A stretch of DNA of 64,000 nucleotides. Source: Psychrobacter submarinus (GTDB lineage: Bacteria > Pseudomonadota > Gammaproteobacteria > Pseudomonadales > Moraxellaceae). The DNA lies in assembly GCF_904846685.1 (NCBI RefSeq), contig NZ_CAJHBQ010000001.1:372001-436000 (forward strand), in the 5' to 3' direction. Shown one piece after another: positions 1 to 64,000 of this stretch (position 1 is the stretch's first letter; each line of letters opens with the position of its first letter). A program made the position numbers and the translations under genes. The notes beneath the pieces are model-generated. The model searched no databases. It saw only the letters and a program-made list of their open reading frames with translations, and was not told the origin of the DNA.

Positions 1-772
1 AAGCTGCTATCGCAGCGACTAATAACAGCAAACGCCATAATAAATCACGTCTGTTATTACGCTTATGAGTCTGCCTAAATTGACTGACGCTATGACTATG
101 AGCGCTGTTATCAATCGCTATAGACGGTGGTACGCTGCTTGCCTCACTAGGGTCTTCTGTAGCCGTTGCAGCTATTGTAGATGCAGGCTTGCTAGATTCT
201 ATCGTTGTAGTAGCGACTTTATCAGAGTTTGACTCACTACTAACGCTGTCAGAGTCTGAGCTCCATCCTAAATTAGAATCCAAAATCGAATCAGAGCCAC
301 TATCTGCCCTCTCCTCTAGCAATACTGACTCTGCCCAAACTGGCAAATAATGACGAATCTCTACCTGCCGCTGCTGCAAAAACGCCGGTAAATACTGACC
401 ATCAGCTAATATTTTGAGCTCATGGTAAGACAAAACGCTCGCGCTTGTGATCAGTGCTATCGTGGTACTCTCATCAAGGTGATGTGTTGCAGCTAATTGG
501 TCGATAATACGCTTGCGCTGGTCTGGGTCTTGCCATAGCTCATGGAATAAAGAGCTCGCTGCTGTATCGGCTGTCGATAACTCAGTGGTTGTTAAGGCTA
601 CTGGAGTTGGCAGCTCAGCCGCTTGTAGCAGCTGGGTATAAACCTGCGGTTGAGCCAGACGCGCAATCAGTAGTGCATAAAACTGCTCTAATAAGCTGAT
701 ATGAGCAATGTTTTGCTCTGCTCCTAATAAGGGCAAACTGACACTTTGCTCAAGCTGTTCGATAATAGTCAT
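1..772 (-). CDS. Hypothetical protein with a C-terminal membrane anchor (partial, runs off the left edge)
   Basis: An open frame reads leftward from an ATG at 772 to the window edge without a stop, giving about 257 codons. The N-terminal 140 residues are helical-looking, beginning MTIIEQLEQSVSLPLL, with a segment WQDPDQRKRIIDQLAA. A Ser/Thr/Asp-rich linker follows, and the last visible residues are RRDLLWRLLLLVAAIAA, a basic patch leading into a likely transmembrane helix. Related Moraxellaceae proteins carry an OmpA-like domain after such a helix, but that part is outside the window, so OmpA membership is only a guess. The start is preceded by a weak purine stretch (aaagatgac). It is transcribed away from the rhomboid gene. 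Confidence 0.7.
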   Translation of the reverse strand, partial: MTIIEQLEQSVSLPLLGAEQNIAHISLLEQFYALLIARLAQPQVYTQLLQAAELPTPVALTTTELSTADTAASSLFHELWQDPDQRKRIIDQLAATHHLDESTTIALITSASVLSYHELKILADGQYLPAFLQQRQVEIRHYLPVWAESVLLEERADSGSDSILDSNLGWSSDSDSVSSESNSDKVATTTIESSKPASTIAATATEDPSEASSVPPSIAIDNSAHSHSVSQFRQTHKRNNRRDLLWRLLLLVAAIAA

Positions 773-1266
773 AAAGTCATCTTTACTAAGGTTAAAAAAG
801 AGTGATAGAAGTTTAATTTAGGAACCACTAGGTATCGTTACTAGGTAACATTACTAGGTCATCACAATACTATTATTATGTGCCGCGCCTATAAAACATA
901 ATTTGTATAGCTATGTAAATTCATCTGACAGGTAATTGTGATTTATCGTCAAAGACCTTAAGATGAAGTATATATAAGCGATAGCTAGTACGAACATGAA
1001 AAGATAAAAAACTTTAAGAAAACGTTACTGCGCTTTTATAGTCAATGAAGAGTTTTTTATATGGTGACGACTATATACTTTGTGATATAACTTGTGCTGC
1101 TCAGTATGAACAAGCAGATGCCTGTCATTACTATTCAATCATTATTAAAGCATAATTTTTGGCCTCTATTCGTTTTTTGCTGAGCCATTTTGGTATTGAT
1201 TTTAGTGTCATCTATTTGCCACTTATTTATATTTTTATCCATCAGGCGTTGCCTAAGGATTGTCTT
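773..1266. other. Intergenic region between divergent genes, with short direct repeats
   Basis: This stretch of about 490 bases separates two divergently read genes and must hold both promoters. The heptamer ACTAGGT occurs three times at 827, 840 and 853, an exact 13-base period, just upstream of the leftward gene. Nothing else coding is convincing. The open frame that starts at TTG 1159 is in frame with the rhomboid gene, but its extra 36 codons lack a good ribosome binding site. Confidence 0.5.
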
Positions 1267-1875
1267 TTGCTAAATCATACCACTCTTATTATCATCGTTA
1301 CGGTCATTGTCAGCTTGTTAGCTTGGCAAAATAAAGCCCTATTTAATCGGCTTATTTTTTATCCGCCAGCGATCACTGATGGTCAATGGGGCCGTTTCGT
1401 CACTCATGGTTTCATCCATGCAGATAGCATGCATTTGCTGTTTAACATGTTTACCTTGTACTTTTTTGGGCGTGCCATTGAGGGCTTATATCAACCTTTT
1501 TTAGGCGGCTTTGGGTTTATCGCTTTTTATATCTTGGCTATCATAGTGGCGATGATACCAAGCTACCTGAAGAATAAGAACAGCGCTAGTTATTTGAGCT
1601 TAGGAGCTTCGGGCGGGGTGTCAGCGGTGCTGTTTGCCTATATTTTATTAGCGCCATGGGATATGATTTATTTGTTTGCCATCGTCCCTATCCCTGCTAT
1701 TTTGTTTGCTGTGGCTTATGTGGCGTATAGCATTTATGCCAACAAGCGCGGCGGCTCTAATATCAATCACATGGCACATATGTGGGGCGGCGCTTTTGGG
1801 GTGATTGCGACTATTATCTTAGAGCCGCGGATACTACTTCACTTTATAAACGCTCTTCTCTCGCCTGGGTTTTAG
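1267..1875 (+). CDS. Rhomboid family intramembrane serine protease
   Basis: This is a small rhomboid protease that cleaves substrate helices inside the inner membrane. The catalytic serine lies in a GASGG motif (residue about 115 from this start) and the partner histidine in NHMAHMWGG (about residue 171). Upstream, HGFIHADSMHLLFNMFTLYFFG is the conserved L1/TM2 region of bacterial rhomboids. From TTG 1267 about six transmembrane segments are predicted by eye, as in GlpG. This TTG has AAGGA seven bases upstream. The frame is open back to TTG 1159, which would add a seventh helix, but I see no Shine-Dalgarno there. The physiological substrate cannot be told from sequence. Confidence 0.88.
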   Translation: MLNHTTLIIIVTVIVSLLAWQNKALFNRLIFYPPAITDGQWGRFVTHGFIHADSMHLLFNMFTLYFFGRAIEGLYQPFLGGFGFIAFYILAIIVAMIPSYLKNKNSASYLSLGASGGVSAVLFAYILLAPWDMIYLFAIVPIPAILFAVAYVAYSIYANKRGGSNINHMAHMWGGAFGVIATIILEPRILLHFINALLSPGF

Positions 1876-1957
1876 AGTGGATTACTTTTACACACTTTAT
1901 AGTAGTAGACGCTTTTAGTTGAGTCTTATACAGATTAGATAAGTTAGATTAGCCGTT

Positions 1958-2902
1958 ATGATTATAGATATTATTGGTGATATTCATGGTTATGCAGATA
2001 AACTTGCTGGGTTATTGACTCAGTTGGGTTATGTGCATAATGGTGAGTATTATGTACCACCTGCCAACCACCGCGCCTTATTTATTGGTGATTTGATTGA
2101 CCGTGGCTCGCAGCAACTACGGACGCTCGAGATCGTCTTTGCGATGCTCGATGCTGATGTTGCTGACGCTGTCATGGGTAATCATGAATACAATGCACTG
2201 GCTTATGCAACGCTTGATCCTTATAACGAGGCTCAGTATTTGCGCTCGCATACTGAGCTGCATACTCGCCAGCATGAGGCATTTTTGGCAGAAGCGCCGT
2301 TTGACTCTGCCAGCCACCACTATTGGCTTGAGCGCCTCTATGAGATTCCGCTTTGGCTTGAGACTGACTACGCCTGTTTTGTCCATGCTTGCTGGGATGT
2401 TGATAGTATGGCGATACTCAAACCCTTGCTGACCGCTGATAATTGCCTAACAAAAAATGCGTTGGTCATGACCTCGCAGCAGCCTAGTGTACATTTTGAC
2501 GCCCTAGAGCGGGTGTTAAAAGGGGTAGAGACGCCGCTACCCGAGGGTTTAGTCATGGTTGATAAAGAGGGCACTGAGCGCTCACGAGTGCGCGTACGTT
2601 GGTGGCTTGATGAGCTGAATAAAAAAACCCTTCATGAAGTAGCACGGGCACCCCAATCAGGCTTGGCGCAAATCCCAAAAGATGCGCTAGCTGAAAATAT
2701 CGACTTCGCCCTCAAGACCGATAAGCCTGTATTTGTGGGTCACTACTGGCTAACCGGTGAGCCGCAGCTGCTGAGCCCGCAGGTAGTCTGTATCGATTAT
2801 TCAGCGGCAGTCGATAGTGGCTACTTGACGTGCTATCAGCTCGATACTGAGCAGCCATTGCCGCTAGATAATGCTAATTTTGTGCAATACCGTCATGAGT
2901 AG
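1958..2902 (+). CDS. Metallophosphoesterase (PPP/ApaH-like)
   Basis: This 314-residue enzyme belongs to the calcineurin-like phosphoesterases. The metal-binding signature is complete: GDIHG near residue 7, GDLIDRG near 44, GNHEYN near 75, and a later histidine in FVGHYWL near 253. The layout resembles PrpE/ApaH-type enzymes that act on phosphoproteins or dinucleoside polyphosphates. The C-terminal half is longer than in ApaH and the substrate is not decided by the motifs. It begins 82 bases after the rhomboid gene on the same strand and may be cotranscribed with it. No strong ribosome binding site is visible before the ATG. Confidence 0.85.
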   Translation: MIIDIIGDIHGYADKLAGLLTQLGYVHNGEYYVPPANHRALFIGDLIDRGSQQLRTLEIVFAMLDADVADAVMGNHEYNALAYATLDPYNEAQYLRSHTELHTRQHEAFLAEAPFDSASHHYWLERLYEIPLWLETDYACFVHACWDVDSMAILKPLLTADNCLTKNALVMTSQQPSVHFDALERVLKGVETPLPEGLVMVDKEGTERSRVRVRWWLDELNKKTLHEVARAPQSGLAQIPKDALAENIDFALKTDKPVFVGHYWLTGEPQLLSPQVVCIDYSAAVDSGYLTCYQLDTEQPLPLDNANFVQYRHE

Positions 2903-3045
2903 ATGATTTATAGTTCATTACTAAGTCTACTAGCGTTAATAAAGCCGAAAACCTTATCATTTACATCTATCAGCTTATTATAAAAACTTGTCTTTACGGC
3001 AGTAGGGAAACTTTTGTATGATGGGCTTTTTGAGGATATTGCATC

Positions 3046-3591
3046 ATGAGCACACCACCTGTCGAACAACCAAGCCCTATTGCCTCCCCAGCTGGTCAGC
3101 CAAAAGTCGGTATCATTATGGGCTCGCAGTCTGATTGGGCCACTATGAGCGCGGCCGCGCAGCTATTAGCGGATTTCGATATTGCCTTTGCTTGTGAAGT
3201 GGTCTCCGCTCATCGTACGCCAGATAGGTTATTTGACTACGCTAAAAGTGCCAAAGACCAAGGCTTACAGGTGATCATTGCAGGCGCAGGCGGCGCAGCG
3301 CATCTGCCTGGTATGTGCGCTAGTCAAACCTCCCTACCCGTATTGGGCGTACCGGTGAAGTCCTCTATGCTTAGCGGCTGGGATAGTCTGCTCTCTATCG
3401 TACAAATGCCAAAGGGTGTCGCTGTCGGCACTTTAGCCATTGGTACCGCGGGCGCTTATAACGCTGCGTTATTAGCTATTCAAATACTAGCGCTACATGA
3501 TGAAGCAATCGCTAATAAATTACATGAGCTTAGAGAGCAGCAAACACAGACTATCTTAGCTAGCCCAACGCCTGGTATCATTAATAGCTGA
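3046..3591 (+). CDS. purE: 5-(carboxyamino)imidazole ribonucleotide mutase PurE
   Basis: PurE moves the carboxyl group of N5-CAIR to C4 of the imidazole ring in purine synthesis. The signature [10 protein letters not shown] (residues about 23-32) with its Ser and Asp is present, followed by SAHRTPDR and [12 protein letters not shown]. At 181 residues it is a normal class I PurE with a slightly extended Pro/Ser-rich N terminus. It is followed by purK, its partner enzyme, 207 bases downstream, with a hairpin terminator between them. The two may therefore not always share a transcript. Confidence 0.97.
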
Positions 3592-3682
3592 TAGTTAGTG
3601 TACAAAGCAGCTAAATGATTAGAAAATCGCTTTTTCAGTCGTTTCACTTGATATTTATTATCAGATGCGTTTAACTAAACCT

Positions 3683-3720
3683 AAGGTGCCTATAACGATA
3701 GCGCACCTTTTCTTATTTTT
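3683..3720 (+). terminator. Rho-independent terminator after purE
   Basis: AAGGTGC pairs with GCACCTT, and the inner CTAT/ATAG arms pair around an AACG loop with one bulged C. A run TTCTTATTTTT follows. It lies between purE and purK and could attenuate read-through. Confidence 0.7.
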
Positions 3721-3798
3721 ACTCTGATCCAAATCGCTTATTTTAAATCCCTAGAAAACCCAACTCACTGTACCCATTGCTAAATAAAAGAGCCTGTT

Positions 3799-5148
3799 AT
3801 GACCACCGCTAATGCCTATCCTACTTCTCAAACTATTCGTACCATCGGTATCTTAGGTGGTGGCCAGCTGGGCATGATGCTCGCTGAAGCTGCTCTGCCG
3901 CTTGGCTATCAGTGTGTGTTTTTGGAGGACAATGCTGCTTGTCCAGCCAGCCTTTACGGTACGGTTTATCATAGCGAACAGCTAGAGGACTTTATCGCCG
4001 CCGCTGACGTCTTTACTCTCGAGTTTGAGAACACACCGGCACAAACCGTACAGAAGCTCGCCAATCTAGCAAAATCAGGCAAAAACAAAGGCATGTTCCC
4101 GCCTCCTATCGCTCTAGATGTCGCGCAAGATCGCCTAAAAGAAAAGCAGATGTTCAATGAGCTAGATATCGCCACAGTGCCGTTTAGGGCCGTACATTCA
4201 TTAGCCGAGCTGCAGCAAGCTTGCCAAGACTTAGGGCTGCCTATCGTTTTGAAGACCAGCCGCGGCGGCTATGATGGCAAAGGTCAATATGTCATCAAAG
4301 AAGACAGCGACATTAAAGCAGCTTGGCAAGCGCTCAAAGACGCGGTATCGGGTAAAGGTAGTCTCACCCCTACTCCTGCACCGCTGATCGCTGAAGGCTT
4401 TATCAACTTTAGCCGCGAGGTGTCGATCATTGCAGCGCGTGGACAAGCAGGAGAGGTGCGCTGTTATGAGCTGGTAGAAAACCATCATCATCACGGTATA
4501 CTCGCCAAGACTCGAGCGCCAGCTGTCGGCACAAGCCACTTATTTCCTAAGGCAAAAGCGGCGATGACTACGCTGATGAATCATCTCGACTATGTCGGCG
4601 TCATGGCGCTTGAGCTTTTCGTCAGTAAAGACGCGCAAGGTCACGACTATCTGCTAGCCAATGAGATCGCGCCGCGCGTGCACAACTCTGGACACTGGAG
4701 CATTGAGGGGGCGATTACTAGTCAATTTGAGAATCATATCCGTGCAGTCGTAGGTTTGCCATTGGGCGATACTGACAATATCCATCCAGCGATTATGGTC
4801 AATGTTTTAGGACAATACCCTGATATCAAGGACGCGCTCGCTATCGATGGCGCGCACTATCACAGCTATCATAAAGAAGAGCGTGAAGATCGTAAAATCG
4901 CTCATATTACCTTGATGCCAAACGACGTGGCTGATCTAGACCCTGCTTTAGCTAAGCTTGTCACAGTATTGCCAAACAAAGTCGGATTAGATAAAACCAC
5001 CGAACTAGCCGCTAACACTAAAGACGCAAACTCTGAGGCTAGCGCTATAAGTAAGGATAAGACGCAAACCACTTCAGCAGCTAGCGAAACCGCTGCTACT
5101 AATAGCAGTCCTACAGTTAAAGAAACCAATCACAAGGTCAAAAAATAA
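3799..5148 (+). CDS. purK: 5-(carboxyamino)imidazole ribonucleotide synthase PurK, with a long tail
   Basis: PurK is an ATP-grasp enzyme that makes N5-CAIR from AIR, bicarbonate and ATP; PurE upstream then uses this product. The N terminus has the PurK signature IGILGGGQLGMMLAEAA (residues about 16-32), and the core contains KTSRGGYDGKGQY and NEIAPRVHNSGHW. The core fills about 385 residues, the usual family size. The remaining 50 to 60 residues form an Ala/Ser/Thr/Lys-rich tail with no fold I recognise, bringing the length to 449. Its stop shares one base with the start of the next gene, suggesting coupled translation. Confidence 0.96.
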   Translation: MTTANAYPTSQTIRTIGILGGGQLGMMLAEAALPLGYQCVFLEDNAACPASLYGTVYHSEQLEDFIAAADVFTLEFENTPAQTVQKLANLAKSGKNKGMFPPPIALDVAQDRLKEKQMFNELDIATVPFRAVHSLAELQQACQDLGLPIVLKTSRGGYDGKGQYVIKEDSDIKAAWQALKDAVSGKGSLTPTPAPLIAEGFINFSREVSIIAARGQAGEVRCYELVENHHHHGILAKTRAPAVGTSHLFPKAKAAMTTLMNHLDYVGVMALELFVSKDAQGHDYLLANEIAPRVHNSGHWSIEGAITSQFENHIRAVVGLPLGDTDNIHPAIMVNVLGQYPDIKDALAIDGAHYHSYHKEEREDRKIAHITLMPNDVADLDPALAKLVTVLPNKVGLDKTTELAANTKDANSEASAISKDKTQTTSAASETAATNSSPTVKETNHKVKK

Positions 5149-5597
5149 TGCAGATCTGGGTGGATGCTGATGCGGTGCCAATCGTTGCCAAAGACTTGAT
5201 TATCAAGACCGCTGAGCGCACGCAAACCATGGCGATATTTGTCGCCAACCAACCCATTAAGCTGCGTAAATCACCGCTGCTTTTAATGACGGTCGTGCCG
5301 CATGGTTTTGATAAAGCCGATGACTATATCGTTGAGCAGATTCAGGCAGGTGATTTGGCTATCACTAGCGACATTCCTTTAGCGAATGACATACTCGAGA
5401 AAGGCGGAATGGTTTTGACCCCGCGCGGGATGATTTATGATAAAAACAACATCAAGCAAAAGCTCAATATGCGCGACTTTATGGATACCATGCGCGGTAC
5501 GGGAATGTTAGAGCTACAAGAGATGAGTGGTCAAAAACCTTATGGCGAGCGCGACAAAAAAGCTTTTGCCGACGGTCTGAATCGTTTGGTACGCTAA
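5148..5597 (+). CDS. UPF0178 (YaiI/YqxD) family protein
   Basis: The 149-residue protein matches UPF0178/DUF188. It opens with MQIWVDADAVPIVAKDLI, and the conserved ITSDIPLANDILEKGG and LTPRGMIYDKNNIKQKLNMRDFMD follow. The family has a PIN-like fold with conserved aspartates and has been suggested to be a nuclease, but its role is not established. The ATG overlaps the purK stop (TAATG), so the two are probably translated together. Confidence 0.92.
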   Translation: MQIWVDADAVPIVAKDLIIKTAERTQTMAIFVANQPIKLRKSPLLLMTVVPHGFDKADDYIVEQIQAGDLAITSDIPLANDILEKGGMVLTPRGMIYDKNNIKQKLNMRDFMDTMRGTGMLELQEMSGQKPYGERDKKAFADGLNRLVR

Positions 5598-5602
5598 AGC
5601 TC

Positions 5603-5634
5603 CAAGCAAGTTTTTACATGACTTGCTTGTTTTG
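5603..5634 (+). terminator. Rho-independent terminator after the purK operon
   Basis: A perfect 9-base stem CAAGCAAGT/ACTTGCTTG with a 9-base loop is followed by a short T run, 5 bases after the UPF0178 stop codon. Confidence 0.8.
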
Positions 5635-5813
5635 CAAAGCGTATACACTCTGCTACCAAACACTATGTAATAGGCACTTGCGCTCACTCAAGATACTATC
5701 TATTTTTGTTATGCTAGTTTTAATTTCTTAAAATATTTAAACAAAGTAAACACTTAAACAAGATTCAAAATTTAAAATTTTAAGAAAATTAATCAATAAA
5801 AATAGGATAGTAT

Positions 5814-6452
5814 ATGAAAATTTTAGTAATAGGCGCTAGTGGCCGTGTTGGTAGTGACTTAGTCAAACAACTGCTAGCCGAGAATCATCAAGTCATCGGT
5901 ACCACTCGTCAAGAAGAGCAGCTGTTCTCTGATGATAATTACACTCAGCTAGATTTAGATATTATGGCTGACAAAGATAGCATCCAGCAGCAGCTAGAGG
6001 ATGATATAGAAGCGGTATACTTCGTGGCAGGTTCCGGCGGCAAAGAGATATTAGAAGTGGATCTGCATGGTGCGGTAAAGACAATGCAAGCGGTGCAAGA
6101 CAAAGGTATTAAGCGCTATATCATGCTCAGCACTGTGTTTTCTTTAGACACCAGCAAGTGGGATAACGAAGGCATTAAAGATCTAAAAGGCTATTATATC
6201 GGTAAGCACTACGCCGATCAGTGGTTGGTCAATGATAGTAGCCTTGATTATACTATCGTGCAGGCAGGTGCGCTAAAAGAGCGAGCTGGCACAGGCAAAA
6301 TCGCTATCGACAAAGATGAAGCCGGTGAAAATGCTATCGAAGATGTCGCAGCGACTTTGGTTGCGGTATTAAATGCCGATAATACTAGCAAAAAGGTCTT
6401 TAACATTCAAAATGGCGAGACCGCTATCAAAGAAGCGATTGCCAGTGTATAA
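5814..6452 (+). CDS. NAD(P)-binding Rossmann-fold protein (atypical SDR, YwnB/NmrA-like)
   Basis: The protein of 212 residues starts with a dinucleotide-binding loop, ILVIGASGRVGSDLVKQLL, and continues as an atypical short-chain dehydrogenase of the NAD(P)H-binding family. It has YFVAGSGGKEI, then LSTVFSLD, and YYIGKHYADQWL, where a YxxxK-like arrangement is only partly preserved. Such proteins act as oxidoreductases or redox sensors; the substrate is unknown. The leader is AT-rich and an AGGATAG-type ribosome binding site lies just before the ATG. It stands alone and converges on epmA. Confidence 0.83.
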   Translation: MKILVIGASGRVGSDLVKQLLAENHQVIGTTRQEEQLFSDDNYTQLDLDIMADKDSIQQQLEDDIEAVYFVAGSGGKEILEVDLHGAVKTMQAVQDKGIKRYIMLSTVFSLDTSKWDNEGIKDLKGYYIGKHYADQWLVNDSSLDYTIVQAGALKERAGTGKIAIDKDEAGENAIEDVAATLVAVLNADNTSKKVFNIQNGETAIKEAIASV

Positions 6453-6491
6453 ACGCTAGCGTTTGTCTAAAACAAGAGCAATTTGATAAAG

Positions 6492-6524
6492 AAGGATAAG
6501 TTATTGAACTTATCCTTTTCTTAT
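6492..6524. terminator. Bidirectional terminator between the SDR gene and epmA
   Basis: An 11-base perfect stem AAGGATAAGTT/AACTTATCCTT around ATTG is followed by TTCTTATTT on the plus strand. It sits exactly between two convergent genes. Confidence 0.8.
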
Positions 6525-7556
6525 TTACGCCAAACCACTTGGCAACGCGATCACCTCTGAGAGCTTGTCAGCGCCAGTGAGCACCATAAGCAGTCTATCT
6601 ACTCCTAACGCTATGCCGCTACACGGCGGCAAATCATCGCAAGCTGCTAGTAAGTACTCATCTATCGGCATCTGCGCCAAACCATGCGCTACGCGCTGCC
6701 TATTATCCGCCTCAAAACGCTCCCTCAAAGCTTGCCCATCTGCTAGCTCATCATAAGCATTCGCAATCTCAATACCGTCTATATAAAGCTCAAAGCGTTT
6801 GGCAATCAGGTTACCTTCTTTATCGAGACAGGTTTTGGCTAGCGCCGCTGTAGCGGGCGGATAATCGATAATCAGTGTGGGCAAATCATGACCGAGCTTA
6901 GGCTCCACGAGATGACTAAACAACAGATCAAGCCAGCCTTGCCGCATCTCTTCGCTATCTACCGCAAGTGGCTCTGGCGGCGCGATATCTATATTCGCCA
7001 GTCCCTTATCTTCTGCTACCGCTTTTAGCGCCTCAAGGCTAGCGCTTAGCGGATGAATACCGACATGATCCATAAACGCATCAATGTAACGGTAATGGTT
7101 CATAATAACCGGATAGCCATACAGCGCTTCTAGCAGCTTGCCCAACTCTTCAGCTAAATCGTTCAAGCTATAGTGCGGCTGATACCACTCTAGCATCGTA
7201 AACTCGATATTGTGCCGCGAGCCGATTTCGTTGTCCCGAAATACCGAGCAAATCTGATAAATCGCCACTTGCCAGCTGGCAAGTAAACGCTTCATCGCAA
7301 ATTCAGGAGAAGTATGCAAATAAAAGGGTCGCGGTTTATCTTGATAAGTGACCCGAGCAGCAACCGACTGCAAAAAAGTATCGGTGTTTGCCGCTTGTGA
7401 GAGGAGCGGTGTCTGTACTTCTAACACTTGGCGCTGAGCAAAAAACTGACGAGTCGCCACTAGCATCTGCCCACGCCTACGCGCCATCTCTAAGGTCATG
7501 GTTGGGGCGTAAGCGGGCTTATCAGTGCGCCTATCATCTGACATAGTGATACTCAT
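6525..7556 (-). CDS. epmA: Elongation factor P--(R)-beta-lysine ligase EpmA
   Basis: EpmA (PoxA/GenX/YjeA) is a class II lysyl-tRNA synthetase paralogue that attaches (R)-beta-lysine to elongation factor P. The 343 residues contain only the catalytic core, with no anticodon-binding domain. Class II motifs are clear: LHTSPEFAMKRLLA, CSVFRDNEIGSRHNIEFTMLEWY (motif 2), and GIALGVDRLLMVLTG (motif 3). The start is the first ATG at 7556; an in-frame ATG at 7544 (MSDDRR) is an alternative. pdxB lies upstream on the same strand, about 80 bases away. Partner genes efp and epmB are not in the window. Confidence 0.95.
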   Translation of the reverse strand: MSITMSDDRRTDKPAYAPTMTLEMARRRGQMLVATRQFFAQRQVLEVQTPLLSQAANTDTFLQSVAARVTYQDKPRPFYLHTSPEFAMKRLLASWQVAIYQICSVFRDNEIGSRHNIEFTMLEWYQPHYSLNDLAEELGKLLEALYGYPVIMNHYRYIDAFMDHVGIHPLSASLEALKAVAEDKGLANIDIAPPEPLAVDSEEMRQGWLDLLFSHLVEPKLGHDLPTLIIDYPPATAALAKTCLDKEGNLIAKRFELYIDGIEIANAYDELADGQALRERFEADNRQRVAHGLAQMPIDEYLLAACDDLPPCSGIALGVDRLLMVLTGADKLSEVIALPSGLA

Positions 7557-7635
7557 TATTGTTTACTACTAATCGGCTATTTTCAATGCTCATTGAATGT
7601 TAACTGGTTACTATTTTATGGCGACTTTACTTGGG

Positions 7636-8742
7636 CTATGACTGCCATTCACGGCGCAGATGATAGTCGCGCCTGAGCTGGTCAAAGTCATGGCCATTTA
7701 CTTGCCCATCCTTAACTGTCGCGCGCAGCTGCTCATCGTCTTGTTTGATATCGTAGAATCTATTTAGTTTATCAGGATTGGCTTTTAGCTCTGACCACAG
7801 ATATAGGTTATCTGGCAGCAAATTGTGCATAGACTGAGAAGGTGTAATTTTGAGCTCATCGCATAGCGCATCGTAGATCATTTGCGTACCGCGTAGTTTA
7901 CCTTCTAGGCTATAGCCAGCGATGTGCGGTGTGGCGATAGCAAGCTTGCCGAGTAATGACTCAGCCACCTGCGGCTCATGCTCGAATACATCGAGCACCA
8001 CTTGCCGATGGCTACGCTCGATATCCGCTGCTAACGCTGTCGCTTCAACTACCGGTCCACGGGCACTATTGATAAGTAACGTATCGGTAGGCATCTTCTG
8101 CAAAGCTGCCATATCGATCATATGGTAGGTGGGATAGTCGCTAGTCTTTTTATCCGTTAAAGGCACATGCAAGCTGACAACATTGCTTTGTAGCACTTGC
8201 TCAAAGCTTGCATTATTGAACTTCGACGGCGGCAATAAAGGGTCATAGCCGAGCACTTGCCAGCCTAAGTCAGTAGCGTATTGCGCCAATGTGTTGCCGA
8301 TATTACCTAAACCGATAATCCCTAAGGTTATGCTCTTAGACCAGTACTCTGGCCGCAAAGTCAAAATCGCGGTGAGCACATATTGGGCCACTGAATGCTT
8401 GCTAGAGCCTGCTGCATTCGCAAAATGAATATTACGCGCGCTCAGATAGGCCTGATCAACATGATCAGTGCCGATAGTAGCCGAACCGATAAATGTCACG
8501 CTACGATTATCCGCTAATAGCGACTCATTGATAGGCGTGACAGAGCGGATTAACAGCACGTCGGGCTGATGGGTAGCGAGCAATTGCGCGTCAATCTCAC
8601 GCCCTGCTACGCGAATGATGTTGACCGTTTGCTGAGTGTTTTTGCCAAGCGTCTGCGCATTAAAAAACTCATCAAGGCTTGCGATGTTGCTATCGGCAAT
8701 GATAGTCAAAGTAGCCGTTTTATCAGCTTTAGCATTAGACAT
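7636..8742 (-). CDS. pdxB: 4-phosphoerythronate dehydrogenase PdxB
   Basis: PdxB oxidises 4-phospho-D-erythronate in the DXP-dependent pyridoxal phosphate pathway. The 368 residues show the D-2-hydroxyacid dehydrogenase layout. There is an N-terminal substrate half with RSVTPIN and GSATIGTDHVD, the PdxB-type AAGSSKHSVAQYV, the NAD-binding loop GIIGLGNIGNTLAQ (about residues 143-156), NSARGPVVE, and a C-terminal dimerisation domain. The catalytic histidine is in ATPHIAGYS. It precedes epmA and follows the permease gene, all on the minus strand with short gaps. Confidence 0.95.
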   Translation of the reverse strand: MSNAKADKTATLTIIADSNIASLDEFFNAQTLGKNTQQTVNIIRVAGREIDAQLLATHQPDVLLIRSVTPINESLLADNRSVTFIGSATIGTDHVDQAYLSARNIHFANAAGSSKHSVAQYVLTAILTLRPEYWSKSITLGIIGLGNIGNTLAQYATDLGWQVLGYDPLLPPSKFNNASFEQVLQSNVVSLHVPLTDKKTSDYPTYHMIDMAALQKMPTDTLLINSARGPVVEATALAADIERSHRQVVLDVFEHEPQVAESLLGKLAIATPHIAGYSLEGKLRGTQMIYDALCDELKITPSQSMHNLLPDNLYLWSELKANPDKLNRFYDIKQDDEQLRATVKDGQVNGHDFDQLRRDYHLRREWQS

Positions 8743-8787
8743 CGTTAGGCTTCTTTTAAGATAGGGAGTATAAGTTTACCGCGCGTT

Positions 8788-9924
8788 TTAGCTTTTGCTA
8801 TCCGGCTTATCTATTAGCGCGACAACGCCATCACCTGACAGTACCACATCTTGCGAGGCAAAGATCTCATTTTTATGATTAGAAATCCACTCTCGCCATA
8901 CAGCCAAACCGATAGCTAGCACGACTGGGCCAATAAATAGACCAACAAAACCAAAAGCAGTCAAGCCGCCTAATACGCCAATAAAAATAATAATAAAAGG
9001 AATCTTAGTCGCGCCGCTAATAACAATCGGCCGAATCAAATTATCGACCCAGCTGATGACCAGTATGCCCCACAGCGCTAGCCCAATACCCTCTGTCGTG
9101 TGACCTTGGCTTAACAGCCAAATCGACACCGCTCCCCACGCAAATGGTGTACCAAAAGGAATCAAAGCTACGATAAAGGTGATAATCGTTAATAAGATAG
9201 GGCTCGGAGAATTAGAGAAGTAATAACCAATACCGGCGAGCAAAGCCTGCGCCAATGCCGTCAAGCCAATGCCATAGACTACTGCCTGTGTCGTGGTACC
9301 GACAGAGTCGATATAGCCATCGATACGGTTACCGATGATATTACGCAGCGCCTGTCTGATTTGGCGCATCAAGCTATTACCATCGCGGTAGAAGAAAAAC
9401 AGCGTCATCAGTGCCATACCAAGCTTCGCTAAACTACTGAACACAACATCAAATGCCACTTTACCATAGTACAAATGCGACTGTATCCAAGTTCGAAACG
9501 CTTCAAGCGCGCCTTCAGGGTTTTTATTGATACTCCAAAGAATGTCTTTAATCTGCTGACCAATCACCGGCAAGTCTTTGATCGCATCTGGCACATCTAG
9601 ATAGCCCGCCTTCACGCGGTAGATGATATTACTATACAAGCTCAGCGCTTCTTGCTGCAAGATAAACACCCCAACCAGCAAAGGCACGCCTATGATTAAG
9701 CTGATGCTAACCGTCATAATGCCGGCGCTAACGCCTGAGCTAAACTTCGCCTTTTCATTAAAAAACTTATAAATAGGAAAAGTGACGTAAGCTAAAATGG
9801 CCGCCCATAGCGCAGGTATGATAAAAAACTGTATCACCTGAAAGCACAGAATGAACAATACCACTAACAGCGTTATCGCCAGCAAGCGCTGAATAATAAA
9901 CTCTTTTGTCCAGTTTTCAATCAT
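8788..9924 (-). CDS. AI-2E family transporter (YdiK/PerM-like)
   Basis: This multi-spanning inner-membrane protein has about eight helices and the conserved AI-2E/UPF0118 segments ILWGILVISWVDNLIRPIVISG and GVLGGLTAFGFVGLFIGPVVLAI near the C terminus. Members move diverse small molecules and ions, so the name does not prove autoinducer-2 transport. The start is set at ATG 9924 (MIENWTKEFII), which gives 378 residues, the normal family length. The frame is open to a GTG at 9999 with another ATG at 9948, but none has a convincing ribosome binding site. It ends 45 bases before pdxB. Confidence 0.87.
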   Translation of the reverse strand: MIENWTKEFIIQRLLAITLLVVLFILCFQVIQFFIIPALWAAILAYVTFPIYKFFNEKAKFSSGVSAGIMTVSISLIIGVPLLVGVFILQQEALSLYSNIIYRVKAGYLDVPDAIKDLPVIGQQIKDILWSINKNPEGALEAFRTWIQSHLYYGKVAFDVVFSSLAKLGMALMTLFFFYRDGNSLMRQIRQALRNIIGNRIDGYIDSVGTTTQAVVYGIGLTALAQALLAGIGYYFSNSPSPILLTIITFIVALIPFGTPFAWGAVSIWLLSQGHTTEGIGLALWGILVISWVDNLIRPIVISGATKIPFIIIFIGVLGGLTAFGFVGLFIGPVVLAIGLAVWREWISNHKNEIFASQDVVLSGDGVVALIDKPDSKS

Positions 9925-10757
9925 AGCTATCAACCAAGAAGGCACCATAAAAACCGCGAGATTTTTATCGTAAAATGTATAAATATAACGATATGACACT
10001 GCTAAAAAGTATAGCGCTCATAAAGACAGACTTAATAAGGTATGTTTGCTGTTTCGCACGCCAGTACTGCCAGTACTTATTTATAAACCCGCTAGCGCTA
10101 TCTTAGCCAAAGTGCTACCTGACGATACTACAAATAGGATAACTATTAAGAAGTAGCCAATAGCTTTTTAATGAAGGATTTTTACTTATTAAAAGCTTAA
10201 GCCTTTTATTCATAATGTGTAAGAGCACAAGCCTAATCGTCGATAGCTATTATGCAATAAGCCTCTACAGAACAGTAATAGTATGTTGTAATTTTTACTT
10301 ACAATTTTATGCCTGAGGTTGCTTAAAACTAAAGAGGAGCTGTATTTTTGATAAAGGATAATACCTCTAAAACAAGCGCAACTAGCCGATAAATCTAACC
10401 CAACCTGTAATTCTTATCATGAACACTAGTCAGTCATCTACTAGGCTAAATGACCGCAGCATTCTCTTAGGCCTGGTAATTGATGTTATACTAAAGGCAT
10501 TGTGCTCGTTTTTTAACTGCTCTCAGACGATCCCTCGATAAGATGGCTTTTAAAGAGTAGCGCTAGGGTTATTCTGCTTTTGCATCTAGTATTTTAGATG
10601 TCAAAAGCTTAATTATAATGATTTTAGCTTAGCAGTTTTGCTGGCAAATAACAGCCCTAACCCTGAGTGCAACCCAAAAAAAATAACAATGCATTTTTTA
10701 TTTTGCTCGACTTATAACCATTCACTATTCAGATAATATATCTATAGGAAAATAACA
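9925..10757. other. Long intergenic region between the AI-2E permease gene and nadE
   Basis: About 830 bases separate two divergent genes. No open frame with protein-like composition is seen on either strand. The part after 10600 is AT-rich and probably holds the nadE promoter. I find no strong repeat, tRNA-like fold or recognisable riboswitch. Confidence 0.4.
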
Positions 10758-12470
10758 ATGTCAAAAGACAACAACTCAAATTCTGCTGACAAAGGCGGAG
10801 TTAATGATGCCCAAGCGAATGCTGACACGGGTGTCAATAATGCTGCCGGCAATGTCACTTTTGCGTTGGCGCAATCGCATTTTTTAGTCGGCGATATCAA
10901 TACCAATACCGATAAAATGCGCAAACTGGCCATCGAAGCTCGAGAACAAGGCGCTGATGTCATTATCTTTCCGGAGCTGGCCTTGCTTGGCTATCCGCCG
11001 CAAGATCTATTACTGCGCCCTAGCCTTTCAGGGCGAGTCAAAAGCGCACTATCGGCGCTCAGTGATATCGAAAACATTGTGATGATTGTCGGCTATCCTC
11101 ATGTCGATCATCATGGTACTTTTAACTCAGCAGCTATCTTACATAATGGTCATCAAAAGGGCTTTTATCACAAGCAAATCCTGCCAAACTACGGCGTTTT
11201 TGATGAGCGCCGTTACTTTGATAAAGGCCGTAATCAGGTTTTATTCGACTACAAAGGTCTCACTATTGGTCTGCTCATCTGTGAAGACTTATGGGAAAAA
11301 GCGCCTATCAGCGATCTCAAAAAACAAGGCGCTGATTTGGTCATTAGCCTTAACGCCTCGCCTTTCGAGCTTGATAAACAAGACAACCGTAAGGCCATGC
11401 TAGCCAAACGCAGCAGCGAGCAGCAGTTGCCCATTTTATATGTCAATGCTGTCGGTGGCCAAGACGACTTAGTCTTTGATGGCGGCTCGATGGTGGTGCA
11501 AGCAGACGGCACTATCGCTCACGAAGCGCCAAGATTTATGGAGCAGCTATTATTGGCCAGCCTAGATGTCAGCACTGCAAAATTTGACACTCAGCAAAAA
11601 GCGCCCTTGAGCCTAAGCCGTGAGTCTGAGATGTATCAAGCCTTAGTCGTTGGTCTACGCGACTATGTCAATCACTCAGGATTTACTGGGGTAATTATTG
11701 GCTTATCAGGCGGTATCGACTCAGCACTGACCTTATGCATCGCCGTTGATGCGCTAGGTGCGGACAAAGCCTATGCGGTGATGATGCCTTATGAGTACAC
11801 CTCAAAGATCAGCTTGGAGGACGCGCAAGCACAAGCGCGCCGCTTAAACGTCTCTTATACCGTCTGCCCGATCTTCGATGCTGTTGAAGGCATTCGCCAT
11901 ACGCTAGCGCCTTTATTTAACAAATCACCGGCCGATACGACCGAAGAGAATATCCAAGCGCGCGCTCGCGGCGTTATCTTGATGGCACTGTCCAATAAGT
12001 TTGGGCATTTGGTCATTACTACCGGTAATAAGTCGGAGCTGGCGGTCGGCTACTCAACTTTATACGGTGATATGGCAGGCGGCTTTGATGTGCTAAAAGA
12101 CGTGTACAAATCACAAGTTTATGACTTAGCCAGTTACCGCAACCGCTTGGAGGACACGCCTGTTATTCCTGAGCGCGTCATTACGCGTCCGCCATCGGCT
12201 GAGCTGCGCCCTGATCAAAAAGACCAAGACAGCTTGCCTGACTACGATACCTTAGATGCTATCTTGACCCTTTATATTGATGAAGACATGGGCTATCAAG
12301 AAATTATCGATAAAGGCTTTGAGGCACAGCTTGTCGCCAAGACGATCAAGATGGTAGATAATAGCGAGTACAAGCGGCTACAAGCGCCAATCGGTACTAA
12401 GGTCAGTCACAAAGCCTTTGGCCGTGAACGCCGTTATCCACTGGTTAATAAATGGTCTATTAAAGGCTAA
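10758..12470 (+). CDS. nadE: Glutamine-dependent NAD+ synthase
   Basis: The enzyme amidates nicotinic acid adenine dinucleotide to NAD+, using ammonia released from glutamine by its own N-terminal domain. Residues about 30-280 form a carbon-nitrogen hydrolase domain with the Glu-Lys-Cys triad in IIFPELALLGYPP, YHKQILPNYGVFDE and LLICEDLWE (Cys about 175). The C-terminal synthetase domain carries the PP-loop SGGIDS at about 316-321 and TTGNKSELAVGYSTLYGD. The first 30 residues are an Asn/Ala/Asp-rich extension. AGGAAAA before the ATG is the likely ribosome binding site. Confidence 0.96.
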   Translation: MSKDNNSNSADKGGVNDAQANADTGVNNAAGNVTFALAQSHFLVGDINTNTDKMRKLAIEAREQGADVIIFPELALLGYPPQDLLLRPSLSGRVKSALSALSDIENIVMIVGYPHVDHHGTFNSAAILHNGHQKGFYHKQILPNYGVFDERRYFDKGRNQVLFDYKGLTIGLLICEDLWEKAPISDLKKQGADLVISLNASPFELDKQDNRKAMLAKRSSEQQLPILYVNAVGGQDDLVFDGGSMVVQADGTIAHEAPRFMEQLLLASLDVSTAKFDTQQKAPLSLSRESEMYQALVVGLRDYVNHSGFTGVIIGLSGGIDSALTLCIAVDALGADKAYAVMMPYEYTSKISLEDAQAQARRLNVSYTVCPIFDAVEGIRHTLAPLFNKSPADTTEENIQARARGVILMALSNKFGHLVITTGNKSELAVGYSTLYGDMAGGFDVLKDVYKSQVYDLASYRNRLEDTPVIPERVITRPPSAELRPDQKDQDSLPDYDTLDAILTLYIDEDMGYQEIIDKGFEAQLVAKTIKMVDNSEYKRLQAPIGTKVSHKAFGRERRYPLVNKWSIKG

Positions 12471-12507
12471 GCCCGCTTGTTAAAACAGTCGTCTCACTTT
12501 TATCATT

Positions 12508-12534
12508 AGCTGGGTGCTTGCCCAGCTTTTTTAG
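12508..12534 (+). terminator. Rho-independent terminator after nadE
   Basis: The stem AGCTGGG/CCCAGCT with a 6-base loop is directly followed by TTTTTAG, 37 bases after the nadE stop. Confidence 0.85.
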
Positions 12535-12610
12535 TTTTTATAAATAAGTTTTTTGGTTTATTCCCTACTTATCTATCATTTTATATCCGAGTACGTCATG
12601 AGCGTGCTAA

Positions 12611-12769
12611 CACGAAACCATCAGCGGCTTTATGATGTATATGCTGCGTAAAATCCCAAAAAAGACCGATACGATTGAATATACCAATTATCGCTTTGAG
12701 ATTTTGGCGACACAGCATCTAAAAATCAATCAGTTGCTGGTCACTAAGTTGGATGACGATACTCAGTAA
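12611..12769 (+). pseudogene. Remnant of a CorC/HlyC-family (CBS-domain) transporter, C-terminal end only
   Basis: A frame from 12611 to a TAA at 12767-12769 encodes 52 residues: ETISGFMMYMLRKIPKK, then TIEYTNYRFEIL and INQLLVTKL. This matches the end of the CorC_HlyC transporter-associated domain, where T-(L/I)-x-G-(F/W) and RIPK-x-x-(D/E)-x-(I/V) are typical. A stop codon (TAA at 12608) lies immediately upstream in this frame, and neither the CBS domains nor the membrane part is found before it. It is read as a decayed gene fragment between nadE and yggS. Confidence 0.6.
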
Positions 12770-12844
12770 TAATGTTAAAACAACGCTAAAATAATGCTTG
12801 ATGACGTTACTCAATAACAATAACGGTACTTCACCGTAGAGACT

Positions 12845-13555
12845 CTAATCACGCGCGCCAAAAATAGCGCTGCCAACGCGTACCATCGTTGAACCCTCTG
12901 CTATCGCCTCGGTCATATCAGCGCTCATACCCATGCTAAGGGTGTCCCATGAGCTCAGCTCTGGATGAGCCTGTCGCACCTCATCAAACAGCTGCTTGGT
13001 GCGAGCAAAAGCATCGGTATCCGCTTTGGCAGGGATAATCATCAGGCCGCGCAATTGTAAGCGCTCATACCCCTTAACAGTCGCTATCAGCTCTGGTAGC
13101 TGCTCAGGCGTACATCCAGACTTACTCTCCTCGTCATCGATATTGAGCTGAATTAAGACGTTAAGGGCTGTCATATTATCAGGGCGCTGATCATTTAAGC
13201 GCTTGGCAATAATGTCACGCTCAAGCGTTTGTACCCAATCAAAATGCTCAGCGATATCACGGGTCTTATTACGCTGAATACTGCCAATGTAATGCCAAAC
13301 GATATCTTCTGCCTCCGCCTCTGCTCGCAGTTGAGTGATTTTCTCCAGCGCTTCTTGTAGATAGTTCTCACCAAAGTCGCGCTGCCCTCTCTGCGCTAGA
13401 GCTTTTATCCTCTCTACAGGTTTGGTCTTTGAAACAGCTAGCAGCTTGACATCATCTATATGGCGAGAGCTTTGCTTGCACGCCTCTGCCACTTCTGCGT
13501 TGACTTGTTGCCAGTTATTTATCAATTCATCAGTTGCCCGATTATCAGTATTCAT
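12845..13555 (-). CDS. yggS: YggS family pyridoxal phosphate homeostasis protein
   Basis: This 236-residue member of the YggS/PROSC family binds PLP without known enzymatic activity and helps keep PLP and amino acid pools balanced. Visible motifs are LLAVSKTKPVERIKAL, where the PLP lysine lies (about residue 48), DFGENYLQEA, WHYIGSIQRNKTRDIAE, and LSMGMSADMTEAIAEGSTMVRVGSAIFG. The family is commonly encoded beside pilT in gammaproteobacteria. Here it is divergent from pilT, with a MITE inserted between them. Confidence 0.95.
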   Translation of the reverse strand: MNTDNRATDELINNWQQVNAEVAEACKQSSRHIDDVKLLAVSKTKPVERIKALAQRGQRDFGENYLQEALEKITQLRAEAEAEDIVWHYIGSIQRNKTRDIAEHFDWVQTLERDIIAKRLNDQRPDNMTALNVLIQLNIDDEESKSGCTPEQLPELIATVKGYERLQLRGLMIIPAKADTDAFARTKQLFDEVRQAHPELSSWDTLSMGMSADMTEAIAEGSTMVRVGSAIFGARD

Positions 13556-13765
13556 AAGTCACTCAGGTGTTGTAAACATTTTAAAGGTGTCTTTCGCATC
13601 TTATAGTAAACTCAATTTAAAAGTGTTATAGCGCTACTGAAGTGAATTTTCCGCAGCCTCTGTGATAGCAGCACGCAAAAAAAATTTATACCAGTAGCGC
13701 ATTTGAATTGATGACAGTTTTATTTTTAATAGACTATAGACCAAGATAAGCTAAATATATCAAAT

Positions 13766-14034
13766 TAGGGCGTGTTGAACATTCAAATATTAGGACTGCT
13801 GATAGATAAAATCGCACCAAACTAGGCGTAAACCGACGATAATGTCGAGGCCTTAGCTAGGTTTACAACACCGTTTGGGGTGATTTTAGCATCAGCCCTT
13901 CGGGGCGGGGCTCTTTTTTGCCAATACATGGCGAAATTATCTATCCTAGAATGACTAGGCTTCGAAAATTTCACTGCGTATTGCCTGAAAAATAGCCGCC
14001 GCCAGTGCCACATTTGAATGTTCAACACGCCCTA
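13766..14034. mobile_element. MITE copy 1 (about 270 bp, perfect terminal inverted repeats)
   Basis: The ends are perfect inverted repeats of 24 bases (13765-13788 against 14012-14035), starting TTAGGGCGTGTTGAACATTC. They are flanked by TA, which could be the target duplication. No transposase is encoded. The leftward frame inside it (13822-14028) is composition noise. The interior shares several blocks with the element at 21844-22123 in the opposite orientation, including GATTTTAGCATCAGCCC and a CCAGTGCCA near one end. Confidence 0.8.
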
Positions 14035-14194
14035 ATCTATTTTTGCATTTTATTCATATAGCAGATGGTTATATAAGCCTAGTCTTGTTATGATATTGTT
14101 ACACGAATTAACGTAAGCGTATGAGTCGCTTATCTTAATTGTACTGGTTATACAAAACTGATTGCCAAGAACTGATCAATAGGAAAGCCCTATC

Positions 14195-15250
14195 ATGACT
14201 GAAAAAAGCGCTATAAGTATCGAAGACTTATTGCAGTTCACCATCAAGCACAAAGCCTCTGATTTACATATCTCAGCAGGAATGCCAGCGATGATTCGAG
14301 TCGATGGCGAGATGACACGCATCAATATGCCGGCGATGAGTCATCAAGTCGTGCATCAGCTCATTTATGACATCATGAATGATAAGCAGCGCGCTGACTT
14401 TGAAGAATTTTTTGAGACGGATTTTTCTTTTGCTATACCCAATTTAGCACGCTTTCGGGTTAACGCTTTTAATCAAGACCGCGGCGCAGGAGCCGTATTT
14501 CGGACGATTCCCTCGACTGTTTTGACTCTAGAAGATTTAGGCATGGGGGATATATTCAAAAAAGTCTCAGACTTTAAGCGCGGTATTGTCTTGGTCACCG
14601 GTCCGACAGGCTCTGGTAAATCAACGACCTTAGCTGCGATGATCGATTATATCAACGAGACTCGTAAAGAGCATATCTTGACTATCGAAGATCCTATCGA
14701 ATTTGTGCATCAGTCTAAAAAAAGCTTAATCAATCAGCGCGAAGTGCACCGCGATACCTTAGGTTTCGAGCCAGCACTACGCTCCGCCTTACGTGAAGAT
14801 CCCGACGTGATATTGGTCGGTGAGCTACGTGACCTTGAGACTATTCGGCTGGCACTTACCGCGGCTGAAACCGGTCATTTAGTGTTTGGCACTTTGCATA
14901 CCAGCTCAGCGGCGAAGACTATTGACCGGGTCATTGACGTTTTCCCAGCTGCTGAAAAAGACATGATTCGCGCTATGCTATCAGAGTCTCTACAAGCAGT
15001 CATCTCACAAACCTTGCTACGTCGTCAGACTGGCGGCCGTATTGCGGCCCACGAGATTATGCTTGGGACCCCTGCTATTCGTAACCTGATTCGCGAAAAT
15101 AAAATCGCCCAGATGTACTCGTCGATTCAGACCAGTGCTGGCGACGGTATGATTACTCTTGATCAAACTCTAAAGAATTTAGTCAGCCGAGGTACGATAT
15201 CGCGAGAGGTAGCGCGCCCTTATGCCAAGCAGCCTGAGACTTTTTTATAG
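14195..15250 (+). CDS. pilT: Type IV pilus twitching motility ATPase PilT
   Basis: PilT is the hexameric cytoplasmic motor that retracts type IV pili. The 351 residues show the GspE/PilT layout: an N-terminal PAS-like part, Walker A GPTGSGKST at about 136-144, the Asp box TIEDPIEFVH, Walker B DPDVILVGELRD, the His box, and the PilT-specific AIRNLIRE near the C terminus. The ribosome binding site is AGGAAAG. pilU follows after 131 bases. The pilus structural genes are some 33 kb away in this window. Confidence 0.98.
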   Translation: MTEKSAISIEDLLQFTIKHKASDLHISAGMPAMIRVDGEMTRINMPAMSHQVVHQLIYDIMNDKQRADFEEFFETDFSFAIPNLARFRVNAFNQDRGAGAVFRTIPSTVLTLEDLGMGDIFKKVSDFKRGIVLVTGPTGSGKSTTLAAMIDYINETRKEHILTIEDPIEFVHQSKKSLINQREVHRDTLGFEPALRSALREDPDVILVGELRDLETIRLALTAAETGHLVFGTLHTSSAAKTIDRVIDVFPAAEKDMIRAMLSESLQAVISQTLLRRQTGGRIAAHEIMLGTPAIRNLIRENKIAQMYSSIQTSAGDGMITLDQTLKNLVSRGTISREVARPYAKQPETFL

Positions 15251-15381
15251 CGCATACAGCCGTCACAGTATCTTGCGAGACTAGGCAGTAACTGGCTAAT
15301 GAGTAACAGAGATTGCGAAAGGATTTATATAGCTTTTTAACTTAGAGATTTTTAATTTTATTATTATAGTTTGGGAAAACC

Positions 15382-16503
15382 ATGGACTTCGAAAAACTGC
15401 TGCAACTCATGATTGCAAAAAACGGTTCCGATCTGTTTATTACCGCTGATGTCGCCCCTTCTATGAAGGTCAATGGCCAGATTTTTCCGATTGGTAAAAC
15501 ACCGCTCAATGGCGAGCAAACCATGAAGCTAGTCAAAAGCGTCATGACGGGCAGTCAGCAACAAGAGTTTGAAAGCACCAACGAGTGTCAATTTGCCATT
15601 ACCGATGAAGCACAGCAAGCGCGCTTTCGGGTCAGTGCTTTTGTGCAGCGCGATATGGCGGGCATGGTTCTGCGTAAGATTGAAAGCAAGATTCCAACCG
15701 TTGAAGAGCTGGGTCTCCCCGCTTCTTTAAAAGAATTGGCAATGGAAAAACGCGGTATTATCTTATTAGTAGGCGCTACCGGTACTGGTAAATCTACCAC
15801 TTTAGCGGCGATGATAGGCCACCGTAATAAAAACTCGCACGGCCATATCATCACCGTTGAAGACCCTATTGAGTTCGTGCATGAGCATCAAGGGTGTATC
15901 ATCACTCAGCGTGAAGTGGGTATCGATACGCACTCGTTTGAAGCAGGGCTAAAAAACACTCTGCGCCAAGCGCCAGATGTTATTTTGATCGGTGAGATTC
16001 GTAACCCAACAGTGATGAGCTACGCCATTCAATATGCCGAGACAGGACATTTGGTGTTTGCCACTTTACATGCCAATAACGCCAACCAAGCCATCGATCG
16101 TATCATTCACTTTTTTGAAAGCGAGCGCCATACGCAGACCTTTATGGATCTATCGCTTAACCTAAAAGGTATTGTCGCGCAGCAGCTCATTCCTACTGTC
16201 GATGGTGAAGGTCGTCGCGCAGCGATTGAAATACTGCTAAACTCGCAATTAGTCAGTGATTATATTCGTAAGGGTGAGATTCATGAGATAAAAAATGTCA
16301 TGACTCGCTCACGTGATAGCGGGATGCAGACCTTTGATCAGGCGCTATTCGACTTATACGAAAATGGAGAGATAGAGTACCAAGAAGCGATTAAACACGC
16401 CGACTCCCCGAATGATTTGCGCCTACAGATTAAGCTCAATAGCAAAAAGAATAAACGCAGCTTCACCGACAACAGTGAGAGCTTGTCTTTAAATAACAGC
16501 TAG
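15382..16503 (+). CDS. pilU: PilT-like ATPase PilU
   Basis: PilU is the second retraction ATPase, which works with PilT when high force is needed. The 373 residues contain Walker A GATGTGKST at about 131-139, TVEDPIEFVHEHQGC, Walker B APDVILIGEIRN, and HLVFATLHANNANQAIDRI. The C-terminal tail rich in Asn, Lys and Ser is longer than in PilT, as usual for PilU. The start ATG follows GGGAAAA. Confidence 0.97.
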   Translation: MDFEKLLQLMIAKNGSDLFITADVAPSMKVNGQIFPIGKTPLNGEQTMKLVKSVMTGSQQQEFESTNECQFAITDEAQQARFRVSAFVQRDMAGMVLRKIESKIPTVEELGLPASLKELAMEKRGIILLVGATGTGKSTTLAAMIGHRNKNSHGHIITVEDPIEFVHEHQGCIITQREVGIDTHSFEAGLKNTLRQAPDVILIGEIRNPTVMSYAIQYAETGHLVFATLHANNANQAIDRIIHFFESERHTQTFMDLSLNLKGIVAQQLIPTVDGEGRRAAIEILLNSQLVSDYIRKGEIHEIKNVMTRSRDSGMQTFDQALFDLYENGEIEYQEAIKHADSPNDLRLQIKLNSKKNKRSFTDNSESLSLNNS

Positions 16504-16520
16504 TTTTATTTAAAGCACAC

Positions 16521-16576
16521 AAAAAAGCAGCTTACCTTTTTAAGATAAGCCACTAAAAGGAGATGCTGCTTTTTTG
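16521..16576. terminator. Bidirectional terminator between pilU and fur
   Basis: AAAAAAGCAGC pairs with GCTGCTTTTTT over an internal loop that itself contains CTTA/TAAG arms. T runs occur on both strands, matching two convergent genes. Confidence 0.75.
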
Positions 16577-16591
16577 CTGCATGGATATCAG

Positions 16592-17023
16592 CTATCTAGC
16601 GTTGTCTTGGCATGCTTGATTATTACAAATGCCGTACAGCACTAAAGAGTGGCCTGATAACTTAAAGCCGTGCTCTTTCGCTACTTTGAGCTGCTCTTCT
16701 TCGATGACCTCGTTATGAAACTCAACGATTTTGCCGCAGATATCACACACCAGATGATCATGATGCTTCTCTTGGGTGATCTCAAACACTGATAAGTTAT
16801 TTTCAAAATTATGGCGCTCGACAATGCCAGCTTGCTCAAACTGAGTTAGCACTCGGTATACGGTCGCTAGACCAACGTCTTCTCCTTGCTCAATCAGCGC
16901 TTTATAGACCTCTTCTGCGCTCATATGATGACGTTCTGCCTGCTCAAGCAGCTCTAATATTTTCACACGCGGTAAGGTTACTTTTAACCCCGCTTTACGT
17001 AATTCTTGATTGGTAATCGTCAT
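16592..17023 (-). CDS. fur: Ferric uptake regulator Fur
   Basis: Fur is the iron-responsive repressor. At 143 residues it has the winged helix LKVTLPRVKILELLE followed by EDVGLATVYRVLTQFEQAGIV (DNA recognition), the metal-binding HHDHLVCDICGKIVEF with its CxxC, and a C-terminal CNNQAC pair. This combination is typical of Fur rather than Zur. It is divergent from bamE, a standard arrangement in gammaproteobacteria. A weak Fur-box-like sequence lies upstream at 17059-17077, suggesting autoregulation. Confidence 0.96.
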   Translation of the reverse strand: MTITNQELRKAGLKVTLPRVKILELLEQAERHHMSAEEVYKALIEQGEDVGLATVYRVLTQFEQAGIVERHNFENNLSVFEITQEKHHDHLVCDICGKIVEFHNEVIEEEQLKVAKEHGFKLSGHSLVLYGICNNQACQDNAR

Positions 17024-17058
17024 AATATCCCTTCTGACTGTTAAGTCTTAACAAATAA

Positions 17059-17077
17059 GAATAAAGAAATCATTATT
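17059..17077. promoter_or_regulatory. Possible Fur box upstream of fur
   Basis: GAATAAAGAAATCATTATT matches 12 of 19 positions of the classical Fur box by my alignment, nearly all in the right half (AATCATTAT). It lies about 36 bases upstream of the fur start codon. The left half is poor, so it is tentative. Confidence 0.3.
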
Positions 17078-17303
17078 AAAAGTAGTTAGCCTTATACTGA
17101 TGATTTAAAGCCGAAATAATGTAGTTATCAGTCGCTAGCATTACCTAGCAACCTTAACGCAAGCTCATGAATTTACACTATAAATCATTAAAAGCAACCC
17201 CAAGAACTGCGTAAATAATGTCGTAAGTGGTAGGCAATTGCAAGTAAATAACGTATCATTTGTTCAAGATTGCCGGCTAGAGTCGCCATAGTGGCGATGC
17301 GCC

Positions 17304-17768
17304 GTGCCCCACCCATTTTTTATGAGTCATCTTACCATGATAAAGTCGCAAGTTCTTCGTACTCCAAATCTTTTAACCTCTAGCAAAATCTCTTTACCAA
17401 AAGCCTTTTTGCGTAAAGGGCTACTGGCATTGACCTTGGGCGCTAGCGTTGCCCTATCTGGTTGTTCGCTGTTTAGCGTCTATACGATTGATTTGCCGCA
17501 AGGGACACCTATTACCCAAACGCAAGCGCAAAAACTGCAAGTAGGTATGAATCAAAACCAAGTGCTCTACATCCTAGGCAGTCCTGCTATTCGAGATACT
17601 CTTGCACCTAATCGCTGGGATTATATTTATGACTATCAGGCCGGCACTGAAGGCAAGCGTAAAGGCATTGCTGATGTCAAAAATGCCAGTCAGCATCTGA
17701 TCGTGTATTTTGATGAGCAAGGTATCGTTACTCGTATCGAAGGGGTTGACTCACTACCCGTCTCTTAG
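17304..17768 (+). CDS. bamE: Outer membrane protein assembly factor BamE (SmpA/OmlA)
   Basis: BamE is a small lipoprotein of the BAM complex, which inserts beta-barrels in the outer membrane. The sequence has a signal peptide ending LGASVALSGC (lipobox LSGC), then the SmpA/OmlA domain: LQVGMNQNQVLYILGSPAIRD and NRWDYIYDYQ. The frame opens at GTG 17304; ATGs at 17322 and 17337 are alternatives giving a shorter, more usual signal peptide, and none has a strong ribosome binding site. It is divergent from fur. Confidence 0.94.
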   Translation: MPHPFFMSHLTMIKSQVLRTPNLLTSSKISLPKAFLRKGLLALTLGASVALSGCSLFSVYTIDLPQGTPITQTQAQKLQVGMNQNQVLYILGSPAIRDTLAPNRWDYIYDYQAGTEGKRKGIADVKNASQHLIVYFDEQGIVTRIEGVDSLPVS

Positions 17769-18088
17769 TTAGATGACTTCGCGACGCTTTTGCTTTTACG
17801 CTGAGACATAGGATCAGCGTTTAGGCTGCGATAGACCTCGATGCGATCGTAAGCTTGCAACTGATAGCTTAGAGGCTGCTTTTGCGCGTACACACCAACG
17901 TGCCAAAGCTTAGCTTTTGGCACTTCTACCTCCATCATCTGCTCACACCACACTGCCAGCTCCGCAAACTGCGATAGCCATCCTGCTTGTGCTAACGCCT
18001 CATATAGCGTCGTGCCCGCTTTTACAGTAAGCGGTTTATAGTGTTGACGCTGCGCGGTTTCAGCATACGCCAAGTATACGGTAATCAT
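17765..18088 (-). CDS. RnfH family protein (UPF0125)
   Basis: From ATG 18088 the 107-residue product begins MITVYLAYAETAQ, and a ubiquitin-like fold follows with VKAGTTLYEALAQAGWL and a final DRIEVYRSL. This matches the RnfH/UPF0125 family, named after rnf operons but of unknown biochemical role. The frame extends upstream to 18205, but that part overlaps the preceding membrane protein gene, so the ATG 36 bases after that gene's stop is preferred. GTG 18136 is a second candidate. Its 3' end overlaps the bamE stop codon by four bases, the two genes being convergent. Confidence 0.85.
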   Translation of the reverse strand: MITVYLAYAETAQRQHYKPLTVKAGTTLYEALAQAGWLSQFAELAVWCEQMMEVEVPKAKLWHVGVYAQKQPLSYQLQAYDRIEVYRSLNADPMSQRKSKSVAKSSN

Positions 18089-18123
18089 AGAAGACGTCGT
18101 AACGGCAGCACTGCTCTTATCCG

Positions 18124-19287
18124 TTAGCTCGACCACGATAGCACCCAACCGACGAAGGCCAATATCATTGCTAGTGGTACCACTAGACGTATCGCTACAC
18201 GCCAAAGATTGTATAGTGCCTCGCTACTAAAATTCAAAGCCTTACGTAAATGGCTAATCTTCATCTGCCAGCCCGCAAAGATCGATAGCAACAGTACTGC
18301 GATACTGCTGACGATGACTAATAAACCCACGAGCCATATCGTCGGAACTGCAACCGCTAAGATCGCGACTAATACTAGCGTGAGCACGAGACTGACGAGC
18401 AAGCCAAACTTATGCGCCAATTGCTGAGTACTATAATGCAGCAAATAACTGGCGACAAATAACACCCCAAACCAATAAGACAACTGCCCTATAGGTGGTA
18501 ACGATAAGGCACTCGTTAATAAAGCGACGACCCCGACCACTAACTGCAATATCCAAATCGGTAATACTCGCTTCGTTGCTGGCAGCTTAGTTTGCGCGCT
18601 GCCAGTCGAGAGGCTAGACGTTGAAGTATTGGTAAATGAGCCGCTCTGCTGATCGCTAGATACCGCAGTTATAGACGCTTTACTGACTAAATGCTGCCCA
18701 AACCAATACAGCCCTGTACCTGCGCCAACACTAACCAACGACAAGGCGACAGCGCGCGCCCATTCGCTGAGCGTAATGTTAGTCATAGCAAAGTCAATAC
18801 TTGGCAAGCCATTAGCAAACCCTAGCAATAATCCTATGATAATAAGTCCTAGGCCAATCGGTAAAGTCGTGGCCCCAAGCAAACTCAATAGCACGACTAT
18901 GACGACTAAGCCGCCTGCCACCGCAAAATGCGGTAGATTAGGCGCACTATTTAGCTCCGTCAATGCGGCTAACATGCCGCTGCTCGCACCTGATATGACC
19001 AGCGCAGCGATGACGATAGTCACTACTGCTGCCAGCCAGCCAAAGCCGCGCCAGATAGGGCTAGCGTCTGCCTCCCGAGTCAGCTTTTGCATTCCGGCCA
19101 ATGGTGCCTCGACACTGCGGTAAGCTAAGGCAATCTCAGCATACACTACGGGTAGCGACACCAGTACCATCGCCAATAACCACAGTAGCCAAAAATCAAT
19201 CTGCCCTACTAAGTCCGGTGCAAACCAACGAAAAAGTAATAGCGGCAGTAATGCTGCTATAAAATAAGAAGCATAGCGGCTCATCAT
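18124..19287 (-). CDS. Multi-spanning membrane protein, NSS-transporter-like N terminus
   Basis: The 387-residue product has about ten or eleven hydrophobic segments. The region VVYAEIALAYRSVEAPLAGMQKL, preceded by a helix, resembles the unwound TM1-TM2 area of sodium-coupled neurotransmitter symporters (NSS family), where LELALGQ-like motifs occur. The rest is too diverged and too short for a full NSS transporter. A Ser/Thr-rich loop lies near residues 205-230. It sits just upstream of the rnfH-like gene with a small gap and is likely cotranscribed. Substrate and function are unknown; the family link is tentative. Confidence 0.65.
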   Translation of the reverse strand: MMSRYASYFIAALLPLLLFRWFAPDLVGQIDFWLLWLLAMVLVSLPVVYAEIALAYRSVEAPLAGMQKLTREADASPIWRGFGWLAAVVTIVIAALVISGASSGMLAALTELNSAPNLPHFAVAGGLVVIVVLLSLLGATTLPIGLGLIIIGLLLGFANGLPSIDFAMTNITLSEWARAVALSLVSVGAGTGLYWFGQHLVSKASITAVSSDQQSGSFTNTSTSSLSTGSAQTKLPATKRVLPIWILQLVVGVVALLTSALSLPPIGQLSYWFGVLFVASYLLHYSTQQLAHKFGLLVSLVLTLVLVAILAVAVPTIWLVGLLVIVSSIAVLLLSIFAGWQMKISHLRKALNFSSEALYNLWRVAIRLVVPLAMILAFVGWVLSWSS

Positions 19288-19390
19288 AATCTCAATCCAA
19301 ACTAATCTAAGGTTAGTAATAGTACAAAAAATCCGCTCATCTTTAAACGGTATTATTGAATCGATAGTAGATAGTAAAGGTTCAACAGCT

Positions 19391-19416
19391 ATAAAAAAAC
19401 CCCGAAAACGGGGTTT
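19391..19416 (-). terminator. Rho-independent terminator after cytochrome c4
   Basis: An 8-base stem AAACCCCG/CGGGGTTT with an AAAA loop is followed on the minus strand by a T run. It lies about 60 bases beyond the cytochrome c4 stop. Confidence 0.85.
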
Positions 19417-19477
19417 AATAATCTGCTAGTTACTAGCTAAAATAAGCGATTTACTCAGTCTATCTACTCAACAGCTT

Positions 19478-20146
19478 TTAGTGTAGCGCGCTAATGTAAT
19501 CTGACAAAATGCGAATATCACGGTCTGATAGTCTTGACGATACCATTTGCATCATGCCTTTTTCGCCTTCTTTATCCGCATCGTTGTAGCGCTTTTGCTC
19601 ATCACCGGTGACATCGTCTTCACGACCAGCAGCACGGAACAGTTTAAGCTGATTGGAGATATACTCAGCATGTTGTCCGCCTAGGCGCGGAAACGCAGCC
19701 CAAGAGTTACCCGCTCCATCAGGACCATGACAACCGGCACAGCCAATAACGCCGCGCGACTTATCACCGCCTAAGTAGAGCTTCGTTGCTTCTTCATGGG
19801 TCGCCGGATTAGCGAACCCTACGCTCCACACTGGTTGTTCAGAATAGTAACCCGCCACGTTAGCAAGATCTTGCTGTGACAAGTTTGCCACTTGTGACTG
19901 CATGATACCATTGACTCGGTAGCCTGATTTGAAGTTGACCAATTGTTTATAGAGATACTTAACGTTCTGGCCACCTAAGTTAGCTTGTGCAGGTACGACA
20001 CTTACTCCATCGACCCCATGACAGGCAGCACACACTGTTTCAGCGATTTGTTTACCGGCATTAGCGTCATATTCAGGAACGATAATAGCAGCTTGAACGC
20101 TGTAACTTGCAAAACATAAGCTGGCGGCAGCGATTAACTTTTTCAT
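19478..20146 (-). CDS. Dihaem cytochrome c4
   Basis: This periplasmic electron carrier has a signal peptide (KLIAAASLCFASYSVQA) and two haem-attachment motifs, CAACHG near residue 39 and CAGCHG near 136, each in a class I cytochrome domain. Axial methionines are available in GIMQSQV and GMMQMVS. The length of 222 is normal for the duplicated c4 fold. In related bacteria this gene lies next to engB, as here with the c5-type gene in between. It probably passes electrons toward terminal oxidases. Confidence 0.93.
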   Translation of the reverse strand: MKKLIAAASLCFASYSVQAAIIVPEYDANAGKQIAETVCAACHGVDGVSVVPAQANLGGQNVKYLYKQLVNFKSGYRVNGIMQSQVANLSQQDLANVAGYYSEQPVWSVGFANPATHEEATKLYLGGDKSRGVIGCAGCHGPDGAGNSWAAFPRLGGQHAEYISNQLKLFRAAGREDDVTGDEQKRYNDADKEGEKGMMQMVSSRLSDRDIRILSDYISALH

Positions 20147-20444
20147 TGATACGAATCCTACTAACTCGGCGTAAGCATTACTTGGAGTATTTGTAATATA
20201 AAGAAGCCAGATATCTACGTACAGACATCCGATACATAATAGTCACTGTACTGTATTGTCCGCACAGTGAGTTACCTCTTAGGTGTCAATTACAAGCCGC
20301 CCAGAAGTACTTACTAACATCAGGGTTTATTTGCGATTATTATAGCAAGACTTTGATGGATTTGCCTACTTAATCATTATACCTCAGGGTTTTTATCACC
20401 AGATTAATCGCCTAAAAAGCCAATAACAGGCCATGATTTGGATC

Positions 20445-20780
20445 TTATTGACTCATATAATCGATTAATTGACGATAATCATCATCACTACACTCATCAC
20501 ATAGGCCGCCCGCTGGCATCTGAATCATGCCGTTTTTTACTGAGCTGACTAAGGCGGGCATTCCTTTTTGCTGTTTTAGCTTAGCCCAACCTGCACTATC
20601 ACCTTTTTTTATTGCACCCAGCGCACCGCTATCATGGCAAGCGGCACATGAATTTTCATAGGTCGTGGCAATATCAGCCATAGCGGGGCTACTCATTAAC
20701 ATGCCACTTAACATCACCGCAGTGACACTACCGCCCAAAGTACGACTGGTCTTTGCAACCGTTTTGAGTAATGAACGCAT
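20445..20780 (-). CDS. Monohaem cytochrome c5-type protein
   Basis: The start is set at ATG 20780 because a near-perfect Shine-Dalgarno AAGGAGGTG lies seven bases upstream; the open frame itself reaches back to 20849. The 111 residues comprise a signal peptide (about 35 residues, ending SSPAMA), one haem motif CAACHD, and an axial-Met region MIQMPAGGLCDECSDDDY. The last has the extra cysteine pair typical of cytochrome c5. It lies about 300 bases upstream of cytochrome c4 on the same strand and is divergent from engB. Confidence 0.92.
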   Translation of the reverse strand: MRSLLKTVAKTSRTLGGSVTAVMLSGMLMSSPAMADIATTYENSCAACHDSGALGAIKKGDSAGWAKLKQQKGMPALVSSVKNGMIQMPAGGLCDECSDDDYRQLIDYMSQ

Positions 20781-21050
20781 CAGACACCTCCTTTGGTGCA
20801 TGGTTTGTTTTACGACTGTATCTGCTAGTATTGTAACAATATATGTCATATTAATATAGTGTACTCCTGTTTACTTATAGTACATCTGACAGGAGCAAAA
20901 GCAGTAAGCTATCGTTGAGCTCAACATTTAGTATCATTAGCGCCATCAACTCATTTACGCACTGTGAGTCATCTTAAATACCTATTTGCTTTAATGTTGG
21001 GCGGTTATTGATATAATGCTTCTATTAATTATTTCAATAATGAGTCCGTT

Positions 21051-21809
21051 ATGAGCACCCCTTACAGCGACGTTGCTAGTGAGCACGCCGTATTTAATAC
21101 CAAATCGCGTCAACGCATTCAGCAGACTGAGTTTATGACCTCAGCGCCTACTTTTCGCCTCTGCCCTCCTGATGCTGGATTGGAGATTGCATTTGCAGGT
21201 CGCTCAAACGCTGGTAAATCATCCGCTATCAACGCGTTGACCAATCAGCGCCAGCTTGCTCGCTCCTCTAAGACGCCGGGGCGCACGCAAATGATTAACT
21301 TTTTCAAAATTGGCGATACTGATAGACGCTTGGTAGATTTGCCTGGGTATGGCTATGCCGCTGTACCGCTGGAGATGAAAAAAGAGTGGCAAGTGGAGCT
21401 TGAGGAATATCTAGTCTCGCGTGAGAGCCTAGCAGGCTTAGTGCTACTGACAGATATTCGTCATCCCTTGAAGTACTTTGATGAGCAAATGCTGCACTGG
21501 GCAAAAGAAGGTGAGCTGCCCGTTCATATCTTGCTAACGAAAGCTGATAAGCTCAAATACGGCGCGTCCAAAAACGCTTTGCTCAATATGCGTAAGCACC
21601 TCAAAAAAATCGGCTTAGATTGCAGTATTCAGCTGTTCTCTGCGCTGAGAAAAGAAGGTTTAGAAGAGCTGGCCGGAGTGATGGGACATTGGTACGACTA
21701 CAAGCTTGGGGCAGATGGTACTATCGAGCAAGAAGCTAGCGAAACGGTTACAACACAAACTAATGACATTGAAGTGGGCGGCTCTAGCAGTAATAATAGT
21801 GAGCACTAA
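21051..21809 (+). CDS. engB: Ribosome biogenesis GTP-binding protein EngB (YihA/YsxC)
   Basis: EngB is a small GTPase needed for assembly of the large ribosomal subunit. G motifs are clear: G1 GRSNAGKSS (about 50-58), G2 in [13 protein letters not shown]3 [10 protein letters not shown], and G4 LTKADKL. The conserved core is about 200 residues; the 252-residue product has a short N-terminal extension and an acidic Thr/Ser/Asn-rich tail. It is divergent from cytochrome genes, a common gammaproteobacterial arrangement. A MITE follows 35 bases after the stop. Confidence 0.96.
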
Positions 21810-21843
21810 AATGAGTAACCGTTGAATCTGCTTGTTTAAATAC

Positions 21844-22123
21844 TAGGGCGTGTTGAACATTCGACCATGGCACTGACAGAGACTATTTTTTAGGCGATTT
21901 GCAGATAAAAATGGTAAGTTTAGTCGTTCTAAGCGTCTATTTTTATCAATAAAGCGGCAAAAAATAGTCCTGTCCCCGTTGTTGTCGTGAGGGCTGATGC
22001 TAAAATCGCCCTAGTCGTTGCGAAAATCTAGCCAATGCAATAAGCATTATCTGCAATTTTCACTTAGACTAGAACTATTTTAGCTATCAGCAGTGCGCAT
22101 TTGTGAATGTTCAACACGCCCTA
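21844..22123. mobile_element. MITE copy 2 (about 280 bp, same family as the copy at 13766)
   Basis: Inverted ends of 19 bases (21844-21862 and 22105-22123) start TAGGGCGTGTTGAACATTC and match the first copy. Its reverse complement shares interior blocks with copy 1 (ACTGCTGATAG, GATTTTAGCATCAGCCC, CAGTGCCA) but differs elsewhere. No open frame for a transposase is present. The two copies lie in opposite orientation about 8 kb apart. Confidence 0.75.
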
Positions 22124-22133
22124 ATTATTGAGC

Positions 22134-22174
22134 AAAAAAACAGGCTATCTTTTAATAAGGTAGCCTGTTTTTTT
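22134..22174. terminator. Bidirectional terminator between engB and the HAD gene
   Basis: A7-CAGGCTA pairs with TAGCCTG-T7 across a 13-base loop. It lies between the second MITE and the stop of the leftward HAD gene. Confidence 0.85.
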
Positions 22175-22197
22175 AGAGTTTGTTCGCCGTGCTTGAG

Positions 22198-22902
22198 TTA
22201 ACTGGACAATAACTCCGCTAACGCCTCAGGCGTCTGAACTTGATAAGTGGGCTGCTGCGCGGCAAGCTCTGCATGAGTTGCAGTGCCATAATCGACCGCG
22301 ATGCTAGTCATACCTAGACGATTTGCCATTTGGATATCATAGATACTATCGCCAATATAAACCGCACGGCTGACCGGCTGTTTGCTAAAGCCTAAAATAT
22401 CATGGAGCATCTGCGGATCAGGTTTGGAGCCTGCTTCATCAGCGCAGCGGGTCATTATAAAATAATGCTCGCTAGCAGAGGCTGATATCACGCGGTCAAG
22501 ACCGCGACGGTTTTTGCCTGTCGCTACCGCCAGCTGTTTCCCTTGAGCTTTTAGATTTTTTAACATAGCTTCTATCGGCGCAAAAAAAGGTGTGCGCGGG
22601 CTATTAGCAATATAGTAATCGGCGTAGCTTTGCTGGATAGCCAACTGCTGCTCGGCGCTTGCCTGCGGATAGAGTATCTCAATGCCGCTCAGTAAACTTA
22701 AGCCAATGATATCTTTGATGGCTTTATCATCGGTGAAAAACCCATGCGCTTCACCGGCGATGTGCATGGTTTCAACGATTAGCCCGATTGAATCCATCAA
22801 CGTCCCATCCCAATCAAAGATAATAAGCGCTTTATGGGCTAAATGATGCTCAGGGGATAAATCGGTGGTGGGGATACTGCGCTCAATAGTAGCTTCGGTC
22901 AT
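22198..22902 (-). CDS. HAD family hydrolase (phosphoglycolate phosphatase-like)
   Basis: This 234-residue haloacid dehalogenase superfamily phosphatase has motif I FDWDGTLMDS near residue 34, motif II AVATGKNRRGLD, and motifs III/IV KPDPQML and YIGDSIYDIQMA. The helical cap is inserted after motif I as in Gph and PpaX. The substrate is not determined by sequence. Beside rluC such a gene is common in gammaproteobacteria and is often labelled as phosphoglycolate phosphatase. It follows rluC at a distance of about 80 bases, probably in one transcript. Confidence 0.88.
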   Translation of the reverse strand: MTEATIERSIPTTDLSPEHHLAHKALIIFDWDGTLMDSIGLIVETMHIAGEAHGFFTDDKAIKDIIGLSLLSGIEILYPQASAEQQLAIQQSYADYYIANSPRTPFFAPIEAMLKNLKAQGKQLAVATGKNRRGLDRVISASASEHYFIMTRCADEAGSKPDPQMLHDILGFSKQPVSRAVYIGDSIYDIQMANRLGMTSIAVDYGTATHAELAAQQPTYQVQTPEALAELLSS

Positions 22903-22958
22903 AAATTGGCCTTTAATCTATCTTGTCTATTCATTTGCTTCTCAAAATTATAGCCGGA

Positions 22959-22982
22959 TAGCTCAATAGCTCAATAGCTCAA
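22959..22982. repeat. Short tandem repeat, 8-bp unit x3
   Basis: TAGCTCAA is repeated three times in the gap between the rluC stop and the HAD gene start. It may be length-variable but affects no coding frame. Confidence 0.6.
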
Positions 22983-22983
22983 T

Positions 22984-24009
22984 TTATTTTGGTAACTGAG
23001 TTTGCTTAGGGAGCCAGTCCGCCATCTCATCTGGTAGCGGCGCAGTAATCATCTCATAACCTGGGATATCTAAACGCCAAGCATGCAAGCAGAGACGATG
23101 GACGCCTGACTTGTCATGGACGTTGTATTTATCATCGCCTAAGATGGCGTGGCCAATATGCGCTAAATGCACACGTATCTGATGAGTACGACCGGTGAGC
23201 GGCTTGGCTTCTATTAAGCTGACCGGCTGCTCATTAATGGTAAAACGGCTATGAACGATAATATCAGTCTGACTGTCTTTGGCTTGCTCGTCCTGCGCCT
23301 CTACTTTGACGCGGCGCTCACCATTAGCTACCGTATAGCGCAGCAGTGGCGCATCAATACGCTGCTCGCCCATCACCGGCTGACCTTTGGCAATACACAG
23401 ATAGTGCTTTTGAATGGTTTTATCAACCAAGTGCTGCTGCAAAGCCTTAAGCGTAGAGCGTTTTTTGGAGATCATGAGCAGCCCTGACGTATCTTTATCG
23501 ATACGGTGAATCAGCTCTAGATACTTTTTGCCAGTGACCTCGCGCATGGCTTCGATGACGCCAAAATCAAGACCGCTACCGCCGTGCACCGCAATGCCCG
23601 AGGGCTTGTTGAGCACTATCAATCCGTCATCTTCATAGACCACACGCGCCAACAGGCTCTCGGCAAATTCGGTACTGATGATAGGTTTTTCGCGAGTCGC
23701 TAATTGTACCGGCGCAATACGCACCACGTCTTCACGCTGCACCCTATCATGAGCTTTGCAGCGTTTATTATTAACGCGCACCTCATCTGAGCGAATCATC
23801 TTATAGATATGCGCTTTTGGTAGACCTTTTAGGCGGTTCAGCAAAAAGTTATCTAAACGCTGATCATGCTGATGGCGGGTGACTTCTAAGTAATTCACCT
23901 TAGCAAAATTACCAATTTCGTCGTCAGCGCTTTGCGGACGGGTTTTACTATTGAATATTACAGGAGCGTCATGGCTAGGTTTATCATCGGTCATTGTCGA
24001 ATTCGTCAT
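22984..24009 (-). CDS. rluC: 23S rRNA pseudouridine synthase RluC
   Basis: RluC converts uridines 955, 2504 and 2580 (E. coli numbering) of 23S rRNA to pseudouridine. The 341 residues contain an S4 RNA-binding domain (RLDNFLLNRLKGLPKAHIYKMI, about 53-74) and a RluA-type catalytic domain with ELIHRIDKDTSGLLMISK, the aspartate being the catalytic nucleophile. The C-terminal LTGRTHQIRVHLAHIGHAILGD is also typical. The position, divergent from rne, supports RluC over RluD. The first 30 residues are poorly conserved. Confidence 0.93.
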   Translation of the reverse strand: MTNSTMTDDKPSHDAPVIFNSKTRPQSADDEIGNFAKVNYLEVTRHQHDQRLDNFLLNRLKGLPKAHIYKMIRSDEVRVNNKRCKAHDRVQREDVVRIAPVQLATREKPIISTEFAESLLARVVYEDDGLIVLNKPSGIAVHGGSGLDFGVIEAMREVTGKKYLELIHRIDKDTSGLLMISKKRSTLKALQQHLVDKTIQKHYLCIAKGQPVMGEQRIDAPLLRYTVANGERRVKVEAQDEQAKDSQTDIIVHSRFTINEQPVSLIEAKPLTGRTHQIRVHLAHIGHAILGDDKYNVHDKSGVHRLCLHAWRLDIPGYEMITAPLPDEMADWLPKQTQLPK

Positions 24010-25051
24010 TTTTAGTTAGGTATTTACACAAAGATTTGTTATAGTTTAGCATGTTGAGCACGAGTGGCGGTAATGCTACGCGTCTCATCCGATTTTAAAG
24101 CAAGATATTTGCTAATAAACCAAATACCATTTACTTAATACGCGCATAATGACAGCTTAAATAATAACTTATGTTTAGATGAGGACTTACAACCCTCTGC
24201 TTATTCATCAGTCAAGGTCGCGCTATTGAGCAAGTAAGAGTAGTTTGAACGGATAATGAATAGCTGACTTACTCAATTAGTTGAAAAACTATTGGCGGTC
24301 AAACAGATTGAACCGGTAGCGACGACATCCTACCTACAGCTTAGTAGCTATACTAGTCCCTATTTGCATCACTGTATAAGCATGAGTATTAATAATACAA
24401 ATTAGTATACATGCCTAAAATGTACCGAAAAAGGTGCTGAACTACGCTGCAAAATAGGGTGACTAACACTTGAATATTTATTTTGTTTGCCAAGTACGCC
24501 CCGCTAACCTGAAGTCCCGCTATACCTTATCGAAAAAACGCTCATTATAATGAATGCTTTACTTATAAAATAATAGATAGCCTTTTTTGCAGCTCTAAAC
24601 TGACAACGCGTGACTTACAACCACTGTTGTCAACTGAACGCTTTCAAGCACTGTATCAAGGACACTGATTGCTCAACACGAAAAACTTATCGTTTTGCTG
24701 GTTTGCTTATAATGGCAACTATGTCAGGACAACCAAGGTTAGAACAATCGATTTTAGAAGCCTATTTAAATCACAGTTTTGTGACTGCCGCTAAAAAGTA
24801 GAATCTATAGCTTTACACCCTCTAGATTTTATCAGGAGCTTGATAAAGCCTTTTAGTTCTTAAGAAGCGTATGTAAACGGATCGTTTATCCTAACGACTG
24901 GCTGTACAAGAGTTGCAAAGTAAATACGCTAGGCTAAACGTTATATTATTTTATAAACATTTTTATAAGTGTTGAGATCACCATCAGCTCTACTTGCCCA
25001 TCAGCCTAACACCTAGCTTGTCATGCTTGCGCGTCCTCATAGGATATAAAT
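24010..25051. other. Long intergenic region upstream of rne
   Basis: About 1,040 bases with no convincing gene. A 63-codon frame from GTG 24610 has no good start signal and no family resemblance and is not called. A TATAAT hexamer occurs at 24546-24551, but its -35 is weak. In E. coli the rne transcript has a long structured leader through which RNase E controls its own mRNA; the length here would allow the same, which is an inference. Confidence 0.45.
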
Positions 25052-28000
25052 ATGAAGCGCATTTTGATCAACGCTACCCAAAACGAAGAGATTCGTGTTG
25101 CCCTGTGTAAAGGCAATCACCTATACGATTTCGATTTAGAAAATCGTACCCGCGAACAAAAAAAATCCAATATCTATAAAGGCCACGTCACTCGTGTTGA
25201 GCCGTCGTTAGAAGCGGTATTTGTCGAGTATGGCTCACAGCGCCAAGGTTTTTTGCCTATTCGTGAGATCTCCACCGAATACTTAAGCGGCAATCCCCGT
25301 GATGAAAACATCAAAAAACTCATCAAAGAAGGCGATGAGCTCATCGTACAAGTTGAAAAAGAAGAGCGCGGTAATAAAGGCGCAGCGCTTTCGACTTACG
25401 TGTCATTGGCTGGGCGTTACTTAGTACTAATGCCTAATAACCCACGTGGTGGCGGTATCTCTCGTCAGATATCAGGTAAGCTGCGCGAAGATATGAAGCG
25501 TATGCTCGGCAATCTTGACCTACCAAAAGGCATGAGCGTCATCATCCGTACCGCCGGTATCGGTAAAACGCAAGAAGACTTGCAGCACGACCTCAATCAT
25601 CTGCTCAATATTTGGCAAGCGATTCAAGAGCAAAATAAAAAGTACCCTTCACCGCGCCTGGTGCATCAAGAAGCTGGCGTCGTAACCCGCGCGGTACGCG
25701 ACTATCTACGTGATGATATCTCCGAGATTTGGATCGATAACGAAAACGCCTACGTGGAAGCGGCCGGTTTTATCGATGCGGTGATGCCAACACAAGCCGA
25801 AAAACTGCGCAAATATACCGATTATGAGCCAATGTTCTCGCGCTTCAATATCGAAAAGCAGATCGAAACCGCTTATCAGCGCGAGGTACGCCTGCCCTCA
25901 GGCGGCTCTATCGTCATTGATCAAACCGAAGCGCTGGTCTCTATCGATATCAACTCAGCCAAATCGACTAAAGGCTCGGACGTTGCTGAGACCGCTTATC
26001 ATACCAACCTAGAAGCTGCCGATGAAATCGCTCGTCAACTGCGCCTGCGCGATATGGGCGGACTGATTGTCATTGATTTTATCGATATGAATGATAACAA
26101 GCATCAAAAAGAAGTCGAAAAACGGCTGATTGATGCCACCAAATACGACCGCGCGCGCGTGCAATTCGGTGATATCTCTAAGTTTGGCTTGATGGAGATG
26201 AGTCGTCAGCGTCTGCGCCCGTCCCTTGAGGAGTCGACCGGTTACATCTGTCCGCGCTGTCATGGTAACGGCATGATTCGTGATTTGCGCTCATTATCGC
26301 TATCGATTATGCGACAAATCGAGCAGATTGCGCTAAAAGAGCGTCAAGGTGAAGTACAAGCCGAAGTGCCAACTGATATCGCTGCCTTTTTACTAAATGA
26401 AAAGCGCGACAGCTTAGTCTATCTTGAACAAGACAGCGGTACGCGCATTACTATTTTGCCGCATGCGCATTTAGAATCGCCGAACTTCAAATTGCACTTC
26501 AATCGCGATGGCTTTGCGCCGTCAAGCTACGAGCGTATCACTGATACTCAGCAGCAAGAGCATAGCGATTTGGGCTACGATGTCGACTGGCAAACGGCCG
26601 AAAATGAGCGCCCAGAACAGCAGCCAACGCGTCAGCCTCGTCAAAACTCAAAGTCCAATAGCCCCAGTAAAAGCAGCCAAAATAAGGCTCAAAGCGATAG
26701 TGCAAACTCGCGTCAGGCGCATACCTCGCAAAGTAGCCGCCGAAATAATAATGAAAGCCGGACTCAAAGCGCGCAACAGTCCGCTTATCGTACGGCGACC
26801 CATAGCAATAACAACCACAGCGATCACAGTAACGAGCATCGTAATCAAAGCGGCCGGAACGCCTCAAGCGCTGCTAGCCAAGCCGCAGCGACTAGCACAG
26901 CCGCGCAGCCGCAAGCTGTCGCTTGGTTATCCAACCTATTTGCGCAGGCACCGCAAGCTAAAGTCGCTAATGTCAGTAGTCGCGATGCCGCAGAAGCCAT
27001 AGAAGCCTTAGTCAACACTGGCGCGCAGAGCTTAGGCTCACTGGGTCAAACCGATAGCAGCGCTTTAAGCCAAAACGAAGCGGCAAGCGTGCAAACTCAA
27101 GAGCAAAGCAATGAGAATTCAGGTTCTGATCGTCAGCAAACGCGTCAACACAAAAGCGACGATAAAGACCGCAGAGGCGATGATAGACGTCGCCGTAAGA
27201 CTCGTAAGCCTAAGTCTTCGCAGTCGTCAAAGGCGCAGCAAAGAAAAGAGCAACGCGATGGCGCAAGTAGCAACCGCAGTCAAGACGATAATGACAGTAC
27301 TGCTAATAACGCTACTAACGGCAGTCGCCAAGATAGCAAAGCCGACAATAAAAACAGCGCTGATAAGCGTCATAGTGAGCGTAACACCGGCAATGATCGC
27401 CATAGCAGTAATGAGCGTCAAAACGATCAGCGCAGTACCGACTCTGATGAGCAGACTCTTGCTAAGCGCAAACCGCATAGCAAACGCAGCTCTCGTGGTT
27501 CGCTTGCGCGCGGTGAGACGCTAGACGCTACAGCAAAATCTAGCTCTGCTGAGCAAGCTAAAGTACAGGACGCCAAGCAAAATAGTGCTAAGCAAAGCGG
27601 CCAGTCGCGTCATCATGACAATAGCGCTCAAGCTAATGCTCGCCGTAAGCAAGACCCCAACGAAGTCACCTTACAGGTCAATGAAGCGCCCGTGCAGCTC
27701 AAGACGCCAGAAGTCGTGCATCTATCGTTAGATGATAGCAAAGCGCCTGCTGCTCGCTCGTCGAAAGTGGATAAGCAAGCAGATAAGCAAACGGCCAGTC
27801 CTAAGTCTGACACTCAAAAAGCGAGTCAGACGACGGCTAAAGAGAATGCAGATAATCGCGAACAAACGCCAAACTTAGCAGCTGATAAAAATACTGCTAG
27901 CGGAAAAGCGGAAAACGTGAAGCCGGCGGATAGTAATCAGAACGCTGATAACGCTGACAATGCTGTTACGAGCAAGCGTAAAGAAGCGACTACTGATGCA

Positions 28001-28981
28001 AGCGGCGCTTTTGCGCTTGACCATGATAGTTTATTTGCAGCGCGTTATGTCACGGCCAATAAATACGGGCAAGCCAGCAATGATCCACGCGTCGTGCGTC
28101 GTCAGCAGCTAGCAAATGCGCAGCCGCCAGCGGACGACTCAGCGGCTGCTACCATCGGCTCTACGCCTAGCATTCGCGGCTCGGTTGGCGATTTTATTCG
28201 CGCGACTCTCGCTTCGGCTGAGAAGCGCTTAGCCGATGAAGGCGTAATTGCTTGCTTCATTGCTGCGATAGCTGAGCACTCACAGCAAGCGGAGGGTGCC
28301 AAAGACAGTACTGCTGAGCAAAACATTAGCTCTGCTACTGTCGATATCAGCACCTTTAGCTTTAGCAACTATGGCTATGACTCGCTAAGTGCCGATTATT
28401 TGCAGCGTTTTGCCGCTATGACTAGCGCTACTAGCCAAGTGGCAGTAGAGCAAGGCAAAACCTCAGTAGCACCGCGCCCTATCACTCAGCGCGCAAGTAA
28501 CGATCCTCGTGGTCAGCATCCTGACTATCAAGGAGCGACTAAGCAAGCGACTTTGACTGTGCCTGAAGTTACAGGCGATACAAGTGAAGTGGACGCTGAT
28601 GACGTAGAAGCGGCAGCGCTATCAAGAGAGGCGCAAGCTGAAAACATCAGCGCCGAGAGCGAGCAGCTACTGCAAGAGGAGCAGGCGCTTGCTAGTGAGG
28701 ACGCTCAAAAGCAGAGTACAGCTGCTGAAGTTGCTACTGATGATAGTGAGACGGCAGCGGCAGACAGTGCGGGAGCGGAGAAGTCAAAAACGACTATCGC
28801 CAGTTATAAAAACATGATCGAAAATGTGGCTGAGCAGTTATTGCCACAAACCGGCATGTTTAATCTGACCACGCCAAAAGTGCCCAAAGCACGCACGCGT
28901 AAGCCAAAGACTGAGCATAAAAAGCCTACGCAAGCAGAAAAGGCGGAAGCTGAGCATGACAACAAACCAGCAGATAGCTAA
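25052..28981 (+). CDS. rne: Ribonuclease E with a very long disordered C-terminal half
   Basis: RNase E is the endonuclease that starts most mRNA decay and processes rRNA and tRNA at the inner membrane. The catalytic half (residues 1 to about 510) has an S1 domain (IYKGHVTRVEPSLEAVFVEY, about 42-61), the 5'-sensor/RNase H-like region, the metal-binding aspartates in VSIDINSAKSTKG and IDFIDMNDN, and the zinc-link CPRCHGNG (about 400). The remaining roughly 800 residues are low complexity, rich in Ser, Asn, Gln, Asp and Arg, and would carry the degradosome scaffold. The end has a basic block KVPKARTRKPK. At 1309 residues it is longer than the 1061 of E. coli. Confidence 0.97.
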   Translation: MKRILINATQNEEIRVALCKGNHLYDFDLENRTREQKKSNIYKGHVTRVEPSLEAVFVEYGSQRQGFLPIREISTEYLSGNPRDENIKKLIKEGDELIVQVEKEERGNKGAALSTYVSLAGRYLVLMPNNPRGGGISRQISGKLREDMKRMLGNLDLPKGMSVIIRTAGIGKTQEDLQHDLNHLLNIWQAIQEQNKKYPSPRLVHQEAGVVTRAVRDYLRDDISEIWIDNENAYVEAAGFIDAVMPTQAEKLRKYTDYEPMFSRFNIEKQIETAYQREVRLPSGGSIVIDQTEALVSIDINSAKSTKGSDVAETAYHTNLEAADEIARQLRLRDMGGLIVIDFIDMNDNKHQKEVEKRLIDATKYDRARVQFGDISKFGLMEMSRQRLRPSLEESTGYICPRCHGNGMIRDLRSLSLSIMRQIEQIALKERQGEVQAEVPTDIAAFLLNEKRDSLVYLEQDSGTRITILPHAHLESPNFKLHFNRDGFAPSSYERITDTQQQEHSDLGYDVDWQTAENERPEQQPTRQPRQNSKSNSPSKSSQNKAQSDSANSRQAHTSQSSRRNNNESRTQSAQQSAYRTATHSNNNHSDHSNEHRNQSGRNASSAASQAAATSTAAQPQAVAWLSNLFAQAPQAKVANVSSRDAAEAIEALVNTGAQSLGSLGQTDSSALSQNEAASVQTQEQSNENSGSDRQQTRQHKSDDKDRRGDDRRRRKTRKPKSSQSSKAQQRKEQRDGASSNRSQDDNDSTANNATNGSRQDSKADNKNSADKRHSERNTGNDRHSSNERQNDQRSTDSDEQTLAKRKPHSKRSSRGSLARGETLDATAKSSSAEQAKVQDAKQNSAKQSGQSRHHDNSAQANARRKQDPNEVTLQVNEAPVQLKTPEVVHLSLDDSKAPAARSSKVDKQADKQTASPKSDTQKASQTTAKENADNREQTPNLAADKNTASGKAENVKPADSNQNADNADNAVTSKRKEATTDASGAFALDHDSLFAARYVTANKYGQASNDPRVVRRQQLANAQPPADDSAAATIGSTPSIRGSVGDFIRATLASAEKRLADEGVIACFIAAIAEHSQQAEGAKDSTAEQNISSATVDISTFSFSNYGYDSLSADYLQRFAAMTSATSQVAVEQGKTSVAPRPITQRASNDPRGQHPDYQGATKQATLTVPEVTGDTSEVDADDVEAAALSREAQAENISAESEQLLQEEQALASEDAQKQSTAAEVATDDSETAAADSAGAEKSKTTIASYKNMIENVAEQLLPQTGMFNLTTPKVPKARTRKPKTEHKKPTQAEKAEAEHDNKPADS

Positions 28982-29022
28982 TATCAGCTGCTCGTGCAAG
29001 CAATAACAGCAATAACAGTAAG

Positions 29023-29053
29023 AAAGCCCCGATAGTGAACTATCGGGGCTTTT
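29023..29053 (+). terminator. Rho-independent terminator after rne
   Basis: A 13-base stem AAAGCCCCGATAG/CTATCGGGGCTTT closes on a TGAA loop, 42 bases after the rne stop. Confidence 0.88.
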
Positions 29054-29096
29054 GCTTGTCAAGACTCTTTATTTGCTGAGTGCTTTTGATGACAAA

Positions 29097-30041
29097 TCAA
29101 TGTGCAGCTGACTTTGGATCATCATCGTCGCCGCGTATTTTACCAACGATAGTAAAAATACCAACAATAATAGTGCCAATCACAAACCCGATAACACCAT
29201 TTAATAAGGCATTAGTCAGCCCCTCAAAGACACCTGTTAAGTGGGCAATATCTTCTACACTATGATGTAAAAAGCCAATACCATGGACGATAATACCGCC
29301 GCCGACTAAGAACATCGCTATCGTACCAGCTATCGATAAAAACTTCATAAGCTTTGGTGCAGCAGATAGCATCAACTCACCGAACTTATGTTTTATGTTA
29401 CCCTCGTTAGAGTTTTCAATCAGATGCAAGCCTGCATCATCAATCTTTACGATACCAGCGACTAGGCCATAAATACCGACTGTCACTACGATAGCGATAA
29501 TAGATAAGACCAACGCTTTTTGTAAGATATCGCCGCCAGCTGCAGTCACCGCTCCTAAAGAGATCACTATAATTTCAGCCGATAAAATAAAGTCAGTACG
29601 AATAGCACCTTTGATTTTATCCTTCTCAAAAGCGACTAAGTCGATATTGCTATCGGCATTGGCTTGCAGGCGAGCATTTTGTTCTTCATCATGCGGTAAT
29701 AGCTTCGGCCAAAACTTATGAATGACCTTTTCTGCACCTTCATAACTGAGATACAACCCCCCTATCATTAACAGCGGCGTAATCAACCAAGGTATAAAGT
29801 AGCTAATTAATAGCGCTGCTGGTACCAAAATCAATTTATTAACAAAAGAGCCTTTAGCAACCGCCCAAATAACAGGTAGTTCACGGTTTGGCTTGACGCC
29901 TGTGACCTGCTCGGCATTCAATGCCAAATCATCCCCTACTAAGCCCGCTGTCTTTTTTGCTGCAATCTTGGTCATGACACTGACATCATCCATCAAGATA
30001 CTGATGTCATCGAGCAAGAGTAATAAACTACCACCTGCCAT
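29097..30041 (-). CDS. DUF808 (YedI) family membrane protein
   Basis: The 314-residue product matches DUF808/YedI. It has the N-terminal MAGGSLLLLLDDISILMDDVSVMTKIAAKKTAGLVGDDLALNA-type region (split here as GGSLLLLLDDI and KTAGLVGDDLALNAEQV), GLYLSYEGAEKVIHKF, and several later transmembrane helices including GFLHHSVEDIAH. These inner-membrane proteins are widespread; their function is unknown. It faces rne (convergent, with the rne terminator between them) and stands alone on the minus strand. Confidence 0.92.
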   Translation of the reverse strand: MAGGSLLLLLDDISILMDDVSVMTKIAAKKTAGLVGDDLALNAEQVTGVKPNRELPVIWAVAKGSFVNKLILVPAALLISYFIPWLITPLLMIGGLYLSYEGAEKVIHKFWPKLLPHDEEQNARLQANADSNIDLVAFEKDKIKGAIRTDFILSAEIIVISLGAVTAAGGDILQKALVLSIIAIVVTVGIYGLVAGIVKIDDAGLHLIENSNEGNIKHKFGELMLSAAPKLMKFLSIAGTIAMFLVGGGIIVHGIGFLHHSVEDIAHLTGVFEGLTNALLNGVIGFVIGTIIVGIFTIVGKIRGDDDDPKSAAH

Positions 30042-30466
30042 ATTTATTCCTTAAAATTATGAATTTATAATTATGCGTCAACCAATAACGGTATACCGAC
30101 ACTTATGTCTCTCTGCGCTTACTTTATCTATATCTTTATTATTAGCTTAATCATAGAAAACCTAGCTAATGATGACATAACCAGAATGACATTACATAGT
30201 AACAATGTATTTTATTTTTGATTTCCTTACAAAGGCTGTATAAAATTCGATACGGATACTGGTGACACAGATACTCATATTGATACTGTCTATTTTTTAG
30301 GTGATGCTAAAGTAAAAATACCTCACTTAGCGCCTATTTAATAAAATATGTTAAGATACAATGTTTTATTTAGATTTTACTCAGATTTTATTTAAGCTTT
30401 ATTCGTGCTTTATCTGCCTCTACTACCAAACCATAGATAAGCGCTAGCGCTTATAGGAAACGTTAT
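30042..30466. other. Intergenic region between DUF808 and the DsbC-like gene
   Basis: About 425 AT-rich bases between divergent genes. The second half (30320-30440) has long AT tracts suited to a promoter for the rightward gene. No gene, repeat or riboswitch is seen. Confidence 0.35.
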
Positions 30467-31318
30467 ATGTCTGTACTCCCTTTTCCAAAAGCTCACGCGG
30501 CTAGCTATAAACCTGCTCATAACTCTGTACGCAGCAAACTAACGCGAGCGATGATGAGCTCCTTACTGGTAGTGGTAGCGGCGGGATGTTCGAACAATGC
30601 CGCTGACGCGACCAACCCTGAGATTACTACTAGCACCCAAGCAGCTGCGCCTGATAACGATGCGGCAGTAGTGAGCGCTTTGCAAGCTAACCTAGACGCC
30701 TCTGGCATTGAAGAGACTGTGACTTCAGCTGTGCCTACCGCTATGGATGATATCTACTGGGTCAGCGCTGAGGGTCTACCTTCTTTCTTTACTGACAAAG
30801 CTGGCAAGCATATCATTCAAGGACAAATCATCAGCATAGGTGACGGCGCGCCTGTCGATATCAGCGCCGCACTTATGGCTTCTAATGCCCAACAAGTATT
30901 AGAAGCGGTTGATAAAGATGAGCTGATTATCTATCCGGCTACTGGAGCAACCAAAGCGGTTGTCTATGTATTCACCGATGCTGATTGTCCTTATTGCACT
31001 AAGCTGCATTCTGAGATGGATGACATCAATGCCCGCGGTATCGAAGTTCGCTATTTGGCATGGCCACGCAGTGAAGCCAGTATTCCGCTTATGGAAGCCA
31101 TTTGGTGCAGCGACGATCGCGTACAGGCTATGGACCAAGCAAAAAATGAAGGTGTCAATATCTCAGCACCTGCCTGCCAGAGTCCTGTGGCTAAGCACAT
31201 GCAGTTAGGCGCAAGCTTAGGCGTGCGCGGTACGCCCGCCATCTTTACTGAATCGGGTCAACAGATTGGTGGCTACTTGCCAGCGGCGCAATTGGCTGAA
31301 GCTGCGCTTAACAATTAA
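30467..31318 (+). CDS. dsbC: DsbC-like thiol:disulfide interchange protein, probable lipoprotein
   Basis: DsbC-type proteins isomerise wrong disulfides in the periplasm and are kept reduced by DsbD (encoded at the end of this window). The C-terminal thioredoxin fold has the active site ADCPYCTKLHSEM (Cys 174 and 177) and a cis-proline loop GVRGTPAIFTE. An N-terminal dimerisation domain precedes it with YWVSAEGLPSFFTDKAG. The signal sequence ends LLVVVAAGC, and Cys 41 followed by Ser-Asn could be lipidated, although -3 Ala is not ideal for a lipobox. hom follows, as it does in Pseudomonas. Confidence 0.87.
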   Translation: MSVLPFPKAHAASYKPAHNSVRSKLTRAMMSSLLVVVAAGCSNNAADATNPEITTSTQAAAPDNDAAVVSALQANLDASGIEETVTSAVPTAMDDIYWVSAEGLPSFFTDKAGKHIIQGQIISIGDGAPVDISAALMASNAQQVLEAVDKDELIIYPATGATKAVVYVFTDADCPYCTKLHSEMDDINARGIEVRYLAWPRSEASIPLMEAIWCSDDRVQAMDQAKNEGVNISAPACQSPVAKHMQLGASLGVRGTPAIFTESGQQIGGYLPAAQLAEAALNN

Positions 31319-31353
31319 GACCATACCATTGCCCTACCATTATAGTAACGCTC

Positions 31354-31388
31354 AATCATAGCGCCTGCATAAATAAGGGCGCTTGATT
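31354..31388. other. Hairpin after the DsbC-like gene
   Basis: AATCA-T-AGCGCC pairs with GGCGCT-TGATT, an 11-base stem with one bulge. It is followed by A residues rather than T on the plus strand, so it is a possible but not typical terminator. Confidence 0.4.
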
Positions 31389-31566
31389 AAAAAAAGCAAA
31401 TAGCAATAGTAAATGTCAAGTGACATTGATGCGGCGCGTTAGGTAGACGCCACCTTTGCTTATCGGTATGATACGTTTATCACTATAATACGGCTATGCA
31501 ACCTAGAGTCGATTAAGCTTTTCTTTTTAGTTTGAATTTTTATCCATCTATTTCATCGAGGATACT

Positions 31567-32886
31567 GTGAGTAAATCCATAAAACTAGCGATACTTGGAC
31601 TCGGTACTGTCGGTACTGGCGTCGTCCATTTGATAAATGACAATTTAGACGAACTCAAACGCCGTAGTGGGCGCGATATTACCATCACTGAAGTCGGCAC
31701 CCGTCGTCAGCGTGATGATATCGACCCTGCTATCACCCAAAACAGCGACCTGATGGCAGTTGCTGCCAGCAATAATGTTGATATTGTTATTGAGCTGATC
31801 GGCGGTACGACATTTGCCAAAGACGTCATTCTGCAAGCCATCAATAACGGTAAGCATGTGGTCACTGCCAACAAAGCGCTACTTGCTGAGCACGGTAATG
31901 AGATCTTCGCGGCAGCAGAAGCCAATAATGTTCATGTCGCTTATGAAGCGGCGGTCGCTGGTGGTATTCCGATTATTAAAGTGATGCGAGAGGCTTTAGC
32001 GGCTAATAAAATCGACTGGTTAGCAGGTATCATCAATGGTACGGGCAACTTCATCATGACCGAGATGCGCGATAAGGGTCGTCCTTTCGCTGATGTGCTC
32101 AGCGAAGCACAAGAGCTTGGCTACGCAGAAGCTGATCCGACTTTTGATGTTGAAGGGATTGATGCGGCGCACAAGCTTGCCCTGCTCGCCTCTATTGCTT
32201 TTGGTATTCCGCTACAGTTTGATAAAGTCTATTGCGAAGGTATTACCGATATCACCTTACAGGATGTCAGCTATGCCGAAGAGCTGGGCTACCGTATCAA
32301 GCACGTCGGTTTTGCGGTACGCCGTGATGGAGACGGTGATAAGGCAGGTATTGAGCTGCGTGTCCATCCGACGCTGATTCCGCAAGATGCTTTATTAGCG
32401 AACGTCAATGGCGTCAAAAACGCAGTATTGGTCAACTCACATCCACTCGGTCAGACGCTATATTATGGTGATGGCGCTGGTGCAGGTGCGACCGCTTCTG
32501 CGGTAATGGCCGATGTCATGGATTTGGTACGCGTACTTGGTAGTGACGTGGCTGCCAAACATGTGCCGCACTTATCGTTTCAGCCGGAGCAGCTATCTGA
32601 TACGCCCATCTTACGAGCAGAGCAGATGACTAGCGGGTATTATCTACGTGTGCATGCTTTTGATAATCCAGGGGTGCTGGCAGATATTACGCGTATACTC
32701 AGCGATGCTGGTATCAATATCGATGCTATTTTGCAAAAGCCTGCGCATAAAGCCGGCCAAGTGCCAGTCATTATCTTAACTTTGCCAGTGGTCGAGAGTC
32801 AGATGAACCTAGCGATTGAAAAGATAGAAAACTTAGAGACTATCACGGATAAAGTGGTGCGTATTCGCTTGGACGAGTTGACTTAA
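31567..32886 (+). CDS. hom: Homoserine dehydrogenase
   Basis: The enzyme reduces aspartate semialdehyde to homoserine, the branch point to threonine and methionine. The 439-residue monofunctional form has the NAD(P)-binding loop LGLGTVGTGVV (about 10-20), the catalytic core with GGTTFAKDVILQAI, AYEAAVAGGIPIIK and GIINGTGNFIMTEM, and a C-terminal ACT domain (from about residue 350, HAFDNPGVLADITRILSDAGINI) for allosteric control. The start is GTG. thrC, often next in other bacteria, is not present; a thiolase gene follows. Confidence 0.97.
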   Translation: MSKSIKLAILGLGTVGTGVVHLINDNLDELKRRSGRDITITEVGTRRQRDDIDPAITQNSDLMAVAASNNVDIVIELIGGTTFAKDVILQAINNGKHVVTANKALLAEHGNEIFAAAEANNVHVAYEAAVAGGIPIIKVMREALAANKIDWLAGIINGTGNFIMTEMRDKGRPFADVLSEAQELGYAEADPTFDVEGIDAAHKLALLASIAFGIPLQFDKVYCEGITDITLQDVSYAEELGYRIKHVGFAVRRDGDGDKAGIELRVHPTLIPQDALLANVNGVKNAVLVNSHPLGQTLYYGDGAGAGATASAVMADVMDLVRVLGSDVAAKHVPHLSFQPEQLSDTPILRAEQMTSGYYLRVHAFDNPGVLADITRILSDAGINIDAILQKPAHKAGQVPVIILTLPVVESQMNLAIEKIENLETITDKVVRIRLDELT

Positions 32887-33030
32887 CCGCGGCTTAATCG
32901 ATTAGTGGCTAGCTTTTTTTGCAGAATGCCTAGTACGTGGTTTAGCATTTTAAAGCAAGCCTTTAGCCCTTATAATAAAAGCATGGCTATTGCTAGCTAT
33001 TAATAACGAATATCAAAAAAGGGAAAAACT

Positions 33031-34212
33031 ATGTCAAATGATGCAATCGTAATCGTCAATGGCGCACGGACGCCGATGGGCGGCTTTCAAGGCGCTCTAA
33101 AAGACGTCAGCGCACCTGACTTAGGCGCCGCTGCTATCAAAGCCGCTGTTGAGCGCGCGGGTGTCAGCGCAGATAGTGTGGATGAAGTGATTATGGGCTG
33201 TATTTTGACCGCAGGTTTGGGTCAAGGTCCTGCTCGTCAAGCCATGCGCAAAGCCGGTTTACCAGATAGTACTGGCGCGGTTACTATCAATAAGCTTTGC
33301 GGCTCTGGCCTGAAAGCGGTGATGGAGGCTTATAACGGTATCAAAGCCGGTAGCTTTGATGTTGCTGTGGCTGGCGGCATGGAGTCGATGACTAATGCGC
33401 CTTATATCATGTCAGGCGCGCGCGCAGGCTACCGTATGGGCCATAAAGAAGTCAAAGATCATATGTTCTTGGATGGTCTAGAAGATGCCGAAACCGGCAA
33501 GCTTATGGGTCAGTTTGCGCAAGAGATGGCAGATAAAAAAGGCTATAGCCGCGAGCAAATGGACGAGTTTGCTATTGAATCGCTAAATCGCGCGTTGACT
33601 GCGATCAAAGATGGTCATTTCGAGAACGAAATTACGCCAGTCACTTTCGAGACTCGTAAAGGCGAGCAAACTGTCGATACCGACGAAGAGCCAGGGCTTG
33701 CTAATGCCGAGCGCATTCCTAAGCTACGTCCTGCGTTTGCCAAAGAAGGCACTATCACCGCCGCCAATGCCAGCTCCATCTCAGATGGCGGCGCGGCAGT
33801 AGTGGTAATGAAAGAGTCGCAGGCGAAAGATGAGGGCTTAGATTTTCAAGCGCGTATTATCGCTACTGCCTCAAACTCTCGTCATCCTAGCGAGTTCACT
33901 ATCGCGCCTATAGGAGCGATCGAAAAGGTCTTAGATAAAGCAGGTTGGTCTGTTGCTGATGTCGATCTTTGGGAGATTAATGAAGCCTTTGCTATGGTGA
34001 CTATGGCGGCTATGGACGAGCTCAATATCGAACATAGCAAAGTCAACGTTGAAGGCGGTGCTTGTGCGCTGGGTCATCCTGTTGGCTGCTCTGGAGCACG
34101 TATCTTGATCACCTTAATCAACTCGCTACAACGTACTGGCGGCAAAAAAGGCATCGCGACCCTATGTATCGGTGGCGGCGAAGCGGTAGCAGTGGCTATC
34201 GAACTACCATAG
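33031..34212 (+). CDS. Acetyl-CoA C-acetyltransferase (thiolase)
   Basis: This biosynthetic-type thiolase joins two acetyl-CoA to acetoacetyl-CoA or runs the reverse reaction. Its length of 393 and its catalytic residues fit AtoB/PhaA. The nucleophile is Cys 90 in NKLCGSGLKAV, His 349 lies in CALGHPVGCSGARI, and Cys 379 in TLCIGGGEA. NEAFAMVTMAA is also typical. GGGAAAAA before the ATG serves as the ribosome binding site. No other fatty acid or polyhydroxyalkanoate genes lie next to it, so the pathway is not fixed by context. Confidence 0.94.
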   Translation: MSNDAIVIVNGARTPMGGFQGALKDVSAPDLGAAAIKAAVERAGVSADSVDEVIMGCILTAGLGQGPARQAMRKAGLPDSTGAVTINKLCGSGLKAVMEAYNGIKAGSFDVAVAGGMESMTNAPYIMSGARAGYRMGHKEVKDHMFLDGLEDAETGKLMGQFAQEMADKKGYSREQMDEFAIESLNRALTAIKDGHFENEITPVTFETRKGEQTVDTDEEPGLANAERIPKLRPAFAKEGTITAANASSISDGGAAVVVMKESQAKDEGLDFQARIIATASNSRHPSEFTIAPIGAIEKVLDKAGWSVADVDLWEINEAFAMVTMAAMDELNIEHSKVNVEGGACALGHPVGCSGARILITLINSLQRTGGKKGIATLCIGGGEAVAVAIELP

Positions 34213-34642
34213 AGCAAAATGCTCAGTTTTTAGTCTAACCATTTGTTCATTATGACCGCATCAGCTCAAGCTATGCGGTTTTTTATTTTAGTCAAAATCC
34301 CAAAAACAGCACAAAAAAATATTTACTGTAAACAAGCGTTAACTTATACCTTCGCCATGTTATAGCGCTTACAGCCTTTTACACGCTTTTACGTCTATCG
34401 CACATTTTGCTACCTCGCTTATATACCCCCTGCCCCGTGCTCTTGTTATTCTAATAACCAGTTGAGGTGAGGTAATTAACGATAACTAATTCACTTACTG
34501 AACTGAAATTTTACAGATTTTACAGAATTAGCGGCCATCAGATCAGCTTTTAAGATTTTGATTGCTATATTCTAAGTATTAGTATTTATCATTCAAATTT
34601 TCATTTTCAATAAAAATTAACTCATATAAAAGGAAGATAATA
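34213..34642. other. Intergenic region between the thiolase and the first DUF2382 gene
   Basis: About 430 bases. It holds the thiolase terminator (34255-34286) and a smaller GAGCA/TGCTC hairpin at 34213-34225. The AT-rich stretch from 34540 probably contains the promoter of the DUF2382 gene. No gene is seen. Confidence 0.4.
34255..34286 (+). terminator. Rho-independent terminator after the thiolase gene
   Basis: ACCGCAT pairs with ATGCGGT around an 11-base loop and is followed by TTTTTATTTTA. Confidence 0.82.
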
Positions 34643-35491
34643 ATGAGCCAACTTATCCGTTTACAAGATATCCAAGCGACTCACCGTGACCTAATTGGTG
34701 ATGACTATTATGACCCAACTGGTAAAACTGCTTATGGTGTCAACGAAGAAAAAATCGGTAAAATCGATGGCGCTCTAGTTGAAGATACTACTGGTCGTAT
34801 TCGCTACTTAATCGTCGACGTAGGCGGCTGGTTCAGCTCAAAAGAAGTATTGGTACCTGCAGGTCTCGCACGTATTGTTGGTGATGATGTTTTCTTTGAT
34901 AGCTTGACCAAATCACAAGTAGAAGCGATGGAAGTTTATGATCACGATTATCAGTACAGCTATAAAGAGCAGTACGAAAAAGATCGTCAGGCTTTTGTAG
35001 CCGACACTGTGCCTACTGAAGAGCGTGTAGAAATTGACGACACCCATTATGATGCGCCAAACACTCTAGAGCTACTAGAAGAACGACTAACGGTAAATAA
35101 AGATCGTATCGTTGCAGGTTTAGTTAAAGTGGGTAAGCATGTCGTAACTGAAGAGCGTAACGTCAATGTTGAGTTAGAAGAAGAGCATGTTAATATTCAG
35201 CGTACTAACGTAGACCGTGTTACTGACCGTAAAATCGGTGATGCCGGTGCAAGCGAAACTGTCGAAGTAGAGCTAGAAGCAGAACGTGCTCGCGTTGGTA
35301 AAGAGACTTACGTCACTGAAGAAGTTAGCGTTGGTAAAACGACTGAGCGTCATACTGAAACTATCGTTGAAACCATTCAGCGCGAAGAGCTTGATGTTAA
35401 TGACGAAGGTAATGTCGTTGACCGTGAAGGTAACTTATATGGTCGTGACGATATCACTGCCGAAGATGTCCGCCGCGCTCGTGGTATGTAA
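34643..35491 (+). CDS. PRC-barrel and DUF2382 domain protein
   Basis: The 282 residues have two parts. Residues about 15-100 form a PRC-barrel-like domain (KIGKIDGALVEDTTGRIRYLIVDVGGWFSSKEVLVP). From about 140 to 255 there is a DUF2382 domain with the repeated stress-protein pattern LELLEERLTVNKDRIVAGLVKVGK and a very high Glu/Val content. There is no signal peptide. DUF2382 (YsnF/AvaK) proteins occur in stress-induced operons of several bacteria; the biochemical role is unknown. A strong AAGGAAG ribosome binding site precedes the ATG. A DUF2382 paralogue follows after a terminator. Confidence 0.88.
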   Translation: MSQLIRLQDIQATHRDLIGDDYYDPTGKTAYGVNEEKIGKIDGALVEDTTGRIRYLIVDVGGWFSSKEVLVPAGLARIVGDDVFFDSLTKSQVEAMEVYDHDYQYSYKEQYEKDRQAFVADTVPTEERVEIDDTHYDAPNTLELLEERLTVNKDRIVAGLVKVGKHVVTEERNVNVELEEEHVNIQRTNVDRVTDRKIGDAGASETVEVELEAERARVGKETYVTEEVSVGKTTERHTETIVETIQREELDVNDEGNVVDREGNLYGRDDITAEDVRRARGM

Positions 35492-35556
35492 TAAGCTAAA
35501 CTACTCATAAAATACGTTATGATAGTTAGAAGCAGCTGAGTCATCTCAGTAGATTA

Positions 35557-35585
35557 AGGCCAGAGCTAGTCTCTGGTCTTTTTTT
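35557..35585 (+). terminator. Rho-independent terminator after the first DUF2382 gene
   Basis: AGGCCAGAG pairs with CTCTGGTCT (one G-U pair) and is followed by a T7 run. Confidence 0.85.
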
Positions 35586-35662
35586 ATGTTCAGAGTGAGC
35601 TTACTACTATCAGCTATTATATGAGCTAGAGCACACAACCGAGAATAACAAGGAAGACGACT

Positions 35663-36364
35663 ATGAATAATGAATCTAATAAACCATTAAATCCAGCAAC
35701 CGACATTAATAATCCTAATCTTGATAACACTCATCTTGATAATACTCATCTTGATAATACTACGGATAAGAAAATAGAAGATCATGCCAGCGAGCATAAA
35801 CTTCCAGCTCCCGATGATGTGACAAGTCAAGGTAGTAACACTGCAACTGGCGTCAACCATTTAGCAGGAGCAAACGTCAATAAAGGCAGCGGCTATCTTG
35901 AGCTATTAGAAGAGCGTCCTGTAGTCAATAAAGAGCGTTTAGATGTCGGCAAGGTCACTGTCACTAAGCATGCGCGCACCAGAACAATAGATGTGCCTAT
36001 CGAATTGGTCGAAGAATACATCACCGTAGCTACCGCCTATGAAGATAGTGAAAGCCAAGATATGCTATCAGGTAATTTTGATGACAAAGATATCTTGCGC
36101 CATGTTGAGCCGACTTTAGATAGTAAAGCGGTGGTCACTATCAATGGCAAGCAAGTCGAGATTGGTGATGCGCCAGTGGAGATTGTGCTATCCAGGCAAG
36201 TAGCGACCATTACCAAAGATACTTATGCTATCCAAGAAATCGATATTAGCAAAACTAAGCACACCCATACCGATACGATTCAAGTCGAACTGAAGCATGA
36301 AGAGCTCGATGTTAAAGAAGAAGGGCTATTAGAGCACGAAAATCAACATACGCTTAAAAAATAA
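35663..36364 (+). CDS. DUF2382 domain protein, second paralogue
   Basis: This 233-residue protein has a single DUF2382 domain (about residues 75-225) containing GYLELLEERPVVNKERLDVGKVTVTK and ending KHEELDVKEEG. It lacks the PRC barrel of its neighbour. Its N terminus is Asn/Asp-rich and contains the pentapeptide HLDNT repeated, encoded by a 15-base tandem repeat at 35718-35762. It starts after AAGGAAG. The pair probably arose by duplication of the DUF2382 part; function is unknown, perhaps stress related. Confidence 0.86.
   Translation: MNNESNKPLNPATDINNPNLDNTHLDNTHLDNTTDKKIEDHASEHKLPAPDDVTSQGSNTATGVNHLAGANVNKGSGYLELLEERPVVNKERLDVGKVTVTKHARTRTIDVPIELVEEYITVATAYEDSESQDMLSGNFDDKDILRHVEPTLDSKAVVTINGKQVEIGDAPVEIVLSRQVATITKDTYAIQEIDISKTKHTHTDTIQVELKHEELDVKEEGLLEHENQHTLKK
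35718..35762 (+). repeat. In-gene tandem repeat, 15-bp unit x3
   Basis: ATCTTGATAAYACTC-type units encode LDNTH, LDNTH, LDNT. The unit is a multiple of three, so copy changes would alter length without breaking the frame. Confidence 0.8.
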
Positions 36365-36395
36365 GTCTGCATTTTTCGTCAAAACCGTATCGAAT

Positions 36396-36436
36396 AAAAA
36401 AAGCAACGCTGCTTTATATCAGCGTTGCTTTTTTTT
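36396..36436. terminator. Strong bidirectional terminator after the second DUF2382 gene
   Basis: A 16-base stem, A7-GCAACGCTG against CAGCGTTGC-T8, separates the DUF2382 gene from the convergent lipoprotein gene. Confidence 0.9.
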
Positions 36437-36483
36437 AGTTTTACAGTTTAGCAAAGTCTCATACTTCGCTAAGTCTGACAATA

Positions 36484-37014
36484 CTAGTCGATTTCATCAC
36501 ATTGATAGGTGTTGATATCAGACTCGCCTTCACTAGCGGTACGAATTATACCAGTCTCGCGCGCTTGATGCGCCACTCGCCACTGAGTGAAGCCTGCACT
36601 ACCATCAATTGCCGTGGTGCCTTCGTAGACTTCTGGGTTCGTACCTTCATTGGTTTTATTAACCGTAACCGTCCCTTTATCTGTACTTAGCACCGCTTCG
36701 TTGCTCTCGTCTTTATAAGTGACGTCGACTTTTAGCTCAGGCGCACATAAATAAGTGATTTGGGTGATTCCAGTGTTCACTTCAGCGACCGTATCGTCTT
36801 GTACTTCATTGAGCGTAGCATCAGGTGCGACGACGGTATCATTAGGCTCAGCAGGTTCTGCTGACATCGGCACGGCTTGCTCAGCGGCAATGTCTTCTTC
36901 TAAGCTGGGTTCAGTTTCAGGCTCTTGTTGGCAAGCACTGAGGCTAATGACGCAAGCGAATACTCCGGTCATCATTGCAGACGCTCGTAACGATTTTGAT
37001 AATCCTAGGCTCAT
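36484..37014 (-). CDS. Lipoprotein, MliC-like C-terminal domain
   Basis: The 176-residue product has a signal peptide ending ACVISLSAC, and the Cys (about residue 28) followed by QQEPE fits a lipoprotein. An acidic linker rich in Glu, Pro and Ala spans about residues 30-80. The last 90 residues start TYLCAPELKVDVTYKDESNEAVL and end with a cysteine near the C terminus. This resembles the MliC lysozyme-inhibitor fold (YxC, then alternating strands), but the match is weak. It could inhibit C-type lysozyme; that is only a suggestion. It is convergent with the DUF2382 gene. Confidence 0.72.
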   Translation of the reverse strand: MSLGLSKSLRASAMMTGVFACVISLSACQQEPETEPSLEEDIAAEQAVPMSAEPAEPNDTVVAPDATLNEVQDDTVAEVNTGITQITYLCAPELKVDVTYKDESNEAVLSTDKGTVTVNKTNEGTNPEVYEGTTAIDGSAGFTQWRVAHQARETGIIRTASEGESDINTYQCDEID

Positions 37015-37361
37015 GCCTATCTCCTAAATATATGTGCTATAAACTGACAATATTAACTTGTAAGGCTAATCAGTTATTATAACTTGACGTTCAATACCTT
37101 TGATGTTCAATACTATAGCTTGTCACTGTCTGTGCGCCTATATCGGATTTGTAAACGAGCAGCATTGCGCTTCAAATACAAACCAAACCAAACCAAGCAT
37201 AACTGTCACTAGCTCTTTACTTTATATTAGCAAATAGTTTACTGGGTTTTAAAGTCGATTTAGCAACTTATTAGTAAGTGAACTCACCGCTATAAAAAAA
37301 CCCTCATCCAAGATAGATAAGGGTTTATAACAGCTATAAATGATTTTAAGCGCAGCTTTGC
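37015..37361. other. Intergenic region between secA and the lipoprotein gene
   Basis: About 350 bases on the minus-strand path from secA to the lipoprotein gene. It holds the secA terminator at 37294-37326 and must contain the lipoprotein promoter. Nothing else is evident. Confidence 0.4.
37294..37326 (-). terminator. Rho-independent terminator after secA
   Basis: AAACCCT/AGGGTTT arms with partial inner pairing are followed on the minus strand by a T7 run, about 35 bases beyond the secA stop. Confidence 0.75.
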
Positions 37362-40178
37362 TTAGATCTTGCCATGACACTGCTTGTACTTAAGGCCAGA
37401 GCCACAAGGACAAGGCGCGTTACGGCTGATATTCATATTGGCGTAAGGGTTACCCTCTGCGCCATTAGCAGCGCCCGCCGCTGCAGCGCCGGCTAGATTG
37501 GCGCGTGCGGTTTGCGTTTGACCTTGGCTTTGGCGTTGACCTTGGCTTTGATTAGGGTTACGAGCAGCCGCTTGTTTCTCATTACCGGCAAGGCCACTTG
37601 CGTCTTTGTGTTCAAACTGCATTTGCATACGCTCAGCATCCGCACGTTGCTGCGCTTCTAACGCTTCGATCTCTTCTTTAGTAGGAATGTGTACGCGAGA
37701 TAAGTCTTGTACCGTTTCAGACTTAATCGCGCCAAGCATCATTTGGAACAGCTCAAAGGATTCGCGCTTATACTCTTGCTCGGGGTTTTTTTGCGCATAA
37801 CCGCGCAGATGAATCCCTTTACGCAGCTGATCCATCTGAGTCAAGTGCTCTTTCCAGTGCTTATCTAGGCTTTGCAGCATAAAGTGACGCTCGAGCTGCG
37901 CGGCTTCTTTTTCGCCCATTTGCTCACGGCGACCTCGATAATGCTCTAACGCCGTCTGGATAATCTTGGCACGTAGACCCTCTTCATCGAGACGACGATC
38001 TTCATCTAGCCAATCATTGATTGGCATGTAGAGCTTGAACTCGTCCTCTAGCTCATCTTCTAGCCCATCGATATTCCATTGATCATCGATAGAGCCTGGC
38101 GGTATAAATTGGTCAATCATCGCGTTATAGACATCGTAATGCATCGCCTCGATAGCTTCTAACAAGTCCATATCCGCAAGCAAATCATCGCGCTGACTGT
38201 AGATAACTTTACGCTGCTCATTGGCGACATCATCGTACTTAAGTAGGTTTTTGCGAGCGTCAAAATCGCGGCTCTCAACTTTACCCTGCGCGTTTTCGAT
38301 AGACTTAGAAACCATCTTATGCTCGATAGCTTCATCTTCTTTGAGGCCCATTGCCTTCATCATGTTGACCACGCGGTCGCCTGCGAAGATACGCATTAGA
38401 TCATCTTCTAAAGACAAGAAGAAACGTGACATACCAGGATCACCTTGACGACCGGCACGGCCACGCAGCTGGTTATCGATACGGCGTGATTCGTGACGCT
38501 CTGAGCCGATAATATGTAGACCCCCTGCGGCGACGACCTGATCATGCTTTTCTTGCCATTGGGCTTTGAGCCGCTGCATCTCGTCCGGACTTACTGCTTC
38601 TGGGTCTGCGATAAACGACTCCCAGTTACCACCTAGGATAATATCGGTACCACGGCCTGCCATATTGGTCGCGATAGTGACGGATTTTGGGCTACCTGCC
38701 TGCGCAATGATATCGGCTTCGCGCTCGTGCTGCTTGGCGTTTAGGACATTATGCTTGACGCCTTCTTGATCGAGCAAATACGATAACTCCTCGCTCGCTT
38801 CAATCGTTGCAGTACCGACGAGCACTGGCGCACCTTTGGCCTGAATCTCTTTAATCTCGCGGATGATGCCTTGATACTTGCCTAATTTGGTCAGATAGAT
38901 CTGATCATCCATATCGATACGGGCAATTGGCTTGTGCGTTGGGATGACAATAACGTCTAGATCATAAGTGGATTTAAATTCTGCCGCTTCAGTGTCGGCA
39001 GTACCAGTCATACCAGATAGCTTGTCATACAGACGGAAGAAGTTCTGGAAAGTGGTGGTCGCAAGCGTCTGGTTCTCCGCCTGAATCTCGACGCCTTCTT
39101 TGGCCTCGACGGCTTGGTGCAGACCCTCTGACCAGCGGCGACCCGGCATTGTCCGGCCGGTGTTTTCATCGACGATGATGACTTCACCATCATTAACGAT
39201 ATAGTGGACGTTTTTGACAAAGACATGATGAGCACGAATAGCAGCTTGTACGTGTGCCAGCAGCGGTAGACGGCTTGGGCTATAAAGACTCTCGTTTTCA
39301 CCAAGCTCGCCAACTTTGACTAAGAAGCGCTCAATCTTCTCGTAGCCTTTTTCGCTAATCTCAATCTGGCGATTCTTTTCATCGATCCAGAAGTCTTCGT
39401 CTTCGTTCTCTTTATTGGCTTCTTCATCTTTTGAGCGCTTAAGCAGCGGGATAATGGTGTTAATCAGCGCATACATGCGTGATGAGTCTTCCGCTTGCCC
39501 TGAGATAATCAGCGGCGTACGTGCCTCATCGATCAAGATGGAGTCAATCTCATCAATAATACAAAAATTTAGCGGACGCTGTTTTTTCTCTGCAAGGCTA
39601 AAAACCATGTTATCGCGGAGATAATCAAAGCCGTATTCGTTGTTGGTACCATAGGTGATGTCCGCTTGATAAGCATCGACCTTATCTTGCGCGGGCTGCT
39701 GTGAGTAGATCACGCCTACTTTTAGACCCAAGAAGCTAAATAACGGCCGGTTTAAGTCGGCATCACGCGCGGCTAGATAGTCGTTGACGGTGACTAAGTG
39801 CACGCCTTTATCACTGATGGCGTTTAGGTACATGGCGAGGGTTGCCATCAAAGTTTTACCTTCACCGGTCTTCATCTCAGCGATTTTACCTTCGTGCAAG
39901 GTAATACCACCGATCAGCTGCACGTCATAATGACGCATGCCGGTGACACGCAGTGAGGCTTCACGGCAGACAGCAAACGCTTCTGGCAATAGCGCATCTA
40001 GGCTCTCGCCGTTTTTATGTCTAGCCTTAAACTCCGCCGTTTTTTGCTGCAGTTGCTCATCAGACAGGGCTTGCACGCCAGCCTCTTGGGCGTTGATTTT
40101 AGCGACCACTTTGCGCATACGCTTGAGCTCACGGTCATTTTTGGTGCCAACCACACTGCCTACAATCTTTGATAACAT
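37362..40178 (-). CDS. secA: Preprotein translocase ATPase SecA
   Basis: SecA drives unfolded proteins through the SecYEG channel. The 938 residues show the usual order: Walker [14 protein letters not shown] (about 102-114), DEAD box [21 protein letters not shown], the preprotein cross-linking region, the second nucleotide domain with [13 protein letters not shown] and [13 protein letters not shown], the helical scaffold, and a C-terminal zinc motif [15 protein letters not shown] Gln/Ala/Asn-rich linker precedes the zinc motif and makes the protein slightly longer than in E. coli. mutS is divergent. Confidence 0.98.
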
Positions 40179-40446
40179 AATTTATTAACCTATGGAAATA
40201 TTCAATAATTAAAGCGCGTAAGCCCAGATGTAGCCCAACGTTTTATTATTACCCAACTTTTCATTACTCAACTTAGTCTGTCGCCATTATATATGGTTAT
40301 GGTGCTGATGAATACAAGGGACATCGACTAGATATTCGCTGCCATGAAGCGCCCGCTCTCGTGTTAAAATAGACACTATTTTTCGCTCTAGCGCCGAGGT
40401 TTTATCCCCTTAACTATCGCTATAAACGCTTTATAAGAGATTATGC

Positions 40447-43400
40447 ATGCCTGTTAAGCCCGTCAGCTCCTTATCTAATTCAAACTCTAATTCAGATACC
40501 CTATTAACCATTGGCGATAGCGTTTACGATTTGGCGCATCACACGCCGATGATGGTGCAATATCTGACCATGAAAGCCAGCTACCCAAACGCTTTGTTAC
40601 TATACCGGATGGGCGATTTTTATGAGCTGTTCTTTGATGATGCCAAACGCGCCGCGCAGATATTAGATATTACTTTAACTCGCAGGGGCAACGATAAAGC
40701 CGGTAATAACATCGCTATGGCCGGCGTGCCGTTTCATGCCGCTGATAGCTATATGGCGCGGCTGATTGCAGCGGGAGAGACAGTGGTCGTCTGCGAGCAA
40801 ATCGATGAGTCCGCCAATCATAATACGCCCGTGCTCGCCGATAAACAAAAAAAGAATGCCGCAACCACGCCTGCTAGCGGCATCATGCGCCGCGAGGTAG
40901 TCAAGACCTTAACCGCCGGTACTATCACCGATGATGCGCTGATTAGCGCCGGCTCTACGCCAACCGTCGTTGCCATCGATATTCAGGCGGATTTTGTAGA
41001 ACCATCAAAGACTAAAAGCAGTAAACAACCGCTACAAGCTGCGATCAGTCAGCTCGACTTAGCTGCCGGTACACTGACCACGCAGACGCTAACGGTAGAG
41101 CGCTTAGCCGATCATGATGCGGCTAGCGCCCAGCTCCAAACGCAAATGCTTACCGTACTAGCGCGCTTTGCGCCCAGTGAAGCGATCATCAGTGAAAGCG
41201 TCGATGAGCAGTGGCTCGCTTGGCTACGCAGTGAACTGGACTGCCCTATTATCGAAGTCGCGGCCAACGATTTTCATCCGGACCATGCGGCCGCTACCCT
41301 CTGTGAGCAGTTTCAAGTGCAGCGCCTTGATGGCTTAGGTATTAGCGGCGCGCCGCTTGCGCAAACCAGCTGCGCGGCGCTCATTCACTACGCGCGACAA
41401 ACCCAGCAGCGGCAAATTCCGCAGGTCAATCAGCTCATCATTGAGCACAGCGACGATTATCTGATCATCGATGCCGGTAGTCAGCAAAACCTTGAGCTGT
41501 TCACCCCAGTCAGTAGTAATGGCACGTCCTTGATATCAGTGCTCAATCAATGTCAAACGCCGATGGGTAAGCGCCTGTTGGTGCAACAGATGAAGCGCCC
41601 GCTACGTCAGCATACGCGTATCAATTTGCGCTTAGCCGCTATAGAGCAGTTATTAGCGGCCAACCATACAGCCAACCATGCAGCCAGTCAGTCGCTCATC
41701 AGCGAGCTACGCGATACTCTAAATACCATCGGCGATATCGAGCGCATCAGTAGCCGTATTGGTCTGATGAGCGCCAAACCGCGTGACTTGCGTAAACTCG
41801 CTGACGGTATCGCCAGTAGTCTACAGCTCGCGCGCTTATTAACTGCCTCTGGTATCAAGGCTGAGCAAAGCGGTCTATTACCGATGCTCATGCAGCAGCT
41901 GCCCGACCATTTACCTGCCGTGCAGCAAGTTGCGCAGCGCATTGAGCGCGCTATCATTACAGAGCCGCCAGCGCATATCCGCGATGGCGGGATGCTAGCG
42001 GCAGGCTTCGATGAAGAATTCGATCGGCTAACGCACTTGCATGATAATATTCAAGCGACTCTCGATAATATGGCAGATGAAGCGCGGCAACAGCATAATT
42101 TGCCGAGTCTAAAAGTCGGCTTTAACAAAGTCAGCGGCTTTTATTTTGAGCTGCCAAAGATGCAAGCAAAGCAAGCTCCCGCCCATTTCATCCGCCGGCA
42201 AACGCTAAAGAACGCTGAGCGCTTTATCACCGAAGCGCTAAAGGAGCTTGAGACTGAGTACTTAAGCGCGCAGACTTTAGCGCTAGCCCGTGAAAAGCAG
42301 CTGTATCAGCAGCTACTTGGCGAGCTGAGCGAACATTTAGCGGAGCTACAGCAACTGAGCGCCGCTATTGCACAGCTCGATGTGCTCGCCAATTGGGCCG
42401 ATCTGGCCATAACTTATGACTGGCAGCGTCCGGTGATGAGTAAAGATAGCGACTCTCAAGCCCATAGCCAAACCCGTATCGATATCCGCGCAGGACGCCA
42501 CGTCGTCGTTGAGTCAGTACTACAAAGGATGAATCATGCCAAGTCCAACGCTCACTCTGCTCCTAATCATTTCGTCGCTAACGACTGCCAGCTAGGTGCA
42601 AGCGAGCATCCTGAGCGTTTACTGCTAATCACTGGCCCCAATATGGGCGGCAAATCCACTTATATGCGCCAAACTGCGCTGATTGTACTGCTCGCACACT
42701 GTGGCAGTTTTGTCCCGGCCGCGAGTGCCCATATTGGTGATATCGATCGTATCTTTACCCGTATCGGCTCGGCAGACGACCTCGCTGGTGGCAAATCCAC
42801 CTTTATGGTCGAGATGATAGAAACGGCGAATATCCTAAACCAAGCGACCGATAAATCATTAGTGCTCATGGATGAAGTCGGACGCGGTACCGCGACCACC
42901 GATGGCCTTGCAATCGCCCATGCTTGCGTTAACAAACTACTCGATATTGGCTGCTTGACGTTGTTTGCCACCCATTACTTTGAGCTGACCCAGTTGGCAG
43001 CGCAGAACAAAGGCATTCGTAACGTCCATGTCGCTGCCAGCGAAGTCGATGGTCAATTATTACTGCTGCATAAAATTAAAGACGGCGCGGCTAGCTCTAG
43101 CTTTGGTTTACATGTGGCAAAAATGGCCGGTATTCCTAACGCAGTGCTCGCTGATGCAAAACGCTATCTGCTCGATACGCTCACTGCTACTACTAGCGCT
43201 GCTGATCATAGCAAAGGCGCGCATACTGATGACAAAACTGACTTAACTCATGCCATTATCGAAGAACGTCAGCAGCCTTATGAGACCCTTGCAGACAGTA
43301 GTGATTATAGCCCCCATAGACAGCCTACTCATACAATGGATAATCAGCAGCAAAATCAGTGGTTTACGCTACAGAGTGAATTAGACAGTATCGATCCTGA

Positions 43401-43464
43401 TAGTCTAACGCCCAAGCAAGCGCATGATATGCTCTACTCCCTCAAGCAACTCATTAGTCGTTAA
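40447..43464 (+). CDS. mutS: DNA mismatch repair protein MutS, enlarged by insertions
   Basis: MutS recognises mismatches and starts methyl-directed repair with MutL. The mismatch-binding motif [11 protein letters not shown] is near residue 57. The ATPase has Walker [10 protein letters not shown] (about 730), [17 protein letters not shown], Walker [13 protein letters not shown] and [10 protein letters not shown]. The length of 1005 exceeds the usual 850-880. Extra residues occur at the N terminus, after QIDES ([14 protein letters not shown]), at about 400 ([10 protein letters not shown]), between the core and ATPase domains, and near the C terminus. All are Ser/His/Asn/Ala-rich and outside catalytic motifs. 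ferredoxin genes follow. Confidence 0.96.
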
Positions 43465-43553
43465 AGGGGTTTGTGAAAACACGATAAAAGCGCTAAAATA
43501 TGCGTTATTTTTGCTATTTAGCATTTCGTCAAACCAATAACAGGTAGCCCTCT

Positions 43554-43877
43554 ATGACCTTTATCGTTGCAGATAACTGCATCCTTTGTAAGCATACGGA
43601 CTGTGTAGAAGTCTGCCCAGTGGACTGCTTCTATGAAGGACCGAACTTCTTAGTCATTGACCCAGACGAGTGTATCGACTGTGCCCTTTGTGAGCCTGAA
43701 TGTCCGGCCAATGCCATCTTCTCAGAAGACGAAGTGCCTAAAGGACAAGAGATATTTATTGAGCTCAATGCCGAGCTTGCTCAAAAGTGGCCAAATATCA
43801 CTGAGATGAAGCCAGCCATGCCAGAAGCCGAAAAGTGGGATGGCGTCGAAGGTAAGATTCAGTATTTAGAGAAGTAG
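43554..43877 (+). CDS. fdxA: 7Fe ferredoxin, first tandem copy
   Basis: This 107-residue FdxA-type ferredoxin binds one 3Fe-4S and one 4Fe-4S cluster. Cysteines at 9, 12, 17, 21 and 25 in [17 protein letters not shown], and a second group [12 protein letters not shown], fit the family. The remainder is the usual C-terminal helix. It lies 89 bases after mutS, a conserved neighbourhood. The next gene is an almost identical copy. It carries electrons for unidentified partners in the cytoplasm. Confidence 0.97.
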
Positions 43878-43918
43878 GCGATTTAACCCATAGGCGCTTT
43901 GATAGCAGGTAGTTCGCT

Positions 43919-44242
43919 ATGACCTTTATCGTGACCGATAACTGCATTCTTTGTAAATACACCGACTGTGTAGAAGTCTGCCCAGTGGACTGCTTCTATG
44001 AAGGACCGAACTTCTTAGTCATTGACCCAGACGAGTGTATCGACTGTGCCCTTTGTGAGCCTGAATGTCCGGCCAATGCCATCTTCTCAGAAGACGAAGT
44101 GCCAAAAGGACAAGAGATATTTATTGAGCTCAATGCCGAGCTTGCTCAAAAGTGGCCAAATATCACTGAGATGAAGCCAGCCATGCCAGAAGCCGAAAAG
44201 TGGGATGGCGTCGAAGGTAAGATTCAGTATTTAGAAAAGTGA
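43919..44242 (+). CDS. fdxA: 7Fe ferredoxin, second tandem copy
   Basis: The product differs from the first copy at only two residues (Ala6 to Thr and His14 to Tyr). Nearly all nucleotide differences lie in the first 60 or so bases of the gene; the rest is almost identical, with a synonymous change near 44103 and one next to the stop. The 41-base spacer between the copies contains AGGTAGTTCGCT, similar to AGGTAGCCCTCT before the first copy. A tandem duplication with recent gene conversion would explain this. Both copies keep every cluster ligand and should be functional. Confidence 0.96.
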
Positions 44243-44272
44243 TGTCGCTATAAACAAAATCTTTATACATTA

Positions 44273-44301
44273 GGCCGTAGCTTTTGCTGCGGTCTTTTTT
44301 T
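44273..44301 (+). terminator. Rho-independent terminator after the ferredoxin genes
   Basis: GGCCGTAGC pairs with GCTGCGGTC (two G-U pairs) around TTTT, followed by T7. Confidence 0.85.
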
Positions 44302-44416
44302 ATCCAACGTTGCCGTAAAACCACCCACTTCAGGGGGTGGATATAAGGCGACATATACTGTCGTGAGTAGTACTTAAAGGGTTGTAAGTTGAAATTAACC
44401 TCGCCATACTAAAGGT

Positions 44417-45520
44417 ATGAAAACCCTCAAGCTACGCATCAAAGACAAACACGTAAACCAGCTAAACAAAATAGCTGGGAGTGTTAACTATGCGTGGAAC
44501 TATGTTAATGCGTTAAGTTTTGAGCATCTAAAGCGAACAGGTAAATTCTTTAGTGCCTACGACCTAAACGAATACACCAAAGGCAGTGGCGAACTATTAG
44601 GCTTACACTCACAAACTCTGCAAGCCATAAACGAAACTCATACCAAATCTCGTAAGCAGTTTAAAAAAGCCAAACTAAATTGGCGAACCAACCGACCCGA
44701 TGCCAAGCGAAAAAGTTTAGGTTGGATTCCTTTTAAAAAGTCAGCAATCAAACATCTGCACACCAGACAAACGGGAAACAAAGCACTTAAATCAACCATA
44801 CAGCTATCGCTCTCTAAGGGTCAAAAGCTCATCATAGATGTCTTTGATAGCTACAACCTAAGCCTGTATCAAATCAACACGCTTGAGATAGTGCAAGACA
44901 GCCGTAATCGTTGGTATGCCTGTATTACCGTCAAAGATTTTCCTAGACAAGTAAGTGGGATGGGCAGCGTTGGTATTGACTTAGGCTTAAAGGAATCTGC
45001 TACCACATCAAACGGTGACAAGCTGACAACCAAACAAACGCAAAAGTGGGCTGAAAGGCTTGCAATAGCTCAACGAGCGAAAAACAAACAGCGTGTCAAA
45101 GCAATACACGCCAAAATCAAAAATTCAAGGTTAGATGCAATTCACAAATTCACCACCAAGCTTGTTAAAGACAATGCTTTGATTGTGGTTGGTGATGTTA
45201 AATCACGCTCATTCACAAGTAAGAAAACCAACCTAGCTAAATCAACATACGATGCAGGATGGTTTGAACTCAAAAGACAACTGGAATATAAATGCAAGTA
45301 TGCAGGTTGTCAGCTTGAGATAGTAAATGAGAGATACACTACCCAAACCTGCTCGTGCTGTGGCGATATGTCCAGTAGTCCGAAAGGTAGAGCAGGTCTT
45401 GGAATCAGAGGATGGAGGTGTGCTGAGTGTGGCACATGGCATGATAGAGATATCAATGCCGCTAAGAACATCCTTGCGGTCGGGCTTGACCGTCTTGCAG
45501 AAGGAATCCCCTCACTTTAG
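44417..45520 (+). CDS. tnpB: TnpB, RNA-guided nuclease of an IS200/IS605-type element
   Basis: TnpB proteins are omega-RNA-guided DNA nucleases related to Cas12. The 367 residues have the N-terminal OrfB_HTH region, RuvC-I GSVGIDLGLKES (Asp 188), a zinc ribbon CSCCG...CAECG, and RuvC-III HDRDINAAKNI (Asp 345). The RuvC-II position reads VVGDVKSRS (257-265), so the usual Glu is absent. Glu 305 in VNERYTTQTCS could replace it, as in TnpB groups with a rearranged active site. The stop codon lies inside the right-end hairpin, so the mRNA 3' end and the omega-RNA overlap. Confidence 0.93.
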   Translation: MKTLKLRIKDKHVNQLNKIAGSVNYAWNYVNALSFEHLKRTGKFFSAYDLNEYTKGSGELLGLHSQTLQAINETHTKSRKQFKKAKLNWRTNRPDAKRKSLGWIPFKKSAIKHLHTRQTGNKALKSTIQLSLSKGQKLIIDVFDSYNLSLYQINTLEIVQDSRNRWYACITVKDFPRQVSGMGSVGIDLGLKESATTSNGDKLTTKQTQKWAERLAIAQRAKNKQRVKAIHAKIKNSRLDAIHKFTTKLVKDNALIVVGDVKSRSFTSKKTNLAKSTYDAGWFELKRQLEYKCKYAGCQLEIVNERYTTQTCSCCGDMSSSPKGRAGLGIRGWRCAECGTWHDRDINAAKNILAVGLDRLAEGIPSL

Positions 45521-45536
45521 GGAGGGGAGGAAGTCA
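45400..45536 (+). ncRNA. Probable omega-RNA (reRNA) scaffold end of the TnpB element
   Basis: In related elements the guide RNA begins within the 3' part of tnpB and ends at the right end; the following host bases act as guide. Here the terminal hairpin 45508-45527 and the GAAGTCAA end at 45536 fit that pattern, which would make the guide start near 45537. The 5' boundary given is arbitrary. The call is by analogy with the family. Confidence 0.5.
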
Positions 45537-45564
45537 AGCCGTAAGTCATTTAATTGAGTGGTAT

Positions 45565-47070
45565 CTACATCGCCCGATAATAATACCGATCCAACCTCGG
45601 CACATCATCGGTGTGTAGCGCTTGTGACTGCTCAAAGAACGCCACTTGCGCAAGCTTCACACTACCCGGACATTGAAAATTGCAAAGCATGATGTTCTGT
45701 ATCGCCTCGCTATTATCTTGGTTCGTTGTCGCTTTAGTGAGAATATAAGCGTCATCACCGAATACCTCATGCCAGTTGTTAAATAGCGTTTGGCTATAGC
45801 CATGCTCTGCGTTGGCCTTGCCGATCATATTGGCCATGATATAGCTACTATTATTCTGAAACTGGCGTAGTGCTTCAATAGTGTACAAGTTCCCTGCCAC
45901 ATGACGCCCTTGAAAAGCATCAATCAGCATAAAGTCATAGCTAGCATCGCGATGACGCGTTAGATAACCGCGCGCGTCATCACCGATGAACTTAATATTG
46001 GGCGCGATTGGTGCTTTTAAGAAGTGCGCTTCTACGATATCCGGCAGACCTTTATCAATGTCGATAACCGTCAGCGCCATATTCGGGTTGTGGTGCGCCA
46101 CTTCGCTAGGTGTGCCCATCCCTGCCCCGCCAAGGAATACTAAACTCTTCGGCTCAATTTGTTCAATCGCCTCCACAGTGATCTTGCCGTACCAGTGGCA
46201 GTTCTTTTTGGCGAGATAGAGCCAGCAGCTACTGGTCGTCTGGCCGGGTTTATCAGTGATAGTCACCGCTAATTGCTTGTCGATGACGGTTTGCTTAATA
46301 AACCAAGCGTTTGTCGCAGTCTGATAGCCGGTATCGACTTTATTCAAAAAGATAAAGGTCAAAGTCACCACGACTGCCGCTAGCGCAAGGCTATAATTGA
46401 TGCGATGGGTCGATAAACTTAGCGGCTCATCACTCGCAACTTGCACTGCTAAGCGCGTACATAAATAAGCGCTAATGGCTAAAGACGCGATAAATAACGC
46501 GAGGCTACTCATTAGGCCAATATAAGGCAATAACAATATCGGCGTCAGCGTCGAGCCCAGCACACTACCGACAGTGGTAATCGCCACCATCATGCCAGCG
46601 TTCTTGCCAGCATCAACGCCGTCATGATTTTCATACTTTAAAGATAAAAACTGAGTAATCAACGGAATAGCGGTCGAGCCAAAGGCCAATCCAACACCGA
46701 ATAACAGCCCAACCCCGATAGCAGCGATAATCGGGCTATCAATACTGGCGGTCATGGCGGCAAGAAGTGGCAACTGAATAATACAAGCGATAGCATGAGA
46801 GATAGCCGATAAGGACAAAACGTAACCGGCTTTAAGTAGCGCTTGTCTTGGAGTGTGAATGCCTTGCGAGAGACGACCGCCATACCAGTAACCCACGGCA
46901 ATGGCGATAAGTACCATCGCGAGGATGACGCCGGTAATCGAGATGGACGCGCCGATATAAGTGGCGGAGATACGAATGGCATATATCTCAATCCCCAAAC
47001 CGGCAAAACCCTCAAGCAGGGCGATCGCGAGACAAACGCCTAACACCTTTTTTTGCATAAAATGAGTCAT
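45565..47070 (-). CDS. Fused membrane/spermidine synthase-like protein
   Basis: The 501-residue product has about eight N-terminal transmembrane segments (residues 1-250), beginning with LLEGFAGLGIEIYAIRI, the start typical of fused MFS/spermidine synthase proteins. A soluble Rossmann methyltransferase-like domain follows, with a nucleotide loop VFLGGAGMGTPSEVAHHNP, then TVIDIDKGLPDIVEAHF and YDFMLIDAFQGRHVAGNLYTIEAL. The aspartates needed in true spermidine synthases are only partly kept, so polyamine synthesis is not assured. It may start at ATG 47070 or 47058. It is a single gene converging on the TnpB element. Confidence 0.85.
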   Translation of the reverse strand: MTHFMQKKVLGVCLAIALLEGFAGLGIEIYAIRISATYIGASISITGVILAMVLIAIAVGYWYGGRLSQGIHTPRQALLKAGYVLSLSAISHAIACIIQLPLLAAMTASIDSPIIAAIGVGLLFGVGLAFGSTAIPLITQFLSLKYENHDGVDAGKNAGMMVAITTVGSVLGSTLTPILLLPYIGLMSSLALFIASLAISAYLCTRLAVQVASDEPLSLSTHRINYSLALAAVVVTLTFIFLNKVDTGYQTATNAWFIKQTVIDKQLAVTITDKPGQTTSSCWLYLAKKNCHWYGKITVEAIEQIEPKSLVFLGGAGMGTPSEVAHHNPNMALTVIDIDKGLPDIVEAHFLKAPIAPNIKFIGDDARGYLTRHRDASYDFMLIDAFQGRHVAGNLYTIEALRQFQNNSSYIMANMIGKANAEHGYSQTLFNNWHEVFGDDAYILTKATTNQDNSEAIQNIMLCNFQCPGSVKLAQVAFFEQSQALHTDDVPRLDRYYYRAM

Positions 47071-47216
47071 CGTTACGTTTTGGATGAAGTGATTTTACAC
47101 TATTGAAGCGTGAATTTTGGAGTGATGAGTGTTATTTATACGTTTTGGATAATATAAAAAGTTTGAAAAAGGATTCAAAGGTTAGCATCAATTTTAAATA
47201 TGTAGATTAGCTGTGT

Positions 47217-47352
47217 CGTAGGCTGCGGCTTTAGCCCAGCGTTTTTTATAACCAACTACGGAACGATACTATCTCAATCTTATAAATCACTTTGAACTTT
47301 AAAAAATCATAATTTTGCACAACGGTTTGCTGGGCTAAAGCCGCAGCCTACG
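47217..47352. repeat. Perfect 24-bp inverted repeat with an 88-bp centre (MITE or palindromic repeat)
   Basis: CGTAGGCTGCGGCTTTAGCC(CAGC) at 47217-47240 is exactly the reverse complement of 47329-47352. The centre (47241-47328) is AT-rich and not coding. The arms are much richer in GC than the surroundings. Total length is 136 bases. It lies in the 316-base gap between the spermidine synthase-like gene and the pilin gene, both read leftward. It could be a small transposon-like element or a transcript-end structure. Confidence 0.75.
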
Positions 47353-47386
47353 CGATATTGCTTAAATTAACACCCTAATGACAGGC

Positions 47387-47821
47387 TTATGGCAAATAAG
47401 CAACAGGAATACCCGAAGATACTCGACAATGCCAAGTACCGTCTGCTGCTAAGTCTAAGCTAATAGTTTGATTGGTTAAATAATTGAGGTTTTGGATTTG
47501 ACATTTTACTGCATCAAGAGTGGTGGCATTCGTATTAGGCGCTAAAACACTATACTGACAATTTTTGGTTTTTCCATTCAGATTTAGGACATTAGGACTA
47601 AAGCCTGTTGGCCCTGCTCCTTCATTTATCATAATTTGGTAAGGCATTCGATAACGATTTATCTCTTGATAAATTATTGTAACCTGAGTTTTCCTAATGT
47701 TAGTTTGATAGTTAGCTATTGCTACAGATGCCAAAATTCCAACGATAGATATAGCAATCATTAATTCAATGAGTGTAAAACCGATTTGAGAATCAGGTGA
47801 GTGATTCGCTGCTAATAGCAT
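47387..47821 (-). CDS. Type IV pilin-like protein (accessory or second major pilin)
   Basis: The 144-residue prepilin has a class III leader of 14 residues ending in Gly, then [25 protein letters not shown], with Glu5 of the mature protein conserved for assembly. The leader is longer than the usual 5-8 residues. Cysteines in TKNCQYSV, AVKCQIQN and WHCRVSSG could form the C-terminal disulfide loop. It has the size of a PilA-type pilin but ends VAYLP, not in serine. It lies downstream of the glycosyl ligase gene, so the ligase gene is framed by two pilin genes. Confidence 0.87.
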   Translation of the reverse strand: MLLAANHSPDSQIGFTLIELMIAISIVGILASVAIANYQTNIRKTQVTIIYQEINRYRMPYQIMINEGAGPTGFSPNVLNLNGKTKNCQYSVLAPNTNATTLDAVKCQIQNLNYLTNQTISLDLAADGTWHCRVSSGIPVAYLP

Positions 47822-47930
47822 AAGAGTATTTAACCTATAGATAATACCTTAACTACTGCATATACTGTGTCAAACTTTTAACAACTAAACATTAGTAGGT
47901 TTTTAATTACCAACTTGAAAAAGTAATTCT

Positions 47931-49232
47931 TTATCTAAATAACTGGTAACCATATACCCAAAACCGTGGCGGCGTGGATGACATATCATCTAAAAAGATA
48001 CTGGCATTTATAAATATGTAGCAAAATATGATGACTAGCCCTAAAACAACCAAGCCAGGCAAATACCTTTCTATTTTACTAATGTTTTTTGCGGGTTGAT
48101 TAAAATATTGCGCATGGGCGAATACTGGGTTTTTGAGTAAAAACACGAACAGCCATAATAGCGTCATTTGCGTTATGGGATAAATATGCACGCCTGATAG
48201 CGACATATCAATAATGACTGCCAATAATGCAGCGATAACAAAGTAGTTTTGTTTGATATTCCAGCTGATATGACGGGCAATTTTAAATAATACAAAACCT
48301 AAAAAGCTAAAACCAATCAGCCCCGTTTCAGTCAGCACTTGCACAAATATATTGTGCGGATGGGCAGATAAATGTGGATATTGCTCAAGCTGATAAAAGC
48401 CGCAGCCTATTATCGGATTTTGCGCCCAACACTGTAGCCCATTGACCCATAAGTCAACACGTCCGCTAGAGGACTCACGGGCAATACGCAGACTACTAGA
48501 GCCTAGAGTAGCTACATAGGTCACCAATAGATATGACAGCCAAGAGCCGATATAACTACCGATCAACGGTAAACGTATAGACTTATGACAGATGGTGACT
48601 ATGGCAATAAATACAGTATAGGCTAAGGTAACAGAGCGCCCACCATCAAGCAGAACAGCTAAAAAAGCTAAGAATGGAAGTAACAAATATAGACTTTTAT
48701 ACTTTTCTTTTGTTGAATATAACCAAACAGAAAGAGTAGAAATAATTAAAAAATAACTATCATACACACGGATATTTAAAGAAAACAAGTACCAATTTGG
48801 AAGATAAGTACCTGTATTAATATAGTCCCAAATAGCTAAGGGTAGTAATAAGAACATCGTTAGACTTGATAACACAATTAACTTTGTGATGGAATTTCGA
48901 TAGCTTAAAGTTTGAAATGCCTTAAACAATAAATATACTAGCATTATGTCTACAACAATGAATGATGAGTTCGTCCAAAATAAACTACCAATAGTAATGT
49001 AAAAAAGAAAAGTAATTTCTATTTTTGTAATAGAGTATTGCTGCTGAAATAGTGATCTCAGACATAAAGATAGTAATAATATAATCTGGACGACACGAAA
49101 ATCATTATAAGATTGATAGCTAATTCCTAAATTAATTCCTAAAATAAAAACCAAGAAGAAGGATCCAAAAAAAAACTCTTTACTAAAGATCAGTCTTACG
49201 GATCTCAGTAAATTACAATCTCTTGCATACAT
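47931..49232 (-). CDS. Wzy_C-type O-oligosaccharyltransferase, likely pilin glycosylation ligase (TfpO/PglL-like)
   Basis: The 433-residue protein has ten or more transmembrane helices and a large periplasmic loop with RESSSGRVDLWVNG, NPIIGCGFYQLEQ and AHPHNIFVQVLTETG, which is the O-antigen ligase (Wzy_C) core. Such genes next to pilA in Acinetobacter and Pseudomonas encode TfpO/PilO, which adds a glycan to the C-terminal serine of the pilin. PilA here ends in Ser, which supports that role. The 5' half is very AT-rich compared with its neighbours, suggesting transfer. WaaL-type lipopolysaccharide ligation is an alternative. Confidence 0.82.
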   Translation of the reverse strand: MYARDCNLLRSVRLIFSKEFFFGSFFLVFILGINLGISYQSYNDFRVVQIILLLSLCLRSLFQQQYSITKIEITFLFYITIGSLFWTNSSFIVVDIMLVYLLFKAFQTLSYRNSITKLIVLSSLTMFLLLPLAIWDYINTGTYLPNWYLFSLNIRVYDSYFLIISTLSVWLYSTKEKYKSLYLLLPFLAFLAVLLDGGRSVTLAYTVFIAIVTICHKSIRLPLIGSYIGSWLSYLLVTYVATLGSSSLRIARESSSGRVDLWVNGLQCWAQNPIIGCGFYQLEQYPHLSAHPHNIFVQVLTETGLIGFSFLGFVLFKIARHISWNIKQNYFVIAALLAVIIDMSLSGVHIYPITQMTLLWLFVFLLKNPVFAHAQYFNQPAKNISKIERYLPGLVVLGLVIIFCYIFINASIFLDDMSSTPPRFWVYGYQLFR

Positions 49233-49278
49233 AATTTTTAAAACTCGTTATGGAATCATAGAATTTAGTTGATATCAT

Positions 49279-49306
49279 AAAAAAAGCCAAACACAATGTT
49301 TGGCTT
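49279..49306 (-). terminator. Rho-independent terminator after pilA
   Basis: AAGCCAAACA/TGTTTGGCTT around CAA is followed on the minus strand by a T7 run, 22 bases beyond the pilA stop. Confidence 0.88.
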
Positions 49307-49327
49307 CTTAATTAAATAAATTATTTT

Positions 49328-49747
49328 CTACGAATGTGCACAAGAATTTGGTGCTAAATCTTTATTATCACCAGTTAAACCGGTAGTTTGACAAGTCCAA
49401 GCACCAGTAGCTGCACGTGACCAAGTCAATACAGCACCACGCGCTTGAGATGGCGCATTTAATATCGTACAAGAAATATCACCAACACCATTAGTAGTCG
49501 AAGCAGCTATTGTACAGTTATTAGTAGTCGTCTGTAAGCCAATAGAAGCAGGATCTGTTACTTCATCACCATTATTGATTAAATCCTCTGCAGCAGTCTT
49601 ACCTGCAGATATCTCAGCAAGACCAGCTGTGAGTTTTGATTTTGCTTGATAGCTACTATAAGCAGGTAGAGCAATCGCCGCTAGAATACCGATAATGGCA
49701 ACAACGATCATTAGTTCGATTAAGGTAAAACCTTTTTGTGTGTTCAT
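49328..49747 (-). CDS. pilA: Major type IV pilin PilA
   Basis: The prepilin of 139 residues has a 6-residue leader MNTQKG followed by [24 protein letters not shown], the canonical N-methylated helix. Cysteine pairs occur in [15 protein letters not shown] and in WTCQTT...NSCAHS, the latter forming the C-terminal disulfide loop. The last residue is Ser, as in pilins glycosylated by TfpO. A good ribosome binding site AAGGAG and a sigma-54-type promoter at 49843-49860 precede it. Its own terminator and isolated position fit a strongly expressed single gene. Confidence 0.94.
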
Positions 49748-49842
49748 AAGAACTCCTTAGGGTGGTATAGAGACAGTCGGTGATAGTACGACCTATCTTT
49801 AATTTACAGATTAAAATTAGCTATGACGCCTTACAGTATTAA

Positions 49843-49860
49843 CTGCATATTACATGCCAA
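49843..49860 (-). promoter_or_regulatory. Sigma-54 (-24/-12) promoter of pilA
   Basis: On the minus strand TTGGCATGTAATATGCAG has the invariant GG and GC separated by exactly 10 bases, close to the TGGCAC-N5-TTGCA consensus. It lies about 96 bases upstream of the pilA ATG, predicting a leader of about 85 bases. In Pseudomonas and relatives pilA is driven by RpoN with PilR. Confidence 0.7.
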
Positions 49861-50072
49861 ACCTTAAAACTCACTGACTTTATTAAATATAATAGGTTTT
49901 ACCCTATTTTTTACCGTTTATAACAGTAATTTGACCGTCTGTTAGTGTAGCGTTAACATAATGTTACTGTCAACCTACTAATTCTTGTCAGCTCAGTCAC
50001 TCAACATAACAGAGCGTAACTTTGATTGACATTTTTTGTCATCAAATATCTGAGCTATACAAAAATTGTCAG

Positions 50073-50510
50073 TTACTGCCATTCGTCGCCTTTACCACAA
50101 TCTGAACCGCGGCATTTAACACCACGATAATCAAAGCTCAAATCGCCATCACCGTCCATACGCTCATCATCTATCGTCTCGGCAGTGATAGTCCACTCAG
50201 ATGTCAAGGGGTTAGGATCGAAGCTAATCGTATATAGCGCCGTACCTTGACTCGGAAAACTACCGCCCAAGCCTGTCAGTAAATCATTGCTATATCTACC
50301 TTGTTCTATCTTACGACTCTCGATAGTATTAGCTATATTTTGTAGTTCGCTCATCGTATCGGCACGGTGGCCTCTTTCGATATAGCCTTGATAACTCGGA
50401 ATGGCGATAGCTGCAATGATACCAATGATAGCCACTACTATTAGTAGCTCTATTAGTGTAAAGCCACTCGCTTTATATCTATATCTATGCTTATTTATCA
50501 TCGTTACCAT
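50073..50510 (-). CDS. Type IV minor pilin (PilE-like)
   Basis: The 145-residue prepilin has leader MVTMINKHRYRYKASG and mature start [31 protein letters not shown], then RADTMSELQNIANTIESRK typical of the PilE family of minor pilins. The C-terminal part DYRGVKCRGSDCGKGDEWQ has two cysteines. It is the last gene of the minor pilin operon and overlaps the preceding gene by seven bases. In Pseudomonas, PilE is incorporated with PilV, PilW and PilX as a tip-associated complex. Confidence 0.9.
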   Translation of the reverse strand: MVTMINKHRYRYKASGFTLIELLIVVAIIGIIAAIAIPSYQGYIERGHRADTMSELQNIANTIESRKIEQGRYSNDLLTGLGGSFPSQGTALYTISFDPNPLTSEWTITAETIDDERMDGDGDLSFDYRGVKCRGSDCGKGDEWQ

Positions 50511-51106
50511 TCCTGAGCATCATTACCACAGTCCTCTGACTTAATGGTTAAACTACTCGTCGTCATACATCTAATACCAGAGCTGGTAAACATAATCTTG
50601 CTCCCGTTCTTGATATAACGATTCGGGTTAGGCACGGCTAGCATCTTCCAAGTACGCCCCGTGACATTATCCACACCTGCATTTGTAACTAAGCTTTTTG
50701 GCGTCCCAGATGTGTCACCATCTACTAAGGTAATACGGTAGGTGTAGTCATCGCCGCTACCTTCAGGGACATTAATGATAGTATTGGCTGTATCTGCGTA
50801 GCTATACTCAGTATCGCCATCGCTATCCACTGTCTGCGGGATAAATCCCTTATAAGTTAATGCACTCGCACGCCAGCGCTCAAGCTCTAGCTGCAGCTGC
50901 TGCATCTTGGCTTGAGCATCGCGCTCAGCGTTGACAATGATGTAGCGTCGATAGCTTGGCACAGCTATCGCTGCCAATATGGCTAAGACCACTACCACTA
51001 TCATAACCTCTATCAGCGTAAAACCTGTTTGGCTCGTTGGATACTGATAGCGAACGGTACGTTTGTGGTTCAATGTCCGCTGTAAGACGCTCAGCCTAAT
51101 CATCAA
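50504..51106 (-). CDS. pilE: Type IV minor pilin PilE
   Basis: The 200-residue prepilin has a long 28-residue leader, then FTLIEVMIVVVVLAILAAIAVPSYRRYI and ERDAQAKMQQLQLELERWRAS, a pattern common to PilE proteins that follow PilY1. Its C terminus has cysteines in IRCMTTSS and SEDCGNDAQEW, similar in arrangement to the next gene (GxDCG...EW). The two genes therefore look like paralogues. The start overlaps the pilY1 end by 11 bases, so translation is probably coupled. Confidence 0.88.
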   Translation of the reverse strand: MMIRLSVLQRTLNHKRTVRYQYPTSQTGFTLIEVMIVVVVLAILAAIAVPSYRRYIIVNAERDAQAKMQQLQLELERWRASALTYKGFIPQTVDSDGDTEYSYADTANTIINVPEGSGDDYTYRITLVDGDTSGTPKSLVTNAGVDNVTGRTWKMLAVPNPNRYIKNGSKIMFTSSGIRCMTTSSLTIKSEDCGNDAQEW

Positions 51107-54100
51107 TCGACTCCGATAGCTGCTCGTACCATCTAGTCGTGAACAGGCGATAGTTCAGCGTACTGATATTACCGCCGCCAGAGCCGCTAGCGTTGACATT
51201 ATCAGCCTCAATACTAGAGCCAGCACAATTACCACCAGGACAGTTGGTATCTAGTCCTGATTCATTATTCGATGACCAAGCGCCACCGAAATTTATTCGG
51301 TTATCAGATTTGATAAGCTCACTGAATGACTGCGTGCCTAGCATAATGCGAGTCGTTGGGTTCTCAGGATTAAAGGCACCAAACGCCAGCTCTTGAATGC
51401 CTTTGCCCGCACGCACGAACCCGCCAGTACCATTCAATGAGTTGTCTGCTTTTGTCGTATCTTCTTGCTCACAGATACCATAAGGCAGACAGTATACCTG
51501 CCGTTCTGAACCACCGACGATTTGAGCGGCACAACCACTGGTCTCGTCATACTTCATCTCAGGGCTATAGGCTGTCATATAATAAAGCCCCCCTATAGCA
51601 AGACCATCTCCCATTGATTTGACGTTTTTGACTTTGCTATTGCCATCAAACTGATTCAATGGATAGAACCATCCTTGAGAGGTAGCGACATTGGGTCGCA
51701 TCGGAGCTTGTACGCTTGCCTTAGTTGCATTAGCATCGCTTTGATTAAAAGGTAATTCCGTCAGATCGTCTGAAGTCAGACCTGTAGTGGTTAAACTAAC
51801 CTTTGCATCGGTACCATACAGTCCGGGACTGGCGATATCTCGATCAATAATGCCAAATAGTCGATCAGACTGTGCAGGTATGGTATTGCGTAATCTTGAT
51901 ATCGGATTACTTCTGTCACCGGAGGCAATATTGACTAGCGCAAACAGCACGCTTTTATCTTTATAAAAGCTCACAGAAGGCTGACCGTAAAACCGGCGCT
52001 GTAGCCCTTCATTCTCGAGCGTGCCTGAGTTACCATCCAGTACTTTTACGATACGACGGGTAAAGTTGTTGACGCCTGCGCTACCGCTGATAGCTTGCCC
52101 ATTACGCAAATCCACACGGAATAATTGACCACCCAAATCACCAAAGTATAAATGATCTATCATGCCATCATCATCACGATCTAAGGTTGTGATCTTGCTG
52201 ACGACACTGTGCTTCATCTCTGGTACTCGAATATGCTTGCCAGAGGCTCCTGACGATCGGCCGGAGATAGACCAGATAACCTCTCCTGTTTTGGCATCTG
52301 CGATATAGACTGCATTACCATCTGCCATCGACTTGACACTACTTTGACACTCTGTAAATTCGTTATCAGTAGATCCAAGACGGTATGTCGGATCTTCGTA
52401 GCACTCATCGTAACCACCACCGAAGACGATCACATCTTTAATACTGTTTCTACCTGTGCCCACTTTGATTTGACCTGAGACCGGTTCGCTCCAGATTTTA
52501 CCTAATGCTTGATAGCCTGTAGTTGTGTTGTCTATACTAAAGAGCATTTTAGGACTACTTAGTTTGCTGACATCTAGGCCATATAACCCTTTGCCGCCTT
52601 GACGTAGACCCCCATAAACATAGACCTTGTCAGCGACGATTTTGCCAGAAGAAGTAGAAGTGGGTGAGCTAAAATCATACTTATAGCTGCCTTTTGTCGC
52701 CCAAGGCGCATCAACACCAAATACAGGGGCATCTGCAATACTACCCTCGGGCTGCAAGGCTTCAATTTGTTGATTAAGAATGGTCTTTGGAATAAACGCT
52801 AGGCTTTCTTGGCCACTATCTGCTGATGCGATATGCAAGGCCCCTTCCATTGAGCCAAACATGACATAGTCATCACGGCTACTCTCATCTGTTGCGACCA
52901 TGCCTGCATCGGCATCTATCTCACCATCATTGTCACTGTCTTTGTCATTCGCATTGATGTTGGCGCCATAAGAGATAAGCGTCGGTCTGGAGTGTACCAC
53001 TCCGCCTAGCACCTTGATGTCACCTGGAGGATTGGCAATGATAGCTTCAAGCTCAGTTTGTACGTTGCCTGCCGCATCGATCCGATCTGCTTCTGCTTGA
53101 GTGGTACTGGCGTCATAACCTAAAAAGCTCAATAAATATAACTTAGTTAATGTGGTATATGAGGCGTCAAGAGTGTCAAACCCTTGTAGCGTGCCATTAG
53201 TGACACCTACTTTGAGTAGTTTTGTTGTGCCGCCTACGCTGTTTTCGACATAGACATTACGGGTGCTATTGTTGCCTGTTTTTGGTGCTTTTAGCTGGGC
53301 ATAAAACCCGCCTGCGGTGATTCTATTGTTCACATTAACACTGACGCCTGCTTCATTAGTGATAGTGACGTTTTGGGTGCTCCAAATATCTTGTGCATCT
53401 GGATTGAGGTCATCTGGGAAGCCATCGCCATCTTCATCAAAGTACAAGCGTTTATTATCTTGACCGAACAAAGTCGCTTGCTTGACATTGTACTTTTTTA
53501 GATTGCCTGGCCATATCGCCAGATTACTACTGACCTTAGGCTCTAGCATAGGTAGATAAGCATAGGGTTTGACCCCTAAGCTGCTGAGCGGATCTGCAGG
53601 TACGGTGATGGTACCCGCTGGCACACTGGGCAAATCTGCTTTTAGATCCTCGATGACCGACAGCACACTACCAACGATATCTTTAGTGTCTTTGGCAAAA
53701 TAAAACCCGCCTTGACCATAACCACCGACACCATCGTAAATACCAGACTCCATGCCGATGTTACAAGCGTTGCGCGCATCAGGATTATCAGTAGATATCG
53801 CTGAGCAGTCATAGTACTTTTTGCTGTATTTGTAAGGCGCACCGTCATTATCGGTAAACTTGCTAAGTGTGATCTCTTTTGCGGTGTAATTATTACGGTT
53901 GTCCACAGTTGCAAAGCTGTCACCAAAGCCGACCATCGCGGTTTTTACATTTCGCTTGGTACGTAGTTGCTTAGCAAACTCGCCCATACATTGCCATTGA
54001 TCATTTGATTGACTACCATCTAACAATCCTCCTTCACTTTCACTGGGACAGGACAATATTGACGTGTTTAGTGCTGTACCCATCATATTTCGTACTGCTG

Positions 54101-55118
54101 TCCTATCTACAGAGTTTGGAGCACCGTCGGTTAAAAGATAGACGCCTTTTGCCCCGCACTCCTGCGTCGGTGGTGCAATATATGATTTGTTGTTGCCGCT
54201 ACCACTGACAATATCACTATAATCGATAGCAGAGGTAGACTTCATACCACTATAGTCATCACCTACATATGTGCTATTTCCCAGCATATAAGCGCCAGCT
54301 TCAGTAAAAGCCGTAGCCAACGGCGTACCGCCTGAGGGTTTTAAATCATCTGATTTTAAGAAGTTTCTAATTCTTTGTTTTTGGGCTGCATCTAGAGGTT
54401 TAGCTGCGACCATGATACGGCCTTGTCTTATACTATCGCCACGATTAGCATAACCAAAAGCCCCTACCCCCATAATGATATCTTCGTTCAGGTTCTCAAA
54501 CTCAAGCAGCTCTATCAGCGCCAACTTTAGCTTTGACATGCGATCGTAAACTCTTTCAGAGCCTATCGTGCAATATTCTAAACTAATACCATTATTACTG
54601 TTATCTACAATAGGATTGTAAACATCTGCACTATCGTTGACATCATTTATCTTATTGTTCCTCATAACACAAAGCTGACCATCTTCACCTTTCAGATCTT
54701 TCACAGTATATTTATCTATCCATCCATCTTTATTAAGATTTGATGGCACATCATTAGGGTTGAAGTAGTAAAAATAATCATACACATCATAGCAACCAAA
54801 AAAACCGCATTGTCTTCTTATTTTAAAAGCCCTATAAACACGAACTTCCTCAAAGGTAAAGTCTCTTAAAAAACTATAATCCCCTTCCATACTGCCTGAC
54901 TTATCTAGCATCAAGGTCAGCGTCGGCTTGTTTGATTCAGTACTCGGCTGATAGATAGTCAAGTCGCCAAGTTTATTGTAACTTGCATTGCCGACGACAT
55001 CATAGCTGGTTCCTGAATGGGTCGTTACTGAAGCGGTCATCAGCGCGCATACCGATAGCGTGATAGCAGTTGGCCGAAACTGTTTTAATAAAGGCGTAGT
55101 AGATCGAATGAGCTTCAT
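51096..55118 (-). CDS. pilY1: Pilus tip adhesin/assembly protein PilY1
   Basis: PilY1 is a large calcium-binding protein at the pilus tip that assists assembly, adhesion and surface sensing. The 1340 residues start with a signal peptide (LSVCALMTASVTTHS). A von Willebrand A-like domain follows with the MIDAS sequence LMLDKSGSM near residue 73 and GVYLLTDGAPNS. The C-terminal half is the PilC/PilY1 beta-propeller with the calcium loop DRDDDGMIDHLYFGDLGGQLFRVD. Two further Asp-rich loops, DEDGDGFPDD and DSDNDGEIDAD, also look calcium-binding. The operon places it after pilX and before pilE. Confidence 0.94.
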   Translation of the reverse strand: MKLIRSTTPLLKQFRPTAITLSVCALMTASVTTHSGTSYDVVGNASYNKLGDLTIYQPSTESNKPTLTLMLDKSGSMEGDYSFLRDFTFEEVRVYRAFKIRRQCGFFGCYDVYDYFYYFNPNDVPSNLNKDGWIDKYTVKDLKGEDGQLCVMRNNKINDVNDSADVYNPIVDNSNNGISLEYCTIGSERVYDRMSKLKLALIELLEFENLNEDIIMGVGAFGYANRGDSIRQGRIMVAAKPLDAAQKQRIRNFLKSDDLKPSGGTPLATAFTEAGAYMLGNSTYVGDDYSGMKSTSAIDYSDIVSGSGNNKSYIAPPTQECGAKGVYLLTDGAPNSVDRTAVRNMMGTALNTSILSCPSESEGGLLDGSQSNDQWQCMGEFAKQLRTKRNVKTAMVGFGDSFATVDNRNNYTAKEITLSKFTDNDGAPYKYSKKYYDCSAISTDNPDARNACNIGMESGIYDGVGGYGQGGFYFAKDTKDIVGSVLSVIEDLKADLPSVPAGTITVPADPLSSLGVKPYAYLPMLEPKVSSNLAIWPGNLKKYNVKQATLFGQDNKRLYFDEDGDGFPDDLNPDAQDIWSTQNVTITNEAGVSVNVNNRITAGGFYAQLKAPKTGNNSTRNVYVENSVGGTTKLLKVGVTNGTLQGFDTLDASYTTLTKLYLLSFLGYDASTTQAEADRIDAAGNVQTELEAIIANPPGDIKVLGGVVHSRPTLISYGANINANDKDSDNDGEIDADAGMVATDESSRDDYVMFGSMEGALHIASADSGQESLAFIPKTILNQQIEALQPEGSIADAPVFGVDAPWATKGSYKYDFSSPTSTSSGKIVADKVYVYGGLRQGGKGLYGLDVSKLSSPKMLFSIDNTTTGYQALGKIWSEPVSGQIKVGTGRNSIKDVIVFGGGYDECYEDPTYRLGSTDNEFTECQSSVKSMADGNAVYIADAKTGEVIWSISGRSSGASGKHIRVPEMKHSVVSKITTLDRDDDGMIDHLYFGDLGGQLFRVDLRNGQAISGSAGVNNFTRRIVKVLDGNSGTLENEGLQRRFYGQPSVSFYKDKSVLFALVNIASGDRSNPISRLRNTIPAQSDRLFGIIDRDIASPGLYGTDAKVSLTTTGLTSDDLTELPFNQSDANATKASVQAPMRPNVATSQGWFYPLNQFDGNSKVKNVKSMGDGLAIGGLYYMTAYSPEMKYDETSGCAAQIVGGSERQVYCLPYGICEQEDTTKADNSLNGTGGFVRAGKGIQELAFGAFNPENPTTRIMLGTQSFSELIKSDNRINFGGAWSSNNESGLDTNCPGGNCAGSSIEADNVNASGSGGGNISTLNYRLFTTRWYEQLSESIDD

Positions 55119-55171
55119 ATTAGATTCCTGCTATATACTAGTTATAAATCTGACCCAAGTTAACCTACTAG

Positions 55172-56092
55172 CTAAGCTATGTTGCCAGTCGGAGTTAAGC
55201 CCAATAAGTCTTGGCAGTCTTCAGTTATCTCGTTACCGCCTTCACCATAATCTATACAGTTTTCAGAATTAACTTCGTTCTCTAGTTTTGCTTCCTTGAC
55301 CAACACCTTTGCCGGCACCCCTATCTTGGCCAAACACTCGTTGCGCGTCTCACCAAAATACGTATTTTGAGTAGTATCATCTTCATCAACTCCAGCTACA
55401 AATGAGTCAGCGTTTTCGCTAGGCTTTTTGAGACACTCAGTAATTTTTGCGTCCGATACGTTTGACAGTGCTGGCAAAAACGAAGTTGAGTGAATTCGGA
55501 AGCTTGGCGAGCTACTGGTAGCGTCGTCTGAATTAATGGTTATCTCTAATGGTACATTACCAAAAGGGGTGACTGGTAATGACTGGGTATTTGGTCTGGT
55601 CACTGACACCTGAGTCATCACGTTTTGACGAGCATTGACAAAGTCATCAGCTTGACTAGGACGACAAAAGCCTCCTGATCCTGCGCCGCCTATCAGCTTA
55701 CTCTGCCCGGATGGAGTATTAATAGTTGCCTCTGACATCTTAAAAAAGTAGTTTTGGCGTGGACGATAGCAAAACAATACCTGATCCCCACGGTTCGAGG
55801 TGGCACCCGTGTTCAAAAAATACCCAAAAAAACCAAGTGAACCGAGGATATTTGCTTTTTCGCTGCTATATGACGGATCATTGATAATATTTTCGATGTT
55901 CTTGTTAGCTGTATCTGAAGTGGTCAACAGTAAAGTATCTACTTGATCGCTCGTCGCTAGCCGCAATGATGTCATGCTACCGCGTACAGCGACGACGCCA
56001 ACAACAATAATCAAAAGCATGAATAATAGGACTACAATTAATGTTGCTCCACTTTGGGCATTTGTCAGCTGAGATCTAGGATGTTTATTCAT
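55172..56092 (-). CDS. pilX: Type IV minor pilin PilX
   Basis: The 306-residue product starts with a hydrophobic segment typical of PilX: QSGATLIVVLLFMLLIIVVGVVAVRGSM, where the Gly preceding Ala-Thr-Leu marks the prepilin peptidase site and the usual Glu5 is absent, as in PilX proteins. The remaining part is soluble, with DTANKNIENIINDP and several cysteines near the C terminus. It is longer than the Pseudomonas PilX of about 195 residues. It follows pilW by 44 bases and precedes pilY1 by about 50 bases. Confidence 0.9.
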   Translation of the reverse strand: MNKHPRSQLTNAQSGATLIVVLLFMLLIIVVGVVAVRGSMTSLRLATSDQVDTLLLTTSDTANKNIENIINDPSYSSEKANILGSLGFFGYFLNTGATSNRGDQVLFCYRPRQNYFFKMSEATINTPSGQSKLIGGAGSGGFCRPSQADDFVNARQNVMTQVSVTRPNTQSLPVTPFGNVPLEITINSDDATSSSPSFRIHSTSFLPALSNVSDAKITECLKKPSENADSFVAGVDEDDTTQNTYFGETRNECLAKIGVPAKVLVKEAKLENEVNSENCIDYGEGGNEITEDCQDLLGLTPTGNIA

Positions 56093-56136
56093 AGTATGAG
56101 TACCTAAGCGAGACAGGTTTACACATCAGGTGTTGT

Positions 56137-57240
56137 TTATTCATCTGAAATATTTCTTAATGTCACGTACGACTCTACTACTGTACGCAAATACTTTTTG
56201 CTTAAACCATCGTTTAAAGTAGAGCTTTTACCCAGTACGCTGAACTCAGACGGTCCTTCTTCATTCAACGCTGCATTGTCAGAACGCAAAATCAAACCGT
56301 ACTTTATACCTACAATAGGTGGTTGTTTATCGAAGTCCAAATCTAAGTAGTCCTTTACAGTATAGTACTGTAACTGGTTACCTTCTCGCGTCGATAGTAA
56401 TATGTCGAAATAATCTACATTGGTCATAATTTCTTGACCGGCATCACCAAAATCTTTTACGACATTGTTAGTTGTAAAGTCAACGGAGGTAGGTAGGTCC
56501 TCCGCCGGTTTACTTTGTTCAGTATAATCATCCATTATTTCAGTAATATACTTCCCTGCATCACAGTACAAAGAAAGCTCTGTAGGCTTCGAAGCGTCAG
56601 GCGCTCTAAGATAAAAGCGCTCTACAATAATCTGACCATCGATGATTTCTTTTACTCCGCCGATAGTGACCTGCCTAGGCCCTAAAGCAAGATTACCCTC
56701 ACAGTCATACATATCTTGAGGTGCACGGTACTGTATAGTCAACTGACCACTTTGCGAGCTCGTATTACTCGCTCCTTTCCACTCGTTTGTCTTTGTGCCT
56801 GCCGTTTGATCACCGGTACGAGTCAATAAAGCTACCTGTATAGGATCAGTGCCTATAGTTATATTCTTGGGTAGACTTGTATCACTGTCGAGATCTTTTG
56901 GATTACGAAAATTATCCAACTCTTTATCTCCATCATCGTTTTCTAGCGCGTTAGTAGCACTCGTCAGTACGATGCCAGAGCCAGGCTGGTCAGCTGCAAC
57001 CTTATCCGCTAGGCCCAAATTTGCAAGACGAACCTTTCTTTCAATAGTAGGCAGATTAAAGGTTGCATCTTCAACCAGTTCTGAAGCGCTTACTTGAATA
57101 CCTGCTGTTTTTGCATTAATCATGTAAACCTGTACAGCTGCTGCAGACACTAGCAAACCCAAGAACAGCGATATCATGAGCTCTATTAAGGTAAATCCCC
57201 TTTGATGTATATCACAGTCACGAAACGGTGAGGCTCTCAT
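56137..57240 (-). CDS. pilW: Type IV minor pilin PilW
   Basis: From ATG 57240 the product has about 367 residues. Its leader MRASPFRDCDIHQRG is followed by [25 protein letters not shown], the PilW signature (FxLIELMISL-GL). This start is preferred because it overlaps the pilV stop as TGATG and has GGAG eight bases upstream; the frame extends to 57264. The soluble part contains NLPTIERKVRLANLG and two cysteines in DMYDCEG and SLYCDAG. It belongs to the pilus priming complex with PilV, PilX and PilY1. Confidence 0.92.
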   Translation of the reverse strand: MRASPFRDCDIHQRGFTLIELMISLFLGLLVSAAAVQVYMINAKTAGIQVSASELVEDATFNLPTIERKVRLANLGLADKVAADQPGSGIVLTSATNALENDDGDKELDNFRNPKDLDSDTSLPKNITIGTDPIQVALLTRTGDQTAGTKTNEWKGASNTSSQSGQLTIQYRAPQDMYDCEGNLALGPRQVTIGGVKEIIDGQIIVERFYLRAPDASKPTELSLYCDAGKYITEIMDDYTEQSKPAEDLPTSVDFTTNNVVKDFGDAGQEIMTNVDYFDILLSTREGNQLQYYTVKDYLDLDFDKQPPIVGIKYGLILRSDNAALNEEGPSEFSVLGKSSTLNDGLSKKYLRTVVESYVTLRNISDE

Positions 57241-57803
57241 CAATAAGACTCCATTATCAAGCAATTCGCTCCTGCTTTGTAGGCTCCACTACTGTTGCCA
57301 CAAGCGTTGTCTTCGCTATCGTCTAACACAGGTAGCGTCTTACCCCATGAGGTAATGATACATTGTCTAGCATTAATATCAGCCATATCTGGACAAGTGG
57401 TCATATTTAGCATGATATCTTGTTCACAGCCTAAACTAGCTGCCTGCCATACATTCAATTGTGCTATCTCTTCGGCACTGCAAGCGTCTGATTTACAGCT
57501 ATCTTGGTCGAAACGACTACTTGCCTGTGCCACTTTAGTACAATACTCAGTGATATTAGTTGCGCCTTGGTTCAGGATATTTAACTCTGTCATAAAGTCA
57601 TTAGTGGCTAAGGTATTCAAACGCATATTCTCCGATAGTTGTTTTGACATACTCATAGCGCGGCTACGTACTAAGCTTTCATCCGTAGCACTCAATGCAT
57701 TTAGCTGCAACGCACTAAACCCTAATACAGCAACAGCCAATAATAACAAAGCTACCATAACCTCTACTAAGCCTACTCCGCGCTGATTATCTAACTTAAT
57801 CAT
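57240..57803 (-). CDS. pilV: Type IV minor pilin PilV
   Basis: The 187-residue prepilin has a short leader MIKLDNQRG and mature start VGLVEVMVALLLLAVAVLGFSALQLNALS, the PilV pattern with Val instead of Phe at position 1. Many cysteines follow (TEYCTK, DSCKSDACSAEE, LGCEQD, TTCPDM, ARQCII, NACGNSS, NCLIMES), consistent with disulfide-stabilised minor pilins. It overlaps both neighbours (four bases with the fimT-like gene as ATGA, and TGATG with pilW), which shows a tightly coupled operon. Confidence 0.92.
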   Translation of the reverse strand: MIKLDNQRGVGLVEVMVALLLLAVAVLGFSALQLNALSATDESLVRSRAMSMSKQLSENMRLNTLATNDFMTELNILNQGATNITEYCTKVAQASSRFDQDSCKSDACSAEEIAQLNVWQAASLGCEQDIMLNMTTCPDMADINARQCIITSWGKTLPVLDDSEDNACGNSSGAYKAGANCLIMESY

Positions 57804-58285
57804 GAACAGGTTCCTCCTGCTGCGCTACTTATATTAGCCGCTGTAGTAACGATAACCTGCATTGTAGTAGCTGAATAGTTATCACATACATTCAAAGTGA
57901 CAGCATCTGCACGCTTAGAAGGACTAAATGTAATCGAAGTTTCATCTGCTTTTACAATACTTTTCGAGCTATAGCTATAGCTTGCAACCTCAACCGGACT
58001 ATCTTCCTTAGTTTTTATAGCTATCGAATGGTTATTAGCATCGAAGCTAAACTCCAAAGCCTGTCTACGAATAACACTTTCAGCTTTCGCTTCTTTCAAT
58101 GCGCTCACTAGAGTAGCAGTTGTCGCTTTCACTCGCTGATTGGCCAATTGCGTACTCACATTGGGTGCAGCAATACTAACGATAATAGCCAATACCGCAA
58201 TCGTCACCATCAGCTCAATCAGAGTAAACCCTGCCGAATGATTATTGTTATAAGACGAATTAGATAAAGCAGTGGTCACATCCAA
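57800..58285 (-). CDS. FimT/FimU/GspH-type minor pilin, first gene of the pilus operon
   Basis: The 161-residue prepilin carries leader MDVTTALSNSSYNNNHSAG and mature start FTLIELMVTIAVLAIIVSIAAPNV, followed by VKATTATLVSALKEAKAESVIRRQ, which is the GspH/FimT family pattern. The C terminus has TLNVCDN and GGTCS cysteines. The start is TTG 58285, with AAGG nine bases upstream; GTG 58279, with AGGA seven bases upstream, is equally likely. It heads the pilV-pilW-pilX-pilY1-pilE operon. Confidence 0.88.
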   Translation of the reverse strand: MDVTTALSNSSYNNNHSAGFTLIELMVTIAVLAIIVSIAAPNVSTQLANQRVKATTATLVSALKEAKAESVIRRQALEFSFDANNHSIAIKTKEDSPVEVASYSYSSKSIVKADETSITFSPSKRADAVTLNVCDNYSATTMQVIVTTAANISSAAGGTCS

Positions 58286-58557
58286 ATCCTAAAACCTTAT
58301 AGTTAGCGCTAAGTTGACTAGCAATAATTCGCGAAATGCTATTGTTTTTATTCTGTTATAAAAACAGTCATATCTTATCAAGATGCAATATTTGTTCCGT
58401 TTATCTAAGCTATTAGCTACTGACAATACGGCCTGAATACCTTTACACATTTAAGTAATACAAAAACAATCGAGGTTTATTATATACAAAAATAACACTA
58501 AAAACGTCAAGACTCTAGTCATCTTTGCTATAGCAGTGGATATACAGTCTATAAGAA

Positions 58558-59403
58558 TTATTGATTTTGACTACCGTGTGCTAGAGCGTACGCTGAAATA
58601 TGGTACTTATTAGTCTTAACATCAGCAGTCTGGCTGGCGCTATCAGTAGCGTAATTCATACTACCATGAGCTGTTCTAGTAGCTTCTAGAGGAGTTAGAT
58701 AAGGCTGGTCTGGTAAGAAAGCACGCGCTAATGCTTGTAAACTTGCCCCTGTGGTTGCAACGTCATCGAACAAAAGAAGACGTTTGACTGGCGGGGTCTC
58801 AGTCAGTACAAAAGCGTCATTTAGATTGGTTAGGCGCTCGCTTCGGGTGAGGCCTTGCTGGCTAACCGTATCGTCCATGCGCGCGACCCCATGCCATAAG
58901 GGGATTTGCCAGTGTTTGGCGAGATGGATTGAGAGGATAGTGACTGGGTCGAAGCCACGTTTGAGCAGTCGATTATCGGTAGTGGGCATAGGGATGATGA
59001 CACTGTTGCCTGCATGACAGCCTTTCGGCCTGGGTAGTTGCCGCAGCATATGTACGAGTAAAGGTAGGCGGCTCATATCCTCACTATGTTTGAAAGCACG
59101 AATAGCTTGACGAATGGGATAATCGTAGTAGCTGGCCGCCTGAATCGGTAAGCTGACGGACGCGGCAATATCGACATAAAATGGCGCAGGTAGCCAAGCG
59201 ATACTGCGCTGACAGCGACTACAAAGCAGGCTTTTATGAGCAGTTGCAAACAGGCTAGAAAATTGACTGGCTGATAGGTCTGCATGATTAGAATCTGCAG
59301 GTTCAGTATAGGGTGCTTTACGATAGCAGCCGCAGAGCTGGCAGCGTATATTGACATACTCTGCCAGCCATAAGCCGAGCTGATAAGGTGCAGGGCGGCG
59401 CAA
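58558..59403 (-). CDS. comF: ComF family amidophosphoribosyltransferase-like protein
   Basis: ComF proteins are needed for natural transformation in several bacteria, probably acting with the DNA import machinery in the cytoplasm. The 281 residues begin with a zinc-finger-like region (RCQLCGC and a later LLCSRCQRS) and end with a type I phosphoribosyltransferase domain, including ILSIHLAKHW and the PRPP loop LLLFDDVATTGASLQALA. The start is TTG 59403, supported by GAGGAG eight bases upstream. It lies beside the type IV pilus operon, which is also used for DNA uptake. Confidence 0.9.
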   Translation of the reverse strand: MRRPAPYQLGLWLAEYVNIRCQLCGCYRKAPYTEPADSNHADLSASQFSSLFATAHKSLLCSRCQRSIAWLPAPFYVDIAASVSLPIQAASYYDYPIRQAIRAFKHSEDMSRLPLLVHMLRQLPRPKGCHAGNSVIIPMPTTDNRLLKRGFDPVTILSIHLAKHWQIPLWHGVARMDDTVSQQGLTRSERLTNLNDAFVLTETPPVKRLLLFDDVATTGASLQALARAFLPDQPYLTPLEATRTAHGSMNYATDSASQTADVKTNKYHISAYALAHGSQNQ

Positions 59404-59426
59404 GGGCTAGACTCCTCATAGTTATC

Positions 59427-60809
59427 CTAAAAGCCTTTCCAGTCATTCAGCACGATACCGAAACCAATAGAGGTATTCTCATGATTATAATCAACAATGG
59501 ACTCGCCATAACCTTGGAATAGCTGCACCATACCATTGACGTTTTCTGACAATGGATAGATATAATCGATTTGGGCAGCGCCTTTATTGGTGCTTGGATT
59601 GTAGCGCAAGGTGCCACTGATACTTTGATCTGCAGGCAAATCATATAAGAACTTGATATCGCCATAACCCATGTAATCTTCGATATCTGGGTTGTCATCG
59701 TCGCTACTGCTATTACCATTTACTCGAGCCCATAGACGCGGTACTACTGAGAGCTTGCCCCACTCGGCCCCTGCCATTAAATAAGCACGGTTCCATGAGC
59801 GTGATAAAGGATCGTCTTGACCGTTTGAGTGGTGAATCGCGCCCGCCCCTAGCATACGCAAACGTCCGCCAAAAGGTAAGTCAGCAGCTACTGGCTGCGT
59901 CAAAAATATCTCTGGCTGATAGTCAGTGGCGCGAAACGGTCTTGAGTTATCTTCGTTATAGACCTGCCAATGCGACTCTTGAGTATAACCAAACCATAAG
60001 TCAGCATTGGTATCGAATAAATCCTCGCCAACCTTTGTCTTTAGCGATAACTGAAATTTCAGCTCAGTGTTGCGAACGTCATTAGAAGTAAACGTTTCAC
60101 CGGGCTCATCTGGGTTGCTAGGGGTTGGGCTAAGATTAGGATCAAAGGTATAAAATAGCGGTAGTACATAAGTTGGCCGATACGGTCTGACCGTCCAAGT
60201 GCCGCGCTCGCTGTTTTGATCTAAGTCATACGCTAAGCTTAGCGGCGAATATCTCTCTATCTGCTCTTGGGTGACTCCCACCTCTTCTAATACTTTTGCT
60301 TCTCTTTTTGTCAGCCCTACTGCACTTAAACTTGTATTAGTCTGCTCTTGTTCCGTGTCTAAGGTGTCGTCAGCCTCGTCTAAGTCGTCTTGCGCGAGTA
60401 TCACTTGCGGGTTACCGGAGATAGTTGTCTTAAGGGTTTTAGCGAGATCTACAGGCTGCTTACTCATGGTATAGCTAGGCGTTTTGCCTTGCTCTGCTAC
60501 TTTATCAAAACAAGCCAAACGTGCCGCGCTCGTCTGAACCTCGGTACATTCAAGAAACAGCTGAGCTTGCTGCGCGATAAAAGCATCGCTAGGCATTTGG
60601 CTCGGTTCAATAGCGTCATCGCCTAAATACTCTACGTTAGCCCCAGCTACTGGTATCTCATTGTAGACTGACGCCTCGCTAGCGGCTTGGGCCTGCAAAG
60701 CGGTGCAACTTAAAGCGACACCTATAGCTAGGCTCAAAGGCGTCTTTAACGCAGTATTGAAAGTCGGCTGAAGCTGAGCTTGATATCGGGTAATAACCTG
60801 AGCAAACAT
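59427..60809 (-). CDS. pldA: Outer membrane phospholipase A (OMPLA)
   Basis: OMPLA is a beta-barrel enzyme that hydrolyses phospholipids in the outer leaflet of the outer membrane. The 460 residues begin with a signal peptide ending ALQAQA, then a long poorly conserved segment with a CTEVQTSAARLACFDKVAEQG motif (residues about 92-112). The barrel has the active site AIHHSNGQDDPLSRSWNRAYL, with catalytic His and Ser in HSNGQ. It ends in Phe, as outer membrane barrels do. The ribosome binding site AAGGA precedes the ATG. comF follows within 25 bases, perhaps cotranscribed. Confidence 0.92.
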   Translation of the reverse strand: MFAQVITRYQAQLQPTFNTALKTPLSLAIGVALSCTALQAQAASEASVYNEIPVAGANVEYLGDDAIEPSQMPSDAFIAQQAQLFLECTEVQTSAARLACFDKVAEQGKTPSYTMSKQPVDLAKTLKTTISGNPQVILAQDDLDEADDTLDTEQEQTNTSLSAVGLTKREAKVLEEVGVTQEQIERYSPLSLAYDLDQNSERGTWTVRPYRPTYVLPLFYTFDPNLSPTPSNPDEPGETFTSNDVRNTELKFQLSLKTKVGEDLFDTNADLWFGYTQESHWQVYNEDNSRPFRATDYQPEIFLTQPVAADLPFGGRLRMLGAGAIHHSNGQDDPLSRSWNRAYLMAGAEWGKLSVVPRLWARVNGNSSSDDDNPDIEDYMGYGDIKFLYDLPADQSISGTLRYNPSTNKGAAQIDYIYPLSENVNGMVQLFQGYGESIVDYNHENTSIGFGIVLNDWKGF

Positions 60810-61158
60810 AGTAATCCTTGGTCATAATGGGCAAAGATGCCGGCATATTATCTGCTGACGACAGCACAAATAAGTAGAGACTATATTCAATTCGAAGTAA
60901 AAAGGGTCAAAAGTTTTGGCATATTACTGGTATCAGTCTCTCTATCGCGCGGCTCACTTTCGACGCTGAACAAGAGTGATCTGAGTAACACATCATACTT
61001 TTTAGATTGAATCGACTATAGCGGTGATAGTCAGTGATATAAGAGACAAGTCATCGCATGCTCTTAGACACTGTTACTGCTTCATCTATATAAAATAAGG
61101 CAATAGCATTAGCTATCAAACATTGTTGCGTTATTGTAATAAAATTATGCGCATTATA
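60810..61158. other. Intergenic region between pldA and the IS element
   Basis: About 350 bases with the pldA promoter expected in its left part. I see no gene, RNA fold or repeat other than the start of the insertion sequence at the right. Confidence 0.35.
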
Positions 61159-61162
61159 CTAG

Positions 61163-62000
61163 GGCGTGTCCCTAATCTGGAAAAGTAATTATAAAGCCTT
61201 TAAAATAAAGAGACTATTTCAAACATGGCTCTCTAAATTATGGCAAGAACAGTGCTCAATGATAATACATGGGAACAACTCCAAAGTACCATGAAGGCTC
61301 ATGGCTGTCATACTTGGAAAAACGACAGGCAAGTCATGGAAGCCATATTGTGGAAACTTCGTACGGGCGCCCCATGGCGTGATATACCGGGTGAGCTGTG
61401 CCCATGGAAAACAGCCTACAACCGCTTTAACAGGTTGTCAAAAAAAGGCTTATGGGAACAATTTTTTTTGACCTACGAGCAAGTATTGATGAAGAATGGG
61501 TATTCGCAGACGGAAGCTACATCCGCTGTCATCAGCATTCAAGCGGCGCCAGACGAGGAGAGCTTCGAGCCACTGGAAAATCTCGAGGTGGAACCACCAC
61601 CAAGATACATCTCGCCGTCGACTCGCATGGAAACCCGATTGATTTTAAAATCACTGGGGGTGACATCCACGACAGCCAAGCGGTAGATGACATCATAGAG
61701 ATGCTAACGGATGCGACCTACTTCATTGCTGATAAAGCTTATGATTCTGAAACCATTAGAAACAGGCTAAAGCAAGACAACATAAGCCCTGTTATCCCTA
61801 AAAGAAAAAATGCTAAACAACCAGATGTAGCGTTTGATCACTATTTATATAAGCTACGACACTTGGTTGAAAACACGTTTGCAAGGCTAAAGCACTTCCG
61901 TAGTATTGCAACACGCTACGAGAAGTTGGCTCGAAATTACAAGTCTATGCTGTATCTGGCTTGTACTATGATTCATTGTAAACTGAATTAGGGACACGCC
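61163..62000 (+). mobile_element. IS5-family insertion sequence (838 bp)
   Basis: Perfect 14-base terminal inverted repeats GGCGTGTCCCTAAT (61163-61176 and 61987-62000) enclose one transposase gene in two frames. Both ends are flanked by CTAG, a likely target duplication of the YTAR type known for the IS427 group. It looks complete and possibly active. The ends share GGGCGTGT with the MITEs in this window when the flanking G is counted. Confidence 0.9.
61240..61991 (+). CDS. IS5-family transposase made by a -1 frameshift
   Basis: The first frame (61240-61686) gives the N-terminal DUF4096 domain: WEQLQSTMKAHGCHTWKNDRQ and LRTGAPWRDIPGELCPWKTAYNRF. The catalytic part is in another frame (to 61991), with FADGSYIRCHQHS, KIHLAVDSHGNPIDFKITGGDIHDSQ, DKAYDSETIR and LVENTFARLKHFRSIATRYEK, covering the DDE residues. 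A run of eight T at 61462-61469 lets the ribosome slip back one base. The joined product is EQFFFDLRAS... of about 250 residues, the usual size. Alternatively a plain mutation split it, but the slippery run at the exact junction favours programmed frameshifting. Confidence 0.9.
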
Positions 62001-62074
62001 CTAGCATTATCCCTACTTAATATTACGCATTGTGCATTTAAGAAGACTTAACAACGCTAATTTTTTCTAGTCAT

Positions 62075-62115
62075 AAAAAAGCGCGATATCCAACCTAAAA
62101 GTTAAGTATCGCGCT
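62075..62115 (-). terminator. Rho-independent terminator after dsbD
   Basis: AGCGCGATA pairs with TATCGCGCT across an 18-base loop; an A6 run on the plus strand gives the T run of the minus transcript. It lies just beyond the dsbD stop. Confidence 0.8.
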
Positions 62116-62138
62116 CGTTTAAACGATTGAATCTGATA

Positions 62139-64000
62139 TCAATTGTTCAAAGCCGTCAAAGTCTGTTCGAACTGTTGGCGTCCGATCTCACCGACTTGCT
62201 TATTGACCAGCTCTCCGTCGACATAATATAGCAGCGAAGGCGGTCCAAACAGCTGATAGCGTGCTAAGATGGCTTTTGAGTCCGCTGTGGTTTCAGTGAT
62301 ATCGAGTCTGACCAATTGCCAGTCCTGCATCTGCGCGGGGCGATTATGAAATAAGTTTTTTTCCATAATACGGCACTCGATACACCACTCAGCAGTGACG
62401 TCGACAATAACTTTAGGGTTCGCGGCGATAATGGTATCTAGTTCTGCTAATGTGGTGACATGCTCATCTGTCGCTTGACTGGCTCCTGCAGCTTGCTCGC
62501 TATTTTGTCCTACTGATGACACCATCGTTGGCGCTGCTGTTAGTGACGCTAGCGGATGTAAGCTATCCTCATTGCCTAAAGCGGCACCGATAATCAGCAT
62601 CGTCGCCCAAATACCGACGACTAAGCCTAGCGCTTGCGTCAGCATACGCGCCCGACCGACCCAGCTCCATGCCCAAGTCGCGACCACCATAAACCATAAT
62701 GCCCAAACCAGAAGCATCACCGGCGAGATAAAGACCCGCTCAATCATTAGCAGTGCTACGGCGAACAATAACAGCGCAAAGCCTTGCTTGACCCAGTCCA
62801 TCCACGCGCCAGCTTTGGGCATGATCTTGCCTTGCGTCGCGCCAATCAAAATTAGCGGCGCAGAGAGACCAAAACCGAGCATAAATAAAGCGATAAAACC
62901 GAGTAGCGGACTGCCAATAGTAGAAACCGCCAACAGTACGCCAAACAAAGGCGCAGACACACAAGGCGAGACGACTAAAGCGGATAAAAACCCAGCGACT
63001 AAGCTACCGCTAGTACTACCAAGCTTGCTGTCGCCGGCTTGGCTTAATTTGTGTAGCTTGTTACTCATAGCATGGGGCAAACGAATCGTAAAGACACCAA
63101 GCATATACAGCGCCAGCAGTACAAAAACAATGGCAAAGCTAATCAAGATAATAGGGTTTTGTAGCCAGCCAATGATGCCAAGCGACTCGCCAAATATCGC
63201 AATCACCGCGCCAAGCAGGCCGTAAGCAATAGAGACACCTAGCGCATAGCTTGTGGTTAAGATAACGCCCCTTTTGACGGTTGGGTTCTCTTGACGGGCG
63301 ACAATATTGGCCACTATCGGCAGCATCGGTAATACGCAAGGCGTCAGCGCTAACCCTAACCCTGCTACGAATAACAGTAATAAAGCCAGCCAAGGATGCG
63401 TTGCCAGCCCAAACGGATCTTCGTTACCTAAGCCGTTAATCATGCCGTTATTGCTAGTATTGCTAGTATTGCTAGTATTGCTAGTATTGTGAGTCTGGCT
63501 ACTCGTTGTCGTGCCGTCACTGGCAAGGTTGGTGCTCTCTTCGGCCTCAATACTGCTATCGTCGCCAGAGACTGAGCCAGTCGCGGTCATGTCACTATTT
63601 AAAGTACCACTATCTAAAGTGCCACTATCTAAAGTGCCACTATCTAAAGTATCGTAATCAATCGCATCGCTGTCTAAATCATCATAGTCGATAGCTTCGT
63701 CAGTGGCGAGCGCAGACGACATGGCTGATTGAGTGCTCGTGGCTGCTATTGTAGCCGTATTACTGCCTTTACTGTCCCCACTAGTATCAGCATCAGCATT
63801 AATAGACACTGTGGTTTTGATTTTTTCTGGTGGATAGCATAGCCCCGCTTTGGCGCAGCCTTGCCAACCTATCGTCACCTCGCCCGCATTCACACTTTTG
63901 CCGTTGGTGCTAGTTAGCGTCGTGCTCGCCACCATATTGGCTTGGTCAAACACAGGCACTTGCCCATAAGTCGGATCATCGATAGAAACGGGTTTTTGGC
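62139..64000 (-). CDS. dsbD: Thiol:disulfide interchange protein DsbD (partial, runs off the right edge)
   Basis: DsbD carries electrons from cytoplasmic thioredoxin to periplasmic proteins such as DsbC. Visible from the edge are the end of the periplasmic alpha domain (GCAKAGLCYPPEKIKT), a Ser/Thr/Asp-rich linker, an eight-helix membrane domain with LALTPCVLPMLPIVANIVA and SALVVSPCVSAPLFG (the two membrane cysteines), and a C-terminal thioredoxin domain with VTAEWCIECRIMEKNLF. The frame continues through position 64000 (reading SIDDPTYGQVPVFDQ), so the GTG at 63959 is not the real start. The linker contains two tandem repeat tracts. Confidence 0.95.
   Translation of the reverse strand, partial: QKPVSIDDPTYGQVPVFDQANMVASTTLTSTNGKSVNAGEVTIGWQGCAKAGLCYPPEKIKTTVSINADADTSGDSKGSNTATIAATSTQSAMSSALATDEAIDYDDLDSDAIDYDTLDSGTLDSGTLDSGTLNSDMTATGSVSGDDSSIEAEESTNLASDGTTTSSQTHNTSNTSNTSNTSNNGMINGLGNEDPFGLATHPWLALLLLFVAGLGLALTPCVLPMLPIVANIVARQENPTVKRGVILTTSYALGVSIAYGLLGAVIAIFGESLGIIGWLQNPIILISFAIVFVLLALYMLGVFTIRLPHAMSNKLHKLSQAGDSKLGSTSGSLVAGFLSALVVSPCVSAPLFGVLLAVSTIGSPLLGFIALFMLGFGLSAPLILIGATQGKIMPKAGAWMDWVKQGFALLLFAVALLMIERVFISPVMLLVWALWFMVVATWAWSWVGRARMLTQALGLVVGIWATMLIIGAALGNEDSLHPLASLTAAPTMVSSVGQNSEQAAGASQATDEHVTTLAELDTIIAANPKVIVDVTAEWCIECRIMEKNLFHNRPAQMQDWQLVRLDITETTADSKAILARYQLFGPPSLLYYVDGELVNKQVGEIGRQQFEQTLTALNN
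63451..63486. repeat. In-gene tandem repeat, 9-bp unit x4
   Basis: TTGCTAGTA is repeated four times; on the coding (minus) strand it encodes Asn-Thr-Ser repeats in the DsbD linker. The unit is a multiple of three. Confidence 0.85.
63593..63652. repeat. In-gene tandem repeat, 15-bp unit x4
   Basis: CACTATCTAAAGTGC is repeated four times with small changes; on the coding strand it encodes Leu-Asp/Asn-Ser-Gly/Asp-Thr repeats in the DsbD linker. Copy changes would keep the frame. Confidence 0.85.

Follow-up and report, generated by a model that had tools for sequence, protein, structure and literature searches.

The 64,000-nt stretch of the Psychrobacter submarinus genome analyzed here (hereafter, the window) contains an IS200/IS605-type element with a tnpB gene and no tnpA gene. 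The encoded TnpB has no glutamate at the canonical RuvC-II place, and comparison with related sequences indicated that Glu305, located shortly before the zinc ribbon, is very likely its catalytic glutamate. We consider it highly probable that the locus is a tnpA-less IS200/IS605-type element encoding a TnpB of the E-alt D-hydrophobic-G class with the triad D188/E305/D345, which would act by RNA-guided cutting and promote retention of the element. In this mechanism, TnpB would use D188, E305, and D345 as a RuvC triad, with E305 participating in metal binding, and the element's right end together with flanking DNA would supply the guide RNA. The complex would then cut a copy of the empty site that lies next to TTTAT, and repair from the element-bearing copy would restore the element; such a retention effect has been proposed for ISDra2 (PMC8612924).

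The combination of E-alt with a RuvC-I motif of the form D-hydrophobic-G has already been published (Yoon et al., 2023; PMC10711439), and the TnpB of the window is probably, as far as its sequence tells, a regular enzyme belonging to a branch already described. A TnpB suspected to be dead thus appears to be a clear example of a relocated-glutamate site in a proteobacterial IS200/IS605-type family; the ends of the element are known exactly, a TAM is inferred, and an empty target exists in nature.

Ends and insertion site of the element

The limits of the element were determined by comparison with an empty site in G023, a genome of the same genus. This genome matched the right flank of the element with 93% identity over 563 bases and lacked the present tnpB family (threshold E ≤ 1e-60). 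In G023, the flank ending at 44303 abuts the flank beginning at 45538, 119 of the 120 bases around the junction are identical, and no target duplication accompanies the insertion. Because the flanks abut exactly, the element was assigned to 44304–45537, inserted after TTTAT, with the predicted guide running from 45538 (Table 1). The first-pass annotation had described a stand-alone TnpB element at 44305–45560 with a guide starting near 45537. The element is indeed there and stands alone, with no tnpA beside tnpB; its true limits are those given by the empty site, and the proposed guide start was correct to within one base.

Table 1. Features of the element and its flanks in window coordinates.
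Feature	Position	Strand	Size or motif	Basis
Whole element, IS200/IS605 type without tnpA	44304..45537	+	1234 bp	Empty site in G023 (L154)
Left target/inferred TAM	44299..44303	+	TTTAT	Sequence; TTTAT in insertion sites of relatives
Subterminal hairpin of left end	44321..44340	+	CCACCC...GGGTGG	Sequence; similar left ends in relatives
tnpB	44417..45520	+	367 aa	Family models; dN/dS
RuvC-I Asp188 codon	44978..44980	+	D-L-G motif (IDLGL)	79/79 distinct intact relatives
Gly259 codon, canonical RuvC-II Glu place	45191..45193	+		Gly in 79/79
Glu305 codon, alternative RuvC-II Glu	45329..45331	+	Six residues before Cys312	79/79
Zinc ribbon	45350..45430	+	C312-C315 ... C335-C338	Sequence
Region examined for the inferred omega/reRNA scaffold, overlapping the tnpB 3′ end	45388..45537	+	150 nt	Conserved structure
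RuvC-III Asp345 codon	45449..45451	+	DRDINA	79/79
Terminal hairpin of right end	45507..45528	+		Fold
Predicted guide, first ~16–20 nt of right flank	45538..45557	+		Empty-site boundary; IS200/605 analogy

Among the relatives, 58 distinct insertion sites were compared, and 50 of them had TTTAT. For this count, 79 of 111 copies with a left-end anchor were used (32 copies were left out), and removal of flank duplicates reduced the 79 to 58; the anchor-to-boundary offset of 11 bases was set from the empty site of the window copy. The element thus inserts in the manner of IS200/IS605, 3′ of a short motif and with no duplication of the target. A TTTAT motif has also been reported for solo tnpB elements of S. 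islandicus (PMC10640517). The ends, the ORF, and the right-end region were all found again in many relatives, and this recurrence was far beyond chance.

Two further observations concern the surroundings of the insertions. A terminator-like hairpin followed by a T run lay just upstream of 8 of the 58 insertion sites, including that of the window copy (44272–44303), whereas the background frequency among the TTTAT sites of the window was 7 of 351 (Fisher p = 3e-4); when only TTTTAT sites were considered, the counts were 7 of 34 and 5 of 121, respectively. Avoidance of genes may explain these upstream hairpins. Directly to the left of the element, a ferredoxin gene is present as a tandem duplicate (43554–43877 and 43919–44242). 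The copies are identical at 312 of 324 bases with an offset of 365 bases, and both match one single stretch in G023.

Active-site motifs and conservation of the alternative glutamate

The TnpB scored 250.3 bits against the curated family model NF040570 (guided_TnpB; cut-off 100) and matched the Pfam families PF07282 and PF01385. Reading of the residues bore out the motifs of the first-pass annotation, which had listed D188, D345, E305, and a RuvC-II stretch, VVGDVKS, without the usual Glu. VVGDVKS starts at residue 257 and thereby supplies G259 and D260, and NERYTTQ starts at residue 304 and supplies E305. In a phmmer alignment to ISDra2 TnpB (8bf8/8h1j), G259 stood, as judged by eye, opposite the Glu of the RuvC-II motif.

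Conservation was evaluated in relatives of the window tnpB. The initial 115 loci included 112 with a tblastn match, 111 with a frame, 100 intact, and 79 distinct sequences; the 11 framed loci left out had internal stops or a length of <350, and distinct sequences were counted because loci from genomes and from named contigs overlap. D188, G259, E305, and D345 were constant in all 79 distinct intact relatives. Residue 260 was Asp in 58 of them and Lys in the remaining 21. D260 of VVGDVKS is acidic and adjoins the canonical Glu place, and could on these grounds be regarded as the RuvC-II acid; its replacement by Lys in more than a few relatives, as counted above, ruled out this assignment, to which we attach practically no probability.

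A wider sample of TnpBs was assembled from class and phylum searches and from viral contigs (family profile, E ≤ 1e-15; ORFs ≥250 aa). The 45 ORF hits, 44 of which were distinct, together with four earlier sequences gave 48 rows including two repeats, that is, 46 distinct TnpBs. The Glu was located only at the canonical place in 30 of them and only at the alternative place in 16; in this sample, chosen by likeness and not exhaustive, none of the 46 had Glu at both places or at neither. One canonical sequence (L200) has Asn in the D345 column, and another (L130), cut at its stop, has no D345 column. The genome carrying the window element also encodes a canonical TnpB (L119; IEDLNVKGM). Simple loss of the glutamate should give sequences with Glu at neither place, and since none was seen in the sample, the residue appears to have been relocated rather than lost. 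The proposal of the first-pass annotation that E305 stands in for the RuvC-II Glu gained support from the invariance of E305, the either/or pattern, the alignment with a mimivirus Fanzor2, and a published clade, the latter two of which are described below. The either/or pattern also calls for care in scans where a TnpB is classed as dead on its RuvC-II motif alone.

Predicted structure and comparison with known systems

An AlphaFold2 model was obtained from an input alignment of 79 sequences picked from the family and wider sets (mean pLDDT 86.1; pTM 0.73). The predicted model of the protein is TnpB-like. The top rows of VIA-align 2, tied within 1 Z, were ISDra2 TnpB (8exa; Z 23.6, 4.0 Å over 302 residues; 8h1j; Z 23.5, 4.5 Å over 321) and the mimivirus Fanzor2 (9b0l; Z 22.7, 5.2 Å over 329), and the best Foldseek rows were TnpB and Cas12f. 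In the model, D188 is placed near the end of strand 183–189, G259 within strand 253–260, and E305 right after strand 299–304, while D345 opens helix 344–361. A phmmer alignment of residues 291–360 placed E305 on Glu467 of the mimivirus Fanzor2 9b0l.

Yoon et al. (2023; PMC10711439) described two Glu positions relative to the zinc finger, a canonical one approximately 50 residues ahead of it and an alternative one only six residues ahead, and reported that predicted models place the alternative Glu at a distinct yet consistent location. According to the same paper, sequences with the alternative Glu form two clades, one with D-hydrophobic-G and the other, comprising Fanzors and pro-Fanzors, with DPG. 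The window TnpB shares with the D-hydrophobic-G clade the RuvC-I motif D-L-G (D188-L189-G190), the Glu that precedes the first zinc Cys by six residues, and the lack of Glu at the canonical place. The spacing of its zinc CxxC pairs is 19 residues, not the 12–18 of the E-alt search pattern, which is not given as a defining trait; the Glu spacing fits the pattern. The window TnpB therefore probably fits the published E-alt D-hydrophobic-G class, as read from its motifs. In the portions of the literature searched, we found no activity measurement for an E-alt IS200/605 TnpB.

The comparison with ISDra2 (8exa/8h1j; PMC8612924) revealed a fold common to almost the entire chain, an insertion that follows a short motif and duplicates nothing, and an RNA, predicted in the case of the window element, from the right end and flank. 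ISDra2 differs in that its TnpB has the canonical Glu (E278), its motif is TTGAT rather than TTTAT, and it possesses tnpA. The mimivirus Fanzor2 shares with the window TnpB the fold and the alternative Glu aligned with E305, whereas the Fanzor2/pro-Fanzor branch is characterized by DPG and its pro-Fanzors are linked to IS607. An IS607/Fanzor origin of the window element was ruled out by its D-L-G motif in place of DPG and by the Y1 tnpA of some relatives. In SpuFz1, D383, E541, and D606 together with two magnesium ions coordinate the putative scissile phosphate (PMC11423790).

Right-end RNA and guide

The guide of IS200/605 TnpBs starts with the right flanking base (PMC10711439), and the reRNA of ISDra2 includes ~16 nt of the flank (PMC8612924). 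Of 72 distinct right ends in this family, 46 were aligned over their final 150 nt. The consensus structure comprised 25 pairs, with 95.7% of cells paired and eight pairs changed on both sides. None of 500 shuffles reached these values in paired cells, two-sided changes, or covariation score, and 5 of 500 did so in further pair types; slid versions of the structure had 37–54% of cells paired. As a single alignment served both to derive the structure and to evaluate it, and the region is mostly protein-coding, the covariation is support rather than proof. The single strand 45418–45537 folded at z −2.42, and the sequence downstream of early ORF stops (e.g., in L024) was still conserved.

The only Rfam match was HgcC, with 21.9 bits against a gathering score of 50 (E 0.035), and nothing in the whole window reached an Rfam gathering score. 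The HgcC RNAs of T. kodakarensis differ in origin, some being transcribed inside transposase genes and others elsewhere (PMC4247193); the weak match is therefore only suggestive.

Transposase genes

Of 102 copies for which ≥450 nt of upstream sequence was available, five had a divergent Y1 tnpA (L009, L080, L074, L034, and L083), that of L083 being in two pieces. The Y1 (HUH) tnpA expected of the family is thus found in relatives and is absent from the window copy. In G006, tnpA adjoins a tnpB that is 92% identical to the window tnpB. Simple loss of tnpA from the G006 copy was ruled out as the origin of the left end of the window element, as clean matching is confined to the first 37 nt. In the genome of the window, the only Y1-family hit was a weak one (E 1.4e-8; a frame of 181 aa), and the IS605-type TnpA of G006 had no match at E ≤ 1; with no matching tnpA, the usual retention cycle cannot be running there. 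The empty-site genome G023 has a TnpA that is 47% identical to the G006 TnpA.

Alternative explanations

The first-pass annotation had raised the alternative that the protein is catalytically dead and acts as an RNA-guided binder. Known proteins of this kind are the TldRs, nuclease-dead TnpB-like repressors (PMC13418256), with which the window locus shares the missing tnpA beside the gene; the missing Glu at the canonical place points in the same direction. However, the loss of RuvC catalytic acids that marks TldRs was not seen in the window TnpB: all three acids of the triad were invariant in the distinct intact relatives, and every distinct TnpB sampled had a Glu at one of the two places. 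The relatives moreover occupied 58 distinct insertion sites and were not located beside one partner gene. We also searched the genome for a second target using a 17-base pattern consisting of TTAT and 13 guide bases. With up to three mismatches, 13 places were found, compared with 11 for a reversed control. The 13 included the element's own site, preceded by TCAA; the best other place had two mismatches and TCAT instead of TTAT, and five TTAT-flanked places had three mismatches each within the 13 guide bases, so that no TTAT-flanked place with fewer than three mismatches was present in the genome in this search. With a complete triad and no close TAM-flanked second target found by this pattern, the dead-binder alternative was not supported and is improbable.

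Similarly improbable is a leftover copy that retains an intact frame and has lost its function in this genome. The unmatched G006 TnpA would be consistent with such a copy, as would a sister copy in the same genome (L003; G000:C3:302455–303543), which looks inactivated because a TGA replaces its first zinc cysteine. Against this stand the intact frame and ends of the window copy and the dN/dS values of its tnpB, which were 0.10–0.12 in comparison with three relatives of 92–93% identity. Among the nine relatives tried, seven gave values of 0.08–0.14, with dS >1 in four of these seven, and dS was saturated in the remaining two. An intact nuclease with the triad D188/E305/D345, as set out at the beginning, accounts for these data with far higher probability than either alternative.

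Selection in a genome with many copies

One genome, G045, contained many diverged tnpB copies, of which 18 (L218–L235) were retrieved. The frame was free of stops in 15 of these, and the alternative Glu motif was kept in all 18. The left-end anchor was present in 12 copies and missing from six; the spacer before tnpB in the anchored copies was 112–113 nt, which is too short for a tnpA, and these 12 full elements were 88–96% identical to one another. The median dN/dS was 0.12 over 120 pairs of sixteen same-length coding sequences. Neither a family search at E ≤ 1e-5 nor a search with the G006 TnpA at E ≤ 1 detected a tnpA in G045, G047, or G011, and genomes of this kind in the wider family, without detected tnpA, are useful for asking why a solo tnpB stays intact. 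The open frames, low dN/dS, and lack of a detected tnpA in G045 form the basis of a tentative and rather doubtful proposal that tnpA-less E-alt TnpBs persist as active, selected nucleases well after the genome has lost its transposase, kept by homing cuts of incoming empty alleles. RNA-guided cutting would then act with recombination at empty alleles acquired by gene exchange, in place of retention during transposition. Part of the low dN/dS in G045 could be explained by shared ancestry before the copies arrived.

Distribution of the family

The 80 best named loci were selected from 239 related stretches, and 77 of the 80 were titled Psychrobacter or Moraxella. Two copies with 78–79% identity (L076 and L080) were found in the record BMPS01, titled Streptomyces cinereus, which is possibly a mislabelled or contaminated assembly. 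Eight relatives with 51–80% identity (L201–L208) were located on IMG/VR viral contigs, and the family may accordingly ride on prophages.
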